Shown one piece after another: positions 1-64,000 of a stretch of 64,000 nucleotides of DNA. This DNA is from Synergistaceae bacterium (GTDB taxonomy: Bacteria > Synergistota > Synergistia > Synergistales > Aminobacteriaceae): the NCBI GenBank assembly GCA_031277095.1, contig JAISLU010000001.1:1-64000 (forward strand), written 5' to 3'. Position numbers and translations under genes: made by a program. Each line of letters starts with the position of its first letter. The first letter of the stretch is position 1. Under the pieces are notes generated by a model that was not told the DNA's origin, did not search any database, and saw nothing but the letters and a program-made list of their open reading frames with translations.

Positions 1-401
1 GGGGCCCGGCTCGCAATAGAAGCATTGGATACAAGCAAGGCTTTTAATAAGCCGCTTGACTTTTTTCTAGCCAGATACCTTTTGATGTAGTGTTGAATTT
101 GTTCCCATTTTAGGATAAAAACACCTCGATTCGGAAGCCCGAGCCGTACCCGCCAAGAAGTCCAGCGGCGGCGGCGCGAGATTTGCCGGCTTGGCCTGTC
201 CCTCGCGGGGGCCGCTGTCACATAGTGGAGGTGCGCCCGGCATAGGCGTTAGTTTTAGGGGAACTCCGGTGGGTTTCGTTTAGTTTTTTAGTTTTTTAAT
301 TTTTTAATTTTAAAAATCGTTACCTCCATTCTTGATTTTATACAAAAAAAACATATACTTATAATTACAAATATAGTGACGGGTAAAGGGGGCGTTGAGC
401 C

Positions 402-830
402 GTGCAAACAATGCAGTCGATAGGCGCGAATATCAAGGCGAAGCGTCGTTCACTGGGGCTCCATCAAGAAGATCTGGCGAACAAGCTAGGTTTGACCCAG
501 GCGAACGTCAGCCGCATCGAGGCCAGTGTCAAGGGCCCCAGCGGGGAGATGATGGTAGCCTTTGCCGAAGCGTTGGGTTGCGACGTCCGGGAGCTGTTGG
601 GCATCGAGCAATCCGGGAAGCCAGTGAAAGAGCTGGACGAGAACACCAAGACCTTTGTTGTGAACGCCATAAAGGGCGATCCCCAGTTTGGCGTATCCCT
701 GCGGAGTTTCGTCAACGACTTCCAGGACCTTACGAACGAGGACTGGAAGTTTCTGGCGACCCATTTGAAACTGGCCTTGGGCTACGCGGCCGACGCCATC
801 AAGGCCAAACGGCTGAAGGGCAAATTTTAA
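402..830 (+). CDS. XRE-family helix-turn-helix transcriptional regulator
   Basis: N-terminal HTH pattern IGANIKAKRRSLGLHQEDLANKLGLTQANVSRIEA; GTG start at 402 or ATG at 411. Confidence 0.85.
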   Translation: MQTMQSIGANIKAKRRSLGLHQEDLANKLGLTQANVSRIEASVKGPSGEMMVAFAEALGCDVRELLGIEQSGKPVKELDENTKTFVVNAIKGDPQFGVSLRSFVNDFQDLTNEDWKFLATHLKLALGYAADAIKAKRLKGKF

Positions 831-959
831 GGAGAGGCAAATTTAAGCAAAAATGCGCACCCCTTCAGGTTTTTACGATCTGCGGCCTGACCCCGCTGAC
901 CTCTTTTCGCCGCAGGAAGGGCAGTAACCGTAACCAAAGATCTGCTGGTCGCCTGCCCG

Positions 960-2252
960 TCATTTAAACGCGCCCTTGAACTCCTCGTAGCTCATGGCCC
1001 GGTAGGGCTCGGCGGGCTTTCCCGGAACGTGGAGGGCCCCGGCGGGACAGAACCCCACGCACCGCTGGCACGACTGGCAGAGGGCCGGGTTCATCACGGG
1101 GTAATTCTCCGGGTCAAGGGTGAGAGCCCCGGCGGGACAGTTATCCGCGCAACGTTTGCAGCGCACGCATTTTTCCCGGTCCACCGAGATGGGGAAGATT
1201 TTGTAAAACAAGTTCCAGGGCTTGCGGGTTTGAGCCAGCCAGTGAAAAAAACCCGAGAGCACCGGAATCCCGCCGCCCCACTCCAGCCCGCCCTTCAAAA
1301 GGTCGCAGGCGAAAGACCGCGCCTCCAGCAGAGCTTTTTTCACCCGCGCCTCGTTTCTATCCACCGGCAGAGTCTTGTTGTTATAGTTCCCCGGCATGAC
1401 AAAGGCCTTGGCGGCTATGGGCTCGTAGCCCTTTTCCGTCAGAATTTTGCGGAGGGGCCCCTGCATACCCGCCGTAAAACCCCCGCAGGTGGCCGCCATA
1501 AAAACCTCTCTCCCCTCCCCGGCGGGCATGGACTGGACGAAACGCCACACCGCGGGGTACGTGGAGGCACAGGCGATGGGAAAGATCAAGCCGATGGAAC
1601 ACTCCGAGCTGAGGGTCCGAGGGCACGCCTCGTCCATGGTGCGCAGATGGACGGGAAGCCCCTCCTGTCTCAGGGTCTCCGCTATGGTCTGGGCGGCCAG
1701 CAGGCTGTTGCCCGTGCCCGTGAAGACGAAAATTTCCACCGGCGTGCCGTGGAGCTTGGCCGACGGGATTGTGCTTTTCGCCTTCAGGGAAAGTTTATAG
1801 AGCGTGGAAAAGATCCCACCGTTTTCTTTTCTCGACCCGCTGCGGGCGAACCCCACGCGCTCGTAAAAGTTGATCGAGTTGTCCGTAGCGTAGACGGTCA
1901 AGTGCCTCGCCTTCGGCTCCATCTCCGCGCAGCGCGACGCGGCCCGGGCGATCAGCCGCGACCCCAGGCCCTTGTTGGCGTAGTCGGGATGGATGTAGAG
2001 CATGGAAATCCGGTCCGGCCCCTTCAGCTCGATCATGCCTGCCAGAATGCCGCACACGTAAACCAACTCGTGGCTGTACCCCATGACCCTCCGGCTCTCG
2101 ATGGCCGCCGCGTAACGCTGAAAAGCAGCGCGCCCCTGGGGCGTGAAGCCGTTTTCCTGGGTGGCCTCGACACTTTGCAGCACCAAATCCTGCACCGCTT
2201 CCCCCTGTCCCGGAGCCATGTTTTTAAACTCCAGCTTCTGGATTTCAGACAT
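960..2252 (-). CDS. GNAT acetyltransferase fused to EFR1-type flavodoxin/2[4Fe-4S] ferredoxin protein
   Basis: N-terminal GNAT-like segment (MLYIHPDYANKGLGSRLI, NSINFYERVGF); flavodoxin-like IFVFTGTGNSLLAAQTIAE; two C-terminal CxxCxxCxxxC clusters (CVRCKRCADNCPAG, CQSCQRCVGFCPAG). Confidence 0.82.
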   Translation of the reverse strand: MSEIQKLEFKNMAPGQGEAVQDLVLQSVEATQENGFTPQGRAAFQRYAAAIESRRVMGYSHELVYVCGILAGMIELKGPDRISMLYIHPDYANKGLGSRLIARAASRCAEMEPKARHLTVYATDNSINFYERVGFARSGSRKENGGIFSTLYKLSLKAKSTIPSAKLHGTPVEIFVFTGTGNSLLAAQTIAETLRQEGLPVHLRTMDEACPRTLSSECSIGLIFPIACASTYPAVWRFVQSMPAGEGREVFMAATCGGFTAGMQGPLRKILTEKGYEPIAAKAFVMPGNYNNKTLPVDRNEARVKKALLEARSFACDLLKGGLEWGGGIPVLSGFFHWLAQTRKPWNLFYKIFPISVDREKCVRCKRCADNCPAGALTLDPENYPVMNPALCQSCQRCVGFCPAGALHVPGKPAEPYRAMSYEEFKGAFK

Positions 2253-2503
2253 CGATATCCCCCCTAAAAAACAAAGATCTTCAAGATTTTCGATTGGAGC
2301 GCCTATCCGGCAAACCCCCTAAACAGCGTTCAGGGACATAAGGTTATTGTCGAAAATCAGTTGTGTCACGATTCCTTTGTCATGATACCATATAAGAAAA
2401 CAAGCAATGAAGAGAGCAAATCAGGTCAATCGCTTGCTTTTTAGTGAAGATCCCCGCAGGGGCCGATAAGCAGACGACAAACGAACGAGGTGAATTTTGT
2501 CGA

Positions 2504-2609
2504 TACAGTGAATTAAGATAAAAAGCCTAAAGTTAGAATAGCTAAAAAACAAGTCAATTGCTCTATTTAGAGCGTGTAAATTTAACATTTTTTTAAGTTA
2601 AACGACTAT
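2504..2609. repeat. MITE-like repeat copy 1
   Basis: ~105 bp near-identical to 16513-16616, same orientation; ends resemble inverted repeats (agtgaattaa... / ...ttaaacgactat). Confidence 0.8.
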
Positions 2610-2669
2610 CCCTTAGTTTCTTCAGCAGCGAGGTCTGCCCCTGAGCTTAAAATTTGTGAGGTGAACTGA

Positions 2670-3770
2670 ATGGCTTTATTTAAACTTCCGGAGTATCGGG
2701 CTCCGTTGTTCGGCCGGGCTCCTTTGAAGGACGCCCCCGCAGTGCGCGTATCGCCCGCCCCGTCTGACGGGGTAGCGCCTCCTGATTATCACGCGCTGTC
2801 CATCTTCCCGGAATATTTCAAAATAGGCAAGGAGCCGGACTCTTGGGTCCTCCCGAAGGAGAGCCGCATGGACTGCGTGCCCGTCCTGCGTGACCGCACA
2901 TCCACGCCGTGGATAGACGCGGTGGAGTTTCGCCGATTGCTGCGCGGGGACGAGATTGTCCTCGGCCGCACGGAAGACGGCAGCGACGGGATTTACGTGG
3001 ACTCCCAGGCGTTTGCCGAGGAAAGCCGCCGGGACGTGTTCGCCTTCCGCACAGGCCGCAGTCGCGAGACGGCCTACTCCCGGGACTATGACGACCTCTA
3101 TGCCCTGCTCCGCCACGAGCGGGAACAGGGTACTATCGTGTGGGTTTTGGGGCCCGCCGTGTCCTTCGACTACGACTCGCGCCGCGCCATGACGAACCTG
3201 ATCGCTAAGGGATACGTTCACGCTCTTTTGGCCGGAAACGCGCTGGCCACCCACGACCTGGAGGGCGCTTTGCTGCACACCGCCCTGGGCCAGGACATAT
3301 ACACCCAGGAGAGCCGGCCCAACGGTCACTATAACCATCTGGACCTGCTCAACCTGGCGCGGAAACACGGGTCCATCAAAAAATTGGTCGAGGCGGAAAA
3401 GCTGGAAGACGGCATCGTTTGCGCCGCCCTCGCCCGCAAAATTCCCCTGGTGCTGGCGGGCTCCATCCGCGACGACGGCCCTCTGCCCGAAGTGTACGGG
3501 GACGTCTACGCGGCCCAGGACGCCATGCGCGCCCATGCCCGCAAGGCTACCACGGTGATAGCCCTGGCCACCCAGCTCCACACCATCGCCGTGGGCAACA
3601 TGACACCCTCCTACACCGTGCGGGACGGCCGGGTGCGTCCCGTGTACTTCTACTCCGTGGACATCGCGGAGTTCGCCGTCAACAAGCTCCGTGACCGGGG
3701 CACCCTTTCGGCCACCACCATCGTCACCAACGTTCAGGATTTTTTGGTCCACCTGAAGAACAATTTGTAA
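2670..3770 (+). CDS. LOR/SDH (TIGR00300-like) ornithine cyclodeaminase/arginine-degradation family protein
   Basis: Recognisable family blocks: GPAVSFDYDSRRAMTNLIAKGYVHALLAGNALATHDLEGALLHTALGQDIYT, LAGSIRDDGPLPEVYGDVYAAQDAMR, ALATQLHTIAVGNMTPSY. Confidence 0.72.
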   Translation: MALFKLPEYRAPLFGRAPLKDAPAVRVSPAPSDGVAPPDYHALSIFPEYFKIGKEPDSWVLPKESRMDCVPVLRDRTSTPWIDAVEFRRLLRGDEIVLGRTEDGSDGIYVDSQAFAEESRRDVFAFRTGRSRETAYSRDYDDLYALLRHEREQGTIVWVLGPAVSFDYDSRRAMTNLIAKGYVHALLAGNALATHDLEGALLHTALGQDIYTQESRPNGHYNHLDLLNLARKHGSIKKLVEAEKLEDGIVCAALARKIPLVLAGSIRDDGPLPEVYGDVYAAQDAMRAHARKATTVIALATQLHTIAVGNMTPSYTVRDGRVRPVYFYSVDIAEFAVNKLRDRGTLSATTIVTNVQDFLVHLKNNL

Positions 3771-3796
3771 ACTCGGTCATAGAAGAGGTAAAGGTG

Positions 3797-5284
3797 ATGT
3801 CGAAAGAACTGACTTTTTATGATGAGGTGAAAAAAAAGCTCAAAGGCAGAAGCCAAGAAGAGCTTCTCGAACTCTTGGCCGAGGTGGCCGAAGACAACTG
3901 GAAAGCGGGGTATTTCATTCTCGAAAGAGCGATGCTGGACTCCGGCAATATCAAAAAATTTGTGAAATCGCTGGTTGCCGAAATCCGCAGACTCGCGTCA
4001 GAGCCGGTCTGGAGCCGGAGATGGCAGGACGGGGCGCGTCTTCCGGATTACTCTCACCTGAAGCAGCAGTTTCTCCTCCTGGAGAAGCGAGGCTACGCCG
4101 ACGCGCTGCTGGAGTTGGGGGAAGAACTCTGGGAGCGGGGCAACGAGCAACTGGGGAAGGCAGACGACGAGGGAGAAACGGGTTCCGCCATCGAGGAGTG
4201 CATGGCCATCGCCCTGAGGGCCGCCCCCAAGTCCTCGCGGAGCCGGCCCGAACAGCTTTTGTGGGCCATAGAATTGGAGTCGACGGACAACTACGGTATT
4301 TTAGCGGCGGCGCATTTCGATTTCATAAAGTCCGGCGAGTATTCCGAGGGCGACTGGCGGGAGGTGGCCCAGGCCCTGGAAGAGCGAGTGAGTGCCATGC
4401 CTCCTGAGTGGCCCCGGGATAATTTTGTGAACTGGCTCGTACAGGCCTACACGGCGGGTGGATTGAGGGAAAGAATCATCCCTCTGCACCAGCGGGAGGG
4501 CAAGTACCCGCAGCTGGTGGATGCCCTTTTGAGCGAGGGACAACGGGAAGAGGCCAAGAAACAGTGCCTTATCGGCTATGAAAAAGCCCTTGAAGCAGGA
4601 AACTACTATACCGAAGGTCTGCACAAGCGATTGGGGGAGATGGCCTGGGCCGACGGGCGATTCGACCTGGCCGCGGCCTATCGCTGGGAGGAATTTTACG
4701 CCAGCCCCTCCGATGAAAGCTACGTCGAGCTGCGCGACGCCGCGGAAAAAGCGGGGGCTTGGCCGGCGGTACGCAAAGCGGCGCTCCATTTGCTGGAAAC
4801 CGGGGCTCGTCTGGACCAGTCCGAGACAAAAAAAGGGGGCAGGTGGCCCTTGCCGCCGACGGAGGTCCCCCCTTTGAAAAAAGAACACTGCGACTCTTTC
4901 CCTGACCTCGAATCTCTCATTCGTATTGCCATCTTGGAGGGGCGCTGTGAAGACTTGATCGAACTTTTCGGCGCGCTGCCTCAGGACCTCGTCCGCCGAG
5001 GATTGGGGGACTATGAGGATTTCGGCCTCAATGACGCCGTCGCCACCGCCCTCTCCGACAAGTACCCGGACGCCGCCCTCGCCATCTGGCGCTCCATGGC
5101 GGATACTCTGCTCGACCGGGTGAGGCCCGCGGACCATAAGATAACGATATCCATTCTGGAACGCATGAAGTCCCTTTACGAGGAGAAAAACCGCCTCGCC
5201 GAGTGGAAGGCTCTGCTCGCCGAACTCAAGACGACCTACAAACGCCATCGCGCCCTGCTGAAAGCTCTAACAGTCCTGGAATGA
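3797..5284 (+). CDS. Helical-repeat (TPR/HEAT-like) protein resembling the C-terminal region of SWIM zinc-finger proteins, without a SWIM motif
   Basis: All-helical repetitive composition; blocks such as SSRSRPEQLLWAIELESTDNYGIL, RRYAxEEFYASPSDESYVELRDAAEKAGAWPAVRKAALHLLETG, WPLPPTEVP; no CxCxnCxH motif. Confidence 0.6.
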   Translation: MSKELTFYDEVKKKLKGRSQEELLELLAEVAEDNWKAGYFILERAMLDSGNIKKFVKSLVAEIRRLASEPVWSRRWQDGARLPDYSHLKQQFLLLEKRGYADALLELGEELWERGNEQLGKADDEGETGSAIEECMAIALRAAPKSSRSRPEQLLWAIELESTDNYGILAAAHFDFIKSGEYSEGDWREVAQALEERVSAMPPEWPRDNFVNWLVQAYTAGGLRERIIPLHQREGKYPQLVDALLSEGQREEAKKQCLIGYEKALEAGNYYTEGLHKRLGEMAWADGRFDLAAAYRWEEFYASPSDESYVELRDAAEKAGAWPAVRKAALHLLETGARLDQSETKKGGRWPLPPTEVPPLKKEHCDSFPDLESLIRIAILEGRCEDLIELFGALPQDLVRRGLGDYEDFGLNDAVATALSDKYPDAALAIWRSMADTLLDRVRPADHKITISILERMKSLYEEKNRLAEWKALLAELKTTYKRHRALLKALTVLE

Positions 5285-5394
5285 AAGAGTGAAATGGCAT
5301 AAAATAGCATAAAATATAAACAATATGCAACGATGAAGAATTACAATAAGAAGAGCTGCAATAGGAAGAACTACAAGAGGAGGCTTTACACACG

Positions 5395-6111
5395 ATGGAA
5401 CAGAACATCACGGAACAACTGGTAGAGTTTTTACGAAACAAGAAGGCGGATTTTATCAAACTGACCGACTTCAAGAAAGAAGTCACCGAGCCTTTGAGAA
5501 CACAATTCAAGATCAACAGCAAATCCACCGTGTCTACGATCCAACAAAGCCTTGAGCCTCATTTAGGGGATATTTTGGTGTTCTTGAAGAAGGGGGGCGC
5601 CGTTTCTCTTAGTTTCAAGCCCAAACCGCCGGAACCGCCCAAACCACCAGACCCCCCAGAAGTTCTGCTTTTTCGGATTATACAAAACCAACCTGGAGAG
5701 ACACCCGGGACAATCATCAAAAAAGCCTCTCCCCTCAAAAAAGAGGCATGTCTCGACGTTTTGAATAGTTTGCTCGAACAAGGCAGAGTTCGAGCGTTGA
5801 AACTCAACAACAAATATGTGCCTGTTCTTTATCCAGGGACTCTATCGAAAGTCATAGAGGTGTCTGAAGAGGCATTCCGCGAGGCTTTTCAGAAGCTGGA
5901 GCAAGGGAATTTTTACGTCCGCATCTGCGATATGCGTCGCCATTTAGCGTGGCCCAAACAAGAGTTCGACACGGTATTAAAATCTCTTCGAGACGAGGGG
6001 AAGATCCAACTTCAAGTTGGAGCAATTGATCTTTTTAATGAACAAGACATTCAAGATAGTTTCGTCGACGAAAATGGATTCCGCATGCTCACTCTGAGGT
6101 GGAAGCAATGA
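5395..6111 (+). CDS. Hypothetical protein, likely several winged-helix modules with a proline-rich linker
   Basis: Linker KPKPPEPPKPPDPPE; wHTH-like VLLFRIIQNQPGETPGTIIKKASPLKKEACLDVLNSLLEQGRV; C-terminal VRICDMRRHLAWPKQEFDTVLKSLRDEGKIQL...FVDENGFRMLTLRW; AGGAGG upstream. Confidence 0.55.
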   Translation: MEQNITEQLVEFLRNKKADFIKLTDFKKEVTEPLRTQFKINSKSTVSTIQQSLEPHLGDILVFLKKGGAVSLSFKPKPPEPPKPPDPPEVLLFRIIQNQPGETPGTIIKKASPLKKEACLDVLNSLLEQGRVRALKLNNKYVPVLYPGTLSKVIEVSEEAFREAFQKLEQGNFYVRICDMRRHLAWPKQEFDTVLKSLRDEGKIQLQVGAIDLFNEQDIQDSFVDENGFRMLTLRWKQ

Positions 6112-8036
6112 CAAACAATCTGAACGTTCGAGAAGAATTTTTAAAAAACAATCCCTTCTTTTCCGGGAGCGCGGCAGAACCGTGGGAAAACAAGGACCCT
6201 GACATCGCGTCATTGAATCATGCTCCTTATGAACACATTTGTGCGTTAGTTCGGGAAAAAAATAATTATCCACGTAGGCCACTTGCGGGGTTGATAGTGG
6301 GAGAAGCGGGCGCGGGCAAAACACATTTTTTGGGGCGTCTGTTGAAGTACACCCAACAAAACGACATCGCGACGACTTTCGTTTTCGTTCGACCCTTGCT
6401 CAATCCTCACAAAGCGATACGTTACCTGTTGAGCGAAATAGCGGTAAGCCTGAGTAAGACGCGAATTCTGGAGGACCCCGACAAAGGGACCAAGGAAGAA
6501 ATTTCACAGTTTGAGTTCCTTGTTCGCAAAACGATGCAGCGGTATCGAGAAGAAAACCCACAGCCTACGTTCAATTCATTTACAAGCTATTTTGGAAAGG
6601 TATATAAAGGCATTAATCCCAGCCTTTTAATTGCTATTTTCAATTACGACGCATTGAAAAAACAAAGTTCAATTTCGGCGTGGCTTTCAGGCCGTATCGA
6701 TGAAGATTACGTTTCAGACCTGGAGTCCACTGATCGAGAAGGGCGGGAAGATGCGGATTTAGAAGACGAGGCTCGAAAAATCATTCGGTCTCTGGGAATG
6801 CTTCTGGATTATTGTTCAATGTCGATGATCGTTTGTTTTGACCAACTCGATGGAATGAAGGACCTTCCATTGATCAAGGCATTCGAAGCCCTCGTTCATT
6901 TTCTCGTAAACGAAACATACGGCATTTTGCCTCTGGCTTGTCTTCGTGACGGAAGTTGGACGCTCCTCACTTCTTCACTTGATCCTGCAGTAGTCGGAAG
7001 ACTTTTTAGCAATAAAATGTTTTTATGGGGCTGTAGTGTTGCCCAAGCTCAGGAACTTATAAAAGCACGTATTGTTTCTAGGTTCGGGGAAAATTCCGAA
7101 GATAAATATCAATGGTTGATGCTACAGTTGCAAGGCAAATTAAAAGAAAACTATTCGCCTCGACAGGTCATCGCGCTTGCCAATGAGGCTATTTTATACC
7201 CTGCTGAAATAACTCCTCCTCCCGAAATAGATATCGTCGCCTTTTTGGCAGACACGTATCGCCGAGAACGAGACAAAGTGGCCCTAGATTTCGAAGCGTG
7301 GCTTCCAGATAACGAGCGTTTACTGAAAGCCCTCTACGCTTACTTGAGTAACCGTCCCGAATACGATTCCCTGCATGTCCAAAACGGTAAATACATCACT
7401 CTCACGGGGAAATATCGAAAATCTGACGCCGATGAAGTCGCTTGCGCTTTTGTCATCAACACAGCCGATCATTACATGAGGGCACTGGGAGCTTTCAATA
7501 GCGGAATGGATTTTCTTCTGGCCCGTCCGAAAGGAATTTGCTATTACATCACCGACAAACGCTGCAAATTTAAACCTACCTGGACGGCAACTCTTAAAAA
7601 GAAAAAAGAGTTCGAGGAGCTGAACGGAATATCACTCTTTTTGGAAGAATCTCAGGCCATCGACTGGTATGGATTGACATCTTTGATCTTCAAAGTTGAG
7701 GCTGGTGACGTTTCTTTGCCTGCTTCTATGGGATTCCGTACGGCAACGATGGAAGATTTTGCGCGTTACATGAAAGAGGGGTTCGATAAAGACCTTCTGC
7801 AAAAGGTCGCTCCGCCTCCCCCACCGCCTCCCCCTTTTGATTTGGAAAAAAAAATTGTTGATATTCTAAAAACGTCGCCAATGCTTTTCATGACCGTTAC
7901 GATTTTGTTGCAGAATCTGAAAAATGACAACATCATTGTTGCCCGCGACACCTTGCTGAAGTTTATCAAGGACCACCCGGATCGTATGTCTTTGTATGGG
8001 TCCACTGACGATAACCTCGTTATGTTGAAATCATGA
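6108..8036 (+). CDS. P-loop NTPase (AAA/STAND/ORC-like) with C-terminal winged-helix-like tail
   Basis: Walker A GLIVGEAGAGKTHFLGRLL; Walker B-like SMIVCFDQLDGM; polyproline APPPPPPPPF before a ~60-aa C-terminal domain; ATGA overlap with upstream stop (ATG 6108; alternative start 6099). Confidence 0.75.
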   Translation: MTNNLNVREEFLKNNPFFSGSAAEPWENKDPDIASLNHAPYEHICALVREKNNYPRRPLAGLIVGEAGAGKTHFLGRLLKYTQQNDIATTFVFVRPLLNPHKAIRYLLSEIAVSLSKTRILEDPDKGTKEEISQFEFLVRKTMQRYREENPQPTFNSFTSYFGKVYKGINPSLLIAIFNYDALKKQSSISAWLSGRIDEDYVSDLESTDREGREDADLEDEARKIIRSLGMLLDYCSMSMIVCFDQLDGMKDLPLIKAFEALVHFLVNETYGILPLACLRDGSWTLLTSSLDPAVVGRLFSNKMFLWGCSVAQAQELIKARIVSRFGENSEDKYQWLMLQLQGKLKENYSPRQVIALANEAILYPAEITPPPEIDIVAFLADTYRRERDKVALDFEAWLPDNERLLKALYAYLSNRPEYDSLHVQNGKYITLTGKYRKSDADEVACAFVINTADHYMRALGAFNSGMDFLLARPKGICYYITDKRCKFKPTWTATLKKKKEFEELNGISLFLEESQAIDWYGLTSLIFKVEAGDVSLPASMGFRTATMEDFARYMKEGFDKDLLQKVAPPPPPPPPFDLEKKIVDILKTSPMLFMTVTILLQNLKNDNIIVARDTLLKFIKDHPDRMSLYGSTDDNLVMLKS

Positions 8037-10042
8037 GTATGGACTTAAAAGCGACAGCTACCGACCTGCGTTTATGTCAGCGCTGTCCCAGACTCTTGGC
8101 CTACCAAAAGAATGGAGAAACTTACGCTTGGTTGGTGGGAATCGGTGGAGGAGTGGTAAATTACGGATCCCTCTTCCACGATCACATGGCCGGCAAATTC
8201 CACAAGGACGCCGCGAACCCCAAAAGCCCTTGCCGTCAAGAGCTGATGGAAGTCTTGCGAGGCGGAACTTCCGATTTGAAAACGCGGCTGGATGCCCTGG
8301 TGCGCAGGAGATACTTCGATCCTTTTTTGGCCGCTCAGAGCGTAAAATTCAAAGCCGACCAGCTTATGGCTTTGGCAAAAGCGACGGGCTTCTGGGTCGA
8401 ATGCTTGGCTGATTTTCTGTCGGGGATTCCCTCGTTGCTGGATTTCCCCGAAAAGAGGATGGGAGCGGTTTTTCTTCCACCCGCAAACATCTTGTCCCTT
8501 TCTTATACTTATTCTGACGGGCAGACTCTGTCCGTGGGGGGAAAATACGACTGCCTGCTTTTCAACCCCGACGCTGCGCGGGCGGTGGTGTTCGAGTTTA
8601 AAGGTTTCAAGGCTACGAACTCTACGGTCGATCTGGCGCAGACACTAATTTACGCATGGCTCATCGAGAAAACCACTGGTGTAATACCGGCCGTCAAGCT
8701 GATCTACCTGGAAGATGACGCCCCTATCGACGTCTCTTCCGACGGCGTGAAAACCATGATGGATAACCTTCCACACCTTTTCACGGTGGCAAGACAGGTG
8801 CTGGAAAAACGCCTTCCTCTTCCCGTTGCGTCCGATTCTTCCCTGTGCCCCAAATGCCCTTATGATGAAAAGTGCGACCAAGATTGGGGAAATCGTCAAG
8901 CCGCACAAACGCCTAGCACGGAACCAAAAATACCTTATCGAAACGTAAGCCCTCTCGAAGAGCAAAAGGCGGAGCAGGACGAAGGCGAGGAGCGAATGGC
9001 TCAATTGCTGGAGACTTTGCGGCACCATCGCCTCGCCGTGGAGAGCATGGGATATGTGATAGGCCCCAGTTTCATACGTCTGAAAATCAATCTCGACATG
9101 TCCAAGGGGACCACCGTGCGCAAGATCGAAAACACGGTCAAGGACCTGCAGGTGGCTCTGGCCCTTCCCACTATGCCCATGATCGCGGTGCAAAGCGGTT
9201 ACGTCAGCGTGGACGTGCCCCGAAAAGTCCGCCAGCCGTTGAGCTTGGCCGACATGATGAAAATGGCCGACGCCACCCGGCCGCAGTCCAAGGCCGCGTT
9301 TCCCCTGGGATTGGACATCGACGGCAAGGTCCTCTGGGTGGACCTGGCCGAGCCCATCATGACCAGCATCCTCATCGGCGGAACCTCCGGCAGCGGCAAA
9401 AGCGTCCTTCTCCGCTCCATCGTCGTGGGGTTGATTCTGTGTTCGCCCCCCGAGAGCGTGAGCTTCACCCTGATCGACCCCAAACGCGTCACCTTTACGG
9501 ACCTGAAGAAGCTCCGCTGCCTGGAAGAGGGGAAACTTCTGCTGGACACCGAGGACGCTATGGCGGCCCTCTCGGCGACGGTGGAGGAAATGGAGCGCCG
9601 TTACGTGCTGATGGAGAACGCGGGCGTGTCGGACATTGCCGGGTACAACGCGCAAAGGGCGGAGATTCTGAAGCGGCGGGTGGTGATTATCGACGAGTAC
9701 GCGGACATGATCGTCAGCTCTCAAACGCGCGCCGACCTGGAGCTTTTCGTGCAGCGCATCTGTCAGAAGGGGCGAGCCGCGGGAATCCACTTGATCCTGG
9801 CGACCCAGCGGCCCGACGCCAAGGTGGTGACGGGCGTCATCAAAGCGAACCTGCAACTGCGCGTCGCCCTGAAGGTGACCAGCCAGAGCAACAGTCAAAT
9901 CATTTTGGGAGAAGGCGTGGGGCAGGCACAGTACCTTTTGGGCCACGGGGACCTTCTTGTGGGAGGCAGCGTTCACGTACAGCGCCTCCAGGCTCCCCTC
10001 GCCTCGGCGGACATGCTGGGGCCGGAGATGTTCGGCTCTTGA
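8033..10042 (+). CDS. Cas4/RecB-like PD-(D/E)XK nuclease fused to FtsK/SpoIIIE-type DNA translocase
   Basis: N-terminal LCQRCPRLLAY, GSLFHDHM, GGKYDCLLF, VFEFKGFKA, DLAQTLIYAW, CPKCPYDEKC (nuclease motifs plus Cys cluster); FtsK alpha-like segment; Walker A IGGTSGSGKS; Walker B RRVVIIDEYADMI; HLILATQRPDAKVVTGVIKANLQLRVALKVTSQSNSQIILGEGVGQAQYLLGHGDLL; ATGA overlap at 8033-8036. Confidence 0.88.
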   Translation: MSMDLKATATDLRLCQRCPRLLAYQKNGETYAWLVGIGGGVVNYGSLFHDHMAGKFHKDAANPKSPCRQELMEVLRGGTSDLKTRLDALVRRRYFDPFLAAQSVKFKADQLMALAKATGFWVECLADFLSGIPSLLDFPEKRMGAVFLPPANILSLSYTYSDGQTLSVGGKYDCLLFNPDAARAVVFEFKGFKATNSTVDLAQTLIYAWLIEKTTGVIPAVKLIYLEDDAPIDVSSDGVKTMMDNLPHLFTVARQVLEKRLPLPVASDSSLCPKCPYDEKCDQDWGNRQAAQTPSTEPKIPYRNVSPLEEQKAEQDEGEERMAQLLETLRHHRLAVESMGYVIGPSFIRLKINLDMSKGTTVRKIENTVKDLQVALALPTMPMIAVQSGYVSVDVPRKVRQPLSLADMMKMADATRPQSKAAFPLGLDIDGKVLWVDLAEPIMTSILIGGTSGSGKSVLLRSIVVGLILCSPPESVSFTLIDPKRVTFTDLKKLRCLEEGKLLLDTEDAMAALSATVEEMERRYVLMENAGVSDIAGYNAQRAEILKRRVVIIDEYADMIVSSQTRADLELFVQRICQKGRAAGIHLILATQRPDAKVVTGVIKANLQLRVALKVTSQSNSQIILGEGVGQAQYLLGHGDLLVGGSVHVQRLQAPLASADMLGPEMFGS

Positions 10043-10074
10043 CAAAATTTTCATTAAAACAGGGAGGTTTTTCT

Positions 10075-11355
10075 ATGAGGAGTAAATTTGGGGGTTCCTG
10101 GATTCGTTGCTGGATTCTTTTGATGGTTATGGCTTTTATGCTCGCGGCCGGCGGGTGCGGAGGCGGCGGGGATAAAAACGACGGAGCCGCGCCTTCCCCC
10201 GGAGGAAAAGCTCTGACGGTGACGCCCTCCGTTCTCCACCTGGTACCCGGGGAAAGCGCGTTGCTCACAGCTGACAATATCCGGGGCAATCTTACCTGGA
10301 TGTCGCGAAGCGAATACGTCTCCGTCTACCCCATGAACGAAAGATCGGCCACGGTGACGGCTTTCACCTTGGGTGAAGTGGACGTCCTCGTTTTCGACAG
10401 CAGCGGCGCAGAGGCGGTGTGCCGCGTGATCGTGGCGTACGAGCCGATACCCGATCCGACACCCGTTACACCCGTTACACCCGTCATACCCCCGGAGCCC
10501 GCCCCAATCCCCACCCCGGCTTCGATATTGAACGACGAGTGGGATATTTCGGGCGGACCCAACGGAGACGGAAAGGCCGAAGACGCCAGCGGAAAAGCCT
10601 GTACTCTCCAGCTGCAGGACGGGGGAAAGTTCAAGCTGAACATAACCGACAGCGGTACGAGTTCCGCAAGCGGCGTTCACGCCGCGGCGGGCGAAATTCT
10701 CGCCGGAACCGTGGATATCCAATTGACCTGGAACGTTCTCGACGCGAGCAAGAAGGTGGTTGAGACGTTTTCTTTCGCGGCCAGCGGAACCGCTGCTTTG
10801 GAGATCAAAGCCGACAACATCTACATGTATACCCACGACAACGTGGTGTTGGAGATCAACGTCAACTCCAACGGAAGTCTAATCGTCACACAAACAGGAA
10901 AGGCCAGAGGCTACGACTATGAGGCCACGTATACCGCCAAGGGGTTTTTGTTTGCTCTGAGCGGCACGTGGGTCGGTTCCAACGGACACGCCACGGGGAT
11001 AGTCGACGGTATCGAGGGAACGGCCACTCTCGTGGACGGCGGAACCGTCACCCTGAGCGTTTTGCAGATCACCCAGAACACCGTTGCAGCCTCGGCCTCC
11101 GTGGACGCCGAGTGGCATCTTTACGCGGGCGGGCAGTACCTGGAAACGGAACCTCTTTCCTTTGGGACCTTCGGCACGGTGACGATTCAGCGGTTGAACA
11201 CCAAAGCCTTCCGCTTCGCCTATCAAGACGCTTACGGACAGGAGACGGTGGATATTACGCTGACGTCGAAAACCCAGGGGCAGGTCAGGCAAAGAGGCAA
11301 TTATCCCGCCGACGGCATCTCTTACGACGGCAGTTACACTATTACGAAAAAATAA
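10075..11355 (+). CDS. Secreted lipoprotein with Ig-like (BIG2-type) N-terminal region
   Basis: Signal plus lipobox MRSKFGGSWIRCWILLMVMAFMLAAGGC; agggaggt RBS just upstream; TVTPSVLHLVPGESALL; Pro/Thr linker TPVTPVTPV; track ORF starts earlier at 9439 in overlapping frame. Confidence 0.75.
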   Translation: MRSKFGGSWIRCWILLMVMAFMLAAGGCGGGGDKNDGAAPSPGGKALTVTPSVLHLVPGESALLTADNIRGNLTWMSRSEYVSVYPMNERSATVTAFTLGEVDVLVFDSSGAEAVCRVIVAYEPIPDPTPVTPVTPVIPPEPAPIPTPASILNDEWDISGGPNGDGKAEDASGKACTLQLQDGGKFKLNITDSGTSSASGVHAAAGEILAGTVDIQLTWNVLDASKKVVETFSFAASGTAALEIKADNIYMYTHDNVVLEINVNSNGSLIVTQTGKARGYDYEATYTAKGFLFALSGTWVGSNGHATGIVDGIEGTATLVDGGTVTLSVLQITQNTVAASASVDAEWHLYAGGQYLETEPLSFGTFGTVTIQRLNTKAFRFAYQDAYGQETVDITLTSKTQGQVRQRGNYPADGISYDGSYTITKK

Positions 11356-11519
11356 AGGAGACGCTGTTTTCCGGGAGTATGGGCCCCTGGTCTTTAAAGG
11401 CTTGGCGGGTAAAGCCTCGAATGATGAAGGCTGTGGTATAATATTTTGGTTCTTTTGGGGGCAATAAAAGAATCTTTCAGCAGAGAGATTCGACAATACA
11501 GTGAACAGGAGGGGATTTC

Positions 11520-11693
11520 GTGGCAAAAGCAGTTGTAGATTCCGATGCTTGTGTCAGTTGCGAGGCATGTGTGGGGACGTGTCCCGTTGAAGCTATTGTG
11601 GTCGACGCGGGGAAAGCGAAAGTCAACGCCGACGCATGTATCGAATGCGGAAGTTGTGTTTCGGCTTGTCCAGTGGGAGCGATTTCTCAATAA
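11520..11693 (+). CDS. 2[4Fe-4S] ferredoxin (57 aa, GTG start; absent from the supplied ORF track)
   Basis: Hand translation MAKAVVDSDACVSCEACVGTCPVEAIVVDAGKAKVNADACIECGSCVSACPVGAISQ; AGGAGGGG upstream. Confidence 0.93.
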   Translation: MAKAVVDSDACVSCEACVGTCPVEAIVVDAGKAKVNADACIECGSCVSACPVGAISQ

Positions 11694-11741
11694 AGAAGCC
11701 GTCCCGAATTTAGGAGCCTAAAATTTAAAAGACTGAAATCA

Positions 11742-11788
11742 AATCAGACAGGAGGTCGCTCATGAGTTGGGTGGCCTCCTGTCTGATT
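11742..11788. terminator. Inverted repeat / probable terminator between convergent genes
   Basis: Perfect 14-bp arms aatcagacaggagg (11742-11755) / cctcctgtctgatt (11775-11788) between ferredoxin (+) and the ORF at 11869 (-). Confidence 0.6.
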
Positions 11789-11868
11789 CGGTACAATCGG
11801 TTTCATTGGGGGATATCCGGAGGGCGGTTCCCTGCCTATGAGATTTCAGTCGTGGGATCTTTGCCAAC

Positions 11869-12243
11869 TCAGGAAGGAGTTTGTGTACTTTTTTTGCTGC
11901 CGTCTCCTCTCAGGACGGTGGCGAGAGCTTCCGCCCTTTGGCGGGCCGTTGCGCGGAGGGCTATGGCGCAGCCTATGGATACCGGCGGGTCGGGATTTTC
12001 CCCCAGGGTTTCCTCCAGGTCCGTGGGTAGAGGGCTGGCAAAACCCAAGAGCAATTTCACGTATTGGGAATACTGTTCAGGCGAGAGAGCTTTTTCCGCT
12101 TCATACAGCTCGTTGAAGTTTTTCGTGTACTCTGGAGGAGTGAAGAACATGCACATCATTCTCCTTTCGGACGGGTCCCGGAGCGCCAACCATATTTTCG
12201 CGTCCAAGACGTCGTTCGGTAGTTTTCGAATTTCCTCATACAT
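11869..12243 (-). CDS. Hypothetical protein
   Basis: 124-aa ORF, intergenic-compatible, no recognised family. Confidence 0.5.
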   Translation of the reverse strand: MYEEIRKLPNDVLDAKIWLALRDPSERRMMCMFFTPPEYTKNFNELYEAEKALSPEQYSQYVKLLLGFASPLPTDLEETLGENPDPPVSIGCAIALRATARQRAEALATVLRGDGSKKSTQTPS

Positions 12244-12376
12244 ATCTGCCTCACCTCGTCATTATCGAACAAACCTTCAAGTCAAAGGACAGACGCAAGG
12301 GGCCGGTCCACCCTTGCGCCCAATTCCTCCGACGCGGAGCCCGTAATGAAAATGAAGCGGCTCTCTCGGGCGATCC

Positions 12377-12724
12377 TCAAGACCTCGGAACTTCCGCGTC
12401 TTTTTCTGGCTCGCTTTTTCCCGCTTCGTTTTTTTGCTTTCCCTGACAAGAGTTGGATTCTTCCGTTTCTCTGAGGTATCGGCGCAAAGAAACGACGATG
12501 GAAAATAAAACCACACCGTGAGCCACGAGAACATAGCTGGACTCCACACCCCAGTTGCGGAAAAAATTGAACAGAACCACAGCCGACGCCACGCCGTAGA
12601 GGGCGAAGGTGATATTCCGGGACAAACGCCCCCGCCGCGCGGCCAAAAAGAGGTTGGCGACAAATAAGCCCATAACGGCTATGGCGCCTGTCAGAACCAC
12701 CCAAAAACCTGGGGAAAAATTCAC
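12377..12724 (-). CDS. Small membrane protein (hypothetical)
   Basis: About three hydrophobic segments (FWVVLTGAIAVMGLFVANLFL, YVLVAHGVVLFSIVVSL); just downstream of the permease on the same strand. Confidence 0.5.
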   Translation of the reverse strand: MNFSPGFWVVLTGAIAVMGLFVANLFLAARRGRLSRNITFALYGVASAVVLFNFFRNWGVESSYVLVAHGVVLFSIVVSLRRYLRETEESNSCQGKQKNEAGKSEPEKDAEVPRS

Positions 12725-12757
12725 GGACGTAACCCTTTGCGTCTCGCTTTCAGTGCG

Positions 12758-14224
12758 TCAGTTTTTGGCCGCACGATTGAAAAGCAGCTCCGACCCTTCA
12801 ACCACAGCCCAGGTCAGTATGCCGACCAACAACGCGAATCCCGGGGTTTTGCACGCCAAGGCTCCGGCAATGACGCACGCGATGCCGCGGTCGTTGGTGC
12901 TGGTCGTCATGCGAATGCCGATGTTGCCGCAGGCGAAGCACTGGACGGCCATCGTGATCCCGAAGAAAATGGCGAACGCGGGCCGAATCAACGTGACCAG
13001 CGGCAGCGTCATGACGGCGAGTACCGTGGCGGCCCGGAAGGTGCAAACACCATCCCAATAGGTGTTCAAGGTCTTGTAGCCCCGCTTGTAGCGTTCGGTG
13101 ATCGTAAGCAGGCCGGACGCCCAGAGGGGACCGCAGAAGGGCACCCAGGGAGCGAACAGAGACATGACGGCGTTACGTATGAAGCTCACCAGGTTGGAGC
13201 GGCCGGCGTCGAAAACCACGGTCTCGTCGGGTCGGTCCGCGGTGGCCTCCGTCACGATTTCCTTTGCCAGCACAAAGTCGGAGAAGGCGATGATGTAAAC
13301 GGTGAGCGCCATGGGGATCGCCGTTATAAAATACTTTGCCGCGGGAAAGCCGAGGCCGAAAATGGTGAAGTGTTCCGCGACGAACTTGAAGTTCAAAGGC
13401 GTGACACCCCATTGAATTTCAGGGACCGGAATTTCCTTGAGCAGAACGGGAGCCAAAACAATGGCGAACAATTGAGCCGGAACCACCCCTTGGTTGCGCA
13501 CCAAGGTCCAGAAGGAGCTTTTTTTCGCGAGGTTGGCAAAGGTCGGGTTGAACAGAAAGAAATACGACATCAGCACCGCTATGGTGACCGTCCAGGGGGC
13601 CGCAGGCATACGGGCCGTGATGACGTTCATGCCCGCGGTTACTCCCGCGCCCAGCACGATTCCCGCTTTGATGGACATGGGGACCAGCTCCACCAGTTTG
13701 CGGCCGAGACCTGTGGTGCCCATGATCAAAAACAACAAAGCCACCAGCATCTGGAGGGCAATCATGGCGTAGATACGGTCCACGTTGCCCGTAGAGTAAT
13801 CGGGAATGCTCCACTGACTCAGATAAGTGAGGGTGAGGGGAAGCGCCGGGGTGATCCATCCGGGGACCACCGGGTCGCCCAGCAAAGAGGGCAAATAGTA
13901 GCAGAGAGCGTTGAGCGCACCAAAAGTCAGGGCCATGAGAAAAGCGCCGTTTGCGTCCAGCCCCAGCGCGGCGATGTTGTCGGGCTTATCCAAGCCGAAA
14001 GTGGTCATTGTCGTCATGACGCCGGCACCAAGGCAGGCTACGCCCAGGAACATGGCGGCCAGACATTCGGTCCAGGACCAACGGTGATGGATCAAAGGCA
14101 GACGGATACAAAAAGGCCCCGCTTTGATGCCCGGCTGTTCTTCACCGTAAAGTCTTTTTTTCAGGGGAAACAAACCCGACATAAATTCCGCTGGAACATT
14201 CTGCGTATCCTTTTGTTGACTCAT
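12758..14224 (-). CDS. Polytopic membrane transporter (xanthine/uracil permease-like)
   Basis: 488 aa with ~12 hydrophobic segments; family assignment tentative. Confidence 0.6.
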   Translation of the reverse strand: MSQQKDTQNVPAEFMSGLFPLKKRLYGEEQPGIKAGPFCIRLPLIHHRWSWTECLAAMFLGVACLGAGVMTTMTTFGLDKPDNIAALGLDANGAFLMALTFGALNALCYYLPSLLGDPVVPGWITPALPLTLTYLSQWSIPDYSTGNVDRIYAMIALQMLVALLFLIMGTTGLGRKLVELVPMSIKAGIVLGAGVTAGMNVITARMPAAPWTVTIAVLMSYFFLFNPTFANLAKKSSFWTLVRNQGVVPAQLFAIVLAPVLLKEIPVPEIQWGVTPLNFKFVAEHFTIFGLGFPAAKYFITAIPMALTVYIIAFSDFVLAKEIVTEATADRPDETVVFDAGRSNLVSFIRNAVMSLFAPWVPFCGPLWASGLLTITERYKRGYKTLNTYWDGVCTFRAATVLAVMTLPLVTLIRPAFAIFFGITMAVQCFACGNIGIRMTTSTNDRGIACVIAGALACKTPGFALLVGILTWAVVEGSELLFNRAAKN

Positions 14225-14264
14225 GATACACCTACCCTTTCCTCAAAATTAAGTTTTCAAAAAT

Positions 14265-14332
14265 GAAATGCCTACCAAACTGAATTGCCTGCTACACCGA
14301 ATTGCCGACCCTACTGAATTGCTTTTGAAACT
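14265..14332. repeat. 17-bp degenerate direct repeat, 4 units
   Basis: gaaatgcctaccaaact / gaattgcctgctacacc / gaattgccgaccctact / gaattgcttttgaaact. Confidence 0.75.
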
Positions 14333-14397
14333 GCGGAACATTGCCCCGAAAAAATGAGTTTCCCTTTTTTCTCCCTCCCTCTTTCGTAAAAAAATTT

Positions 14398-14430
14398 CTC
14401 AGTTCAATCTCAGTCCAACCTCAGTTCTAT
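14398..14430. repeat. 11-bp tandem repeat, 3 units
   Basis: ctcagttcaat / ctcagtccaac / ctcagttctat, overlapping the 3' end of the vapC remnant. Confidence 0.7.
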
Positions 14431-14580
14431 CGGGTATAACTTTGCGCCCAGCTTGGCAAAGTGTTTTTTGTTGAATGTCGCTATATTGTCGGCCTTTATA
14501 TTGATGGCCGATACTGCAATATAGCTATCGGCAACGGCAAACAAGCGCACAAAAACGTTGATATCAACGAACGTCAGCAT
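14410..14580 (-). pseudogene. PIN-domain toxin (VapC-like) remnant with internal deletion
   Basis: 56 aa: PIN start MLTFVDINVFVRLFAV joined directly to PIN C-terminal half ADSYIAVSAINIKADNIATFNKKHFAKLGAKLYPIEL; centre missing. Confidence 0.65.
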
Positions 14581-14616
14581 TATTTTCTCCCAAGAAACGG
14601 GCCACTGCTCCATCTT

Positions 14617-14829
14617 TTATTGCTTCCTCTTCTGCTTCAAAATCGATTTTGTCGACTTTGATGAACCCTGCATAAAATCAAGAAGCCCTTTTTTAGGGCG
14701 CCTCAGAATATATCCCTCATCCGTTCTCTCGCCGAAAATTTTGTCTCCTGCGTCAAGCCCATATTCAATCCGCAAATCAATCGGCAAAGTGATTTGCCCC
14801 TTTGTCGAAACAGTCAACATGTCGAGCAA
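14617..14829 (-). CDS. AbrB/VapB-type antitoxin
   Basis: MLTVSTKGQITLPIDLRIEYGLDAGDKI swapped-hairpin AbrB pattern; immediately upstream of PIN remnant. Confidence 0.82.
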   Translation of the reverse strand: MLDMLTVSTKGQITLPIDLRIEYGLDAGDKIFGERTDEGYILRRPKKGLLDFMQGSSKSTKSILKQKRKQ

Positions 14830-15028
14830 ATGAACACCCCATTTACCAAAAGGCTGTAACGTCTACCATCCCTACTTTTATTCAATGTAGGGTATTGTTA
14901 TTGTCATGTCAATACTTATTTTTCTACCTTTCTATCTTTTCTCTGGAGGTCGTATCCATTGGAACGAACGCCACGCTTCCGAGGCGTTTACGTTTTTAAC
15001 CTCCTTACATCTCTCCGCGAAAGCCGAA

Positions 15029-15985
15029 TTATATTCCGAAAAACGCTTTCACTTCCGCAAAAACCTCATCCACTTCTTTTGTAAATGGAGGCAGGGGATG
15101 CAGCGTCGGGAATGCGTGCCAAAGATTGTGGAAAATATGCGTCTTGACCTCGACTCCCTGTTCCGCCATCTTTGCGCTGCATTCAAGCGTGTCTGAACAC
15201 AGTATCTCCGTGTCGTCAGCGCAAAAATACGTTTTGGGGAAACCTCCTGAAAAATCGCCGAACAGAGGGGACACCTCGGGCGATTTCAGACGATCTTCGT
15301 CCGCGTACAGAGGAGGAAAGGCTTTCATTCCTGCGGGGAAAACTCTGTCCTTGCCGAGGTTGATTTCATGGCTTTCACAGGACATCGTGAGGTTTGTGGC
15401 CGGAGAATAAAGGGCAAAAGCTCTTGGCATTTTTTCGCCGGCATTCTTGAGCCTGAGCCCCAGTGAGAGCGCAAGGGTACCCCCCGCCGAATCGCCTGTT
15501 ATGAATATCTTTTCAGGATTGTATTTCAGATTGTCCACGAGAAAACGATAGGCTGCGGTAGTATCGTTCAGCGCGGCAGGTTCTCTGTCTTTCGGGGCGA
15601 GCCGATAATCGCAGCATGCAACCGGAAGCCCGAGTTTCTCCAGGTGCAGGCGCGCATTTGTTCTGCTGTACTTCCCATTGCCTCTGACAAATCCGCCGCC
15701 ATGAACATAAAAGATGAGCCTGTCTTCTTTTTCGTGTTTTTCAGTAAATCTGTAAATTGTCAGGCTCTGTCCAGCGGAGGTCACATAATCTGACCTGGAC
15801 ATTCCGCTGGGCGTTTCGTCATTCAGATATTCCATTTCCGATCCCGGTTTCATGGGATATGCCGCGCGGAGGCTGAGCATCGCGGGCAAGACTTCCTCCA
15901 AAGTCCTTTTGTCCGGCTCTTGTACGGTATGCGTAAGCCAGGACATACCCTCGTACTTCCCGATAATTTTGTCTGCCATTGTCAT
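15029..15985 (-). CDS. Alpha/beta hydrolase (acetyl esterase/HSL-like)
   Basis: YVHGGGFVRGN oxyanion motif and FITGDSAGGTLAL nucleophile elbow; late His LWHAFP. Confidence 0.85.
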   Translation of the reverse strand: MTMADKIIGKYEGMSWLTHTVQEPDKRTLEEVLPAMLSLRAAYPMKPGSEMEYLNDETPSGMSRSDYVTSAGQSLTIYRFTEKHEKEDRLIFYVHGGGFVRGNGKYSRTNARLHLEKLGLPVACCDYRLAPKDREPAALNDTTAAYRFLVDNLKYNPEKIFITGDSAGGTLALSLGLRLKNAGEKMPRAFALYSPATNLTMSCESHEINLGKDRVFPAGMKAFPPLYADEDRLKSPEVSPLFGDFSGGFPKTYFCADDTEILCSDTLECSAKMAEQGVEVKTHIFHNLWHAFPTLHPLPPFTKEVDEVFAEVKAFFGI

Positions 15986-16065
15986 GACCCTTCCTTTCTG
16001 TAAGATCAGTCACCCCATTTTCTCATGAGTGACACCCAAAATAGCGTCAATCCACGCTCAAACTT

Positions 16066-16422
16066 TCAGACTGCAGCAAAATATTTCTGTCCGAGGGAGA
16101 GAGTTTTTGCAAATCCCCTCCGTGAAAATAGGTAACCCGGCATTGGAGGAATTTTATCCGCAGACCGATTATGCCAGAAATGCCACGAACGTTCGTTGAA
16201 TTGCCCGATATCGGCTGAATTGAGAACATCCAGCAAGTCTTCACGGGGGAACAGCTCAACCAGCTTGTAGATGTCATCCCATACGCCGATATTCATGACC
16301 TGAGCAAAAATTTTTTGAGGATAGGCTAAAATCTCGTTTGGCGTCTTCCACCAAATATAACGTGCAGCGGCTTTCTCCAAAAAAGTTTTTTGAGTGTCAC
16401 TCATTTCCTCAATAGCCGTCAC
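16066..16422 (-). CDS. Small protein resembling partners of AbiEii-type nucleotidyltransferase toxins (orphan)
   Basis: YIWWKTPNEILAYPQKIFAQVMNIGVWDDIYKL ... RSWHFWHNR; family recognition from memory, tentative. Confidence 0.45.
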   Translation of the reverse strand: MTAIEEMSDTQKTFLEKAAARYIWWKTPNEILAYPQKIFAQVMNIGVWDDIYKLVELFPREDLLDVLNSADIGQFNERSWHFWHNRSADKIPPMPGYLFSRRGFAKTLSLGQKYFAAV

Positions 16423-16473
16423 AACGGACCTCCCTCTTTAATCGCCTTCAATCGTCCATACTGGCGCACCATA

Positions 16474-16508
16474 ATCGAGCCCTTCCGTTTTGTCGGGAAG
16501 GGCTCGAT
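16474..16508. terminator. Hairpin, possible terminator
   Basis: Perfect 13-bp arms atcgagcccttcc (16474-16486) / ggaagggctcgat (16496-16508); no clear T tract. Confidence 0.45.
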
Positions 16509-16512
16509 AGGT

Positions 16513-16616
16513 TATAGTGAATTAAGATAAAAAGCCTGAAGTTAGAATAGCTAAAAACAAGTCAATTGCTCTATTTAGCGCGTGTAAATTTAACGTTTTT
16601 GAAGTTAAACGACTAT
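16513..16616. repeat. MITE-like repeat copy 2
   Basis: Near-identical to 2504-2609; flanked by TA on both sides (gtTA|TAGTG...CGACTA|TAcc). Confidence 0.8.
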
Positions 16617-16629
16617 ACCGTGGCTTTCG

Positions 16630-17832
16630 TCACTTCATCGACGCGATGATAGCGTCGGCGAGGGTCTCCAGCTCCGGTAGCTTGTCCTCGTTCAGGGCGG
16701 AGTTCAGTGTGAGGCGTTCGTCCAAAATGTTGATTTCCTTCAGCTCCTGATCCAGGAAATCGTACATCAAAGTGCCGGACTTGCAGGCCCAGGAGCCGTT
16801 TTCCACGATGGCGAAGGTCCGTTTCTGCAGATTCAGCGCCTTCATGTCCATCAAGTAATTGTGGATCAAAGGGTACATCCCCAGGTTGTAGGTGACGGAG
16901 GCCAGAACCACGTGACTCAGACGGAAGGTCTCGGAGATGAGATAGGAGACGTGGGTCTTGGATACGTCGTACATAACCACGTTGGTCAGGCCCTTTTCTA
17001 CCAGCTTCGCGGCCAGAGCCCCCGCGGCGCTCTCCGTATTGCCGTACATGGAGGCGTAGATGATCATGACCCCCTTTTCTTCGGGTTCGTACCGGCTCCA
17101 TTTGTCGTATTTCTCGATGAAATACCCCAAGTTGGAGCGCCATACGGGACCGTGCAGGGGACAGACGATCTTGATGTCGATTCCGGAGGCTTTTTTCAGC
17201 AACGCCTGGACATGGGGCCCGTATTTGCCCACGATATTGGTGAAGTAACGCCTGGCGTCGTCGATCCAGTCTCGCTGGAAGTCCACTTCGTCGCTGAAAA
17301 GTTTGCCGTCCAGGGCTCCGAAGGAACCGAAAGCGTCCGCCGCGAAAAGAACGCCGTTGGTGGTATCGAAGGTCACCATTGCCTCCGGCCAGTGGACCAT
17401 GGGAGCGGCCACGAAGGCCACCACGTGTTTGCCGAAGGACTTGGTGTCCCCCTCCTTCACCTCTTCGATCCGGTCGTCGATATGGAAACCGAACTGCCTC
17501 ATCATCATGAAGGCCTTTTCCGTGCTGATGACCGTGGCCTTGGGGTAGCGCAGAAGGATCTCCTCGAGGGACGCGGCATGGTCCGGCTCCATGTGGTTGA
17601 TGACCAGGTAATCCAAGGGACGCCCGCCCAGCGCTTTTTCCACGTTGTCCAGGAACTGGCGGCAAACCGCCCAGTCCACCGTGTCGAAGAGTACCGTTTG
17701 CTTGTCCAAAAGCAGGTAGGAGTTGTAGGAAACTCCACGGGGAATGGGATGGATATTCTCGAAGAGCGCGAGACGATGCTCGTTTGCGCCCACCCAGTAA
17801 AGGTCGTCGGTCACTTTCCTAATGCAATACAT
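16630..17832 (-). CDS. fprA: Flavodiiron protein (FprA family A-type flavoprotein)
   Basis: Diiron beta-lactamase-like NHMEPDHAAS plus flavodoxin domain IIYASMYGNTESAAGAL. Confidence 0.92.
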   Translation of the reverse strand: MYCIRKVTDDLYWVGANEHRLALFENIHPIPRGVSYNSYLLLDKQTVLFDTVDWAVCRQFLDNVEKALGGRPLDYLVINHMEPDHAASLEEILLRYPKATVISTEKAFMMMRQFGFHIDDRIEEVKEGDTKSFGKHVVAFVAAPMVHWPEAMVTFDTTNGVLFAADAFGSFGALDGKLFSDEVDFQRDWIDDARRYFTNIVGKYGPHVQALLKKASGIDIKIVCPLHGPVWRSNLGYFIEKYDKWSRYEPEEKGVMIIYASMYGNTESAAGALAAKLVEKGLTNVVMYDVSKTHVSYLISETFRLSHVVLASVTYNLGMYPLIHNYLMDMKALNLQKRTFAIVENGSWACKSGTLMYDFLDQELKEINILDERLTLNSALNEDKLPELETLADAIIASMK

Positions 17833-17908
17833 GTATTGAATCCTCCTTATGAAATAAAAGGCTCACTGAAATAAAAGGCTTGAAGTTCAACAACTTGGGC
17901 GAAAGCCA

Positions 17909-17948
17909 CGGGGCTCTGCCCCGCGCCCCGCAGGGGACTCGTCCCCTG
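17909..17948. repeat. REP-like double hairpin
   Basis: cggggctctgccccg (17909-17923) and caggggactcgtcccctg (17931-17948), followed on + by accctttttttc. Confidence 0.65.
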
Positions 17949-17986
17949 ACCCTTTTTTTCTCGGATTACGCCGTGCCGATGGGGTA

Positions 17987-19888
17987 TCAGACCTCGATAA
18001 ACTGGTCTTTCGCCTCGCCGCACTCGGGGCAGATCCACTCCTCGGGCAGCGCATCGAACAACGTCATGGGGCGAATATCGCTCTCGGGGTCTCCCACGGC
18101 GGGGTCGTACTCGTAACCGCAGCCGCTGCAGACGTAGAGCTTCCAGGATGGAGCCACCTTGGGCGGCTTGGCCCTCTTCATTTTCTTCATGGGAGGCGCG
18201 GGCTGTTTGGGCTGTCCGTTGTCCAACGCGGCGGTGAGCAGCGGCAGGATCTCCATGAGGTCGCCCACGATACCATAGTCGCAGTTTTTGAAAATGGGGG
18301 CGTTGGGGTTGTTGTTGATGGCCACGACGGTGGTGGCGTCTTTGATGCCTTTCAGATGCTGGCCCGCTCCGGAGATGCCGCAGGCGATGTACAGGTTGCC
18401 GGTGAACTTCTGGCCGGACATTCCCACGTAGCGGTTGAGGGGCACGTACTGCAGGGTCTCGGCCACGGGGCGGGAGGATCCCAGAGCCGCGCCCGCCTGA
18501 ATGGCAAGGGCCCTCACCAGCTCCATGTTCTTTTTGTCGCCGATGCCTTTGCCTGCGCTGACCACCCGCTCCGCCTGAACGATCGGGGTGTCGATGTCGA
18601 TGCCCACGGTGAAGTCGTAGCCGTCTGTCTTCAGGGACTCCACCAGCGCGGCCACCCGTTCCTTGGCGCTCCCGTCTTTCAGGATCATCTTCTTGCGCGG
18701 AGCGGTTTCCGGCCGTTTCTTTCCGACGGTCTCTGCCTCCTTCGGCATCTTGCCGATGATGTGAGAGGCGATAACCACCCGCTGAATCTCGTTGGTGCCC
18801 TCGTAGATAGTGCAAATTTTGGCGTCCCGGTAGGCGCGCTCCACCTCCATGCCCTTCAGGTAGCCGGTTCCGCCGAAAATCTGGAGGGCGTCGTTGACGA
18901 TCTCCAAGCCCACGTCGGAGGCGTACTGCTTGGCCATAGCGGATTCCATGCCGTAGGGTTCGTGGTGTTCCTTCAGCTCGGCGGAGCTGTAAATCAGCAA
19001 ACGGGCCGCCCGGAGCTTGGTGGCCATGTCGGCCAGCTTGAAGGCGATAATCTGCTGATGACAGATGGGTTTGCCAAACTGAATCCGCTCCTTGGAGTAC
19101 TCCAGGGCGCTTTCATAGGCTCCTTGAGCGATGCCCAGCGCCTGAGCGGCGATCCCGATTCGGCCTCCGTCCAAGGTGGACATGGCAATTTTGAAGCCCT
19201 GGCCCTCCTTGCCCAGCAAATTTTCTTTGGGAACCTTTACATTGTTGAAAATGAGTTCGGCGGTGGAGGAGGAGCGAATGCCCAGTTTGTCGTAATGGTC
19301 GCCGAAGGTGAAACCCTCCCAGCCGTTCTCCACGATGAACGCGCTGATGCCCCGCGTGCCGATGTCCGGGGTGGTGACGGCGAACACCACGTAAGTGCTG
19401 GCTTTAGGGGCGTTGGTGATGAATATCTTTCCTCCGTTCAGGATGTAGTGGTCGCCCTCCAGGACGGCGGTGGTTTCGGTGCCTCCCGCGTCGCTGCCCG
19501 CGTTGGGTTCCGTAAGGCCGAACGCGCCCAGCTTCTCTCCCTTCACCAGGGGAATCAGATACTTTTGTTTCTGCTCCTCCGTGCCGTAGGCGAAGATGGG
19601 CCACGTCCCCAGCGATACGTGAGCGGAAAGAATAACGCCGGTTCCGCCGTCCACCCGGGCCAGTTCCTCTACGGCGATGGCGTAGCTGAGTATATCCAGC
19701 CCCGCTCCGCCGTATTCTTTAGGAAAAGGAATGCCCATCAGCCCCATCTGGCCAAACTTCCGAATGGCGTCGTCGGGGAATCCGTTCTCCTTGTCCATGA
19801 GAAACGCCAGAGGTTTGACCTCCGTCTCCGCGAACTCACGCACTCTTGCCCTCAGTGCCTCGTGTTCTTCCGTCGTCTTGAAAGACAT
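17987..19888 (-). CDS. Acyl-CoA dehydrogenase / ETF alpha C-terminal domain / rubredoxin fusion
   Basis: ACAD blocks ([47 protein letters not shown]), ETF-alpha [53 protein letters not shown], rubredoxin [18 protein letters not shown]...[13 protein letters not shown]; start MSFKTTEE at 19888. Confidence 0.93.
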
Positions 19889-20183
19889 AACACCGACCTC
19901 CTCTTTTAATTTCAAGCCCGGAGAGGCAGAGCCCTTTCGGCTCTTCTCATCGCTGTCCCCTCCGAGGCCCCCTCGTTCTTCTCGTTCTCGCTCATGAACT
20001 TCCTGCCGGCCGCTCATAAAACGACTCCATCCCCCGCGCAACAGCAGCACTCGAACCATCCCTTTCTGCCGATTGCCTCCGTCCTTCGATGTTTTAGATA
20101 ATGTTTTAGATAGAGACACTCCGTTCTACAAATCAAAAAGCACCCTCTCCCGACCATCTCCTTTGCCTTTGTTTCAGGCGCTC

Positions 20184-20609
20184 TCAGTTGTCGTCATGCC
20201 CATTATTGCCGAACAGTATCCGCCGCAAACTACGCTTGCGCAGCTCGGTATCCAAAACCTCCTGAATTTGCTGCAACTGCCCGTGAACCATGCAATTGGA
20301 GGCGTTGTCCTTTCGCCAGATACACTGAAAACCCGGCTGCATACAGGCGCCCACCAAACGATCCGCCTTCATGGCCTCTATCAGGTCGTAAAGACTGGTC
20401 TTCTCCAAATCTGCGGTTAAGCGGCAACCGCCCTCCACCCCTCTCGCGATACGCACGAACCCGGCTTGTTCCATTTTCTTGAGGATTTTGTAAACAAATT
20501 GCTGCGGAAGCATTTCCCGTTTGCACACGTCGCCTACCGTGGCCTGTTCTCCGTCCGACAAGGCGCGCAAAATTCGCAGCGCATAGTCTGTCTCACGTGT
20601 GATCAACAT
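20184..20609 (-). CDS. Rrf2-family transcriptional regulator with three cysteines (possible Fe-S sensor)
   Basis: MLITRETDYALRILRALSDGEQATVGDVCKREMLPQQFVYKILKKMEQAGFVRIARGVEGGCRL; cysteines in GACMQPGFQCIWRKDNASNC. Confidence 0.85.
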   Translation of the reverse strand: MLITRETDYALRILRALSDGEQATVGDVCKREMLPQQFVYKILKKMEQAGFVRIARGVEGGCRLTADLEKTSLYDLIEAMKADRLVGACMQPGFQCIWRKDNASNCMVHGQLQQIQEVLDTELRKRSLRRILFGNNGHDDN

Positions 20610-20663
20610 CTCGGCTCTCGATTCCTCTGTCCAAAAAATTTTATAAGCGGCGTGGTCAAGTCC

Positions 20664-20692
20664 ATAATATAATTCTGGACATATCATGTCAA
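20664..20692 (-). promoter_or_regulatory. Sigma70-like promoter for the Rrf2 gene with embedded dyad
   Basis: Minus strand TTGACA-N17-TATTAT; dyad gtccAtaatataattctGgac around the -10. Confidence 0.6.
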
Positions 20693-20776
20693 GTATTAAA
20701 CTGAAATGAAATCAGGTATCGACCCTATGGGCCCTATGGCCGACCAAGCTCGACCCGAAGAAAGTGTTGTTACCCT

Positions 20777-21049
20777 TTAGGGCCGTTTATGGGCATTACT
20801 GACATGAAAATCCGTGATCAGACGTTGTTTTGCCGCGCGGGTCATTTTTTTGATCGCCCGTTCTCGGCTCATGGCCTCGTTTTGGGAGGCAAACTCCTCG
20901 CAGTGTACCAGTTTCACAGGGAGCCGGGCCCGGGTGTAACGGCTGCCTTTGCCTTCGTTGTGAACCTTCATCCTGTTTTCCAGGTCCTTCGTCCATCCTG
21001 TGTAAAACGTGTCGTCGCGACAGCGGACGATATAAACATAACAGCACAT
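20777..21049 (-). CDS. GIY-YIG nuclease family protein
   Basis: YVYIVRCRDDTFYTGWTKDLENRMKVHNEGKGSRYTR...EAMSRERAIKK. Confidence 0.92.
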   Translation of the reverse strand: MCCYVYIVRCRDDTFYTGWTKDLENRMKVHNEGKGSRYTRARLPVKLVHCEEFASQNEAMSRERAIKKMTRAAKQRLITDFHVSNAHKRP

Positions 21050-21059
21050 TCTGCTGGTC

Positions 21060-21647
21060 TCAGCTCCAGAGATGCGTCCTCAGAATGTTGAGACCGATCG
21101 AGCATAGAAGCGCCCCTCCTACCAGTTCCGCGCGTTTGCCCAGCTTGCAGCCCGCCAACCGGCCGACCTGCACTCCGGCGAAACAGAGGGCTCCGGTGGC
21201 CAGCCCGGCGACGACGGCCAGCCAGGAAACGGGCTTATCCACCATTGCGAAACTTGCCCCCACGGCCAGTGCATCGATAGAGGTCGCTAAAGCCAAGTAA
21301 AGAAGCGTCGCCACGGACATGGGGGCGGAATCACGAACCTCCTCAGGCGAGAAGGAACTGCGGATCATGTTTCCCCCCACCAGGGCCAGGAGCCCGAAAG
21401 CCGCCCAATGGTCGAAAGAAGCGATGTATTCCAGACTGTAAGTTCCCAGGAACCACCCGGCAAAGGGCATGAAAAACTGGAAAGCCCCGCAGGCCGCGCC
21501 CACGCGAAATGCTGTGCGATAAGTGTCCCCCACCGCACAGGCTCCTATACAAAGCGCCACGGCAAACGCGTCCATCGACAAGGACAACGCGGAGACGACA
21601 GATTCCCAGACAAACGTCACTCGACACGACCCCTCTTCGTTCGGCAA
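21060..21647 (-). CDS. mntP: MntP-like manganese efflux pump
   Basis: SALSLSMDAFAVALCIG and ALATSIDALAVGASFA duplicated motifs, multiple TM segments. Confidence 0.85.
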   Translation of the reverse strand: MPNEEGSCRVTFVWESVVSALSLSMDAFAVALCIGACAVGDTYRTAFRVGAACGAFQFFMPFAGWFLGTYSLEYIASFDHWAAFGLLALVGGNMIRSSFSPEEVRDSAPMSVATLLYLALATSIDALAVGASFAMVDKPVSWLAVVAGLATGALCFAGVQVGRLAGCKLGKRAELVGGALLCSIGLNILRTHLWS

Positions 21648-21720
21648 AGTTCGGCAAAAACGCGCTTTTTACGCCAACCCCCAACATGGGCTTCAGCGCC
21701 AGCCTGGTCATCATAACTCA

Positions 21721-23391
21721 TCACAGCAGAGAGGACCAGAGCCTTCCTACGGCGCTCTGAAGTTTTTGATGGAAAGGACGGGCGTGGCGCTTGCCCAGAG
21801 TTTCCTCCTCGCATTTTTCCAGGTCGTCCAGAAACGCCCGCTCGAATTTTTCCGCCACGTCACAAGACCGAATGAAGGCTTGGACCTCGTAGTTGATTTC
21901 CAGGCTGCGCAGGTCCAGGTTTGTCGTTCCGACGGAGACGATGGAGCCGTCCATGACCGCCGTTTTTGCGTGAATGAACCCGTCCCGGTAACTGAAGATC
22001 CGCACGCCGTTCTGCAGGAGTTGGTCCACGTTGAATTGCGAGGCCCAGAACACCAGGGTGTGGTCCGCCTTTGACGGGATGATGATCCGAACATCCACAC
22101 CGCTTTTCGCCGCGACGGAGAGGGCCGCCGAAATAACGGCTCCCGGCACCAGATAGGGGGTCGTGATCCATATTCGCTTCTGGGCCGAGGCGATCATGTA
22201 AAAATATCCGTCCGCGATAGCTCGGAAGTCTCTGCCGGGTCCGCTGGTGGCGATCGTGAGAGGCGTGTCCTCCATCTCCCCGGGCGGAGCGTAGGAGAAC
22301 CTGCGGTAATCCATATATTTCGAGGTACACTGACCCCAGTGGAACAGGAACGCGCGGTTCAATTCCGCCACGGCCTCTCCCGTAATCTGGATGTGAGTGT
22401 CGCGCCAATTGCCCATTTGAGGGTCCTTGCCCATGTACATGTCCCCGATGTTCAGCCCCCCCACAAAACCGACCCGCCCGTCGGCCACCACGATTTTACG
22501 ATGGTCCCGGTGATTGACGCTGCTGCGGAACCGAGCGAAAGCCGTGGGCATGAAGGGGTGGATCTCCACGCCGGCGTCCCGAAGTTCTTTGAGAAAGCCG
22601 CGCCCCACGTGCCAGCTCCCCACCGCGTCGTAAAGCACCCGGACCTTCACGCCGGACCTCGACCGGGCGATCAGAAGGTTCTTGATCTGCGTTCCCAGTT
22701 CGTCCGAGGCGAAGGAAAAATATTCCATATGAATGTAGTCGGTCGCGTTGTAAAGGGCTTTTTCGATGGCGCGGAAGGTGCGTTCGCCGTTCAGGAGAAC
22801 TTCCACGTCGTTGCGAGCCGTGGGAAGCGCGTTACAGGAGACCGCCAGAAGATGTTCGAGGCTCGGGGACGCGGAGGGCAGCGCCGAGGGATGATCGCCC
22901 GACCGGCGCCGGGAAGTTCTGCGGACCCGCCAGCGGTGCGAGGCGTTTCGCAGGTTGGGCCCGATGATGACGTAGGCGGCCAGTCCGACAAAGGGGAAAA
23001 GCAAGAGCGTTCCGAGCCAAATGATCGCGCGGTCGGGGTTTTGCTCCTCCAGGAACACCGCCAAGGCGGCGATGAGGGCGTGAAACCCCAGAATCCAATA
23101 GATATAGCGTTTGAGCATGTTCCGGAGCGCGTAGATATGTCTCCACAGCTCCCGGGAAAGAGACGGTCCGCCGTCGTCCCAGACGATGGGAGACGTTTCG
23201 AGTCCGGCGAGAAACTGCACCGCCAACAGCAGAAACACCAGCGAAAAAGACATCAACAAAAGCGTTTTCAAAGAAACGCGCACACCCTCGACCTCCCTTC
23301 GTGGTAAACGTAATTCAAACTCAGATCCCTCAAACTCAGACCCCCTCGTGATTGTGATCGCAAAGACAAACGTCGAAGTTTTAGATTGCAT
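21721..23391 (-). CDS. cls: Cardiolipin synthase (phospholipase D family)
   Basis: Two HKD motifs: NHRDHRKIVVADGRVGFVGG and FIHAKTAVMDGSIVSVGTTNLD; N-terminal TM segments; true start probably downstream of 23391. Confidence 0.9.
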   Translation of the reverse strand: MQSKTSTFVFAITITRGSEFEGSEFELRLPRREVEGVRVSLKTLLLMSFSLVFLLLAVQFLAGLETSPIVWDDGGPSLSRELWRHIYALRNMLKRYIYWILGFHALIAALAVFLEEQNPDRAIIWLGTLLLFPFVGLAAYVIIGPNLRNASHRWRVRRTSRRRSGDHPSALPSASPSLEHLLAVSCNALPTARNDVEVLLNGERTFRAIEKALYNATDYIHMEYFSFASDELGTQIKNLLIARSRSGVKVRVLYDAVGSWHVGRGFLKELRDAGVEIHPFMPTAFARFRSSVNHRDHRKIVVADGRVGFVGGLNIGDMYMGKDPQMGNWRDTHIQITGEAVAELNRAFLFHWGQCTSKYMDYRRFSYAPPGEMEDTPLTIATSGPGRDFRAIADGYFYMIASAQKRIWITTPYLVPGAVISAALSVAAKSGVDVRIIIPSKADHTLVFWASQFNVDQLLQNGVRIFSYRDGFIHAKTAVMDGSIVSVGTTNLDLRSLEINYEVQAFIRSCDVAEKFERAFLDDLEKCEEETLGKRHARPFHQKLQSAVGRLWSSLL

Positions 23392-23629
23392 TATAGACGA
23401 CCTGAAGGCGGAGATCTGCCGTCTACCCCAGAGTCGGCCGGAAAACCGATAAGAACCGATAAGAATCGAGCAATCGAGGGAACGGCGATTTTTGGGGGAG
23501 AGCTGTGGGCCTCAACCTGGCAAATAACCCATGTTTGTGCTTTAATAATCCCGGCAGCGGCGCAGCCGGAGATTTTCGCATATATAGACATTTTTTATAT
23601 AAATATTTTGGGCCTCTGGAGGGATTGCA

Positions 23630-25690
23630 GTGAAACGGAACATCGAGCAACGGGATCTTTTAAATTTATACTTCCCTTCCAATCCGCGTTTTTCGCCCGA
23701 CGGAAAGTACGTCGCCTATCGTGTTTCACGGCCCAATGAGGAAAAAAATGGATACGATTCCGACGTATGGGTTTACGACACGGAGCAGGGCACAAACCGG
23801 AAGTTGACCGACACCGGCAGGGTGAGTTTTTTCTGTTGGAGCCATGACGGTTCTTTCCTGATTTTCGCGTCTGGAGGAAACGAGAACAAAAACGAGAATA
23901 AAGACGAAAATAAAAACGAGAAAAGTAAACGCACATCTTGTTACTCCATCGCCCTTCAAGGCGGCGAGGCGGCCCCCCTCTTCGACGTTCCCTATGCCGC
24001 CAGCGCCATTCAGGCCCTGGACGAGCGCCGCTATCTCTTGACGGTGGTCTGGGAGCCGGAGTACGAAAATCCCGAGAACGCCGACGTCATGATTTTCCAG
24101 CAGATACCCTTTATGGCCAACGGCAAGGGATACATCGGACAACAGCGGACAGCTCTGGCGGTCTACGACACGCGTGCCGATGACACGGGTACCGATGACA
24201 CAAGTGTCGGTGACACGAGTGCCGGTGACACTTGTGTCCGGAAAATCAAGAGGCTGACCCCTCCTTCGATGGAGGTCTTTCGTTACTCTCTGAACAAAGA
24301 CAAGACGGAGGCGCTGGTTGTGGGAGTGGAGTACCAAAACCTCAAACCCACGGAAAACGCCGTCTACAAGGTGGATCTTTTCACGGGAGCGATGCAATGT
24401 CTCAGCGAAGGGCTGTCTTTCGCCTTTGCCTACGCCGCCTGGGTGGACGACAGCGTCCTGGTCACGGGGACAGACCACAAAAGTATGGGCGTCAACGAAA
24501 ACCTCAAATTTTACATTCTCGAGAACGGGCGGCTGCTGTGCCTGACCGACTGTCTCGACAGCAGCCTGGGACACGCCGTGGCGGCGGACAGCCATTATGG
24601 TTGTTCGGACCTGGCGGGGATGTTTTTTCCCCGAGACGGAGCCTTAAATTCCGCCGGGCCCGTCTATTGCGCAACGGAGGTCATGAAGAGCCGCCTCTAC
24701 GAGCTGACAAAGGACGGACGGCAGAGACAGCTCACCTTCGAGACCTCCGCTGTGGTCGATTATTGTGTGGAGGCAAGGGGCCGCGTCGCTTTCGTCGCTT
24801 ACGAGGGGCTTTACCCGCCTGAACTTTACCTGTTGGAATCGGGGGGAGAAATACCGGGCAGGGAAAAACGCCTCACGAACTTCAACCGCCCCCTGTTCGA
24901 CGAGCTGCGCCTGGCCCAGCCCATTCATGTCACCGTGGACAACGGGCAGGGCTGGAAGCTGGACGGCTGGTACATGAGGCCGGCGGACTTCCAGGAGGGC
25001 AAAAAATATCCGACCTTGCTGCATATTCACGGCGGCCCCAAAGCGGCTTTCGGGGATATTTATCATCATGAGATGCAATGCTGGGCGGCCAAGGGGTACG
25101 CGGTGATCTACTGCAACCCCCGCGGCGGCGATGGGCGGGGAAGCGCCTTTCAGGACATCCGGGGGCATTACGGGGATCTCGACTACCACGACTTGATGGT
25201 CTTTACGGATTGGTGCGTCGAAAACCTGCGTTTTATCGACAGCTCGCGCCTTGGGGTCACGGGCGGCTCCTACGGCGGTTACATGACCAACTGGATCGTC
25301 ACCCAGACCCGCCGGTTCAAAGCCGCCGTCTCACAGCGCGGCATCAGCAACTGGGTTTCAAAATTCGGGGGATGCGACATCGGATATTATTACGTCGAAG
25401 ACCAACATTTGGGAACGCCGTGGCACAATATGGAAAACCTGTGGCGGGAATCGCCTTTGAAGCACGTGGACAAGGCGAAAACCCCGATGCTCTTCATCCA
25501 CTCCACAGAGGATTTCCGCTGCGAGTTGAACCAGGGATTTCAGATGTTCACCGCCCTGAAAGTCCTGGGGGTGGAAAGCCGCATGTGCGTGTTCAAGGGA
25601 GAAAATCACGAGCTGAGCCGCTCCGGCAAGCCCCGTAACCGACTGGCCCGGCTGCGTGCCATCTCTGACTGGTTCCACAGCCATCTGTGA
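23630..25690 (+). CDS. S9 family peptidase (prolyl oligopeptidase/acylaminoacyl peptidase)
   Basis: N-terminal WD/propeller-like region; GVTGGSYGGYMTNW catalytic serine; GENHELSRSGKP C-terminal His. Confidence 0.9.
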   Translation: MKRNIEQRDLLNLYFPSNPRFSPDGKYVAYRVSRPNEEKNGYDSDVWVYDTEQGTNRKLTDTGRVSFFCWSHDGSFLIFASGGNENKNENKDENKNEKSKRTSCYSIALQGGEAAPLFDVPYAASAIQALDERRYLLTVVWEPEYENPENADVMIFQQIPFMANGKGYIGQQRTALAVYDTRADDTGTDDTSVGDTSAGDTCVRKIKRLTPPSMEVFRYSLNKDKTEALVVGVEYQNLKPTENAVYKVDLFTGAMQCLSEGLSFAFAYAAWVDDSVLVTGTDHKSMGVNENLKFYILENGRLLCLTDCLDSSLGHAVAADSHYGCSDLAGMFFPRDGALNSAGPVYCATEVMKSRLYELTKDGRQRQLTFETSAVVDYCVEARGRVAFVAYEGLYPPELYLLESGGEIPGREKRLTNFNRPLFDELRLAQPIHVTVDNGQGWKLDGWYMRPADFQEGKKYPTLLHIHGGPKAAFGDIYHHEMQCWAAKGYAVIYCNPRGGDGRGSAFQDIRGHYGDLDYHDLMVFTDWCVENLRFIDSSRLGVTGGSYGGYMTNWIVTQTRRFKAAVSQRGISNWVSKFGGCDIGYYYVEDQHLGTPWHNMENLWRESPLKHVDKAKTPMLFIHSTEDFRCELNQGFQMFTALKVLGVESRMCVFKGENHELSRSGKPRNRLARLRAISDWFHSHL
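23882..23929. repeat. 12-bp in-frame tandem repeat, 4 units
   Basis: gagaacaaaaac/gagaataaagac/gaaaataaaaac/gagaaaagtaaa encodes ENKNENKDENKNEKSK. Confidence 0.8.
24167..24241. repeat. 15-bp in-frame tandem repeat, 5 units
   Basis: gacacgcgtgccgat x5 degenerate, encodes DTRADDTGTDDTSVGDTSAGDTCVR. Confidence 0.85.
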
Positions 25691-25797
25691 CCATCTGTGA
25701 GTCCGCGATCAAATACCGTTAAGCGGCAAGAGCGTTTTTCTGCTCTATGCCGCTTTATGTTGCTTCATTCTTCTCTATTCTTCTTCATTCTTCTTCT

Positions 25798-27516
25798 CTA
25801 TTCTTCGGCCCAGGAAATCAACCCTTGTTCGCTTTCGCCGTCCAGGTAGACGAAGAAATTTCCTTTGTAAATGCGGACCGCGGGGTGTTCTCCCAGCTCG
25901 TATTCCGCGCCGTCCAGCCAGTCCGAGGCGTAAATGTTGTTGCTCTGGCCCGCGAAAACGGGAAGATAGAGGATATTGTCGGAGTCCATATCCAGGAAGA
26001 AATGTGATCCGTAAGAAAGCTCGGGGTTGAAGTTAAACTGTGGGGCGCTGAGTTCCACCAGGCAGCCGCAGTTGTAGATGTCGCCGTATTGAATCGGCAC
26101 GCCGATGGCGGGGTTGCGGCTCCCCCATCGTCCCGGCCCCGCCAGGATGTAGCTCGTCCCTTTCAGCTTCTCGTTCAGCACCCCCACTGCGCGGGCCGCG
26201 CCGGAGGGGTCCCACTCGCTCAGGTACTTCAAAGGCTCCACGTAGATCAGGTAAGGGACGTTGATGAGCCTTCCGTTGCTGACCATGCGGTCCCCCCGGA
26301 AAATCACCTTCGTCGGCGACAGGTTTGGGATAAGCACCCGCGACATCTCCTGAAAATGAGTCAAAGGGCGCAGCTGGACCAGACGAAAATCTCTGCTGGT
26401 CGTGTCGTAGGTGAATTCCATATCCACGGGCAGGCCTAAATTTGTCTCCATCAGCTTGATGAGGTCGTGCGCCAGATCGAAAAGGTACGCTTGCCGTTTG
26501 TGAAAGTCGGGAAAGGAGATCAGCGGCCGCATGCCCGACGCGGTGGAGTAGAAACTGTAGGGCAGCAACATGTCGCTGTCCTCGTCGTAAAACTCGATGT
26601 ATTGATCCAGGTCTTTGTGATTCTCCTCGAAAACGGGAAGCCAATCCTTGACGAAACCGGTGCGGATCTCTCCTTCGTTTCGGTCGATGTAGTCGAAAAA
26701 CTCCTGGCTGGACCCCGCTATCCGCTCGGGGGAATTGCCCGAGGGCCGCAGGGCGGGGTTGGTCAGGTAAAAACTCCGGGCCGCGCCCCTGTCTACCGCC
26801 CGCGTACCGATGCCGAAGCAGATGCACATCAATCCGTCCTCTTTTTGAATCCGCGGCGACGGACGGCGGAAAATGCGGGAGAAAATCGTCCCCGCCAGTT
26901 TGGGGTAATAAATATTGCGCCGGTCCTTGCCGATCATGGACTGGACGATGACCGCCATAGACTCCTCCCGGTGGACCTTGCCGTGCTTGCTCCTGTACTT
27001 CCGGGCGGAGGGGTTGAATGTGGAAACCCAGACGGCGCGGAGACATTCTTCGAGCTTCGCCATACGCCACGCCCTATCCCGGATGTTGGCGGAAAAAAAA
27101 GAGTCGTATTTCCCCGCGAACGCCAAGTCCACGGAGTCCTCCATCAAGGAGCTGGAGCGAATGACCAGGGGCGGATTTCCGATGATCTCGAAATCTTCTA
27201 AAATATGTTCCAGATCCGACTTCAGGGTTTCAGAAAAATGCGCGGCCGCGAAACAGGACTGGACTTTTCCCCAATCTTCTTCGTCGTAGAGGTCGTCCAA
27301 GCCGTTGGAATGCAAAAAATCCTCGAAAATCTCGCTGGAAACCACGTGACTCAGCAAAGGAAGTTCGACCTTCCATTGCAGATCGGATTTCAGAAGGACC
27401 GTATGGGCATAGGCCAGACCTTTGGCCTTGCCTCCGCACTTTCCGTTTCCCAAAAGCCATCCGCGGTCGCGATAATACTCCTCCGCTTCGTAGGCTTCGA
27501 AATCTTTCACGGACAT
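25798..27516 (-). CDS. PEP/pyruvate-binding domain protein (PPDK N-terminal-like)
   Basis: LGNGKCGGKAKGLAYA, PPLVIRSSSLMEDSVDLAFAGKYDSFF, MEFTYDTTSRDFRLVQLRPLT; start MSVKDFE at 27516. Confidence 0.82.
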   Translation of the reverse strand: MSVKDFEAYEAEEYYRDRGWLLGNGKCGGKAKGLAYAHTVLLKSDLQWKVELPLLSHVVSSEIFEDFLHSNGLDDLYDEEDWGKVQSCFAAAHFSETLKSDLEHILEDFEIIGNPPLVIRSSSLMEDSVDLAFAGKYDSFFSANIRDRAWRMAKLEECLRAVWVSTFNPSARKYRSKHGKVHREESMAVIVQSMIGKDRRNIYYPKLAGTIFSRIFRRPSPRIQKEDGLMCICFGIGTRAVDRGAARSFYLTNPALRPSGNSPERIAGSSQEFFDYIDRNEGEIRTGFVKDWLPVFEENHKDLDQYIEFYDEDSDMLLPYSFYSTASGMRPLISFPDFHKRQAYLFDLAHDLIKLMETNLGLPVDMEFTYDTTSRDFRLVQLRPLTHFQEMSRVLIPNLSPTKVIFRGDRMVSNGRLINVPYLIYVEPLKYLSEWDPSGAARAVGVLNEKLKGTSYILAGPGRWGSRNPAIGVPIQYGDIYNCGCLVELSAPQFNFNPELSYGSHFFLDMDSDNILYLPVFAGQSNNIYASDWLDGAEYELGEHPAVRIYKGNFFVYLDGESEQGLISWAEE

Positions 27517-27530
27517 GCCGCCGACCTCGC

Positions 27531-28460
27531 TTACCGCACGGCGACCGGGTCCAGGGCCCAGGGGGAAGGAGCGTAACGGGCCCGGAGGGTGAGGGCCTGC
27601 AGGGCGTCGCAGTAGCCCCAGGAGGAGATCACCAGATCCCGGATGGAAAGTTTTCGGCGATCTCTCAGCTCGTTCCAAAGGGACGCGGGCAAAAATACCC
27701 ATACGCGGAAAGCGGCTCCGCCCGGGGTCCCGAAGTCCGACAGCACCAGGTAACCCGCCTTGCTGAACAACACCACCGGCAGCGCGCTCTGGGACACCAT
27801 GCGCTGCAGGTCGTCCACGGAGAAAGAAAGAGCCTCCAGCTCCGCAAGTTCTTTGCTGCCCGGCAAGGGTGTCAAGGAAAACCAAACCCTGGGGGCATTG
27901 GCCTGGAGCGTACCGCTTTGAGGGTCGGAGAGTTCGGCTGCCGTTCTCAGCCAGGTCTTGATCCTCGCTATGGCCTCGAACTCCCCCCGGAACAGGGCGA
28001 ACCTCACCGCCCAATAGGTCATGTTCAGAACGCCGTCCTTTTCCATATTTTGCAAAAAGCTCTGCTCGTCCTGAACCAAAGCGTCGTCTCGGAGTACCGG
28101 ATGATCTTTCAGCACCCCGCGCAGTATCAAAACTGTGGGTAAATGCTCGCCGGGCGGCTGCATTTGAGAGAAAAGAACGTTACGAATCTGCACGACTACC
28201 GCCGTCGGAATGACAACTCGCGTGGAATCGTCGAGTACCAGGGTTTGAGGGGCGTTCTCGTATAAAAAAACTTCTTGAGGATCCACCCCGGGTTTTCCCC
28301 AGATCCAACGCTCGTAGTTGCGCATGAAACAATGCCCCAAAAGGTAGCGATTGTAGGGCAGCAAAAGGACGACCGCCCCGGGGATATCGGGAATGCCGTC
28401 AAGGAGAGCCGCTTGAGGAAGGTTGACTATAGACCCATTAGACATCAATTCAAAAATCAA
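27531..28460 (-). CDS. Hypothetical protein upstream of the PEP-binding protein
   Basis: 309-aa ORF, 14 bp from next gene, same strand. Confidence 0.6.
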   Translation of the reverse strand: MIFELMSNGSIVNLPQAALLDGIPDIPGAVVLLLPYNRYLLGHCFMRNYERWIWGKPGVDPQEVFLYENAPQTLVLDDSTRVVIPTAVVVQIRNVLFSQMQPPGEHLPTVLILRGVLKDHPVLRDDALVQDEQSFLQNMEKDGVLNMTYWAVRFALFRGEFEAIARIKTWLRTAAELSDPQSGTLQANAPRVWFSLTPLPGSKELAELEALSFSVDDLQRMVSQSALPVVLFSKAGYLVLSDFGTPGGAAFRVWVFLPASLWNELRDRRKLSIRDLVISSWGYCDALQALTLRARYAPSPWALDPVAVR

Positions 28461-28607
28461 ACCGCTCCCCCCTCACTTTAAATAACGCATTTTTAAGATA
28501 ACGCATTTCAAGATACCTTATTTTAAGATTACCACAAGCCAGCCCCATTTCACACTCCAAAGCGAAAAATACTCCTCAAAAAAAATACTTTAGAATACCC
28601 CCAACTT

Positions 28608-31277
28608 TCAACTTTTAACGCGGATGTCGAAGGCAAGGGCGTCTGCCTCGGCGCTCACCTCCACCCTGGCCCCGTCCGCGATGCCTCCCGCGATCAAGTT
28701 TCGGGCGATCTGGGTTTCCACGTTGCGGACTATATACCGCTTCAGGGGGCGCGCGCCGTATACGGGGTCGTAGCCGGCGTCGGCGATGAAATCTACGGCG
28801 CTGTCGTCGAAGATCAGATCGATCTGACGGTGGGCCAGCCGAGAAGAGAGCCCGTCCAACAGCAGGCGCACGATGTTACGAATTTCCTCCTTGCGCAGGG
28901 GTTTGAACAGAACCACGTCGTCCACGCGGTTCAGGAACTCCGGCCTGAACGACGCCCGCAGATCCTCCATGACGCTCTTGCGCGCAGCCTCCCGTATTTC
29001 CCCGTCCTGAGTGATGCCCTCGAGAAGCGTGACGGCTCCGATGTTGCTGGTCATGATCACCACGGTATTCTTGAAATCGACCACGTGTCCGTGACTGTCC
29101 GTGACCCGGCCATCGTCCAAAATTTGAAGCAGGATATTGAACACGTCCGGGTGGGCCTTTTCGATTTCGTCGAAGAGAATCACCGAGTAGGGCCGGCGGC
29201 GCACCGCCTCGGTGAGCTGTCCTCCCTCTTCGTAACCGACGTAGCCGGGAGGCGCTCCCACGAGACGGGAAACCGCGTGTTTCTCCATGTACTCGGACAT
29301 GTCGATACGCACCAAATTGTCCTCGCTGTCGAACAACGCCTCGGCCAAAGTCTTCGCAAGCTCCGTTTTACCCACGCCGGTGGGTCCCAGGAAGATGAAG
29401 GAACCGATGGGGCGGCGGGGGTCTTTGATGCCACTGCGCGCGCGCAGCACGGCGTCGGCTACGAGCTCCACGGCCTCGTCCTGGCCGACGACCCGTCGGT
29501 GCAGAATTTCGTCGAGCTTCAGCAGTTTTTCCCGCTCGCCCTCCACCAGGCGCGTCACGGGAATGCCCGTCCAGCGGCTGATGATGTCCGCAATCTCGGT
29601 TTCCGTGACCTCTTCGCGGAGCAGGCCGCCGGTTTCCTGGCAGGCGAGAGCCTCTTCTTTGGCCTTCAGCTCCTGCTCCAACTGCTGAAGGGTACCGTAC
29701 CGCAATTCGGCCACTTTATTGAGGTCGTACTCGTGTTCGGCTTTTTCGATCTGCGCCTTGACCTCGTCGATGCGGGAACGCAGGGAGCGTATGCCCGCGA
29801 TGGCTCCTTTTTCCGCGTCGTATTGGGCCCGGAGGGCGTCCGCGCTTTCTCTGGCTTCCTGTAATTCTTTCTGCAAAACCTTCAGCCGCTCCAGAGAGGC
29901 CGAATCCCCTCTGTCAGTTCCTCTGTCCGCGCCCGCCTGATCTCCCGTCGTTTCCCGCTTCAGGGCCGTTTCCTCGATTTCCAGCTGCATCACGCGCCGG
30001 GTCGCCGCGTCCAGCTCCGTGGGCAGGGAGTCGATCTCCGTCCTTATCATCGCGCAGGCCTCGTCCACCATGTCGATGGCCTTGTCCGGCAAAAATCGGT
30101 CGGTGATGTAGCGGTTGGAAAGGGTTGCCGCGGCCACCAGCGCGTTGTCCCTGATCCGGACTCCGTGGTGGACCTGCAGTTTTTCTCGGAGCCCCCGCAG
30201 AATGGAAATCGTGTCCTCCACGTTGGGCTGCTCCACCTGCACGGGCTGGAAGCGCCGAGCCAGCGCCGCGTCTTTTTCGATGTACTTCCGGTACTCGTCC
30301 ACCGTTGTGGCGCCGATGCAGTGCAGCTCCCCCCGGGCCAGCATGGGCTTCAGCATGTTGCCCGCGTCCACGGCGCCCTCCGCCGCCCCGGCCCCGACGA
30401 TGGTGTGGAGTTCGTCGATAAAGAGGACGATCTTCCCCTCGCTTTGCTTGACTTCGTTCAAGACCGCTTTGAGCCGCTCCTCGAACTCGCCCCGGAACTT
30501 GGCCCCCGCCACCAGGGATCCCATATCCAGGGCGAAGACCGTGCGATCCTTCAGGCCCTCGGGCACGTCCCCGCGGACCATGCGCTGGGCCAGGCCCTCC
30601 ACGATGGCCGTCTTGCCCACCCCCGGGTCGCCGATGAGGACAGGGTTGTTTTTCGTCTTGCGGCTCAGAATGCGGATGACGCGCCGTACCTCTTCGTCCC
30701 GTCCGATGACGGGGTCCAGCTTGCCCTCTCTCGCCATCGCCACGAGGTCGCGCCCGTATTTCTCCAGGGCCTCGTAGGTCGCCTCGGGGTCGGCGCTTTG
30801 CACCCTCTGAGAGCCGCGCACCTCGGTCAGGGCCTTCAAAAAACGGTCTTCCGTTATGCCCAGGCGGTTGAAAATCTTCCCCAGATTCGTGCCTGTCCGG
30901 TCCAAGACCGCGCCCTCTTCCAGCATCACCATGAACAGATGCTCCACGGAGACGTACTCGTCCTTCAGCCCCTTGGCTTTCTCCTCGGCCTTGACCAAAA
31001 GCGCGTTCAAACGCTGAGTCACGTAGACTTTGCCCGTCTCCGCCCCGCCGCCCGTGACCTTGGGCTTGCGCGAGACCTCCTCCGTCACCAGCCGGAGGAG
31101 AACGTTTGGCTCGATGTCCATGCGGCGCAGCATACGCGGAACGAGTCCCTCCCCATCCCGCAGCAACGCTATCAGCACGTGTTCCACGTCCACTTCCTGA
31201 TTGCGGTAGGATACGGCGATACTCTGCCCTTCGGTCAGCGCCTCCTGACTCTTGCGGGTCAATTTATTGAAATCCAT
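28608..31277 (-). CDS. clpB: ATP-dependent chaperone ClpB
   Basis: Two AAA modules [17 protein letters not shown] and [16 protein letters not shown], Clp N domain, start [14 protein letters not shown] at 31277 with AGGAGG. Confidence 0.96.
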
Positions 31278-31299
31278 GAGAATCCCTCCTAATTTTTTA

Positions 31300-31316
31300 T
31301 TTGACCAATAATGACC
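31300..31316 (-). promoter_or_regulatory. CtsR-like heptad direct repeat upstream of clpB
   Basis: Minus strand GGTCATT-ATT-GGTCAAA, 23 bp before the clpB start codon. Confidence 0.45.
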
Positions 31317-31422
31317 AATTATAAGGGTATACACGAAAGCGTAATCCGTTTTTTATCGTATAATAAATCGCGCAAGCGAAACAATTGAAATGAAAAGAAA
31401 ATTATAGAAGAGGCGAACTCCA

Positions 31423-32577
31423 GTGATTTCACATAAAAAAATATATTTGTCCCCGCCCCACATGAGCGGAGACGAAATGAAAATGATCGAGGAGGCCTTC
31501 GCCACAAACTGGATCGCGCCCCTGGGTCCTCATGTGGATGCCTTCGAGCAGGAAACCGCCGATTTCCTGGGAGTCGGGGCCGCCTTGGCTCTCGCCTCGG
31601 GGACGGCGGCTCTGCATCTGGCGGGGGAACTTCTGGGCGTGGGCCGGGGTGACCGGGTTCTGTGTTCGTCTCTCACTTTCGCCGCTACCATCGCGCCCTT
31701 TTACCACAAGGGGGCGGAGTGCGTTTTCATCGACTCGGAACCGGGTTCCTGGAACATGAGCCCCCAGGCCCTGGAGGCGGCTTTGGAGGACTGCGCCCGC
31801 TCGGGCAAAACCCCCAAGGCGGTGATCATCGTGAACCTCTATGGCCAGAGCTGCGACATGGACCCGATACTGACGCTGTGCAACCGACACGGAGTCCCCG
31901 TCATCGAGGACGCCGCTGAATCGCTGGGAGCGCGTTACAAAGGCAGACAGACGGGTTCTTTCGGCAAATTTTCCGTGCTTTCCTACAACGGCAACAAAAT
32001 CATCACGACCTCCGGGGGAGGCATGCTGCTCTCCGACGACGGGGAGGCCATCGCCCGCGCCCGTTTCCTCTCGACCCAGGCCCGAGACCCCGCTCTGTGG
32101 TACCAGCATACCACCCTGGGGTGGAACTACCGTCTGAGCAACGTGTTGGCCGGCATAGGCCGGGGGCAGATGCGGCATATCCACCAACGCGTGGAGGCAC
32201 GGCGTCGCATTTTCGCCCGTTACGCCGAGGAGCTGGGGGGCATCGAGGGAGTGGAGTTCATGCCCGAACCTCACTGGAGCGTCTCCAACCGCTGGCTGAC
32301 GGTCTTGACCTTGAGAGAGTCCCCTATTTTCGTCCTCGAACGCTTGGCCGGCCTCGACATTGAAACCCGCCCCGTCTGGAAGCCCATGCACTTGCAGCCC
32401 GTCTTCGAAAATTGCCTTTACTATCCTCACGGTGCGGAACAAGACGTGAGCGCGGACTTGTTCCGCCGGGGCCTGTGTCTGCCCTCGGGCTCCGGCATGA
32501 CGGAAGAAGAGCAAACCCGTGTAATCGAAGGTATAAAAGAGGCTTTGGCGGCAGCCCGCGGGAAAACGAAATCATGA
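31423..32577 (+). CDS. DegT/DnrJ/EryC1/StrS aminotransferase
   Basis: FVATNWIAPLGPHVDAFE, ALASGTAALHLA, PVIEDAAESLGARYKG, SYNGNKIITTSGGGML. Confidence 0.9.
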   Translation: MISHKKIYLSPPHMSGDEMKMIEEAFATNWIAPLGPHVDAFEQETADFLGVGAALALASGTAALHLAGELLGVGRGDRVLCSSLTFAATIAPFYHKGAECVFIDSEPGSWNMSPQALEAALEDCARSGKTPKAVIIVNLYGQSCDMDPILTLCNRHGVPVIEDAAESLGARYKGRQTGSFGKFSVLSYNGNKIITTSGGGMLLSDDGEAIARARFLSTQARDPALWYQHTTLGWNYRLSNVLAGIGRGQMRHIHQRVEARRRIFARYAEELGGIEGVEFMPEPHWSVSNRWLTVLTLRESPIFVLERLAGLDIETRPVWKPMHLQPVFENCLYYPHGAEQDVSADLFRRGLCLPSGSGMTEEEQTRVIEGIKEALAAARGKTKS

Positions 32578-34217
32578 CGAACCCTCTGGGGGAAGGGCGC
32601 GGAGTTTACGACATAACCCTAATGCCCGAGGGGAAAGTCGTTTCCTGTTCGCCGGGAGACGATCTTTCGACGGCCCTGGCGAAAGAGGGAATTTTTCTGG
32701 ACAGCGCCTGCGGCGGAGCTGGAACCTGCGGCAAGTGCAAAATCAGGGTCCTCTCCGCCTCGCTTCCGGCCACCGACAACGAACGGAGGCTCCTGAGCGA
32801 AGAGGAAAGAGCCCGGGGCTGGCGTTTGGCCTGCAGGGTCGTCCCCTCGGGGGATATGGTGATAGAGACTGCGGACACAGATATTTCCGGCCCCGCAAAA
32901 AAACCTGAGGAACGCCCTGCGAAAACCCCGCACAGAGCTTTTGGAGCTTTTGGAGCTTTTGGAGCTTGCGGGCTGGCGGTGGACGTGGGGACGACGACGG
33001 TGGAGGCGAACCTGATAGACCTAAAGACGGGCGAGGTCCTTGCCGGCCGGTCCGAGATCAACCCTCAGACCCGTTTCGGCCTGGACGTCCTGTCCCGTAT
33101 TTCCTACGTTATGGGACATCCCGGCGGGGTGGGCCTCCTGCAAAAGGAGATCGTGGGCCTGCTGGACACCATGACAAAGGACCTGTGCCGAGCGGCTGGG
33201 GCGAGTCCGTCCTCCATCGGAACTCTTGCCGTGGCGGCCAATTGCACCCTGCTTCACCTCCTCTTGGGGGTCGACCCCGCGCCGCTGGGCGCCTTTCCCT
33301 TTACGCCGGTTTTCGTGGAGGGGCGGGAGCTTCCGGCTGGGGAGATCGGTATGGAGTCCGTCGGGAAAAACGCCCGGCTGTACTGTCTGCCCTCCGTGTC
33401 GGCCTTCGTCGGGGGGGATATCGTGGCCGGGATATACGCCTCCGGATTGTCTCGGCAAAAAAACAGCGCGCTGCTCATCGATATCGGCACCAACGGAGAA
33501 ATGGTGTTGTCCAGAGAGGGGGTCCTCGCGTGCTGCTCCTGCGCGGCGGGCCCCGCCCTGGAGGGCATGAACATTCACTGCGGCATGCGGGCGGCGGACG
33601 GCGCGATAGAAGACGTTTTCATCGACGAGGACGAGGGTTCGGTCCGGCTGAAAACCATCGGCGACCAGGCTCCGGCAGGGATATGCGGCAGCGGAATCCT
33701 CGCGGCGATAAAGGAATTTCTTCGGGTGGGCCTTGTCCGCGGAGACGGCTCTTTGGTGACGGCGGAAGAACTGTCCTTCCGGCGGCGGCTTGCCGCCCTG
33801 TGCCGGGAAGAAGGCGACCGTCTCTCCATTTGTCTGAGCGGGGACGTGGTCGTGACCCAGAAGGACGTCCGTCAGGTGCAACTGGCGAAAGGGGCGCTGC
33901 TGTCGGGAGTGCGCGCTCTTTTGGACTGGGCGGAGTTTCAGCCCCGGGACATCGGCAAGGTTTTTGTCGCGGGGCAGTTCGGAGCCCACCTTCCCGCCGA
34001 GAGCCTGACGAAATGCGGCATCCTTCCCGCCGAGTTCGGCGAAAAGATCGAGTACATCGGCAACTCCTCCCTGTCCGGGGCCCGCATGGCCCTCGCCTCC
34101 CTTTCCGTGCGAGAGAAAATGGAAGCCCTGGCCCACTCCGTGACGAGCCTGGAACTCAGCGCGACGCCGGGATACAGCGAACTCTTCATGAAATGCCTTG
34201 AATTCCCCCAAATTTAA
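32574..34217 (+). CDS. 2Fe-2S ferredoxin / ASKHA-domain (DUF4445, RACE-like) activator protein
   Basis: CGGAGTCGKCKIRV; GLAVDVGTTTVEANLIDL; LLIDIGTNGEMVL; ICGSGILAAI; ATGA overlap with upstream gene at 32574. Confidence 0.88.
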   Translation: MTNPLGEGRGVYDITLMPEGKVVSCSPGDDLSTALAKEGIFLDSACGGAGTCGKCKIRVLSASLPATDNERRLLSEEERARGWRLACRVVPSGDMVIETADTDISGPAKKPEERPAKTPHRAFGAFGAFGACGLAVDVGTTTVEANLIDLKTGEVLAGRSEINPQTRFGLDVLSRISYVMGHPGGVGLLQKEIVGLLDTMTKDLCRAAGASPSSIGTLAVAANCTLLHLLLGVDPAPLGAFPFTPVFVEGRELPAGEIGMESVGKNARLYCLPSVSAFVGGDIVAGIYASGLSRQKNSALLIDIGTNGEMVLSREGVLACCSCAAGPALEGMNIHCGMRAADGAIEDVFIDEDEGSVRLKTIGDQAPAGICGSGILAAIKEFLRVGLVRGDGSLVTAEELSFRRRLAALCREEGDRLSICLSGDVVVTQKDVRQVQLAKGALLSGVRALLDWAEFQPRDIGKVFVAGQFGAHLPAESLTKCGILPAEFGEKIEYIGNSSLSGARMALASLSVREKMEALAHSVTSLELSATPGYSELFMKCLEFPQI

Positions 34218-34274
34218 AATAAAATTTAAAAATAAAGTCTAAAATTAAATTTGCAAAATTGGAGTGCAGGCAAT

Positions 34275-35138
34275 ATGAATTCTTTTACCGGGTACCGTTC
34301 GGTCGAACTTCGCGGCGAGCCCGCCAGCGCGGCCTTCCCTATGATGATCATGTATCCGGCCTGGGTGTGCGAAAGATCGGAAGGCGGCCCACTGAAAAAC
34401 GGGACGCCGGAAAAAGGGCCCTTTCCTCTGGCGGTGATTTCCCACGGCAGCGGCGGAACTCCACTGCTCTACCGAACCCTTGCCCGTCATTTGGCGAACA
34501 ACGGGTTCGTCGTGGGGATACCCGAACATCCCTTCAACAACCGCAACGACAACTCGCTGGCCGGGACGGTGGAAAATCTCATCAACCGCCCTGAACATGT
34601 GCGGTCGGCCGTCGATTGGTTTTTCGAGAGCAAGGTCTTTTCGCCCTTGTTGAAACCCGATACCGTCGCGGTCATAGGGCATTCCATGGGAGGATACACG
34701 GCGCTGGCGCTGGCGGGCGGGGTACCCACGCCGCTGCCCAGGGAAGCGGGAGGCGAGTACGCCGCCCCTATCGACGTCAAACCCGATCCCCGAGTCAAAA
34801 CACTGGTGCTTCTGGCTCCCGCGGCGATTTGGTTCAGGGGGCGGGGAGCGTTGAGCAAGGTGAAAATCCCGATTTTGATGCTGGTGGGGGAAAAAGACAA
34901 ACACACGCCCTATGAAAGACACGCCCGCCTCATTCTGGAGGGCGTCCCCGACAGAACGAAGATTCAGTGCAAGGTCGTCGAAAACGCCGGGCATTTTTCT
35001 TTTTTGAGCCCGTTCCCCAAGCACATGATCAAAGAGTCCTTTCCCCCTTCCCAGGACCCTCCGGGCTTCGACCGCGTGCGCTTTCACCACGCCATGAACG
35101 CCGAGATCCTGAATTTTTTGTCGTGCGCTCTTCAGTAA
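34275..35138 (+). CDS. Alpha/beta hydrolase (dienelactone hydrolase/PAF-acetylhydrolase-like)
   Basis: VISHGSGGTPLLY, VAVIGHSMGGYTAL, late His NAGHFSF. Confidence 0.82.
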   Translation: MNSFTGYRSVELRGEPASAAFPMMIMYPAWVCERSEGGPLKNGTPEKGPFPLAVISHGSGGTPLLYRTLARHLANNGFVVGIPEHPFNNRNDNSLAGTVENLINRPEHVRSAVDWFFESKVFSPLLKPDTVAVIGHSMGGYTALALAGGVPTPLPREAGGEYAAPIDVKPDPRVKTLVLLAPAAIWFRGRGALSKVKIPILMLVGEKDKHTPYERHARLILEGVPDRTKIQCKVVENAGHFSFLSPFPKHMIKESFPPSQDPPGFDRVRFHHAMNAEILNFLSCALQ

Positions 35139-35180
35139 AAGACAAATATAAAGAAAAAGACAAATATAAAGACTTAAAAC

Positions 35181-35981
35181 TCAGAAATTGAAATCCGCGA
35201 CCAGGGGCGTGTGGTCGGAGGGTTTTTCCCAGCTTCGAGGATTTCTGTCCACGAAGCAGGAGCGCGCTTTTTTCGCCAGAGTCTCGTTTGCCAGGATGTG
35301 GTCGATCCTCCAGCCAATGTTGCGCGTCAAAGCGTCCTTGACGCGATAGTCGAAGAAGGTGTACTCGCCCTCCTCCGGGTGAAAAGCGCGGAAAACGTCC
35401 GAAAGCCCCCAGGAAACCACCCAGCCGAACTTATCGCGGATCTCTCGATGGAAACAGACGTGGTCTTTTTTATTTTGAGGGTTGGTGACGTCGATCTCCG
35501 TCGGAGCCACGTTCAGATCCCCGACCCAGGCGAAGGCCATGCCCGGTTTTGCCTCCCGGTCGAAAAAATCGCGCACCCGCTCCAAAAAACGTTTTTTGAC
35601 TTGGTAGTCCGGGTGAGTGATCTCTTTGCCCTGGGGTACATAGGTGTTCAACACCGCTATTTCCGGAGTTTTGGCGTAGGCCACTCGGGTGGGGAAATCC
35701 GGGTCTTGCCCGTCTTGGAACCCGAAGCGCACCTCCACGGGAACCCGGGCGACAACCGCCACGCCGTTGTAGGATTTCTCGCCGCAAAAATAAGGGGTGT
35801 ACCCCATCGCCTCGAAGGCCGCCGCAGGAAAATCCGCGTCCACGGTTTTCGTCTCCTGCAAAAAAAGCAGGTCGACCGGCGCGCCGGCCTCCTTCAGCGA
35901 GGGCAGCCAGCGCTCCAAAACGGGCATCCGGCTGCGCACGGAATTGACGTTGAACGTCGCGATCCGCAGTGTCTTGGACAT
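35181..35981 (-). CDS. xth: Exodeoxyribonuclease III
   Basis: RIATFNVNSVRSRMPVLERWL, LFLQETK, GDLNVAPTEIDV, WRIDHILA, SDHTPLVADF. Confidence 0.93.
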   Translation of the reverse strand: MSKTLRIATFNVNSVRSRMPVLERWLPSLKEAGAPVDLLFLQETKTVDADFPAAAFEAMGYTPYFCGEKSYNGVAVVARVPVEVRFGFQDGQDPDFPTRVAYAKTPEIAVLNTYVPQGKEITHPDYQVKKRFLERVRDFFDREAKPGMAFAWVGDLNVAPTEIDVTNPQNKKDHVCFHREIRDKFGWVVSWGLSDVFRAFHPEEGEYTFFDYRVKDALTRNIGWRIDHILANETLAKKARSCFVDRNPRSWEKPSDHTPLVADFNF

Positions 35982-35983
35982 GG

Positions 35984-37492
35984 TTATTTCTTTTCCCTTT
36001 CTCGCTCCCGCAAAACCCGGCGCAGAATTTTGCCCGTTCCCGACAGGGGAAAATCGCCCACAAATTCGACCTTACGGGGCACCTTGAAGTGCGCCAGCCG
36101 TTCTTTGCAGTACTTGACGATCTCCAGCTCCGTAACCTCGGCTCCGTCGGCCTTCTGAATGAACGCCTTAGGGACCTCGCCGTTGACCGGATGGGGCATC
36201 CCCACCACAATGGCCGTCTTCACTCCGGGGTGAGTGTGGAGCACCAGTTCCACCTCCTGGGGGTATACGTTGAACCCTCCGACGATGATGATGTCCGTCA
36301 CCCGGTCCAGAATACGGATGTAGCCGTCCTCCAGCCGCACATAGTCTCCCGTGTTGAACCAGCCGTCGTCGAAACGCTCCACCGTCAGCTCCGGCGCGCG
36401 GAAGTAGCCGCTGCTCACGGAGGGGCCCCGCACCCACAGCACGCCCTCGTCCTTGTCCGTCTTCTCGCCCTTCTCCGTGCGCAAATGCCATTCGTAGCCG
36501 CTGAGAAAGGGCCCTACCGTTCCGGAGCGATGCTCTTCATAGCTCCGGTTCACCGCCACCACGGGGGAAGTTTCGGTGAGGCCGTAGCCCTCCATGATGT
36601 CTTTGCCCGCGACGCGAATCGCGACTTCGTGCATGTTCGCGTTCAGACGGTCCCCTCCGCTTATCAGCAACTTGGAGGAGGCAAAAAGATCTTTGGAAAC
36701 GCTGCCTCGCTCCATTGCCGACAGCAGGTAGGAGAAGATCGTAGGAACGCCGACCATGATGTCGACCCCGGCCTCGCGGACAGCCCTTACCGTTTGCTGG
36801 GGGGGCAGAAAGCCGGGGACTATGGCCTCGGCGGCGTGCATGACCAAGGGCATGATCATGCAGACGGTGTAACCGAAAGAGTGAAAGTTGGGAAGCACGG
36901 CCAGGAAAACGTCTCCCGGCTCCAGAACCCGTAGCGCCTCCCAGATTGCGGTGCAGTTGGAGTGGATGTTGCCATGACTCAAAGGCACCGCCTTGGGCAA
37001 CCCGGTGGTGCCGGAGGTGGCAAAGATAACGGCGATATCCGGGGTTTCGAGGGAGGATGTTTTTCCCTCCAGGGCGGGCAAGGGCCCCACGGAAGGACAG
37101 GTGACGCATGTGAACCCCTTTTCCTGCAAAACGGCCCCGGCCTCCTCTCGAATCGCGTCGGAGGCAACGACGACGAAGGGCTCGATCAACTCCAGGGTGC
37201 CGATCAGGGAAGGCATCCCCGATTTGACGTTTAGCGGGGATATCGTTCCACCCAGCCTCCAGACGGCCAGGGAAAGGGCTATGATCATGGGGCAGTTTTG
37301 CATCAGAACGCACAGCCGCTGGCCTCTTCCAAATCCGGAGGCGCGAAGGGACGCCTCGCATTCGTCCGCCAGCCTTGAAAAATCCTCATTGGAGTACCAT
37401 TTTCCATCCCACCAAAAACATCGAGCGTCTCTATTTTTCGCTAATTTCGCGTCGATGACGCTTTCAAGCCTCACAGACATGTTTCCAGACAT
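35984..37492 (-). CDS. AMP-dependent acyl-CoA synthetase/ligase
   Basis: IFATSGTTGLPKAVPLSHGNI, GYGLTETSPVV, WFNTGDYVRLEDGYIRILDR. Confidence 0.93.
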   Translation of the reverse strand: MSGNMSVRLESVIDAKLAKNRDARCFWWDGKWYSNEDFSRLADECEASLRASGFGRGQRLCVLMQNCPMIIALSLAVWRLGGTISPLNVKSGMPSLIGTLELIEPFVVVASDAIREEAGAVLQEKGFTCVTCPSVGPLPALEGKTSSLETPDIAVIFATSGTTGLPKAVPLSHGNIHSNCTAIWEALRVLEPGDVFLAVLPNFHSFGYTVCMIMPLVMHAAEAIVPGFLPPQQTVRAVREAGVDIMVGVPTIFSYLLSAMERGSVSKDLFASSKLLISGGDRLNANMHEVAIRVAGKDIMEGYGLTETSPVVAVNRSYEEHRSGTVGPFLSGYEWHLRTEKGEKTDKDEGVLWVRGPSVSSGYFRAPELTVERFDDGWFNTGDYVRLEDGYIRILDRVTDIIIVGGFNVYPQEVELVLHTHPGVKTAIVVGMPHPVNGEVPKAFIQKADGAEVTELEIVKYCKERLAHFKVPRKVEFVGDFPLSGTGKILRRVLREREREKK

Positions 37493-37515
37493 CTTTTATA
37501 TCCTCCCTACCCGAT

Positions 37516-37908
37516 TCATCCTTTCCAGGCGACAACCTCGATTTCGACCTGGGCGGCTCTCGGCAATTCTTTGACGGCGACGAAGGACCGCGCCGGCGGG
37601 TTTTCCGAAAAGTACCGCGCGTACACGCCGTTTATGGGCGCGAAGTTGTCCATGTTCGTGACGAATACCGTCGTTTTGACCACCTGCTCCATAGTGAAGC
37701 CGGCGCTTTCCAGGATGTTTTTGACGTTCTCCAAGACGAACTCCGCCTGCTCCTCCACAGACCCCGCCGTTATCTGTCCTGTTTTGGGGTCGAGAGGGAT
37801 TTGTCCCGAGGCGAAAAGAAAGTCTCCGGCCTGGACGGCCTGACTGTAGGGCCCGATGGCGGCCGGAGCCTTGTCCGTGGCGATGATTTTTTGCATGACT
37901 TTTGCCAT
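37516..37908 (-). CDS. ridA: RidA family deaminase
   Basis: APAAIGPYSQAVQAGDFLFASGQIPLDPKTG. Confidence 0.95.
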   Translation of the reverse strand: MAKVMQKIIATDKAPAAIGPYSQAVQAGDFLFASGQIPLDPKTGQITAGSVEEQAEFVLENVKNILESAGFTMEQVVKTTVFVTNMDNFAPINGVYARYFSENPPARSFVAVKELPRAAQVEIEVVAWKG

Positions 37909-37924
37909 GATGGAACCTCCCCCC

Positions 37925-39274
<1,350 letters not shown>

Positions 39275-39334
39275 TCAATTCGATGGCCCTAAAAGTAAAA
39301 ACTTATTTCATATTTCAAAGGTCCGGAGACACGG

Positions 39335-39610
39335 TCACCACGGACGCTCGTCCGTCGATACCTGGCGCTCTTCGGTCACCTCGTAAGGCACAGTCTGGGG
39401 GCGTTTCAGAAGAGATTCGTCGGCGCACAAGACCTTCACCTTCAAAACGCGGGCCATATAGGCGATCTCGATTGTCCGGCCCTCCGTGACCTCGGCGGAG
39501 GATTTGCAGGTTCTGCCGTCGATTCTGACGGCTCCGACCTCGATCATTTCCTGCGCCGCAGTCCGGCGTTTCACCAAGCGCGCCGCTTTCAAAAATTTGT
39601 CTATTCTCAT
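39335..39610 (-). CDS. S4-domain RNA-binding protein (RqcP/Hsp15-like)
   Basis: MRIDKFLKAARLVKRRTAAQEMIEVGAVRIDGR. Confidence 0.88.
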   Translation of the reverse strand: MRIDKFLKAARLVKRRTAAQEMIEVGAVRIDGRTCKSSAEVTEGRTIEIAYMARVLKVKVLCADESLLKRPQTVPYEVTEERQVSTDERPW

Positions 39611-39943
39611 TAAACTATCCTCAGATTCTCAAGATGTCCTCATCAAAATGTATCATCAAAATTTGCCATCAAACAAAATGTGTCGGGGATCACAAAATCC
39701 CGCCACATCTATAGATCAGTTTACATCATAATGAAGTTGCGCAAAACAGGCATTTTTACACGCTCGAAATAGGACTGAGCGAGGTTGTTGGCAGAAAGAG
39801 GCCGTAAAGAGACAAATGAACCCGACCAGGAAATGCATTGGTCGAATTTGCGCGGCGAAGGGCAGGCAAACAATAGGTGAATAGCAGGCGAAGGGTAAGC
39901 GAAAGGTAAGCGAATGATAGAATGAAGGCAAGCCCCTGCGTCG

Positions 39944-39976
39944 GACTCTTCTTTGACTCTTCTTTGACTCTTTTTT
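39944..39976. repeat. 11-bp tandem repeat, 3 units
   Basis: gactcttcttt/gactcttcttt/gactctttttt. Confidence 0.8.
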
Positions 39977-40098
39977 GACCGGGGCTTTCGCCGAGGGTTT
40001 CAGGGGGGCCGGCGAGGACCGCAGCCGGCTATGGGTATGTTTTGTTTAAAATTAAGACCGCGAAAACTTGTTTTACGTGCATTAAGGAGACGAGATTC

Positions 40099-41904
40099 AT
40101 GAAATGTGTTCCGCTTGCCGACGCCCGATCCCTTCGGTTCAGGGCGTGGGTATTTTTATCGCTGTTGTTTCTGTCCTTTTTTGCCAGCGGCGTATATGCC
40201 GCGCCCGCCGTCGTGGGCAAGGACGTTTTCCTGTCTCAACTGCTGGCGGCCAGGGGGTTCGAAACGGAAAACAGCGCGCAGGAAAACGCCGCCTCGATTC
40301 TCAAAAGCGGCATCGTTCCCGAGGCCGTCACAAACCTTGCCGCTCCGGCGACGCGTCTGGACGTCTTGCGCTGGATGATTCACTCCCTGGGCCTTGCCGC
40401 GGAGGCGCGGATATTGTCGGGGCTGGAGCTTCCCTTCAAGGACGTCAAATCTCTGTCCCCCTTCGAGAAGGGATGCCTGGTCGTCGCGACTCGCATGAAT
40501 CCCCCTCTTTTCAAGAGTTCGGCGCCGGAGTTCGGGGCTGCCCACCAAATAGCCCCGGACGAAGCCCAGTTTCTGCTCTCCAACGTGAGACGGGCCAGCC
40601 AGCATTTGAAATTGGAGGTGAGTTTCTCGCCCACGCCGGGCATGGATCTGGAGATTTACCGGGAGGGAACCTTCAGCGGCATCCCCAAGTGGAGGGTCTT
40701 CGTCGACGGGTTCGACGAAAAAGCGGAGGTCGACCAACTGCAAAACTTTTTCGCCTCTCAGGGCTTCAAGATGAAATCGAGCAACCCCAACTACGAATGG
40801 AGACTGGGCAGCGAGCTTTTGGAGGACTACGCGCGCGTGCGCCATCTCGTCGCCCTCGCCAGAGATCGTGGGAAATCTTGCCGTGTTTTCGCGTCCATAA
40901 AAAATACGAATTTGGAAAATCAACCCCTTTATTGGGCGCTTTTGACTGTGGACCCCTTTCTTTACGTGATGGAGCCCGTCATCGCGCCGGGGGGAATCAC
41001 GACGCTCGCCCCTCTGTCCTCCATGCTCCGGGACAGCTCGGCCAAGGCGGCGATCAACGCGGGCTTCTTCGCCCTCAACGGGCGCAACAAAGGGTCGCCC
41101 ATCGGGACTCTCAAAATCGGCCGGACCCTCGTCAACAAACCCTATCAGGGGCGCACGTGTCTGGGTTGGAACAAGGACAACCGCGCAGCCTTCGGCGAGG
41201 TCTCGTGGAATGGCCAAGTGCGGCTGAAAGGAGACCGGCTGAACGGGGATCTGTTGACGGTCAATTTCTTGAATTACCTGGCCAAGGGAAACGCCGTGGT
41301 GCTTTATAACACGTATTACGGGAAACCGACCCCGACTCACGACCAGGTCACGGAGATCGTCGTGGAGGACGGCGTCTGCGTTTCGGTCAACTCCACCGGG
41401 GGGACGGCCCTCGGGCCCGGACGCAGCGTCGTCGCCGGCTACGGCGTCAATGGGAGAATTTTAGCGGAACGCCTGCAGGCGGGAGACGAGGTATGGATCG
41501 AGAGTACCCTCAACAACGGGGACCCGCGCTGGAACGATATGGACGACATCATTCAGGCAGGCCCATTTCTCATCAGCAACGGGGCGATCAAGATCGAATC
41601 CGAGGGCTTCAGCGCGTCGCTTCTCAACCTTCGGCATCCGCGCTCCGTCATTGGCCTGACGGGCGGCGGCAAGTGGGCTTTTTTCGTCGGGGACGGCCGC
41701 GACGGAATGCACAGCGTCGGCTTCACCCTGCAGGAGGTGGCTGCCATTCTCAAAATGAAGGGCGTCGCCTATGCGTTGAACCTGGACGGAGGAGGCTCCA
41801 CCGAGATGATCATCGAAAACAAGATCTTCAACTCCCCCTCCGAGAAGAGGGAGCGCCCCATCAGCTACGGGGTCGGGGTAAAGCTGCGCAGCCCGTCGCC
41901 TTGA
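40099..41904 (+). CDS. Secreted phosphodiester glycosidase (NAGPA-domain) family protein
   Basis: Signal peptide; AAINAGFFALNGRNKGSPIGTL, RHPRSVIGLTGGGKWAFFVGDGRDGMHSVGFTLQEVAAILKMKGVAYALNLDGGGSTEM. Confidence 0.88.
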   Translation: MKCVPLADARSLRFRAWVFLSLLFLSFFASGVYAAPAVVGKDVFLSQLLAARGFETENSAQENAASILKSGIVPEAVTNLAAPATRLDVLRWMIHSLGLAAEARILSGLELPFKDVKSLSPFEKGCLVVATRMNPPLFKSSAPEFGAAHQIAPDEAQFLLSNVRRASQHLKLEVSFSPTPGMDLEIYREGTFSGIPKWRVFVDGFDEKAEVDQLQNFFASQGFKMKSSNPNYEWRLGSELLEDYARVRHLVALARDRGKSCRVFASIKNTNLENQPLYWALLTVDPFLYVMEPVIAPGGITTLAPLSSMLRDSSAKAAINAGFFALNGRNKGSPIGTLKIGRTLVNKPYQGRTCLGWNKDNRAAFGEVSWNGQVRLKGDRLNGDLLTVNFLNYLAKGNAVVLYNTYYGKPTPTHDQVTEIVVEDGVCVSVNSTGGTALGPGRSVVAGYGVNGRILAERLQAGDEVWIESTLNNGDPRWNDMDDIIQAGPFLISNGAIKIESEGFSASLLNLRHPRSVIGLTGGGKWAFFVGDGRDGMHSVGFTLQEVAAILKMKGVAYALNLDGGGSTEMIIENKIFNSPSEKRERPISYGVGVKLRSPSP

Positions 41905-41905
41905 C

Positions 41906-42361
41906 ATGAGGGACTCGCTGCGAATATGGGGAGTGGGCAACGTGCTTTTGGGTGACGACGCCGCGGGATGCCGGGTGGCGGAACTCCTGCGGGAGCGAGG
42001 TGCCCAGGGTGTCGTCGATTGCGGCACGACGCCGGAAAACCACGTCGCTGCGCTGCGGAAAAATCCCCCCGAGGCGCTTTTGATTGTGGACGCGGCGAAC
42101 ATGGGTCTTTCTCCCGGACAATACCGAAAGCTCTCCCTAAGTGAATTGGACTCCGTCATGGAGTCGAGCCACGGTGTCCCCTTGCCCCTCCTGCTCCAGG
42201 AGTTTACGGACTCCATCGAAATCGCTGCGCTGGGGATTCAACCGTCGACCCTGCAGCTGGGGGCGCCCTTGTCTGAAACCGTGGAAAAAGCCGCCCACCG
42301 CGTCGCGGATCTCATCGCGAAGGACCAATGGAGGTCCGTCGAGAATTTCGCAAGAACGTGA
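41906..42361 (+). CDS. Hydrogenase maturation protease (HycI/HyaD family)
   Basis: RIWGVGNVLLGDDAAGCRVAELL, LLIVDAANMGLSPGQYR, SSHGVPL. Confidence 0.85.
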   Translation: MRDSLRIWGVGNVLLGDDAAGCRVAELLRERGAQGVVDCGTTPENHVAALRKNPPEALLIVDAANMGLSPGQYRKLSLSELDSVMESSHGVPLPLLLQEFTDSIEIAALGIQPSTLQLGAPLSETVEKAAHRVADLIAKDQWRSVENFART

Positions 42362-42430
42362 AAGGAGAGTGAAAGAAGAGCGAAAGATGATGCCCTGAGT
42401 TTCCTTTCCGCCTCGCGAAAGAAGCGAAAC

Positions 42431-42461
42431 AAGGCTGTTGTACCTACCGTGCAGCAGCCTT
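42431..42461 (+). terminator. Hairpin terminator candidate
   Basis: aaggctgttgtac / gtgcagcagcctt arms (13 bp with G-U pairs), 5-nt loop, followed by tataatattt. Confidence 0.55.
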
Positions 42462-42507
42462 TATAATATTTACACTTTATGAGGAGGGTGTCGGAGAAGG
42501 TGATGCC

Positions 42508-42888
42508 GTGATCGTTAAGGTAAAATACTGCGGAGGCTGCAATGCCAGTTATGATCGTGCCGCGCTGGTGAAGAGCGTTCAGGAGGCGTTTCCGTCGATA
42601 ACGTTCGCTTACGCGGGCGCGGCCCGGGAAGAGGAGTCCCGAAGGGACCAGATTTGCGAGGAGTCCCGAAGGGACCAGGACTTCGCCCTCATCGTGTGTG
42701 GTTGTCCCGTCCGATGCGCGGATTATAAGGATTTTCGGGGATCTCTGGGAAGATTCGTGGTTGCGTCTCAAAGCGACCTCTCTTTGGCCTGCCAGGAGAT
42801 CGAGAGAGTCGGGAAGGCGGAGATCGAAGAAACAAAAATTGAAAAAACAGAAATCGGGAAAACAGAAATCGAGAACACATCGGCGTAG
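42508..42888 (+). CDS. Hypothetical small protein with CxxC and internal duplication
   Basis: KVKYCGGCNASYDRAALV; internal EESRRDQ repeat; low-complexity tail ETKIEKTEIGKTEIEN. Confidence 0.6.
   Translation: MIVKVKYCGGCNASYDRAALVKSVQEAFPSITFAYAGAAREEESRRDQICEESRRDQDFALIVCGCPVRCADYKDFRGSLGRFVVASQSDLSLACQEIERVGKAEIEETKIEKTEIGKTEIENTSA
42631..42684. repeat. 27-bp in-frame tandem duplication
   Basis: gaggagtcccgaagggaccag repeated at 42631 and 42658. Confidence 0.9.
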
Positions 42889-42964
42889 ACCTTTTTTCAT
42901 GCTTTTATTTTCTTGCTTTTATTTTTATGCTTGCGGGCAGGGAGCAGCGTGTCCCATATCGAGA

Positions 42965-43966
42965 ATGAATGGGGGGATCGTCTTGATTTCGGTATTGAGA
43001 ACACATACTCACGGCAAAACTTCAGGCCACGAAGAACTGTCGCTGGACAATTTGCGGCCGGGAAGCTGGGTCAACGCCATCGCCCCCACCCGGCGGGAGT
43101 TGGAGGACATCGCCCGCGTCGTCGCCGTTCCCTTGGATTTCCTCACCGCCGCCACGGACATCGAGGAATCGAGCCGCATCGACTTCGAAGAAGCGGACGA
43201 GGACAGCGGGAACACCGCCTGCATGCTGCTGGTCATCAACATTCCCAAACATCCCGAGAGCTTCGATTTCGACACTTTGCCTCTGGGCATCGTCCTTACG
43301 GACAAAATCTTCATCACCGTCTGTCTGGAGGAAAACGACATCCTCCCCGGCCCCAAGGGCGGGGTGAGCGGCTTCTGCACGTGGAAACGCACCCGGTTCC
43401 TTCTGCAGATCCTCTACAAGACGGCCAGCACTTACTTGCAGTACATCAACGAGATGAACCGCATGTCCGATTCCATCGAGACGGCCCTGCGCCAATCCAT
43501 GCAGAACGAGGAGCTCTTCAAGCTGATGGACCTGGAAAAGGGCATGACCTTTTTCACGGGAGCGCTCCGCAGCAACCGGGTGGCGGTGGACAAGCTGGTG
43601 CGTATGCTGAACAACGTCCAGTTTCAGGAGCTGGTGAAGGTCCGCGAGGAGGACGAAGACCTGATGGAGGACGTCATCGTCGAATACGACCAGGCTTATG
43701 ACATGGTGCGGGTCTACAGCGACGTGCTGGGGGGCATGATGGATGCGTTTGCCTCCATTATCTCCAACAACTTGAACATCGTGATGAAATTTCTGGCCTC
43801 CATGACGATCATCATCTCGATTCCCACGGTCGTTTCCAGTTTTTGGGGCATGAACATCGGAGTCCCCTTGAGCGACGCGCCTTACGCTTTCCTGGGGGTC
43901 ATGGGGGTAGCCGCCGGCCTGAGCGGCATCGCCGCCTACTGGCTCTGGAAAAAGCGCATGTTTTGA
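42965..43966 (+). CDS. corA: CorA-family divalent cation transporter
   Basis: C-terminal FWGMNIGVPL (GMN motif) and two TM segments; SLDNLRPGSWVNAIAPT N-terminal block. Confidence 0.9.
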   Translation: MNGGIVLISVLRTHTHGKTSGHEELSLDNLRPGSWVNAIAPTRRELEDIARVVAVPLDFLTAATDIEESSRIDFEEADEDSGNTACMLLVINIPKHPESFDFDTLPLGIVLTDKIFITVCLEENDILPGPKGGVSGFCTWKRTRFLLQILYKTASTYLQYINEMNRMSDSIETALRQSMQNEELFKLMDLEKGMTFFTGALRSNRVAVDKLVRMLNNVQFQELVKVREEDEDLMEDVIVEYDQAYDMVRVYSDVLGGMMDAFASIISNNLNIVMKFLASMTIIISIPTVVSSFWGMNIGVPLSDAPYAFLGVMGVAAGLSGIAAYWLWKKRMF

Positions 43967-44075
43967 AACATAAGTTTACTATTTGACTTGAAGTTTCCTT
44001 TGGTTTATTATGGCGTAAACAGTTGATTGTACGGATACGAGACAAGAATAAAGAATACGAGAGGGGTCTTTTGTT

Positions 44076-45026
44076 ATGCCTGTGAACTTGAAAGGGAAGA
44101 GCTTCTTGACGCTTTTGGATTTCAGCCCAGAGGAGATCCTGTATCTGCTGAATCTGTCCGCCGACCTGAAGGCGAAAAAACGCTCCGGCGTCAAGGGAAC
44201 GGCGTTGAGCGGCAAGAACGTGGCCCTTTTGTTCGAGAAAGCCTCGACGCGTACACGGTGCGCCTTTACCGTGGCCTGCATCGACGAGGGAGGGCACCCC
44301 GAGTTTTTGGGGAAAAACGACATCCACTTGGGCGGCAAGGAAGACGTCAAAGACACGGCCCGCGTTCTGGGGCGAATGTTCGATGGAATCGAGTTCCGGG
44401 GGTTCAAGCAGAGCAGGGTGGAGGAGTTGGCGCAGTGGGCGGGCGTTCCCGTTTGGAACGGGCTCACGGACGTGGATCACCCCACTCAGGTTCTGGCGGA
44501 CTTCCTGACTTTGCAGGAAAATTTTGGCAAGGAGCTCAAGGGTCTTTCTCTGACCTACGTGGGCGACGGGCGCAACAATATGGCAAACGCCTTGATGATC
44601 GGTTGCTCCAAAGTGGGCATTCATTTTACCCTCGGGTCGCCGAAAGAGCTTTTCCCCGACCCCGCGCTGGTGGGCAAGTGCAAGGCGGCCGCCCAGGCCA
44701 GCGGGGCCGTCATCAAAATCGTGGAGGACCCCGCGGAGTCCGTCAAGGGGGCCGACGCTATCTACACCGACGTTTGGGTTTCCATGGGCGAGGAAGACCA
44801 AAAAGACGTCCGCGTCAAACTTCTGAAACCCTACCAGGTGAACGCCGACCTCATGAAGGCCACGGGCAAAACCTCCACGATCTTTTTGCACTGCCTGCCG
44901 GCGGTCAAAGGCTACGAAGTCACGGAGGAGGTTTTCGAGTCCCCGGCCTCCAAGGTCTTCGACGAAGCGGAAAACCGCATGCACACCATCAAGGCCGTCA
45001 TGGTCGCCACGATAGGAAATCAATAA
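44076..45026 (+). CDS. argF: Ornithine carbamoyltransferase
   Basis: [54 protein letters not shown]. Confidence 0.96.
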
Positions 45027-45125
45027 ACGCGGACGAGCAAAGAGAAAACGGAATAATTAAGAAGAAAATGGAAAAGAATTTATAGAAGAATTATAGAGAA
45101 GAGGAAATTGGAGGGAATTGCCGAC

Positions 45126-45311
45126 ATGAATGAATCCCGTGTTTTCAAGTGCGCGACCTGCGCGCATACCTTCACCCAGGAAGCGGGCGCGCTTTCCCTG
45201 CGGTGTCCGGAGTGCCGAGGCAAGACCTTGGTGCTTGTCGAAGGTCCTTCTCTGAAGGGCGCAAAAAACTGCGGAGGAAACTGCGGCGCTTGCTCCTGCG
45301 GCTGTCACTGA
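45126..45311 (+). CDS. Small zinc-ribbon protein
   Basis: CATCAHTF...LRCPECRG; Cys-rich C-terminus CGGNCGACSCGCH. Confidence 0.75.
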   Translation: MNESRVFKCATCAHTFTQEAGALSLRCPECRGKTLVLVEGPSLKGAKNCGGNCGACSCGCH

Positions 45312-45340
45312 CCGAAAGGCGTCGCTTTAAAAAAACTATA

Positions 45341-45390
45341 AAAAAATAAACATACCCTATCCCCTTCGGGATTCTGTATGTTTATTTTTT
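45341..45390. terminator. Bidirectional intrinsic terminator
   Basis: Perfect 15-bp arms aaaaaataaacatac (45341-45355) / gtatgtttatttttt (45376-45390) between convergent genes. Confidence 0.85.
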
Positions 45391-45413
45391 TGATTTCAGG
45401 GGCGCGTATACTT

Positions 45414-45614
45414 TTATACTTTTGCCGCTCTTTTGACGAACCCCGACTTCAAACACTTGGCGCAGACGCGAACTTTGAAAGTCGTCCCGTCGCCCACGTC
45501 GATTCTCGCGCTCTGAAGGTTGACCAGCCAACGGCGGCGCGTATGTCTGTTCGAGTGGCTCACCGCATTTCCGGTTACAGGACCACGCCCGCAACATTGA
45601 CAAACTCTTGCCAT
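45414..45614 (-). CDS. rpmB: 50S ribosomal protein L28
   Basis: [38 protein letters not shown]. Confidence 0.96.
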
Positions 45615-45780
45615 AAATACTCTCTCCTTTCGGCTTCGTCGCAAACGCAGGGTATTTTACCACAAGGGATCGAAAAACGGGCGAAAACGCTTTCCCTCGA
45701 TGGTTTTTTATTGCCTTTATTTCCCTTTATTAATTCTCTTTTAATTGCCGATGGGCCGCGATTTGTTCTGCCCCCGAGCC

Positions 45781-45972
45781 TCAGCTGTAATACTCCATTT
45801 TGTCGTGTACCACCACCATGGAGTTGAAATCCTCGATTTGAGGACGCGGCACGATCACCGGCTCCCGCACGTGTTCGTAGTCCACGTTGACCCGCCTCAA
45901 AACGGCGCCTCGTTCCTTATGCCGGACATATCCTTCCGTGTGTATCAAGGTGTTGGTCGTGACGATTCTCAT
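45781..45972 (-). CDS. Hypothetical small protein
   Basis: 63-aa ORF opposite strand, no recognised family. Confidence 0.4.
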   Translation of the reverse strand: MRIVTTNTLIHTEGYVRHKERGAVLRRVNVDYEHVREPVIVPRPQIEDFNSMVVVHDKMEYYS

Positions 45973-46149
45973 CCTTCGTCCCTCCTTGCGTATATCTCGA
46001 ATGATCCCTTGCCTTCATTTTATATCAATTTACTTTACTGTAAAGAGATAGGCGTTGCCGCCCTTTCGGATAAGCTGATACAATAAAGGACATTGCCGGT
46101 CTTTTCAAGAAAACGAGTAGAACAAGGATGAAAATTGGAGGTCTTTTAG

Positions 46150-47421
46150 ATGCCTGTCAACGCCTATGAGGTTTTGCAAGCGCGTGGATTCGTGGAATGG
46201 TGCAGCCAACCCGAGAAGCTGCAGGAGGTTTTTCAGAATGAAATGACGACGGTTTACGTGGGGTTCGACCCTACAGCGGACAGTCTGCACGTGGGGCATC
46301 TCATTCCCATCATGGCTTTGGGCTGGATTCAGCGCAGCGGGCATCGGCCCATAGCCTTGGCTGGCGGCGGAACCGGCCTCATCGGAGATCCATCCGGCAA
46401 AAGCAAGGAGCGCAACCTCATCACCATCGAGGAGGTTCGAAACAACATCAAGGGAGTCCGCCCTCAGTTGGCGCACTTTCTGGACTTCGACTGCGGGGAA
46501 AACTCCGCGCTGCTGGTCAACAACTATGACTGGCTCTCGACGTTTTCCTTTATCGACGTCCTGCGGGACGTGGGCAAACATTTTTCGGTCAACAACCTGA
46601 TTGCCCGGGAGTACGTCAAAAGCCGCCTGAGCGACCCCGACAAGAGTATCTCCTACACGGAATTTTCCTACGTGCTGCTGCAATCGATGGACTTCAGGCA
46701 TCTTTACGAAACCTACGGCTGCCGCCTTCAAATGGGCGGCAACGATCAGCAGGGCAATTTGGTGGCTGGGTCCGATTACGTCCGCAAAGCGGCGGGCGGC
46801 GAGGTATTCGGGCTGACGCAGCCCCTGCTCTTGACGTCCTCGGGGACCAAGTTCGGCAAAACCGAGGAGGGCGCCGTGTGGCTCGATGGGGCGCGAACCA
46901 GTCCCTACAAGTTTTATCAGTTCTGGATCAATACCGACGATAAAGATGTGGAGCGCCTTTTGAAGCTCTTCACCTTTTTGCCCCTGGAGGAAATCGCGTC
47001 CATCATGTCCCGGCACGAAAAAGACCCCGCCGCCCGAGAGGCCCAACGCCGCCTGGCTTTCGAGGCCACGAAACTCGTCCACGGAGAGTCCACGGTCCAG
47101 AAGGTCGTCACGGCCAGCGGCGTCCTTTTCGGGTCTGGGGCCACGATCGACCAGGAGACCCTGGCGATACTCGAGGACGAAATGCCCTTCACCTCCTTGT
47201 CCCTGCCTCTGCCGGCTCCGTTGGTGGACGTCCTGGTTTCCTGCGGCGCGTGCGAAAGCAAGGGCGAAGCCAGGCGGATCATCAAACAGGGCGGCGTCAC
47301 GGCCAACGAAATTCGCGTGAAAGACGAGGGAAGCTCTCTCTCCCGGGAAGCCCTTTTGCACGGCAAATACGTTTTCCTGCGGCTGGGCAAAAAGCGATTC
47401 CACCTTGTGGCTTTCGAATAA
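46150..47421 (+). CDS. tyrS: Tyrosyl-tRNA synthetase
   Basis: YVGFDPTADSLHVGHLIPI (HIGH-like), LTSSGTKFGKTE (KMSKS-like), C-terminal S4 domain. Confidence 0.97.
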   Translation: MPVNAYEVLQARGFVEWCSQPEKLQEVFQNEMTTVYVGFDPTADSLHVGHLIPIMALGWIQRSGHRPIALAGGGTGLIGDPSGKSKERNLITIEEVRNNIKGVRPQLAHFLDFDCGENSALLVNNYDWLSTFSFIDVLRDVGKHFSVNNLIAREYVKSRLSDPDKSISYTEFSYVLLQSMDFRHLYETYGCRLQMGGNDQQGNLVAGSDYVRKAAGGEVFGLTQPLLLTSSGTKFGKTEEGAVWLDGARTSPYKFYQFWINTDDKDVERLLKLFTFLPLEEIASIMSRHEKDPAAREAQRRLAFEATKLVHGESTVQKVVTASGVLFGSGATIDQETLAILEDEMPFTSLSLPLPAPLVDVLVSCGACESKGEARRIIKQGGVTANEIRVKDEGSSLSREALLHGKYVFLRLGKKRFHLVAFE

Positions 47422-47435
47422 TCGAGCGAGAGACG

Positions 47436-48326
47436 ATGAAGGCCAAAATAGACTGCGTTTGGTACGTTTCTTCTTTTCGCCGCCCTTGGGAGGCCGCCGT
47501 GATCGGCAACCTGGCGGCGGCCCTGAAAACGAAAAAAAGCGAGTTGAAAACTCCGCAGATCTACGTCGAAGGCGGACCGGCGAACTTTCGGGTGGAGGGG
47601 ATACTGTCCTGGGATTCCCTCACCTTTTTCGAGCGCACGGCCACCGTACTCTTCAAGGGGAACCTCTGGCACCTCTGGGGAGAACCCCCCTCCTGGTGGG
47701 GATGGATACGGCTTCGCGCCCGAACGGTACACACCCCTTTGGATACGCGGCCCGGGCAGAGAGGGCAATGGAGGGGGCATCCCACCCGTTTTTTTGCGGA
47801 GCAGGCCCATGAGGGCGAGAGCGTGATCGTTCCCACCTTCGACGCCAAGGTTGCCTGGGCCAGCGGCAGAGACGAAGAGGATTCCCAGGCTTCGACGCTG
47901 CTTCTGGCCGCTGCGCCCGACCCAAATCTATCCGAAGCTCTTGCCGAGGCGGGGATCGAAGCTCTTCCACTGGAGGCATCGGAGTCGTCTTTGAAAAGGG
48001 GCAGGGCTCTTTTTACCGACGATCACCCTTCGAACGCGCTTCTGGCCGCGTACCTGACAATGCAGGGGGTGCCGGTCATGGCCCAGGACACTCCCCTGCT
48101 GAAGGCCTTGCTGGGACCCGGAGGGTACATTGCCGCGCCCCGCGGCGGCGATAAATCCGGCTGGACGAAAGCCCTCGGCGACGTGATGTCCGAGAATGGA
48201 CGTTCGGCGTCAGCCAGCGCCCGCCGTTTTTTGAAGAAAAACTACGGGGTTTCCGACGCCGTAGAGTCTCTGGAAAAACTTTACCGATCGGTGACGGGCG
48301 CCTCGGCCGTGAAGGAAAAATTTTGA
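47436..48326 (+). CDS. Glycosyltransferase-like protein (GT9/heptosyltransferase-type, tentative)
   Basis: Position directly before lpxL-like gene with overlap; FTDDHPSNALLAAYLTMQGVPVMAQDTPLLKALLGPGGYIA. Confidence 0.5.
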   Translation: MKAKIDCVWYVSSFRRPWEAAVIGNLAAALKTKKSELKTPQIYVEGGPANFRVEGILSWDSLTFFERTATVLFKGNLWHLWGEPPSWWGWIRLRARTVHTPLDTRPGQRGQWRGHPTRFFAEQAHEGESVIVPTFDAKVAWASGRDEEDSQASTLLLAAAPDPNLSEALAEAGIEALPLEASESSLKRGRALFTDDHPSNALLAAYLTMQGVPVMAQDTPLLKALLGPGGYIAAPRGGDKSGWTKALGDVMSENGRSASASARRFLKKNYGVSDAVESLEKLYRSVTGASAVKEKF

Positions 48327-49183
48327 AGCCGGCGGCTTGGGCGATAGAAGGCTTAGGCGCTTTGGCAAAGGGAGGGTGGCGCGGGTCCTGCGTCGCCTTT
48401 TTGCTTTGCGCGCTTTTGAAATCCATCGCGCCCAGGGGAAACCGAATCCTTTCGAACCTCTCCCTCGTCTACCCCGAGAGTACGCCGGCCTGGCGCAAAG
48501 ACCTGCGCCGCCGTCTTTATGAACATCTGGCCTGGATGGTTACGGAAATTCTGGTTCTCCAGCGCAACCCCCTGCAAGTGTTCGACTGGATCGAAGAGGT
48601 GAGCAACGACCATTATATCGAAAAACCCCTGACCGAGGGCAAGGGTGTGCTTTTTTTAAGCGGGCATTACGGCAACTGGGAGCTTTTGGCCGCGTGGTAC
48701 GCCAACTACCTCTCTCAAAGGGGATTCCACGACTTTTACATTGTCTCCCAGAGTACGAGAGACAAAGACATCGCCCGCCTGATCGCCCGCTACCGGCAAA
48801 ACGCCGGCATAAAACTCTTGCCTAAAACAACCTCTACTCTTGAAATGGTGAAACTTTTAAAGTCGGGTGCTCATATTGCGGCATTGGCGGACATTTCTTG
48901 GATAGGCGGGGTCGTTTTGCCTTTTATGGGACATCCCTGCACCCACACCCCAGGGCCCGCCGTTCTGGGAACGCTGGCGTCCGTGCCGATAGTCCCCGTC
49001 GCGCTCTATCGCAAAGGCCCATTCCGCCACAGGGTGGAATTTTCCCCTCCCCTCCCCGTCCCGGAAGAAAAAAACCGCCGTCTCAAAGCGGAGCTTTTGA
49101 CAGGGGAAGTCAGCCGCGCCCTGGAAAAGATCATTGCCCCGCAGCCGGAGCTATGGTTCTGGTTACACAACAGATGGAAGTGA
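48323..49183 (+). CDS. Lipid A biosynthesis lauroyl acyltransferase-like (LpxL/HtrB family)
   Basis: VLFLSGHYGNWELLAAW (HX4D/E-type), PFMGHPCTHTPGPAVLG, WFWLHNRWK; TTG start overlapping previous stop. Confidence 0.9.
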   Translation: MKPAAWAIEGLGALAKGGWRGSCVAFLLCALLKSIAPRGNRILSNLSLVYPESTPAWRKDLRRRLYEHLAWMVTEILVLQRNPLQVFDWIEEVSNDHYIEKPLTEGKGVLFLSGHYGNWELLAAWYANYLSQRGFHDFYIVSQSTRDKDIARLIARYRQNAGIKLLPKTTSTLEMVKLLKSGAHIAALADISWIGGVVLPFMGHPCTHTPGPAVLGTLASVPIVPVALYRKGPFRHRVEFSPPLPVPEEKNRRLKAELLTGEVSRALEKIIAPQPELWFWLHNRWK

Positions 49184-49326
49184 GATAGGGGCTCCTAAAT
49201 GAGCCTCAAATCTTGAATTGAAGGTGTTTTGACACGAAAAAACAGCTCTGATGTAGAATATGCGGAGAAACGGACACTGCATGTTTCGATTTCTGAAAAG
49301 ATAGAACTTCATGATAGGAGATAAAT

Positions 49327-50559
49327 ATGCGTAATATCTATTTTTACCTCATTATTGCTTTTTTTGTCGCGGATTTTGTTTGGGAACAAATACTGTCGTA
49401 CCTGGACAGAACACGGATGTCGCCTCTCATGCCGAAAGAGCTGGAGGGGATATATGATCCCGCGGAGTATGCGAAACAGCAGACGTATCAGAATGAAAAT
49501 GATCGTTTCGACTTGATTTCCGGCGGATTTTCCTTCGCTGTCGGCATGGCGTTTCTGTGGTATGGATGGGCCGGATGGATTGACACGTTCCTTCGAAGAT
49601 ACACCAGCAGTCATATCCTGCTGTTGCTGGGCTTTTTTGGAGTGCTGATCTTTGTGGCATGGCTTATACAGATTCCGTTTGATTGTTACGACACTTTTGT
49701 CATTGAGCAGAAGTACGGTTTCAATAAGACGACGCCTCGGACATTTGTGACGGACAAGCTAAAAACACTTGCGCTTACATTTGTTTTAACGGGCATTTTG
49801 CTGACCATCGTCTTTGTCGTTTATGAGTATACCGGAAAGCGGTTCTGGCTGCTGGCCTGGGCTGGCGTTTCCGTCGTCTCGCTCATCATCGCGTTCTTTT
49901 ACTCCGAATGGATCGTTCCGCTTTTCAACAAACAAACTCCGCTCGAAGAGGGCGAGCTGCGTTCGGCAATCGAGGCTTTCGCCGAAAAAGCCTCCTTCCC
50001 GCTCCACAATATCTACATCATTGACGGTTCCAAGCGAAGTACGAAGTCTAACGCCTATTTCACGGGGTTCGGAAAGAAAAAGCGCATCGTTTTATTCGAC
50101 ACGCTGATTGACGATTTGAGTACGGAAGAAATTGTCGCCGTGCTTGCGCATGAAGTAGGCCATTATAAAATGAAGCATATTTTCTACATGATACCGATTC
50201 CGCTGGCAAGCACCGCGTTTATGCTTTGGGCACTGTCCGTTTTCTTGGACAATCCGGCCCTGGCGCGCGCGTTGGGAGGAACGGTGCCTTCGTTCCACCT
50301 TGGCATGGCCGCCTTTTCTCTGTTGTATTCGCCCTTGTCCGATCTATTGGATTTGGCGGTAAATTATCTATCCCGTAAACACGAGTACCAGGCCGACACA
50401 TTTGCTGCCGGGTACGGATTAGGAGACGCGCTCATCGAGTCACTCAAAAAAATTTCCTCGAAATCGCTGGTCAATCTCACTCCTCATCCCATTGTGGTAT
50501 TTTGCGACTATTCTCACCCGACGTTGCTGCAAAGGATCCATCATATCCAAAAAACATAG
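49327..50559 (+). CDS. M48 family metallopeptidase (Ste24/CAAX protease-like)
   Basis: VLAHEVGHYKMKH; SLVNLTPHPIVVFCDYSHPTLLQRI; multiple TM segments. Confidence 0.92.
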   Translation: MRNIYFYLIIAFFVADFVWEQILSYLDRTRMSPLMPKELEGIYDPAEYAKQQTYQNENDRFDLISGGFSFAVGMAFLWYGWAGWIDTFLRRYTSSHILLLLGFFGVLIFVAWLIQIPFDCYDTFVIEQKYGFNKTTPRTFVTDKLKTLALTFVLTGILLTIVFVVYEYTGKRFWLLAWAGVSVVSLIIAFFYSEWIVPLFNKQTPLEEGELRSAIEAFAEKASFPLHNIYIIDGSKRSTKSNAYFTGFGKKKRIVLFDTLIDDLSTEEIVAVLAHEVGHYKMKHIFYMIPIPLASTAFMLWALSVFLDNPALARALGGTVPSFHLGMAAFSLLYSPLSDLLDLAVNYLSRKHEYQADTFAAGYGLGDALIESLKKISSKSLVNLTPHPIVVFCDYSHPTLLQRIHHIQKT

Positions 50560-50563
50560 CGGC

Positions 50564-51394
50564 ATGAATAGAAAGCGGGCAAAATGGGTTACGGCGGCGA
50601 CAATTGCGGCGGGGATTTTATTCGGAATTCTGAGTTCATATGTGCTGACTCTCAAACGTTACGAAATCCACACGTCAAAAATTGACGCTTCAGTGCGGCT
50701 ACTTCTTATTTCAGACCTTCATAGTTGTTATTACGGCGAAAATCAAATAGAGCTCGTTTCTGCTATTGAAGCATGTTCCCCTGATGTTCTGATGTTTTGT
50801 GGGGATATCGCTGACGACAAAATGCCCATCGACAATGTGCAAGCTCTGCTGGATGCGGTCGCAAACAAATACCCCTGCTTTTACGTCACCGGTAATCATG
50901 AGTTTTGGAGCGGGAAAGTTGATGATATAAAATACTTGTTTCAAAGTCATGGTGTGACCGTCCTGGAAAGAGGATACGCGCCCCTGTCGATTCGGAGAGA
51001 AAAATTTGCCGTCTGCGGCTTGGACGATCCTGTAGGAGGACATTTCGATTCCGGACTTATTGCCGCTGCCGAAGGAGTAAAGACGGGGTTTTTCTCTGTG
51101 CTGTTGTCGCATAGGCCGGAACGATTTCCGCAATATATTCCATATGGCTTTGACCTCGTATTGGCCGGACACGCTCACGGAGGACTCTGGCGCATTCCTG
51201 GAATTTTGAACGGCCTGATCGCCCCAGATCAGGGTTTTTTTCCAAAATACGCCGGCGGAGAATACCAAGAGGGGCAGACGACAATGATTGTAAGCAGGGG
51301 CTTGGCGCGTGAGTCTACACGTCTCCCGAGATTTTTCAACCCCGTCGAGCTTGTTGTGATAGATTTGCTTCCACTGGCTCGAATGCAAAACTAA
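50564..51394 (+). CDS. Metallophosphoesterase
   Basis: LLISDLHSCYYGE, DVLMFCGDIADD, FYVTGNHEFW, LVLAGHAHGGLWRIPG. Confidence 0.92.
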   Translation: MNRKRAKWVTAATIAAGILFGILSSYVLTLKRYEIHTSKIDASVRLLLISDLHSCYYGENQIELVSAIEACSPDVLMFCGDIADDKMPIDNVQALLDAVANKYPCFYVTGNHEFWSGKVDDIKYLFQSHGVTVLERGYAPLSIRREKFAVCGLDDPVGGHFDSGLIAAAEGVKTGFFSVLLSHRPERFPQYIPYGFDLVLAGHAHGGLWRIPGILNGLIAPDQGFFPKYAGGEYQEGQTTMIVSRGLARESTRLPRFFNPVELVVIDLLPLARMQN

Positions 51395-51459
51395 ATGCAA
51401 CCTGGGCGACGAGTGTGGGTTGCGATAAATCGTGCAAAAGGGTCAATAAAGATGATTGA

Positions 51460-52707
51460 TTAATTTACGTAATTGAATACGAGTTTCACAATCCAACAAC
51501 GGGATATATCGCCGCCAGAAGACTTGCCCTCTCCGGCTACGATATAGCCGCCGTCCAACGTCTGCTGAATGGAATGAGCGGCATCATTCAGAACGCTTCC
51601 AAGTGCCCGTTGCCAAATAAGTTCTCCCTCGGAACTCAGTTTAATAATCCAATAGTCGCTGAGACCGTGATTGTCGGAAACATCTCCATTGTCGGATGCG
51701 GAATACCCTGCAACGATATATCCCCCATCCGCTGTCTGTTGAATTGAACGGGCTTCATCATCGTCAGAGCCTCCAAAAGATCGCTGCCAGACAAGTTCTC
51801 CTGCGGGATTCAGCTTGACAATCCAATAATCAGTCCCGCCGTGATTGCCGGAAACGTCTCCATCGTCAGAATTGGATCCTCCGGCGACAATATAGCCTCC
51901 GTCCGTTGTCTGCTGAATGGATTGGGCCCATTCTTTTTTAGAACCCCCAAAGGACTTCTGCCACTCTATTTCGCCGTTCGAATTCAGTTTGACAATCCGG
52001 CAATCATAATCACCGCGGCTGCCCAGCCGGGACCCGGCAGCCGTAATATAACCGCCGTCCGAGGTCTGCCGCACGAAACTGACCTCATTACCCTCGGATA
52101 CTCCCGTCGATTTCTGCCATACGATATCTCCATTGGAGTCCAACTTCACAACTTGATAAAAAAGCCTTCGCTGTTCCTCCAATACGTTGAGCATTTCCGA
52201 AAAAATATAGCTGCCGTCCGCCGTTTGTTGAATGCACAAGGCTCGATTCATCCCGGATTCCCCATATGTCTTTTGCCAGATCAGTTCTCCTTCTTTACTC
52301 AATTTTAGAATCCAACATTGGCTGCTGCTACTTTCTAAATCTATACGCATAGGCAATACAGAAAAACCAGAGGCAATATACCCCCCATCCGCTGTCTCTG
52401 CAACAAAGTCTATATAGCCGCGTTCGCCATTACCAAAAGTTTTCCGCCAAACGCTGTTTCCCTTAGAATCCAGCTTCATGAGCCAGCCGACAACTTTCCC
52501 CCGGTTACCCAAAACAGCGCCATTATGGGAAGAAGCGCTTCCGCCGGCAATATAGCCGCCGTCCGATGTCTGCTGGATAGAAACAGCACTGCCTCTCCTT
52601 GAGCCGCCGTAAGATTTCTCCCACTCGATGGAAGGCGAAAGCGCAGCAGCCTCCAGAGTATTTTTAGAAAGTGCCGCAACAAGCATCATCGACACCCGTA
52701 TGCACAT
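51460..52707 (-). CDS. Secreted seven-repeat beta-propeller-like protein
   Basis: Seven ~52-58-aa repeats of (I/L)xWQKSFGGS...SIQQTxDGGYIVAGxS...DYWIVKLNxxGE; start probably MCIRVSMML at 52707 rather than 52839. Confidence 0.75.
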   Translation of the reverse strand: MCIRVSMMLVAALSKNTLEAAALSPSIEWEKSYGGSRRGSAVSIQQTSDGGYIAGGSASSHNGAVLGNRGKVVGWLMKLDSKGNSVWRKTFGNGERGYIDFVAETADGGYIASGFSVLPMRIDLESSSSQCWILKLSKEGELIWQKTYGESGMNRALCIQQTADGSYIFSEMLNVLEEQRRLFYQVVKLDSNGDIVWQKSTGVSEGNEVSFVRQTSDGGYITAAGSRLGSRGDYDCRIVKLNSNGEIEWQKSFGGSKKEWAQSIQQTTDGGYIVAGGSNSDDGDVSGNHGGTDYWIVKLNPAGELVWQRSFGGSDDDEARSIQQTADGGYIVAGYSASDNGDVSDNHGLSDYWIIKLSSEGELIWQRALGSVLNDAAHSIQQTLDGGYIVAGEGKSSGGDISRCWIVKLVFNYVN

Positions 52708-52792
52708 TTTGGATAGGCTGTGCCTTCGAGCAATACACACGTTTCGTACCTCGTTTTTGTGATATTTTTGCGTTTGACGTGGGCGCAATTTT

Positions 52793-54289
52793 TTATTTCT
52801 TTTCCGGCTCTCCGGATTTTTCAGGCGATGCTGCGCCAATGGCTATTTTTCGCTCCAAAAGCGTCTGGGGCAGGCAGGACAGTTCCTCCACGGGCAGTTC
52901 GCTCAAGACCTCCCACGCCTTGGCCTCGGATTGAGCGAGGGTCCTTCTTTCAAGCTGCCGCTCTCTTCCCTTTTGGCCGACAAAGAATTTTTCAAACGCG
53001 TCTCCGAACTTCAAGTAGAGTTTTCCCACCTCGGACAGCCCCGCGTCTCCGACGGCAGCCCGCAGGAGCCTGGTTTCCCTGGCCTTCACGTAAGCGGAGC
53101 GGAGTTGATCGGCAAGGACACGGTGAGAGTCGAAAGTCTTTCCGCGCCCTATTCCTCTGTCCATAGACCGAGACAGGCTTGCCTGCACGTTGAAAGGCGG
53201 GAAAATACCCTTGGCGTGCAGCTCCCGGTCCAAAACGATCTGCCCGTCGAGAAGCTGCCCCGACAGGTCGGCCACCGGATGCGTGACGTCGTCGTCGGGC
53301 GCGGTGATCACCGAAAGCTGGGTCACGCTCCCCGGGCATCCAGCGATACAACCGGAGCGTTCGTAAAGCTCGGCAAGGTCGGAGTACATTGCGACGGGGT
53401 ATCCTCCCCGCCCGGGTATCTCCTTTCGCAGGGCGCTTATTTCCCTAAGGGCATCGCAGTAGTGGAGCATGTCCGCCATGACGACCAGGACGTCGTACCC
53501 TTTGACGAAGGCGAAATACTCGGCGACGGTCAAAGCGACCCGCGGCGCCAGGAGACGCTCCGCAACCGGATCGTTTGCTTTGTTCAGCACCAACACGCTT
53601 CTGTCCGTCACGCCGTCGCGCTCGAAGGTCTCTATGAAAAGGTCCGCCTCGCGGCCAGTGACGCCCATAGCGGCAAAAATCACAAGAAAATCTCCGTCTT
53701 TGCCGGGGATCAGCGCGCGGGCCGCCATTCGCGCCGCGATTTCGCCGGCGGGCAGCCCCGGCCCCCCGAGCAAAGAGAGCCTTTGGCCGCGAACCCAGGT
53801 GTTCATCAAATCCAGCGCGGATATCCCCGTCTCAATGGCGCCGTTAGGTGGTATTCTAAGGCCGGGAGGCAACCCCTTCGCGGGAAGGAACTCTTCGAGG
53901 CCGTAAAGGCTCCTTCCGTCGGCGGGCAGCCCGCGGCCGTTCAGAATTCGGCCCCGCAGGGCTTCTCCTACTCCCACCTTCGCCACGTCGCGCTCCATCC
54001 ACACGGTCGCCCGCCCCGTTTCCAGGCCTGGGGCGTCGTCAAACATCTGGACGACACAAAGGTCGTCTTTGACCTGCAGCACCTGCCCCGTCTTCGCAAA
54101 CTCTTCAAGCGAGGATGCGTTCACCGGGTCGCCCCATAGAGTCACCAGCTCGCCGCAGCCGACGCCCGTCATGTTCTCCACAAAAAGAAGGGAGCCGGTT
54201 ATGCCTTTGATTCCGCGGGAACCTTGTCGATAAAGTTTTCGACTGCATTTTTGCTTGAATTCTCGATTGGGTTCTTGATTGAGCGTCAT
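52793..54289 (-). CDS. atpB: V-type ATP synthase subunit B
   Basis: ISALDLMNTWVRGQRLSLLGGPGLPAGEIA, PGRGGYPVAMYSDLAELYERSG, DDVTHPVADLSG; ATGA overlap with subunit A. Confidence 0.93.
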   Translation of the reverse strand: MTLNQEPNREFKQKCSRKLYRQGSRGIKGITGSLLFVENMTGVGCGELVTLWGDPVNASSLEEFAKTGQVLQVKDDLCVVQMFDDAPGLETGRATVWMERDVAKVGVGEALRGRILNGRGLPADGRSLYGLEEFLPAKGLPPGLRIPPNGAIETGISALDLMNTWVRGQRLSLLGGPGLPAGEIAARMAARALIPGKDGDFLVIFAAMGVTGREADLFIETFERDGVTDRSVLVLNKANDPVAERLLAPRVALTVAEYFAFVKGYDVLVVMADMLHYCDALREISALRKEIPGRGGYPVAMYSDLAELYERSGCIAGCPGSVTQLSVITAPDDDVTHPVADLSGQLLDGQIVLDRELHAKGIFPPFNVQASLSRSMDRGIGRGKTFDSHRVLADQLRSAYVKARETRLLRAAVGDAGLSEVGKLYLKFGDAFEKFFVGQKGRERQLERRTLAQSEAKAWEVLSELPVEELSCLPQTLLERKIAIGAASPEKSGEPEKK

Positions 54290-56163
54290 AGCGCTACCTC
54301 CTGGTCGGCCGTTTGTCTCGCGGCGAGTTCGGCGGTGAAAAGGGCCAGCCACTCCCGTCCTTTATCCGTAAAGTCCCCCGGCAGGTCCCACAAAGCGGCA
54401 AGTTCCGCCCTCATGGATACGCGGGCGGCGGCCGGGAGACCGTCTTTCAAAAAACTCCGCACCCTGTCGTCCAGCGCCTTGAGAAGCCGAAGCATCGCCG
54501 CCGACCTGGCGGGACAGGAATCTTGAAGGTCGAATACGTTTTGCCGCAGATACACGGTCTCGATGGTTTCGGCGTGAAAAAGAATCCATCGATCCTCTTC
54601 GGAAAGCGCAATTTCACCGGCTGAGCGATTTGAAGCCAAGGTTGGAGCCAAGATTGGGTCAAAGATTGAATCAAAGGTTGAGGCAAAGATTGGAGCGAAG
54701 GCTGAAGTTGGGGCGAAACGCGCCGAATCGAAAAGCTCCCTCGCACGCGACAAGATGTCCCTCAAGTATTCTTTCAGATCGGGCCAGTCTTGCCCCGCAT
54801 TTTGGGCTAGAGTGTCCGAAACCGCCTCTTCGTAGAGGGAGTAACTTCGAGCCAGGTCCATCGCGGGAAAGCGGCGGGCCTGGGCAAGGACCTTGTCGAG
54901 CCGCCAGCAAGCTCCGGCTCGGCTCAGGCCGGTCTGGGTCACCGGCTCGGAAAAGTCTCCCCCTTCGGGTGAAAACCCGCTGATCAAAGTCACAGAGCCG
55001 CGGTGCCCCCCCAGCGTTTCCGCCTGTCCCCCGCGCTCGCAGTAGCTCGATAAACGGCTTCCCAGATAAGCCGGATATCCTCCTTCGCCGGGAGATTCTT
55101 CGAGACGGTTCCCGATTTCCCTCAGGGCCTCCGCCCACCGGGACAGGGAATCGATCACGACGACCGCGTCGCAGCCCATATCCCGATAGTACTCGGCCAG
55201 GGTCATTCCCAAGTAGATGCCGGGGTCTCGCGCCGCCACGGTCATGCTGGACGTGCTTGTCACGAAGATCGTCCGCTCCCTCAAAGGGATTCCCCGTCTC
55301 TCGGCCTGGGAGAACTCCTCCAGCATCTCGGCTGTTTCGCTTCCCCTTCCTCCGCATCCAACGTAAACGATCACGTCGGCGTCGCACCCTGCGGCCAAAG
55401 ACCGCTGGACGAGGGTCTTTCCCGTGCCGACTCCTCCGGCTACGGCAGCCACGCCGCCCACGGCCAGAGGGAAGAGGGTATCGAATCCCCGCCGCCCCGT
55501 CCACAGAGGACGATCCAGCGGCAAACGCGCCCTGACGGGCCTGGGGACGCGCACTTCCCACCGCTGGGCCAGGGACAGTTCTGTTCCGTCCGCCAAACGG
55601 CATATACACTCTCGCCGCGTGTAATCGTCCCCCTCCGGCGCTATCCAGGCGATGGCCTGAGGCGACGAAACCGGTGGGACCAAGATACGATGAATGAAGA
55701 GTTTCCCCTCCTCCACCGTTCCCAAAAGGTCCCCCGGCGCGACCGTGTTCCCCTCCGCCGCCGCCGGCGTGAAATGCCACAGCGGCAAATCCGGCGCGCC
55801 GCCGCCTTGCAGCGACCCAAGGGATTCAATAGATCCCAGGGATCGCCCCAAGCCGTCCAGAACCTGCCCCAAAAAACCGGGGCCCAAATCTACGCTCAAG
55901 AGCTTTCCGGTAAAGTAAACTTCTCCTCCTGCAGCCAGCCCCGTCGTGTCCCCGTAGGTTTGGATATCCACCGTTTTCCCCCGGATGCGGACAACTTCGC
56001 CTGGGAGTTTCGAAGCCATTGTCCTCGAGTCTATGGCCCTCGAGTCTAAGGCTCCTCCGGCGATCCATACCGCCTCGAACATCCGGGGGCACGAATCCGT
56101 CTCGGCGGTGATCACCGGTCCGGAGACACCCGTTATCGCGCCCTTCGCCCAATTGTTTTCCAT
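54286..56163 (-). CDS. atpA: V-type ATP synthase subunit A (divergent active site)
   Basis: AGGVGTGKTLVQRSLA P-loop; YVGCGGRGSETAEMLEEF; DSLSRWAEALREIGNRLEESPGEGGYPAYL; SPEGGDFSEPVTQ. Confidence 0.93.
   Translation of the reverse strand: MENNWAKGAITGVSGPVITAETDSCPRMFEAVWIAGGALDSRAIDSRTMASKLPGEVVRIRGKTVDIQTYGDTTGLAAGGEVYFTGKLLSVDLGPGFLGQVLDGLGRSLGSIESLGSLQGGGAPDLPLWHFTPAAAEGNTVAPGDLLGTVEEGKLFIHRILVPPVSSPQAIAWIAPEGDDYTRRECICRLADGTELSLAQRWEVRVPRPVRARLPLDRPLWTGRRGFDTLFPLAVGGVAAVAGGVGTGKTLVQRSLAAGCDADVIVYVGCGGRGSETAEMLEEFSQAERRGIPLRERTIFVTSTSSMTVAARDPGIYLGMTLAEYYRDMGCDAVVVIDSLSRWAEALREIGNRLEESPGEGGYPAYLGSRLSSYCERGGQAETLGGHRGSVTLISGFSPEGGDFSEPVTQTGLSRAGACWRLDKVLAQARRFPAMDLARSYSLYEEAVSDTLAQNAGQDWPDLKEYLRDILSRARELFDSARFAPTSAFAPIFASTFDSIFDPILAPTLASNRSAGEIALSEEDRWILFHAETIETVYLRQNVFDLQDSCPARSAAMLRLLKALDDRVRSFLKDGLPAAARVSMRAELAALWDLPGDFTDKGREWLALFTAELAARQTADQEVAL
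54632..54703. repeat. 12-bp in-frame tandem repeat, 6 units, in atpA
   Basis: gaagccaaggtt/ggagccaagatt/gggtcaaagatt/gaatcaaaggtt/gaggcaaagatt/ggagcgaaggct. Confidence 0.85.
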
Positions 56164-56188
56164 GTGTACGTCTCCTTGTGCGCCGCTG

Positions 56189-56764
56189 TCACTGCTCGGG
56201 TATGCCATGCTTGGCTATGAAGAAGGGGCGCAGACGCCGCCATCTCGTTCTAAAGGTGTTGTCGATGAGCCGCCCGCTTTCCTTCTCTTCGATCAGAAGG
56301 CCGCCCCAAACGTCTTTCAGGCCTTCCCGGACCTCCAGTGCGCTGCCGGGTTTCAAAAAAACGGAGTCTCCCTTTTCCACCCACAGAATCGACGGAAGCG
56401 ACAGGTATTCTTCGGCCTCAGCCGCCAAAGCCCTCATCGCGTCCCCATATGGGGGCGAGCGGCGAAAGGCCTCCACACGGGCTCGCACTTCTTCATCCAG
56501 GCGCTGGAAGAAATTGTCCTGCAGCTCGATCTTGAAGGCTTTTTTCTGAAGTTCCACACGACGGCGATTGGCTTTCAGCCCCTCATCCAAACGCTTTTCC
56601 CGGGAGCGGCGCAGATTGTGGACGATACCCTCCACCTCCAGGCGGCGCGCCGTAATCATGTCGGCGAGGTCCTCGTCCACGGAGCGTTTCAGGACAAGAC
56701 AGCGTTCTTTGTGCTGGTCCAACAAGGCTCTCTTGAAACCAGCCAGATCATCCAACTCCGGCAA
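56189..56764 (-). CDS. atpE: V-type ATP synthase subunit E-like peripheral stalk protein
   Basis: Charged helical N-terminus; VFLKPGSALEVREGLKDVWGGLLIEEKESGRLIDNTFRTRW C-terminal E-type block. Confidence 0.75.
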   Translation of the reverse strand: MPELDDLAGFKRALLDQHKERCLVLKRSVDEDLADMITARRLEVEGIVHNLRRSREKRLDEGLKANRRRVELQKKAFKIELQDNFFQRLDEEVRARVEAFRRSPPYGDAMRALAAEAEEYLSLPSILWVEKGDSVFLKPGSALEVREGLKDVWGGLLIEEKESGRLIDNTFRTRWRRLRPFFIAKHGIPEQ

Positions 56765-56765
56765 A

Positions 56766-56984
56766 TCAAACCATCCCGATAATCATCATGGCGACGACGA
56801 AGCCTAAAACCACCATCGTCTCCGGGATGGCCTCCAGAACGATGATCGTCCCGGCGGTCTCCGGCTTTTCCGCAATGGTGCCTGCTCCCGCGCTGCCGAT
56901 GCGGGCCTGAGCGTAGGCCGTCGCAAGGGCGGGGATGGCCACGGCCAGGGCCGCGGCTAGAGCTACAATCGCTTTCTCAGTCAT
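56766..56984 (-). CDS. atpK: V-type ATP synthase subunit K (8-kDa, two-helix c-ring subunit)
   Basis: MTEKAIVALAAALAVAIPALATAYAQARIGSAGAGTIAEKPETAGTIIVLEAIPETMVVLGFVVAMMIIGMV. Confidence 0.9.
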   Translation of the reverse strand: MTEKAIVALAAALAVAIPALATAYAQARIGSAGAGTIAEKPETAGTIIVLEAIPETMVVLGFVVAMMIIGMV

Positions 56985-58881
56985 TGTAAAGCCTCCTTCT
57001 TTTGGCAAAGGGTTTGTATTCCAGCGTCCCGCTTTCGTAAAATTTCCCCATGAACTCCACGTAATGAAGCCGTGCCGCGTGCAGGGAAGATCCTCCGATA
57101 GCCAGGACGAAGTTCAAAAGGTGAATGGCGAACGCCATGAAAAAACCCAGCACGGGAATTTCGATCACGTCCACGAACATGCTGGCGACCATAGCGAGAA
57201 TTGCGGAGGACAGTCCGATGGCGGCGATGCGGATATAGCTGATGATATTGCCGATAGTCCCCAGAGATTCCACGATCCCCCCGATTCCCCCTCCCCACAG
57301 CAGAAAAATCACGCCGAAGACCAGCAGCATGACAGGTATGGAGAAAAGCGCGGCGGGCAGCTTCGAGCGCAGCGCCACCAACGCCGAAACCATGGCGAGG
57401 ATAACCAGCAAACTTCCCAGGCGCTCCATCCAGAGGTGGCGGTGCCGGTTCCGAATACCCTCGATCATGCCGATGAGGAGTCCAAGAAAAACGTGACCTC
57501 CGCCCAAGGCTACGCTGAACACCATGACGGGCCCCACCGTGTGGGCTCTGTCCACCCACAGCGGCTCCATGTGCAGCAATCGGTGCCCCACATCCCCGAA
57601 AAGCTCGCCGAACACCCCTCCCCACGCAATGCTCCAGAACGCCAGGAAGAGGAGAATGACGCCCACATCGTGCATAACTTCCGAACGCTTTTGCTTCAGG
57701 TACCAGCCCAGCCACAAAACCAGTACACCGTAACCGATATCCCCCACCATGCAGCCCGCGAAAAAGGGGAAAAAAACGCCTATCAGGAAGGAGGGGTCAT
57801 AGGCGCTGTAATGGGGCACTCGCAGAAGTTTCAAAAACAACTCGAAAGGCTTGAAAAGAGAGTGGTTCTGAAGGGCGGTGGGGACCGCTCCGTCCTTGGC
57901 CGGGTCGGGCGGACGGGAGCGCAAGACGACGGCGTCGCCGAAGTCCTCCTTCAAGGTCGCCTGGGTGCGGGCGAGGTCGCTTTCCGGTATCCAACCCTTC
58001 AAACTGAAAAAATCGTCGTTTTCTTCGGCGGACAGCTCCATGAGAAGCTGCTCCAGCCGTTCGTCCAGCAGGATGTAAACAGCGGCCAGGTTCGCCCCCC
58101 ACTGGTCGGACAATTGTCGGAGTTCCTGCTTGTTTTCTCTCATCCGCGTGGGCAGGCTTCTCAGTATTCTCCGTATCCTCGATGCCGCTGTCACCAGTGG
58201 CTCTCCCTCGTAATTCTCCGGCAAGCGCCATAGAGTTCCCCTCAGCTCCTCCGCGGAGGTTCTGAGGCTCGACTGTATTTCGGGGGAAGCGCTGGTGACG
58301 AGAAAAGCCGACCCGTCCGCAAGTTCGAAGGAGTGGTAGCGAAACCAGGGCTTCTCATGTCCGCTGGGCAAAGAATCCAAGTCTCCGTTTATTTTGGAGA
58401 CAAGGGTATGCTGAGCCTGACGTGAAAGCTGCCAAATGAGGACTTCGCCCCGGGAAAAACGTTCTTGCTCCAAAAACGCCCGGGCATGGGTCAAAATGAG
58501 GTTGGTTTTCCGCAGTTTCGTAAAAAGAGCCTGTACCTTCTCCTGGCCTTCGTCGATTCGGGAAAGGCGCGATTGGATGCGCTCGAGGCTTCTGTCGATC
58601 TCCGCCATCATAAACTCCAAGTCGCCGAAAAGATTATAACGAACGTTTTCGACGAAAGCGTCGGTCAATTTCCTCCATTCATCCCACTTGAGCGCCTCGA
58701 TCAGGCCCAGCACCCTCCCCCTCTGATCTCTCAGCTTTTTCAGCAGAAGGCTGTCGTCCGTCATGTCGTCCGGCAGCACGTTGTCCAGGTGGAAAACCCC
58801 CAGCTCGTAGAGCCGCCCGGCAATCGCCGATTTTTTATCCTTCACTCCCCACAGAACGACCCTGGCCATTCGTTTTATCAC
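56977..58881 (-). CDS. atpI: V-type ATP synthase subunit I
   Basis: KMARVVLWGVKD N-terminus; SLKGWIPESD; C-terminal TM domain PFFAGCMVGDIGYG, FGELFGD, LNFVLAIGGSSLHAARLHYVEFMGKFYESG. Confidence 0.93.
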   Translation of the reverse strand: MIKRMARVVLWGVKDKKSAIAGRLYELGVFHLDNVLPDDMTDDSLLLKKLRDQRGRVLGLIEALKWDEWRKLTDAFVENVRYNLFGDLEFMMAEIDRSLERIQSRLSRIDEGQEKVQALFTKLRKTNLILTHARAFLEQERFSRGEVLIWQLSRQAQHTLVSKINGDLDSLPSGHEKPWFRYHSFELADGSAFLVTSASPEIQSSLRTSAEELRGTLWRLPENYEGEPLVTAASRIRRILRSLPTRMRENKQELRQLSDQWGANLAAVYILLDERLEQLLMELSAEENDDFFSLKGWIPESDLARTQATLKEDFGDAVVLRSRPPDPAKDGAVPTALQNHSLFKPFELFLKLLRVPHYSAYDPSFLIGVFFPFFAGCMVGDIGYGVLVLWLGWYLKQKRSEVMHDVGVILLFLAFWSIAWGGVFGELFGDVGHRLLHMEPLWVDRAHTVGPVMVFSVALGGGHVFLGLLIGMIEGIRNRHRHLWMERLGSLLVILAMVSALVALRSKLPAALFSIPVMLLVFGVIFLLWGGGIGGIVESLGTIGNIISYIRIAAIGLSSAILAMVASMFVDVIEIPVLGFFMAFAIHLLNFVLAIGGSSLHAARLHYVEFMGKFYESGTLEYKPFAKRRRLYND

Positions 58882-59276
58882 GCGCTATCGCCCCCCTCCC
58901 CCAGAGTGTCCGCGCTCTCGAAAAAAGGCAGCAGCCCGTCGAACGCGTCTTTCGCCAGAACATCGAGAAATTTTTCGTCCCACAACCGCTCTCGGAGGCG
59001 TGTTTTCCAATCGGCAAACGCCGCTTCCGCCTCTTCCCGGTCTTGGGCGAGGCGCTCTTCCACGTCCTTCTCTTCCATGCGGGCGATCTCGATCGTTCGG
59101 TCGGACATGGCGTTCAAACGCCATAACGTTTCTTCTTTGAACCGCTCGAACTCGATTTTTTTGCCTTCCATGTCCTCGGCCAGTCGCCTGCGCACGTTCT
59201 CCAGCTTGTCTCCCGTCTCCAGAAGGGTATCCGGCGTATTGGACAGAGTATCCGAGGCTGCCGATTTATCCGACAT
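58878..59276 (-). CDS. Coiled-coil protein, probable V-ATPase peripheral stalk (G/H-like)
   Basis: Highly charged helical 132 aa, overlaps atpI start by 4 bp. Confidence 0.5.
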   Translation of the reverse strand: MSDKSAASDTLSNTPDTLLETGDKLENVRRRLAEDMEGKKIEFERFKEETLWRLNAMSDRTIEIARMEEKDVEERLAQDREEAEAAFADWKTRLRERLWDEKFLDVLAKDAFDGLLPFFESADTLGEGGDSA

Positions 59277-59730
59277 TGCGGCTGTATCCTTCGAGCATGA
59301 AGTTCCAGAGCATCTTGCGATCGATAATGCCCACCAATATGCCGTCCTCTACGACAGGAAGGCGGCGGAGATGTTTGCGTATCATCAAGTCGGCTATGGA
59401 CATCAGGCTCACATAGGGCTCGACGGCCACGGGAGATTTGGTCATATAGTCCTTGACAGGAAGTTTCCCCAGCTTTTCCAGCTGCCTCACGAATTCTTCC
59501 TCTTCCCCACTCAAAAACGAGCTTTGAGTGAGGACCTCGAGGTACGACGGCGTCGCGGCGCGTAAAATATCGGTTTCGGACAAAAATCCGACAAGACGCC
59601 AATTCATGTCGACAACAGGCAGACCGGCAACGTTATGAGAATAAAAAATGTCGATAGCTTCGCTGATGGTGCTGTGCTCCATAACGACCGTCAGGTCGCG
59701 GTCCATGAGTTCGCCGACTGTAGTGATCAT
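59266..59730 (-). CDS. Two-CBS-domain protein
   Basis: MITTVGELMDRDLTVVMEHSTISEAIDIFYSHNVAGLPVVDMNWRLVGFLSETDILRA ... VKDYMTKSPVAVEPYVSLMSIADLMIRKHLRRLPVVEDGILVGII. Confidence 0.92.
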   Translation of the reverse strand: MITTVGELMDRDLTVVMEHSTISEAIDIFYSHNVAGLPVVDMNWRLVGFLSETDILRAATPSYLEVLTQSSFLSGEEEEFVRQLEKLGKLPVKDYMTKSPVAVEPYVSLMSIADLMIRKHLRRLPVVEDGILVGIIDRKMLWNFMLEGYSRNVG

Positions 59731-61520
59731 CCGCGATCTTCCCCCTTCCAAGTGTAGAGACCTATGCGCGTCGCCAGAACCCGGGCGACGAAAAAGAACA
59801 ATCTCACATCTTTTTTCCAGCGATATGGCTCCTGGCACAGCCTGAAAAACCATTCCAGCCCCAATTTTTGCAGTATTCGCGGTGAACGTTTCAGGTGGCC
59901 GGACAGGACGTCGAATGCCCCTCCTACCCCGACGGCCAAGACGCTGCCCAAACTCTTCCCGTGACGGTCTACCCACTTCTCCTGCCGGGGGATGCCCATC
60001 GCCACGAAAAGGATTTTCGCCCCGGAGTGGGCGACGACGTCCGCCACGGAGGGGTCGTCCATGGCGAAATAACCGTCCCGGGCCCCCGCCACCACCAGCC
60101 CGGGATATCGCGCCGCCAGCGCTTTGGAGCAAGTCAGAGCCGTCTTGCCCCGGGAGCCCAGAAAATAAACCGGCCATCCCTCCGCCGCCGCCATCCGGCA
60201 AAGCTGTTCGGCAAAATCGATCCCCGTCACGCGCTCTTGTATGGGCATTCCCAAAAATCGCAGCCCCCACAAAAGGCCGACACCGTCCGACAAAACCATG
60301 GCGGAATGTCTTAAAATGCGGTGGTATTCGGGATCGCAAACCGCCTCGTCCATCCCCAAGGCATTGACGGTGGACACCAGCTTCGTTTCCTTTTTCGTTT
60401 CCCCCGAAGACAAGATCAGGCCTCTGGCTCTTGCCAGAGCGTAATTGAGAGACATGTTGTCGATGTGAACACCCCACAAACAGGGTTTCCCGTGGAACAT
60501 GGGAGAGCGGTTCCTGTACTTGAACGCCAGAGGAACGACCACCACGAGAACGAAGGCCCCTCCCCACCAGATCCAGGCCGTGTAATCTCCCGAGTACTGA
60601 GACAGAGCCGTCGCGATGCCCAGAAAAGCGCACAGGCCGGCTATGAAGCGCACCGCGTCGGGGTGTTCCAGTCCGTTTCGGATCAATTTCCGGTAAAGCC
60701 GCTCCGTTCCGTGGGGCGTGTCGGAAAAAAACAGATTAGCCAAGTGCAAAGAGGCCTCCGCCATGGGAATGGCAAAAAGTCCTAAAGACAAATAAAGCAT
60801 GGAGCTGAACACGATGCCCTTACTGACCCCCAATATCGCCGTCCCCGCGGCCAGAGTGCCCCACATCGCCGACATGGTCCTGCCGGCCTGACGGTAAAAA
60901 TCGCTGAAACGGCTCCAAAAGGCCCCCAAAAGAACCAGCCCGGCAAAGGACATGAAAAAGGCGTCCTCCATCCCCCGGACGGCCAGAACCACGGAAATCA
61001 GCATGAGGGAAAACGTCACGGCCAGCATGTACCCCACCAGGCCGGGAATAGCGTCCAACTGCTGGAGAATGACGGGAAAGAGCGCGAACCACAGAGTAGT
61101 GACGATAACCGACGTCAACGGTGTCAAATAAATGTACTCTCCGTCGACGAAGCTGATGAAGCTGATGGAAGGTCCGAACAGAGCGCAGCAAAAACCGATG
61201 AAAAGATATCCCCATCTTCCCGGGCGTCCCGGCCAGAAGTTTTCCGTCAGGCCGACGATCCCCGCGAGAAAAGCGGCCCCTGCGACAAACCGCGACTGCG
61301 GCGAACCGAACCAAATCGCCAGCAACAGCCATCCCCCCACCAGAAGGAGATCGCGCAAGTAAGCATACTGGCGCGGGTCGAAATATCTTTTCACCGCATA
61401 CTGAACGAGGACACACAGGGCGGCTGCGCCGACGCAACCCGCTATCATCTGCAAATCGTAGGAAACGATCAAAAAGAGTAACACCTCCGAGAAAACACTC
61501 GATTGATCGAATGGATTCAA
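59727..61520 (-). CDS. Membrane (MraY/WecA-like) domain fused to WecG/TagA/CpsF glycosyltransferase
   Basis: C-terminal LVSTVNALGMDEAVCDPEYHRILRHSAMVLSDGVGLLWGLR ... VAMGIPRQEKWVDRH...VGVGGAFDVLSGHLKRSPRILQKLGLEWFFRL; N-terminal ~10 TM segments. Confidence 0.85.
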   Translation of the reverse strand: MNPFDQSSVFSEVLLFLIVSYDLQMIAGCVGAAALCVLVQYAVKRYFDPRQYAYLRDLLLVGGWLLLAIWFGSPQSRFVAGAAFLAGIVGLTENFWPGRPGRWGYLFIGFCCALFGPSISFISFVDGEYIYLTPLTSVIVTTLWFALFPVILQQLDAIPGLVGYMLAVTFSLMLISVVLAVRGMEDAFFMSFAGLVLLGAFWSRFSDFYRQAGRTMSAMWGTLAAGTAILGVSKGIVFSSMLYLSLGLFAIPMAEASLHLANLFFSDTPHGTERLYRKLIRNGLEHPDAVRFIAGLCAFLGIATALSQYSGDYTAWIWWGGAFVLVVVVPLAFKYRNRSPMFHGKPCLWGVHIDNMSLNYALARARGLILSSGETKKETKLVSTVNALGMDEAVCDPEYHRILRHSAMVLSDGVGLLWGLRFLGMPIQERVTGIDFAEQLCRMAAAEGWPVYFLGSRGKTALTCSKALAARYPGLVVAGARDGYFAMDDPSVADVVAHSGAKILFVAMGIPRQEKWVDRHGKSLGSVLAVGVGGAFDVLSGHLKRSPRILQKLGLEWFFRLCQEPYRWKKDVRLFFFVARVLATRIGLYTWKGEDRG

Positions 61521-61633
61521 CCACTTATTTTAAACATTCAACTTGTAGACATCCAACTTTTTAGAGATTCTACTTTTAGACATTTAGACATCCAACCTCG
61601 AAAAAAACAACCAATAACGGCGCACTCTTTTTG

Positions 61634-62161
61634 CTAAACGTTTATGCTCAACGCTTTTCCGACAGGACGTTTTTTTTCTCCCACTCGGATGTTTTTCAAA
61701 AGGTTGGCCATCTCGATGGCGCTGACCGCGCAGTCTGCGCCTTTGTTTCCCGCCTTGCTGCCGGCGCGTAGAAGAGCCTGTTCCAGTGTGTCGCAGGTCA
61801 GGACGCCGAAGGCCACCGGAACGCGCTGTTCCAGGCCCACGCAGGCCAAACCCTTGGACATCTCCGCCGAAACATAATCGAAGTGGGGGGTATCCCCACG
61901 GATGACGGCTCCCAAGGCGATGATCGCGTCGTATTTTCCCGCAAGAGCCAGCTCCTTGGCGATCATAGGAAGTTCCCATGCGCCCGGAACCCAGTAAATT
62001 TCTATGTTCTGATGAGAAACGTCGTGACGCAAAAGGGCGTCCTTCGCCCCCTCCAACAGCTTATTGGAGATCAGCTCGTTGAAGCGCGAGGTGACGATCG
62101 CCACCGAAAGCCCCGTTCCTATCAGTTTTCCTTCCACTACCCGCATGACGGTACCCTCCAC
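61634..62161 (-). CDS. ribH: 6,7-dimethyl-8-ribityllumazine synthase
   Basis: [73 protein letters not shown]. Confidence 0.96.
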
Positions 62162-62189
62162 TTTCGTCGCAATATTTATAGTGCAGTAT

Positions 62190-63467
62190 TTATAGTGAAT
62201 GAAGCAGATGCCCCATTTTGCTTTCTTTGGTGTTCATATACCCTTCGTTGAATTTGTTGAGTTCGGTCACAAGAGGTATCCGCTCGACAATTTGAATGCC
62301 GTGTCCCTCGAGGCCGATGATCTTCTGAGGATTGTTCGTCAAAAGGCGGATTTTTTTCAGGCCGAGGTCCGTCAAAATCTGGGCTCCGATGCCGTAGTCG
62401 CGCAGGTCCGGCGCGTAGCCAAGGGCGAGGTTGGCGTCCACCGTGTCCATGCCCTCTTCCTGCAGTTTGTAAGCCTTCAATTTGTTGACGATTCCAATAC
62501 CGCGGCCCTCCTGACGCATATAAAGCAGGACACCCACGCCCTCCCCTTCGATCATTTTCAAGGCCGCGTGGAGCTGCGGACCGCAGTCGCAGCGCAGAGA
62601 GCCGAACACGTCCCCCGTCAGGCATTCGCTGTGAACCCGCACCAGCACTCCGGCATCGGAGTCGGCGGCGACATCCCCCTTCACCAGAGCGATATGAGTG
62701 CGGCAGTCGCTCTCCTCCAGGGTATTATGGTAGGCATAAGCTCGAAATTGTCCAAACTCCGTCGGCAGGTTGATCTCGACGATTTTCTCCACCAATTTTT
62801 CGCGCATGCTACGCCACGCGATGAGGTCTTTCACCGTGATCAACTTCATTCCGTGGTGCGCGGCAAAGGAAATGAGATCGGGAAGACGCGCCATCGTGCC
62901 ATCGTCTCTCATGATTTCGCAGCACAGTCCCGCCAAGGGCAGTCCCGCCAACCGAGCCAGGTCCACCGTGGCCTCCGTGTGCCCGGCGCGCTTCAAGACG
63001 CCCCCCGGCTTGGCCGCCAGAGGAAACAGGTGTCCCGGGCGATAAAAATCGTCGGGGCGAGCGCTGGGGTTTGCTAAAAGGCGGGCCGTAATGGCGCGCT
63101 CTTCCGCCGAGATCCCTGTCGTGATCCCTTCTTTGGCGTCGACCGTAACCAAAAAAGCCGTGCCGTGTTTGTCGGTTCCCTTTTTCGTCATGGGCTCCAG
63201 TTGAAGGCGCTTGGCGATTTCCTCGGAAATCGGGGCACAAATCAACCCCCGGGCATAACGGGCCATAAAGTTGACCTGGTCCGTGGTGGCGTGGACCGCC
63301 GCCATTATCAGGTCGCCCTCGTTTTCCCGGGACTCGTCGTCCACCACCAGAACCATGCGTCCTTGGCGGATATCCTCGATTGCGTCCTCGATCGGCGCAA
63401 ATTGAAAGCCGTCGTTTCTCTCCGCCGACTCTATATTTTTTTCCTCATTATCGATAACCAAGGTCAT
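62190..63467 (-). CDS. ribBA: Bifunctional DHBP synthase / GTP cyclohydrolase II
   Basis: [72 protein letters not shown]. Confidence 0.97.
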
Positions 63468-63491
63468 ACATCTCCTTATTTTTTCTCATTG

Positions 63492-64000
63492 TCAATAACC
63501 AAGCTCGTACATCTCCTCGAGAGTCAGCTTGCCGGAGGCCTGGGAGCGGGTAAGAGCGGGCTCAGGATTCAGCAGCCGCTCCACGTACTTTCCGACGATG
63601 TCGGTTTCGATATTGACCAAGTCCCCCGGCTTGATCTGTCCCAACGTGCAATTTTCCAGCGTGGTCGGGATCAGTCCCACGGAAAAACCTTCGGAATCCG
63701 CGTCGATCACGGTCAAGCTGACCCCGTCCACGGCGACGGACCCTTTTGCTACAACATAGCGCATAGCGTTTTTCAAATCTTTCAAAGCGCGAAAACGCGC
63801 CTCCTTCGTCCGAGCCGGCCCCGACAATTTTTCCAGCACCGCCGTCCCGTCCACGTGTCCCTGCACCAGGTGTCCGTCCAGCCGGTCGCCCAGCTTCACC
63901 GCGCGCTCCAGGTTCACCCGGCTCCCTCGCGCCAACGCGGAAAAACGCGTCCGCCGCGCCGTCTCAGGCATCATTTCCGCGTCGAAAACGCTGCCTCTCA
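63492..64000 (-). CDS. ribE: Riboflavin synthase alpha chain, 5' part beyond window
   Basis: VNLERAVKLGDRLDGHLVQGHVDG, VAKGSVAVDGVSLTVIDAD, reading frame open to the window edge (…RGSVFDAEMMPETARR). Confidence 0.9.
   Translation of the reverse strand, partial: RGSVFDAEMMPETARRTRFSALARGSRVNLERAVKLGDRLDGHLVQGHVDGTAVLEKLSGPARTKEARFRALKDLKNAMRYVVAKGSVAVDGVSLTVIDADSEGFSVGLIPTTLENCTLGQIKPGDLVNIETDIVGKYVERLLNPEPALTRSQASGKLTLEEMYELGY

Follow-up and report, generated by a model that had tools for sequence, protein, structure and literature searches.

Known rotary ATPases and their reduced forms

Rotary ATPases are usually seen as machines requiring every part. In the V-type architecture the D and F subunits form the shaft and the C subunit links the membrane ring to it; an arginine of the I subunit and a glutamate of the K subunit are likewise well known for their roles in the membrane sector. 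The operon described here has homologous A, B, E, I and K subunits in the Enterococcus hirae Ntp and the Thermus thermophilus V/A-type enzymes. In the Thermus enzyme A/E257, A/R258, A/K234 and B/R360 sit at the gamma-phosphate, A/E257 (the glutamate of the GER motif) being a catalytic side chain, and the ring of A/F230 moves within the site (PMC8904598); in E. hirae the gamma-phosphate is held by A/K238, A/R262 and B/R350 (PMC5095293). Like these enzymes, the present locus keeps the P-loop Lys/Thr, the GER arginine and the arginine finger of B. Unlike them, it is devoid of C, D and F, the GER glutamate is replaced by glycine and the P-loop phenylalanine by valine.

Three other systems are comparable in part. 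Nanoarchaeum equitans has an incomplete A-type ATP synthase (NeqA-NeqB, 5bn3-5bn5), likewise a rotary ATPase with lost subunits, and its A-B core is judged inactive yet is expressed (PMC4935971, PMC3149612), the missing glutamate being the one sign of inactivity in our case; in contrast to that host-dependent archaeon, the cell studied here has two complete V-ATPases besides. The F1-like ATPases of mycoplasmas (gliding motor; MIB-MIP) similarly represent rotary heads put to an unconventional use (PMC11864180, PMC12994834), but they are of F-type ancestry and ATP-driven, and their locus is not homologous. Finally, isolated Vo resembles the present complex in having a ring and an a-subunit without coupled rotation, and that of Thermus lets protons through once a threshold voltage is exceeded (PMC7367684); it differs in that C (d) is present and in that it arises by disassembly rather than by genetic loss. 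What sets our locus apart from the N. equitans and mycoplasma cases is its coexistence with two complete V-ATPases and a graded series of relatives that shows a likely order of events. In our literature search, descriptions of incomplete rotary ATPases came up for N. equitans but not for Synergistota, and nothing was found on GER-less bacterial A subunits.

The operon and its A subunit

The window (the whole stretch of 64,000 nucleotides analyzed) comes from a Synergistaceae draft genome (G000; 2.72 Mb, 94% complete, 113 contigs). The genes occur in the order ribH, wecG-like, CBS, H, I, K, E, A, B:

61634-62161, minus strand: ribH, marker flank (synteny; gene name from sequence)
59727-61520, minus strand: WecG/TagA/CpsF-type glycosyltransferase, marker flank (PF03808, 190.5 bits; synteny)
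59266-59730, minus strand: CBS-domain protein, marker flank outside the complex (synteny; domain recognised from sequence)
58878-59276, minus strand: probable H/G-type peripheral stalk subunit (assigned solely from its position and orthology, without a match in Pfam or NCBIfam)
56977-58881, minus strand: I subunit (a-subunit; PF01496, 92 bits)
56766-56984, minus strand: K proteolipid (c-ring) subunit, single hairpin (PF00137, 54 bits)
56189-56764, minus strand: E (peripheral stalk) subunit (weak NF003049 match, orthology, gap sizes)
54286-56163, minus strand: homologue of the V-type ATPase A subunit without the GER glutamate, 625 aa (NF003220 match, AlphaFold2 model)
55414-55437, minus strand: P-loop GGVGTGKT of A, with valine for phenylalanine (Thermus A/F230 equivalent) and Lys/Thr retained (alignment)
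55348-55350, minus strand: GGA (Gly) codon of A in place of the catalytic glutamate of GCGERGNE (codons, alignment)
52793-54289, minus strand: V-type ATPase B subunit (NF003235, 489.5 bits, cut-off 349)

The A subunit matches NF003220 (V-type subunit A) over the whole protein with 512.7 bits (cut-off 470), its score of 488.6 against the equivalog TIGR01043 lying under the cut-off of 972. Its AlphaFold2 model (pLDDT 83.5) has the Thermus and E. hirae A subunits as top PDB matches and superposes on Thermus A (7vai_A) with a TM of 0.84-0.91. Translation likely starts at the ATG at 56163, which follows a Shine-Dalgarno-like AAGGAG, the open frame (54286-56208) extending upstream to 56208. B overlaps the stop codon of A (ATGA) and has the arginine-finger residue retained (SLSR). 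A repetitive insert of A (54613-54711; SAFAPIFASTFDSIFDPILAPTLAS), modelled with very low confidence, is not present in solved relatives.

The minus-strand codons GGA (55359-57) TGC GGA GGA (55350-48) AGG GGA AGC GAA translate as YVGCGGRGSE, so that glycine stands in place of the GER glutamate exactly as the initial annotation had read it. That annotation took the GER Glu and Arg for active-site residues, in agreement with the position of A/E257 and A/R258 at the gamma-phosphate in Thermus (PMC8904598), and proposed a catalytically altered enzyme, which, at the level of sequence, the replacement of the catalytic glutamate by glycine supports. It had also noted the P-loop GGVGTGKT in place of GPFGxGKT. 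Of these differences, the GG in place of GP is standard in this branch, since both the complete orthologues and another A subunit of the same genome (contig C107) read GGFGTGKT, leaving the Phe-to-Val change as the only unusual one. The alignment confirms the P-loop Lys/Thr and the GER Arg in the window protein. The draft status of the genome could make one suspect that the GER codon was misread or misassembled. However, in the alignment with relatives the two other genus members, sequenced as independent genomes, read GCGGRGGE, and in a second genus two genomes have NCGGRGNE; the chance of an error is therefore negligible, and we consider it ruled out by these four genomes.

A PF00006 profile search of the genome returned three A/B pairs and single matches on contigs C8 and C20, which by score and size we take to be FliI and Rho. 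As the three pairs are V-type and this search found no F1 alpha/beta pair, the cell appears dependent on V-type enzymes. Two of them are complete V-ATPases with an intact GER, a positive answer to the initial annotation's question whether another complete enzyme is encoded elsewhere: the operons on C99 (H-I-K-E-C-F-A-B-D) and C107 (D-H-C-I-K-F-E-A-B), whose A subunits both read GCGERGNE. The three A/B pairs are accompanied by two D, two C and two F (PF01990) genes, all of which lie in the C99 and C107 operons. The suggestion of a specialised rotary ATPase thus finds no support in that form: D, F and C are absent from the window operon, and a third copy was not found in the genome.

Rotor gene loss within Synergistales

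By gene order, the window locus is classified as a third V-type ATPase that is syntenic across Synergistales. In the other families and in most other genera of the order it reads ribH-wecG-CBS-(H)-I-K-E-C-F-A-B-D. The C subunit of this third type has ~350 aa in complete operons (detected by PF01992 in G018, 4e-18) and D is recognised by PF01813; F, a divergent protein of 86-99 aa (e.g. L062:9327-9596), is missed by PF01990 in G018.

Nine genomes, the window's own and those of eight relatives, have an operon without C, F and D: G000-G002 (the window's genus, g1), G009 and G025, G020, G004, and G029 and G106. The G001 counterpart (L013, JAISWV010000078.1) belongs to a Synergistaceae MAG that we presume, from its sample name, to originate from termite gut. 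E directly adjoins A in the window as in all nine rotorless loci, whereas in 16 complete operons the two genes are ~1.05-1.4 kb apart, with C and F in between; no D-like gene follows B in any of the nine, and no remnants of C, F or D were found in these loci. That some new gene took the place of D after B was considered and rejected, the genes downstream of B being different among species.

Relocated C, D or F genes were not found in the rotorless genomes, mostly multi-contig drafts, either with Pfam models or with the third-type C and F of G018 as queries, which recover both genes in complete genomes. Two weak C matches fall inside the 3' end of E, overlapped by the extended C query, and are for this reason read as E-gene similarity. 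The D counts tell the same: two in each of the other rotorless genomes tested (in G106 as three pieces, one full gene and two contig-end fragments that jointly make one) vs three in most complete genomes (G018, G003, G043, G044 and G041).

The number of losses is possibly one to three, judging from the trees. Monophyly of the rotorless group survives the AU test with the flanking genes (p-AU 0.49) and with the combined set (0.098), but I+K+E reject it (0.013); the complete G018 belongs to the same genus as the rotorless G029 and G106.

Active-site changes accompanying rotor loss

Outside the rotorless group, all 18 A orthologues (the C/F gap and D were verified in 16 of them) have GCGERGNE and FGTGKT, including the P-loop phenylalanine, intact. 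Among the rotorless nine, the phenylalanine is lost in eight and the GER glutamate in five (three of g1, two of g8). The glutamate loss, confined to rotorless genomes, is thus nested within rotor loss and is no lone oddity of the window. G020, adjacent to g1 in the flanking-gene tree, retains the glutamate, so the change seen in g1 and g8 probably arose twice by sequence comparison. The residues that remain in 9/9 rotorless genomes are the P-loop Lys/Thr (G[TA]GKT), the GER Arg and the arginine finger of B, as well as, in the membrane sector, the K glutamate (within PETMVVLGF in the window) and the I arginine (the conserved membrane Arg residues being present in the window; roles of both from PMC7367684 and established background). 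A shift of catalysis to B was dismissed, because B has no P-loop Lys/Thr in the alignment.

Another change concerns the A-subunit loop SPxGGDFSEPVTQ, invariant in complete operons and altered in most rotorless ones, which by analogy with F1 would be the catch loop facing the rotor. This bears on the idea that A, B, E, H, I and K still form a pump using D, F and C of the C99 or C107 enzymes. Two full sets of these subunits are indeed available in trans. Yet the third-type D is only ~21-27% identical to the other D proteins, the predicted catch loop is no longer conserved, and five of nine species have lost the catalytic glutamate; together with the rates given below (A and B evolve fast, I and E do not) this makes a borrowed rotor very unlikely.

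The retained residues would also fit a non-rotary ATPase, in which the A3B3 ring serves as an ATP-driven conformational machine or a membrane-attached ATP sensor, broadly resembling the F1-like ATPases of mycoplasmas. In addition to the 9/9 conservation of P-loop Lys/Thr, GER Arg and arginine finger, the glutamate is kept in 4/9, and the gliding and MIB-MIP systems of mycoplasmas provide precedents (PMC11864180, PMC12994834). We find this option improbable, as two genera, that of the window among them, have lost the glutamate and the nucleotide domain is the fastest-changing part.

Evolutionary rates and selection

Rates were expressed as the branch length within the rotorless clade divided by that of the remaining tree, on a fixed topology. 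The flanking genes wecG (0.15, column-bootstrap 0.13-0.17) and CBS (0.19) provide the baseline, with which E (0.18) and I (about 0.16-0.20; 0.16 for the soluble and 0.19 for the membrane half) agree. The ratio for K is about 0.56-0.58 (range 0.37-0.80), in a protein of only 72 residues where the change is mostly at the ends and 97.6% of cells at invariant sites are retained. Higher values were obtained for B (0.79) and for the A subunit, for which the N-terminal part (0.43) and C-terminal part (0.49) flank a nucleotide-binding domain with a ratio of about 2.0-2.1 (column-bootstrap 1.5-2.7). The approximately tenfold acceleration of this domain relative to the flanking genes, set against none in I and E and a moderate one in K, means that relaxation is centred on the catalytic domain, with I and E spared.

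For the A nucleotide domain, rotorless pairs have Nei-Gojobori dN/dS values of 0.17-0.39 (dS 0.55-0.83); the complete pair G003/G061, with dS close to saturation, has 0.024. A gives 0.24-0.39 and B 0.17-0.32 in rotorless species (dS for A/B comparisons about 0.55-0.95). The shift from about 0.02 to 0.17-0.39 indicates that rotorless A is relaxed yet not neutral, and from these sequence comparisons we regard the rotorless proteins as relaxed but still under selection.

These data also address slow decay, i.e. that a redundant third V-ATPase has lost its rotor genes and its A and B are eroding towards pseudogenes. Such a course would be in line with the strong acceleration of A and B, the different motifs broken by species (catch loop, GER, P-loop Phe) and the two complete V-ATPases in the same genome, and a visibly decaying operon is known from an Oscillospiraceae MAG (L027:6022-9961, WRAB01000005.1; A of 377 aa with GCGARG, B truncated). 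On the other hand, all the reading frames remain open in nine species from five genera, both A and B have a dN/dS below neutral, I and E evolve at the flanking-gene rate, and the essential K and I residues are retained. We hence consider decay unlikely. The L027 operon has I reduced to its soluble part, the membrane part missing, and no K was seen in it.

Proposed function of the rotorless complex

The explanation that we favor as reasonably probable from sequence is a former rotary pump that no longer rotates and is retained for its I/K membrane sector, on which A and B would form a cap that binds nucleotide with little or no catalysis. The locus derives from a complete V-type ATPase, of which the rotor subunits D and F and the ring adaptor C have been lost. 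With neither a D/F shaft nor a C link, rotary coupling is absent as encoded; the remaining H, I, K, E, A and B could not pump by a rotary mechanism, and still selection maintains the set. The product would be a membrane I/K ring uncoupled from ATP hydrolysis and bearing a stalk-tethered A/B head that binds nucleotide, with hydrolysis presumably weak, or nearly nil in the window's genus and one other. Non-rotation and binding without efficient hydrolysis are what we infer: the retained Lys, Thr, Arg and arginine finger favor nucleotide binding, the lost glutamate disfavors efficient hydrolysis, and the retained ring Glu and I Arg suggest that the ion path is intact.

In isolated Thermus Vo, d (C) and the soluble part of a jointly block proton flow up to ~120 mV (PMC7367684). 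As C is part of this brake and is lost here, the remaining ring may be a passive ion conduit gated by nucleotide or voltage; both the conduit and its gating are a rather doubtful conjecture. Should the membrane part prove ion-conducting, it would represent a natural uncoupled Vo. Several considerations count against the favored explanation: the other two V-ATPases might supply C, D or F in trans, K is moderately accelerated, a ring leaking ions would be a burden for the cell, the analysis brought up no gating partner, and most of the genomes are drafts in many contigs. With similar caution, we advance as a tentative possibility for the clade that a rotary V-ATPase was turned, possibly repeatedly, into a rotorless c-ring/a-subunit complex whose A/B cap binds nucleotide without hydrolysing it, acting as a gated ion conduit or an ATP-sensing scaffold. 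Overall, the locus suggests a rotary motor converted into something else, and the series from complete through rotorless with GER to rotorless without GER, all beside complete V-ATPases, makes selection on an A3B3 head and a/c-ring without rotation directly testable.

Surroundings of the operon

The WecG-like glycosyltransferase (with a membrane part) and the CBS protein (59266-61520 in the window) precede this V-ATPase order-wide for no obvious reason. The rotorless G004 operon carries ~1 kb of additional sequence between K and I (L092:8515-9472). Directly downstream of B in the window is a Delta-60/SBBP-type repeat protein (51460-52839), which is not conserved there among the relatives.
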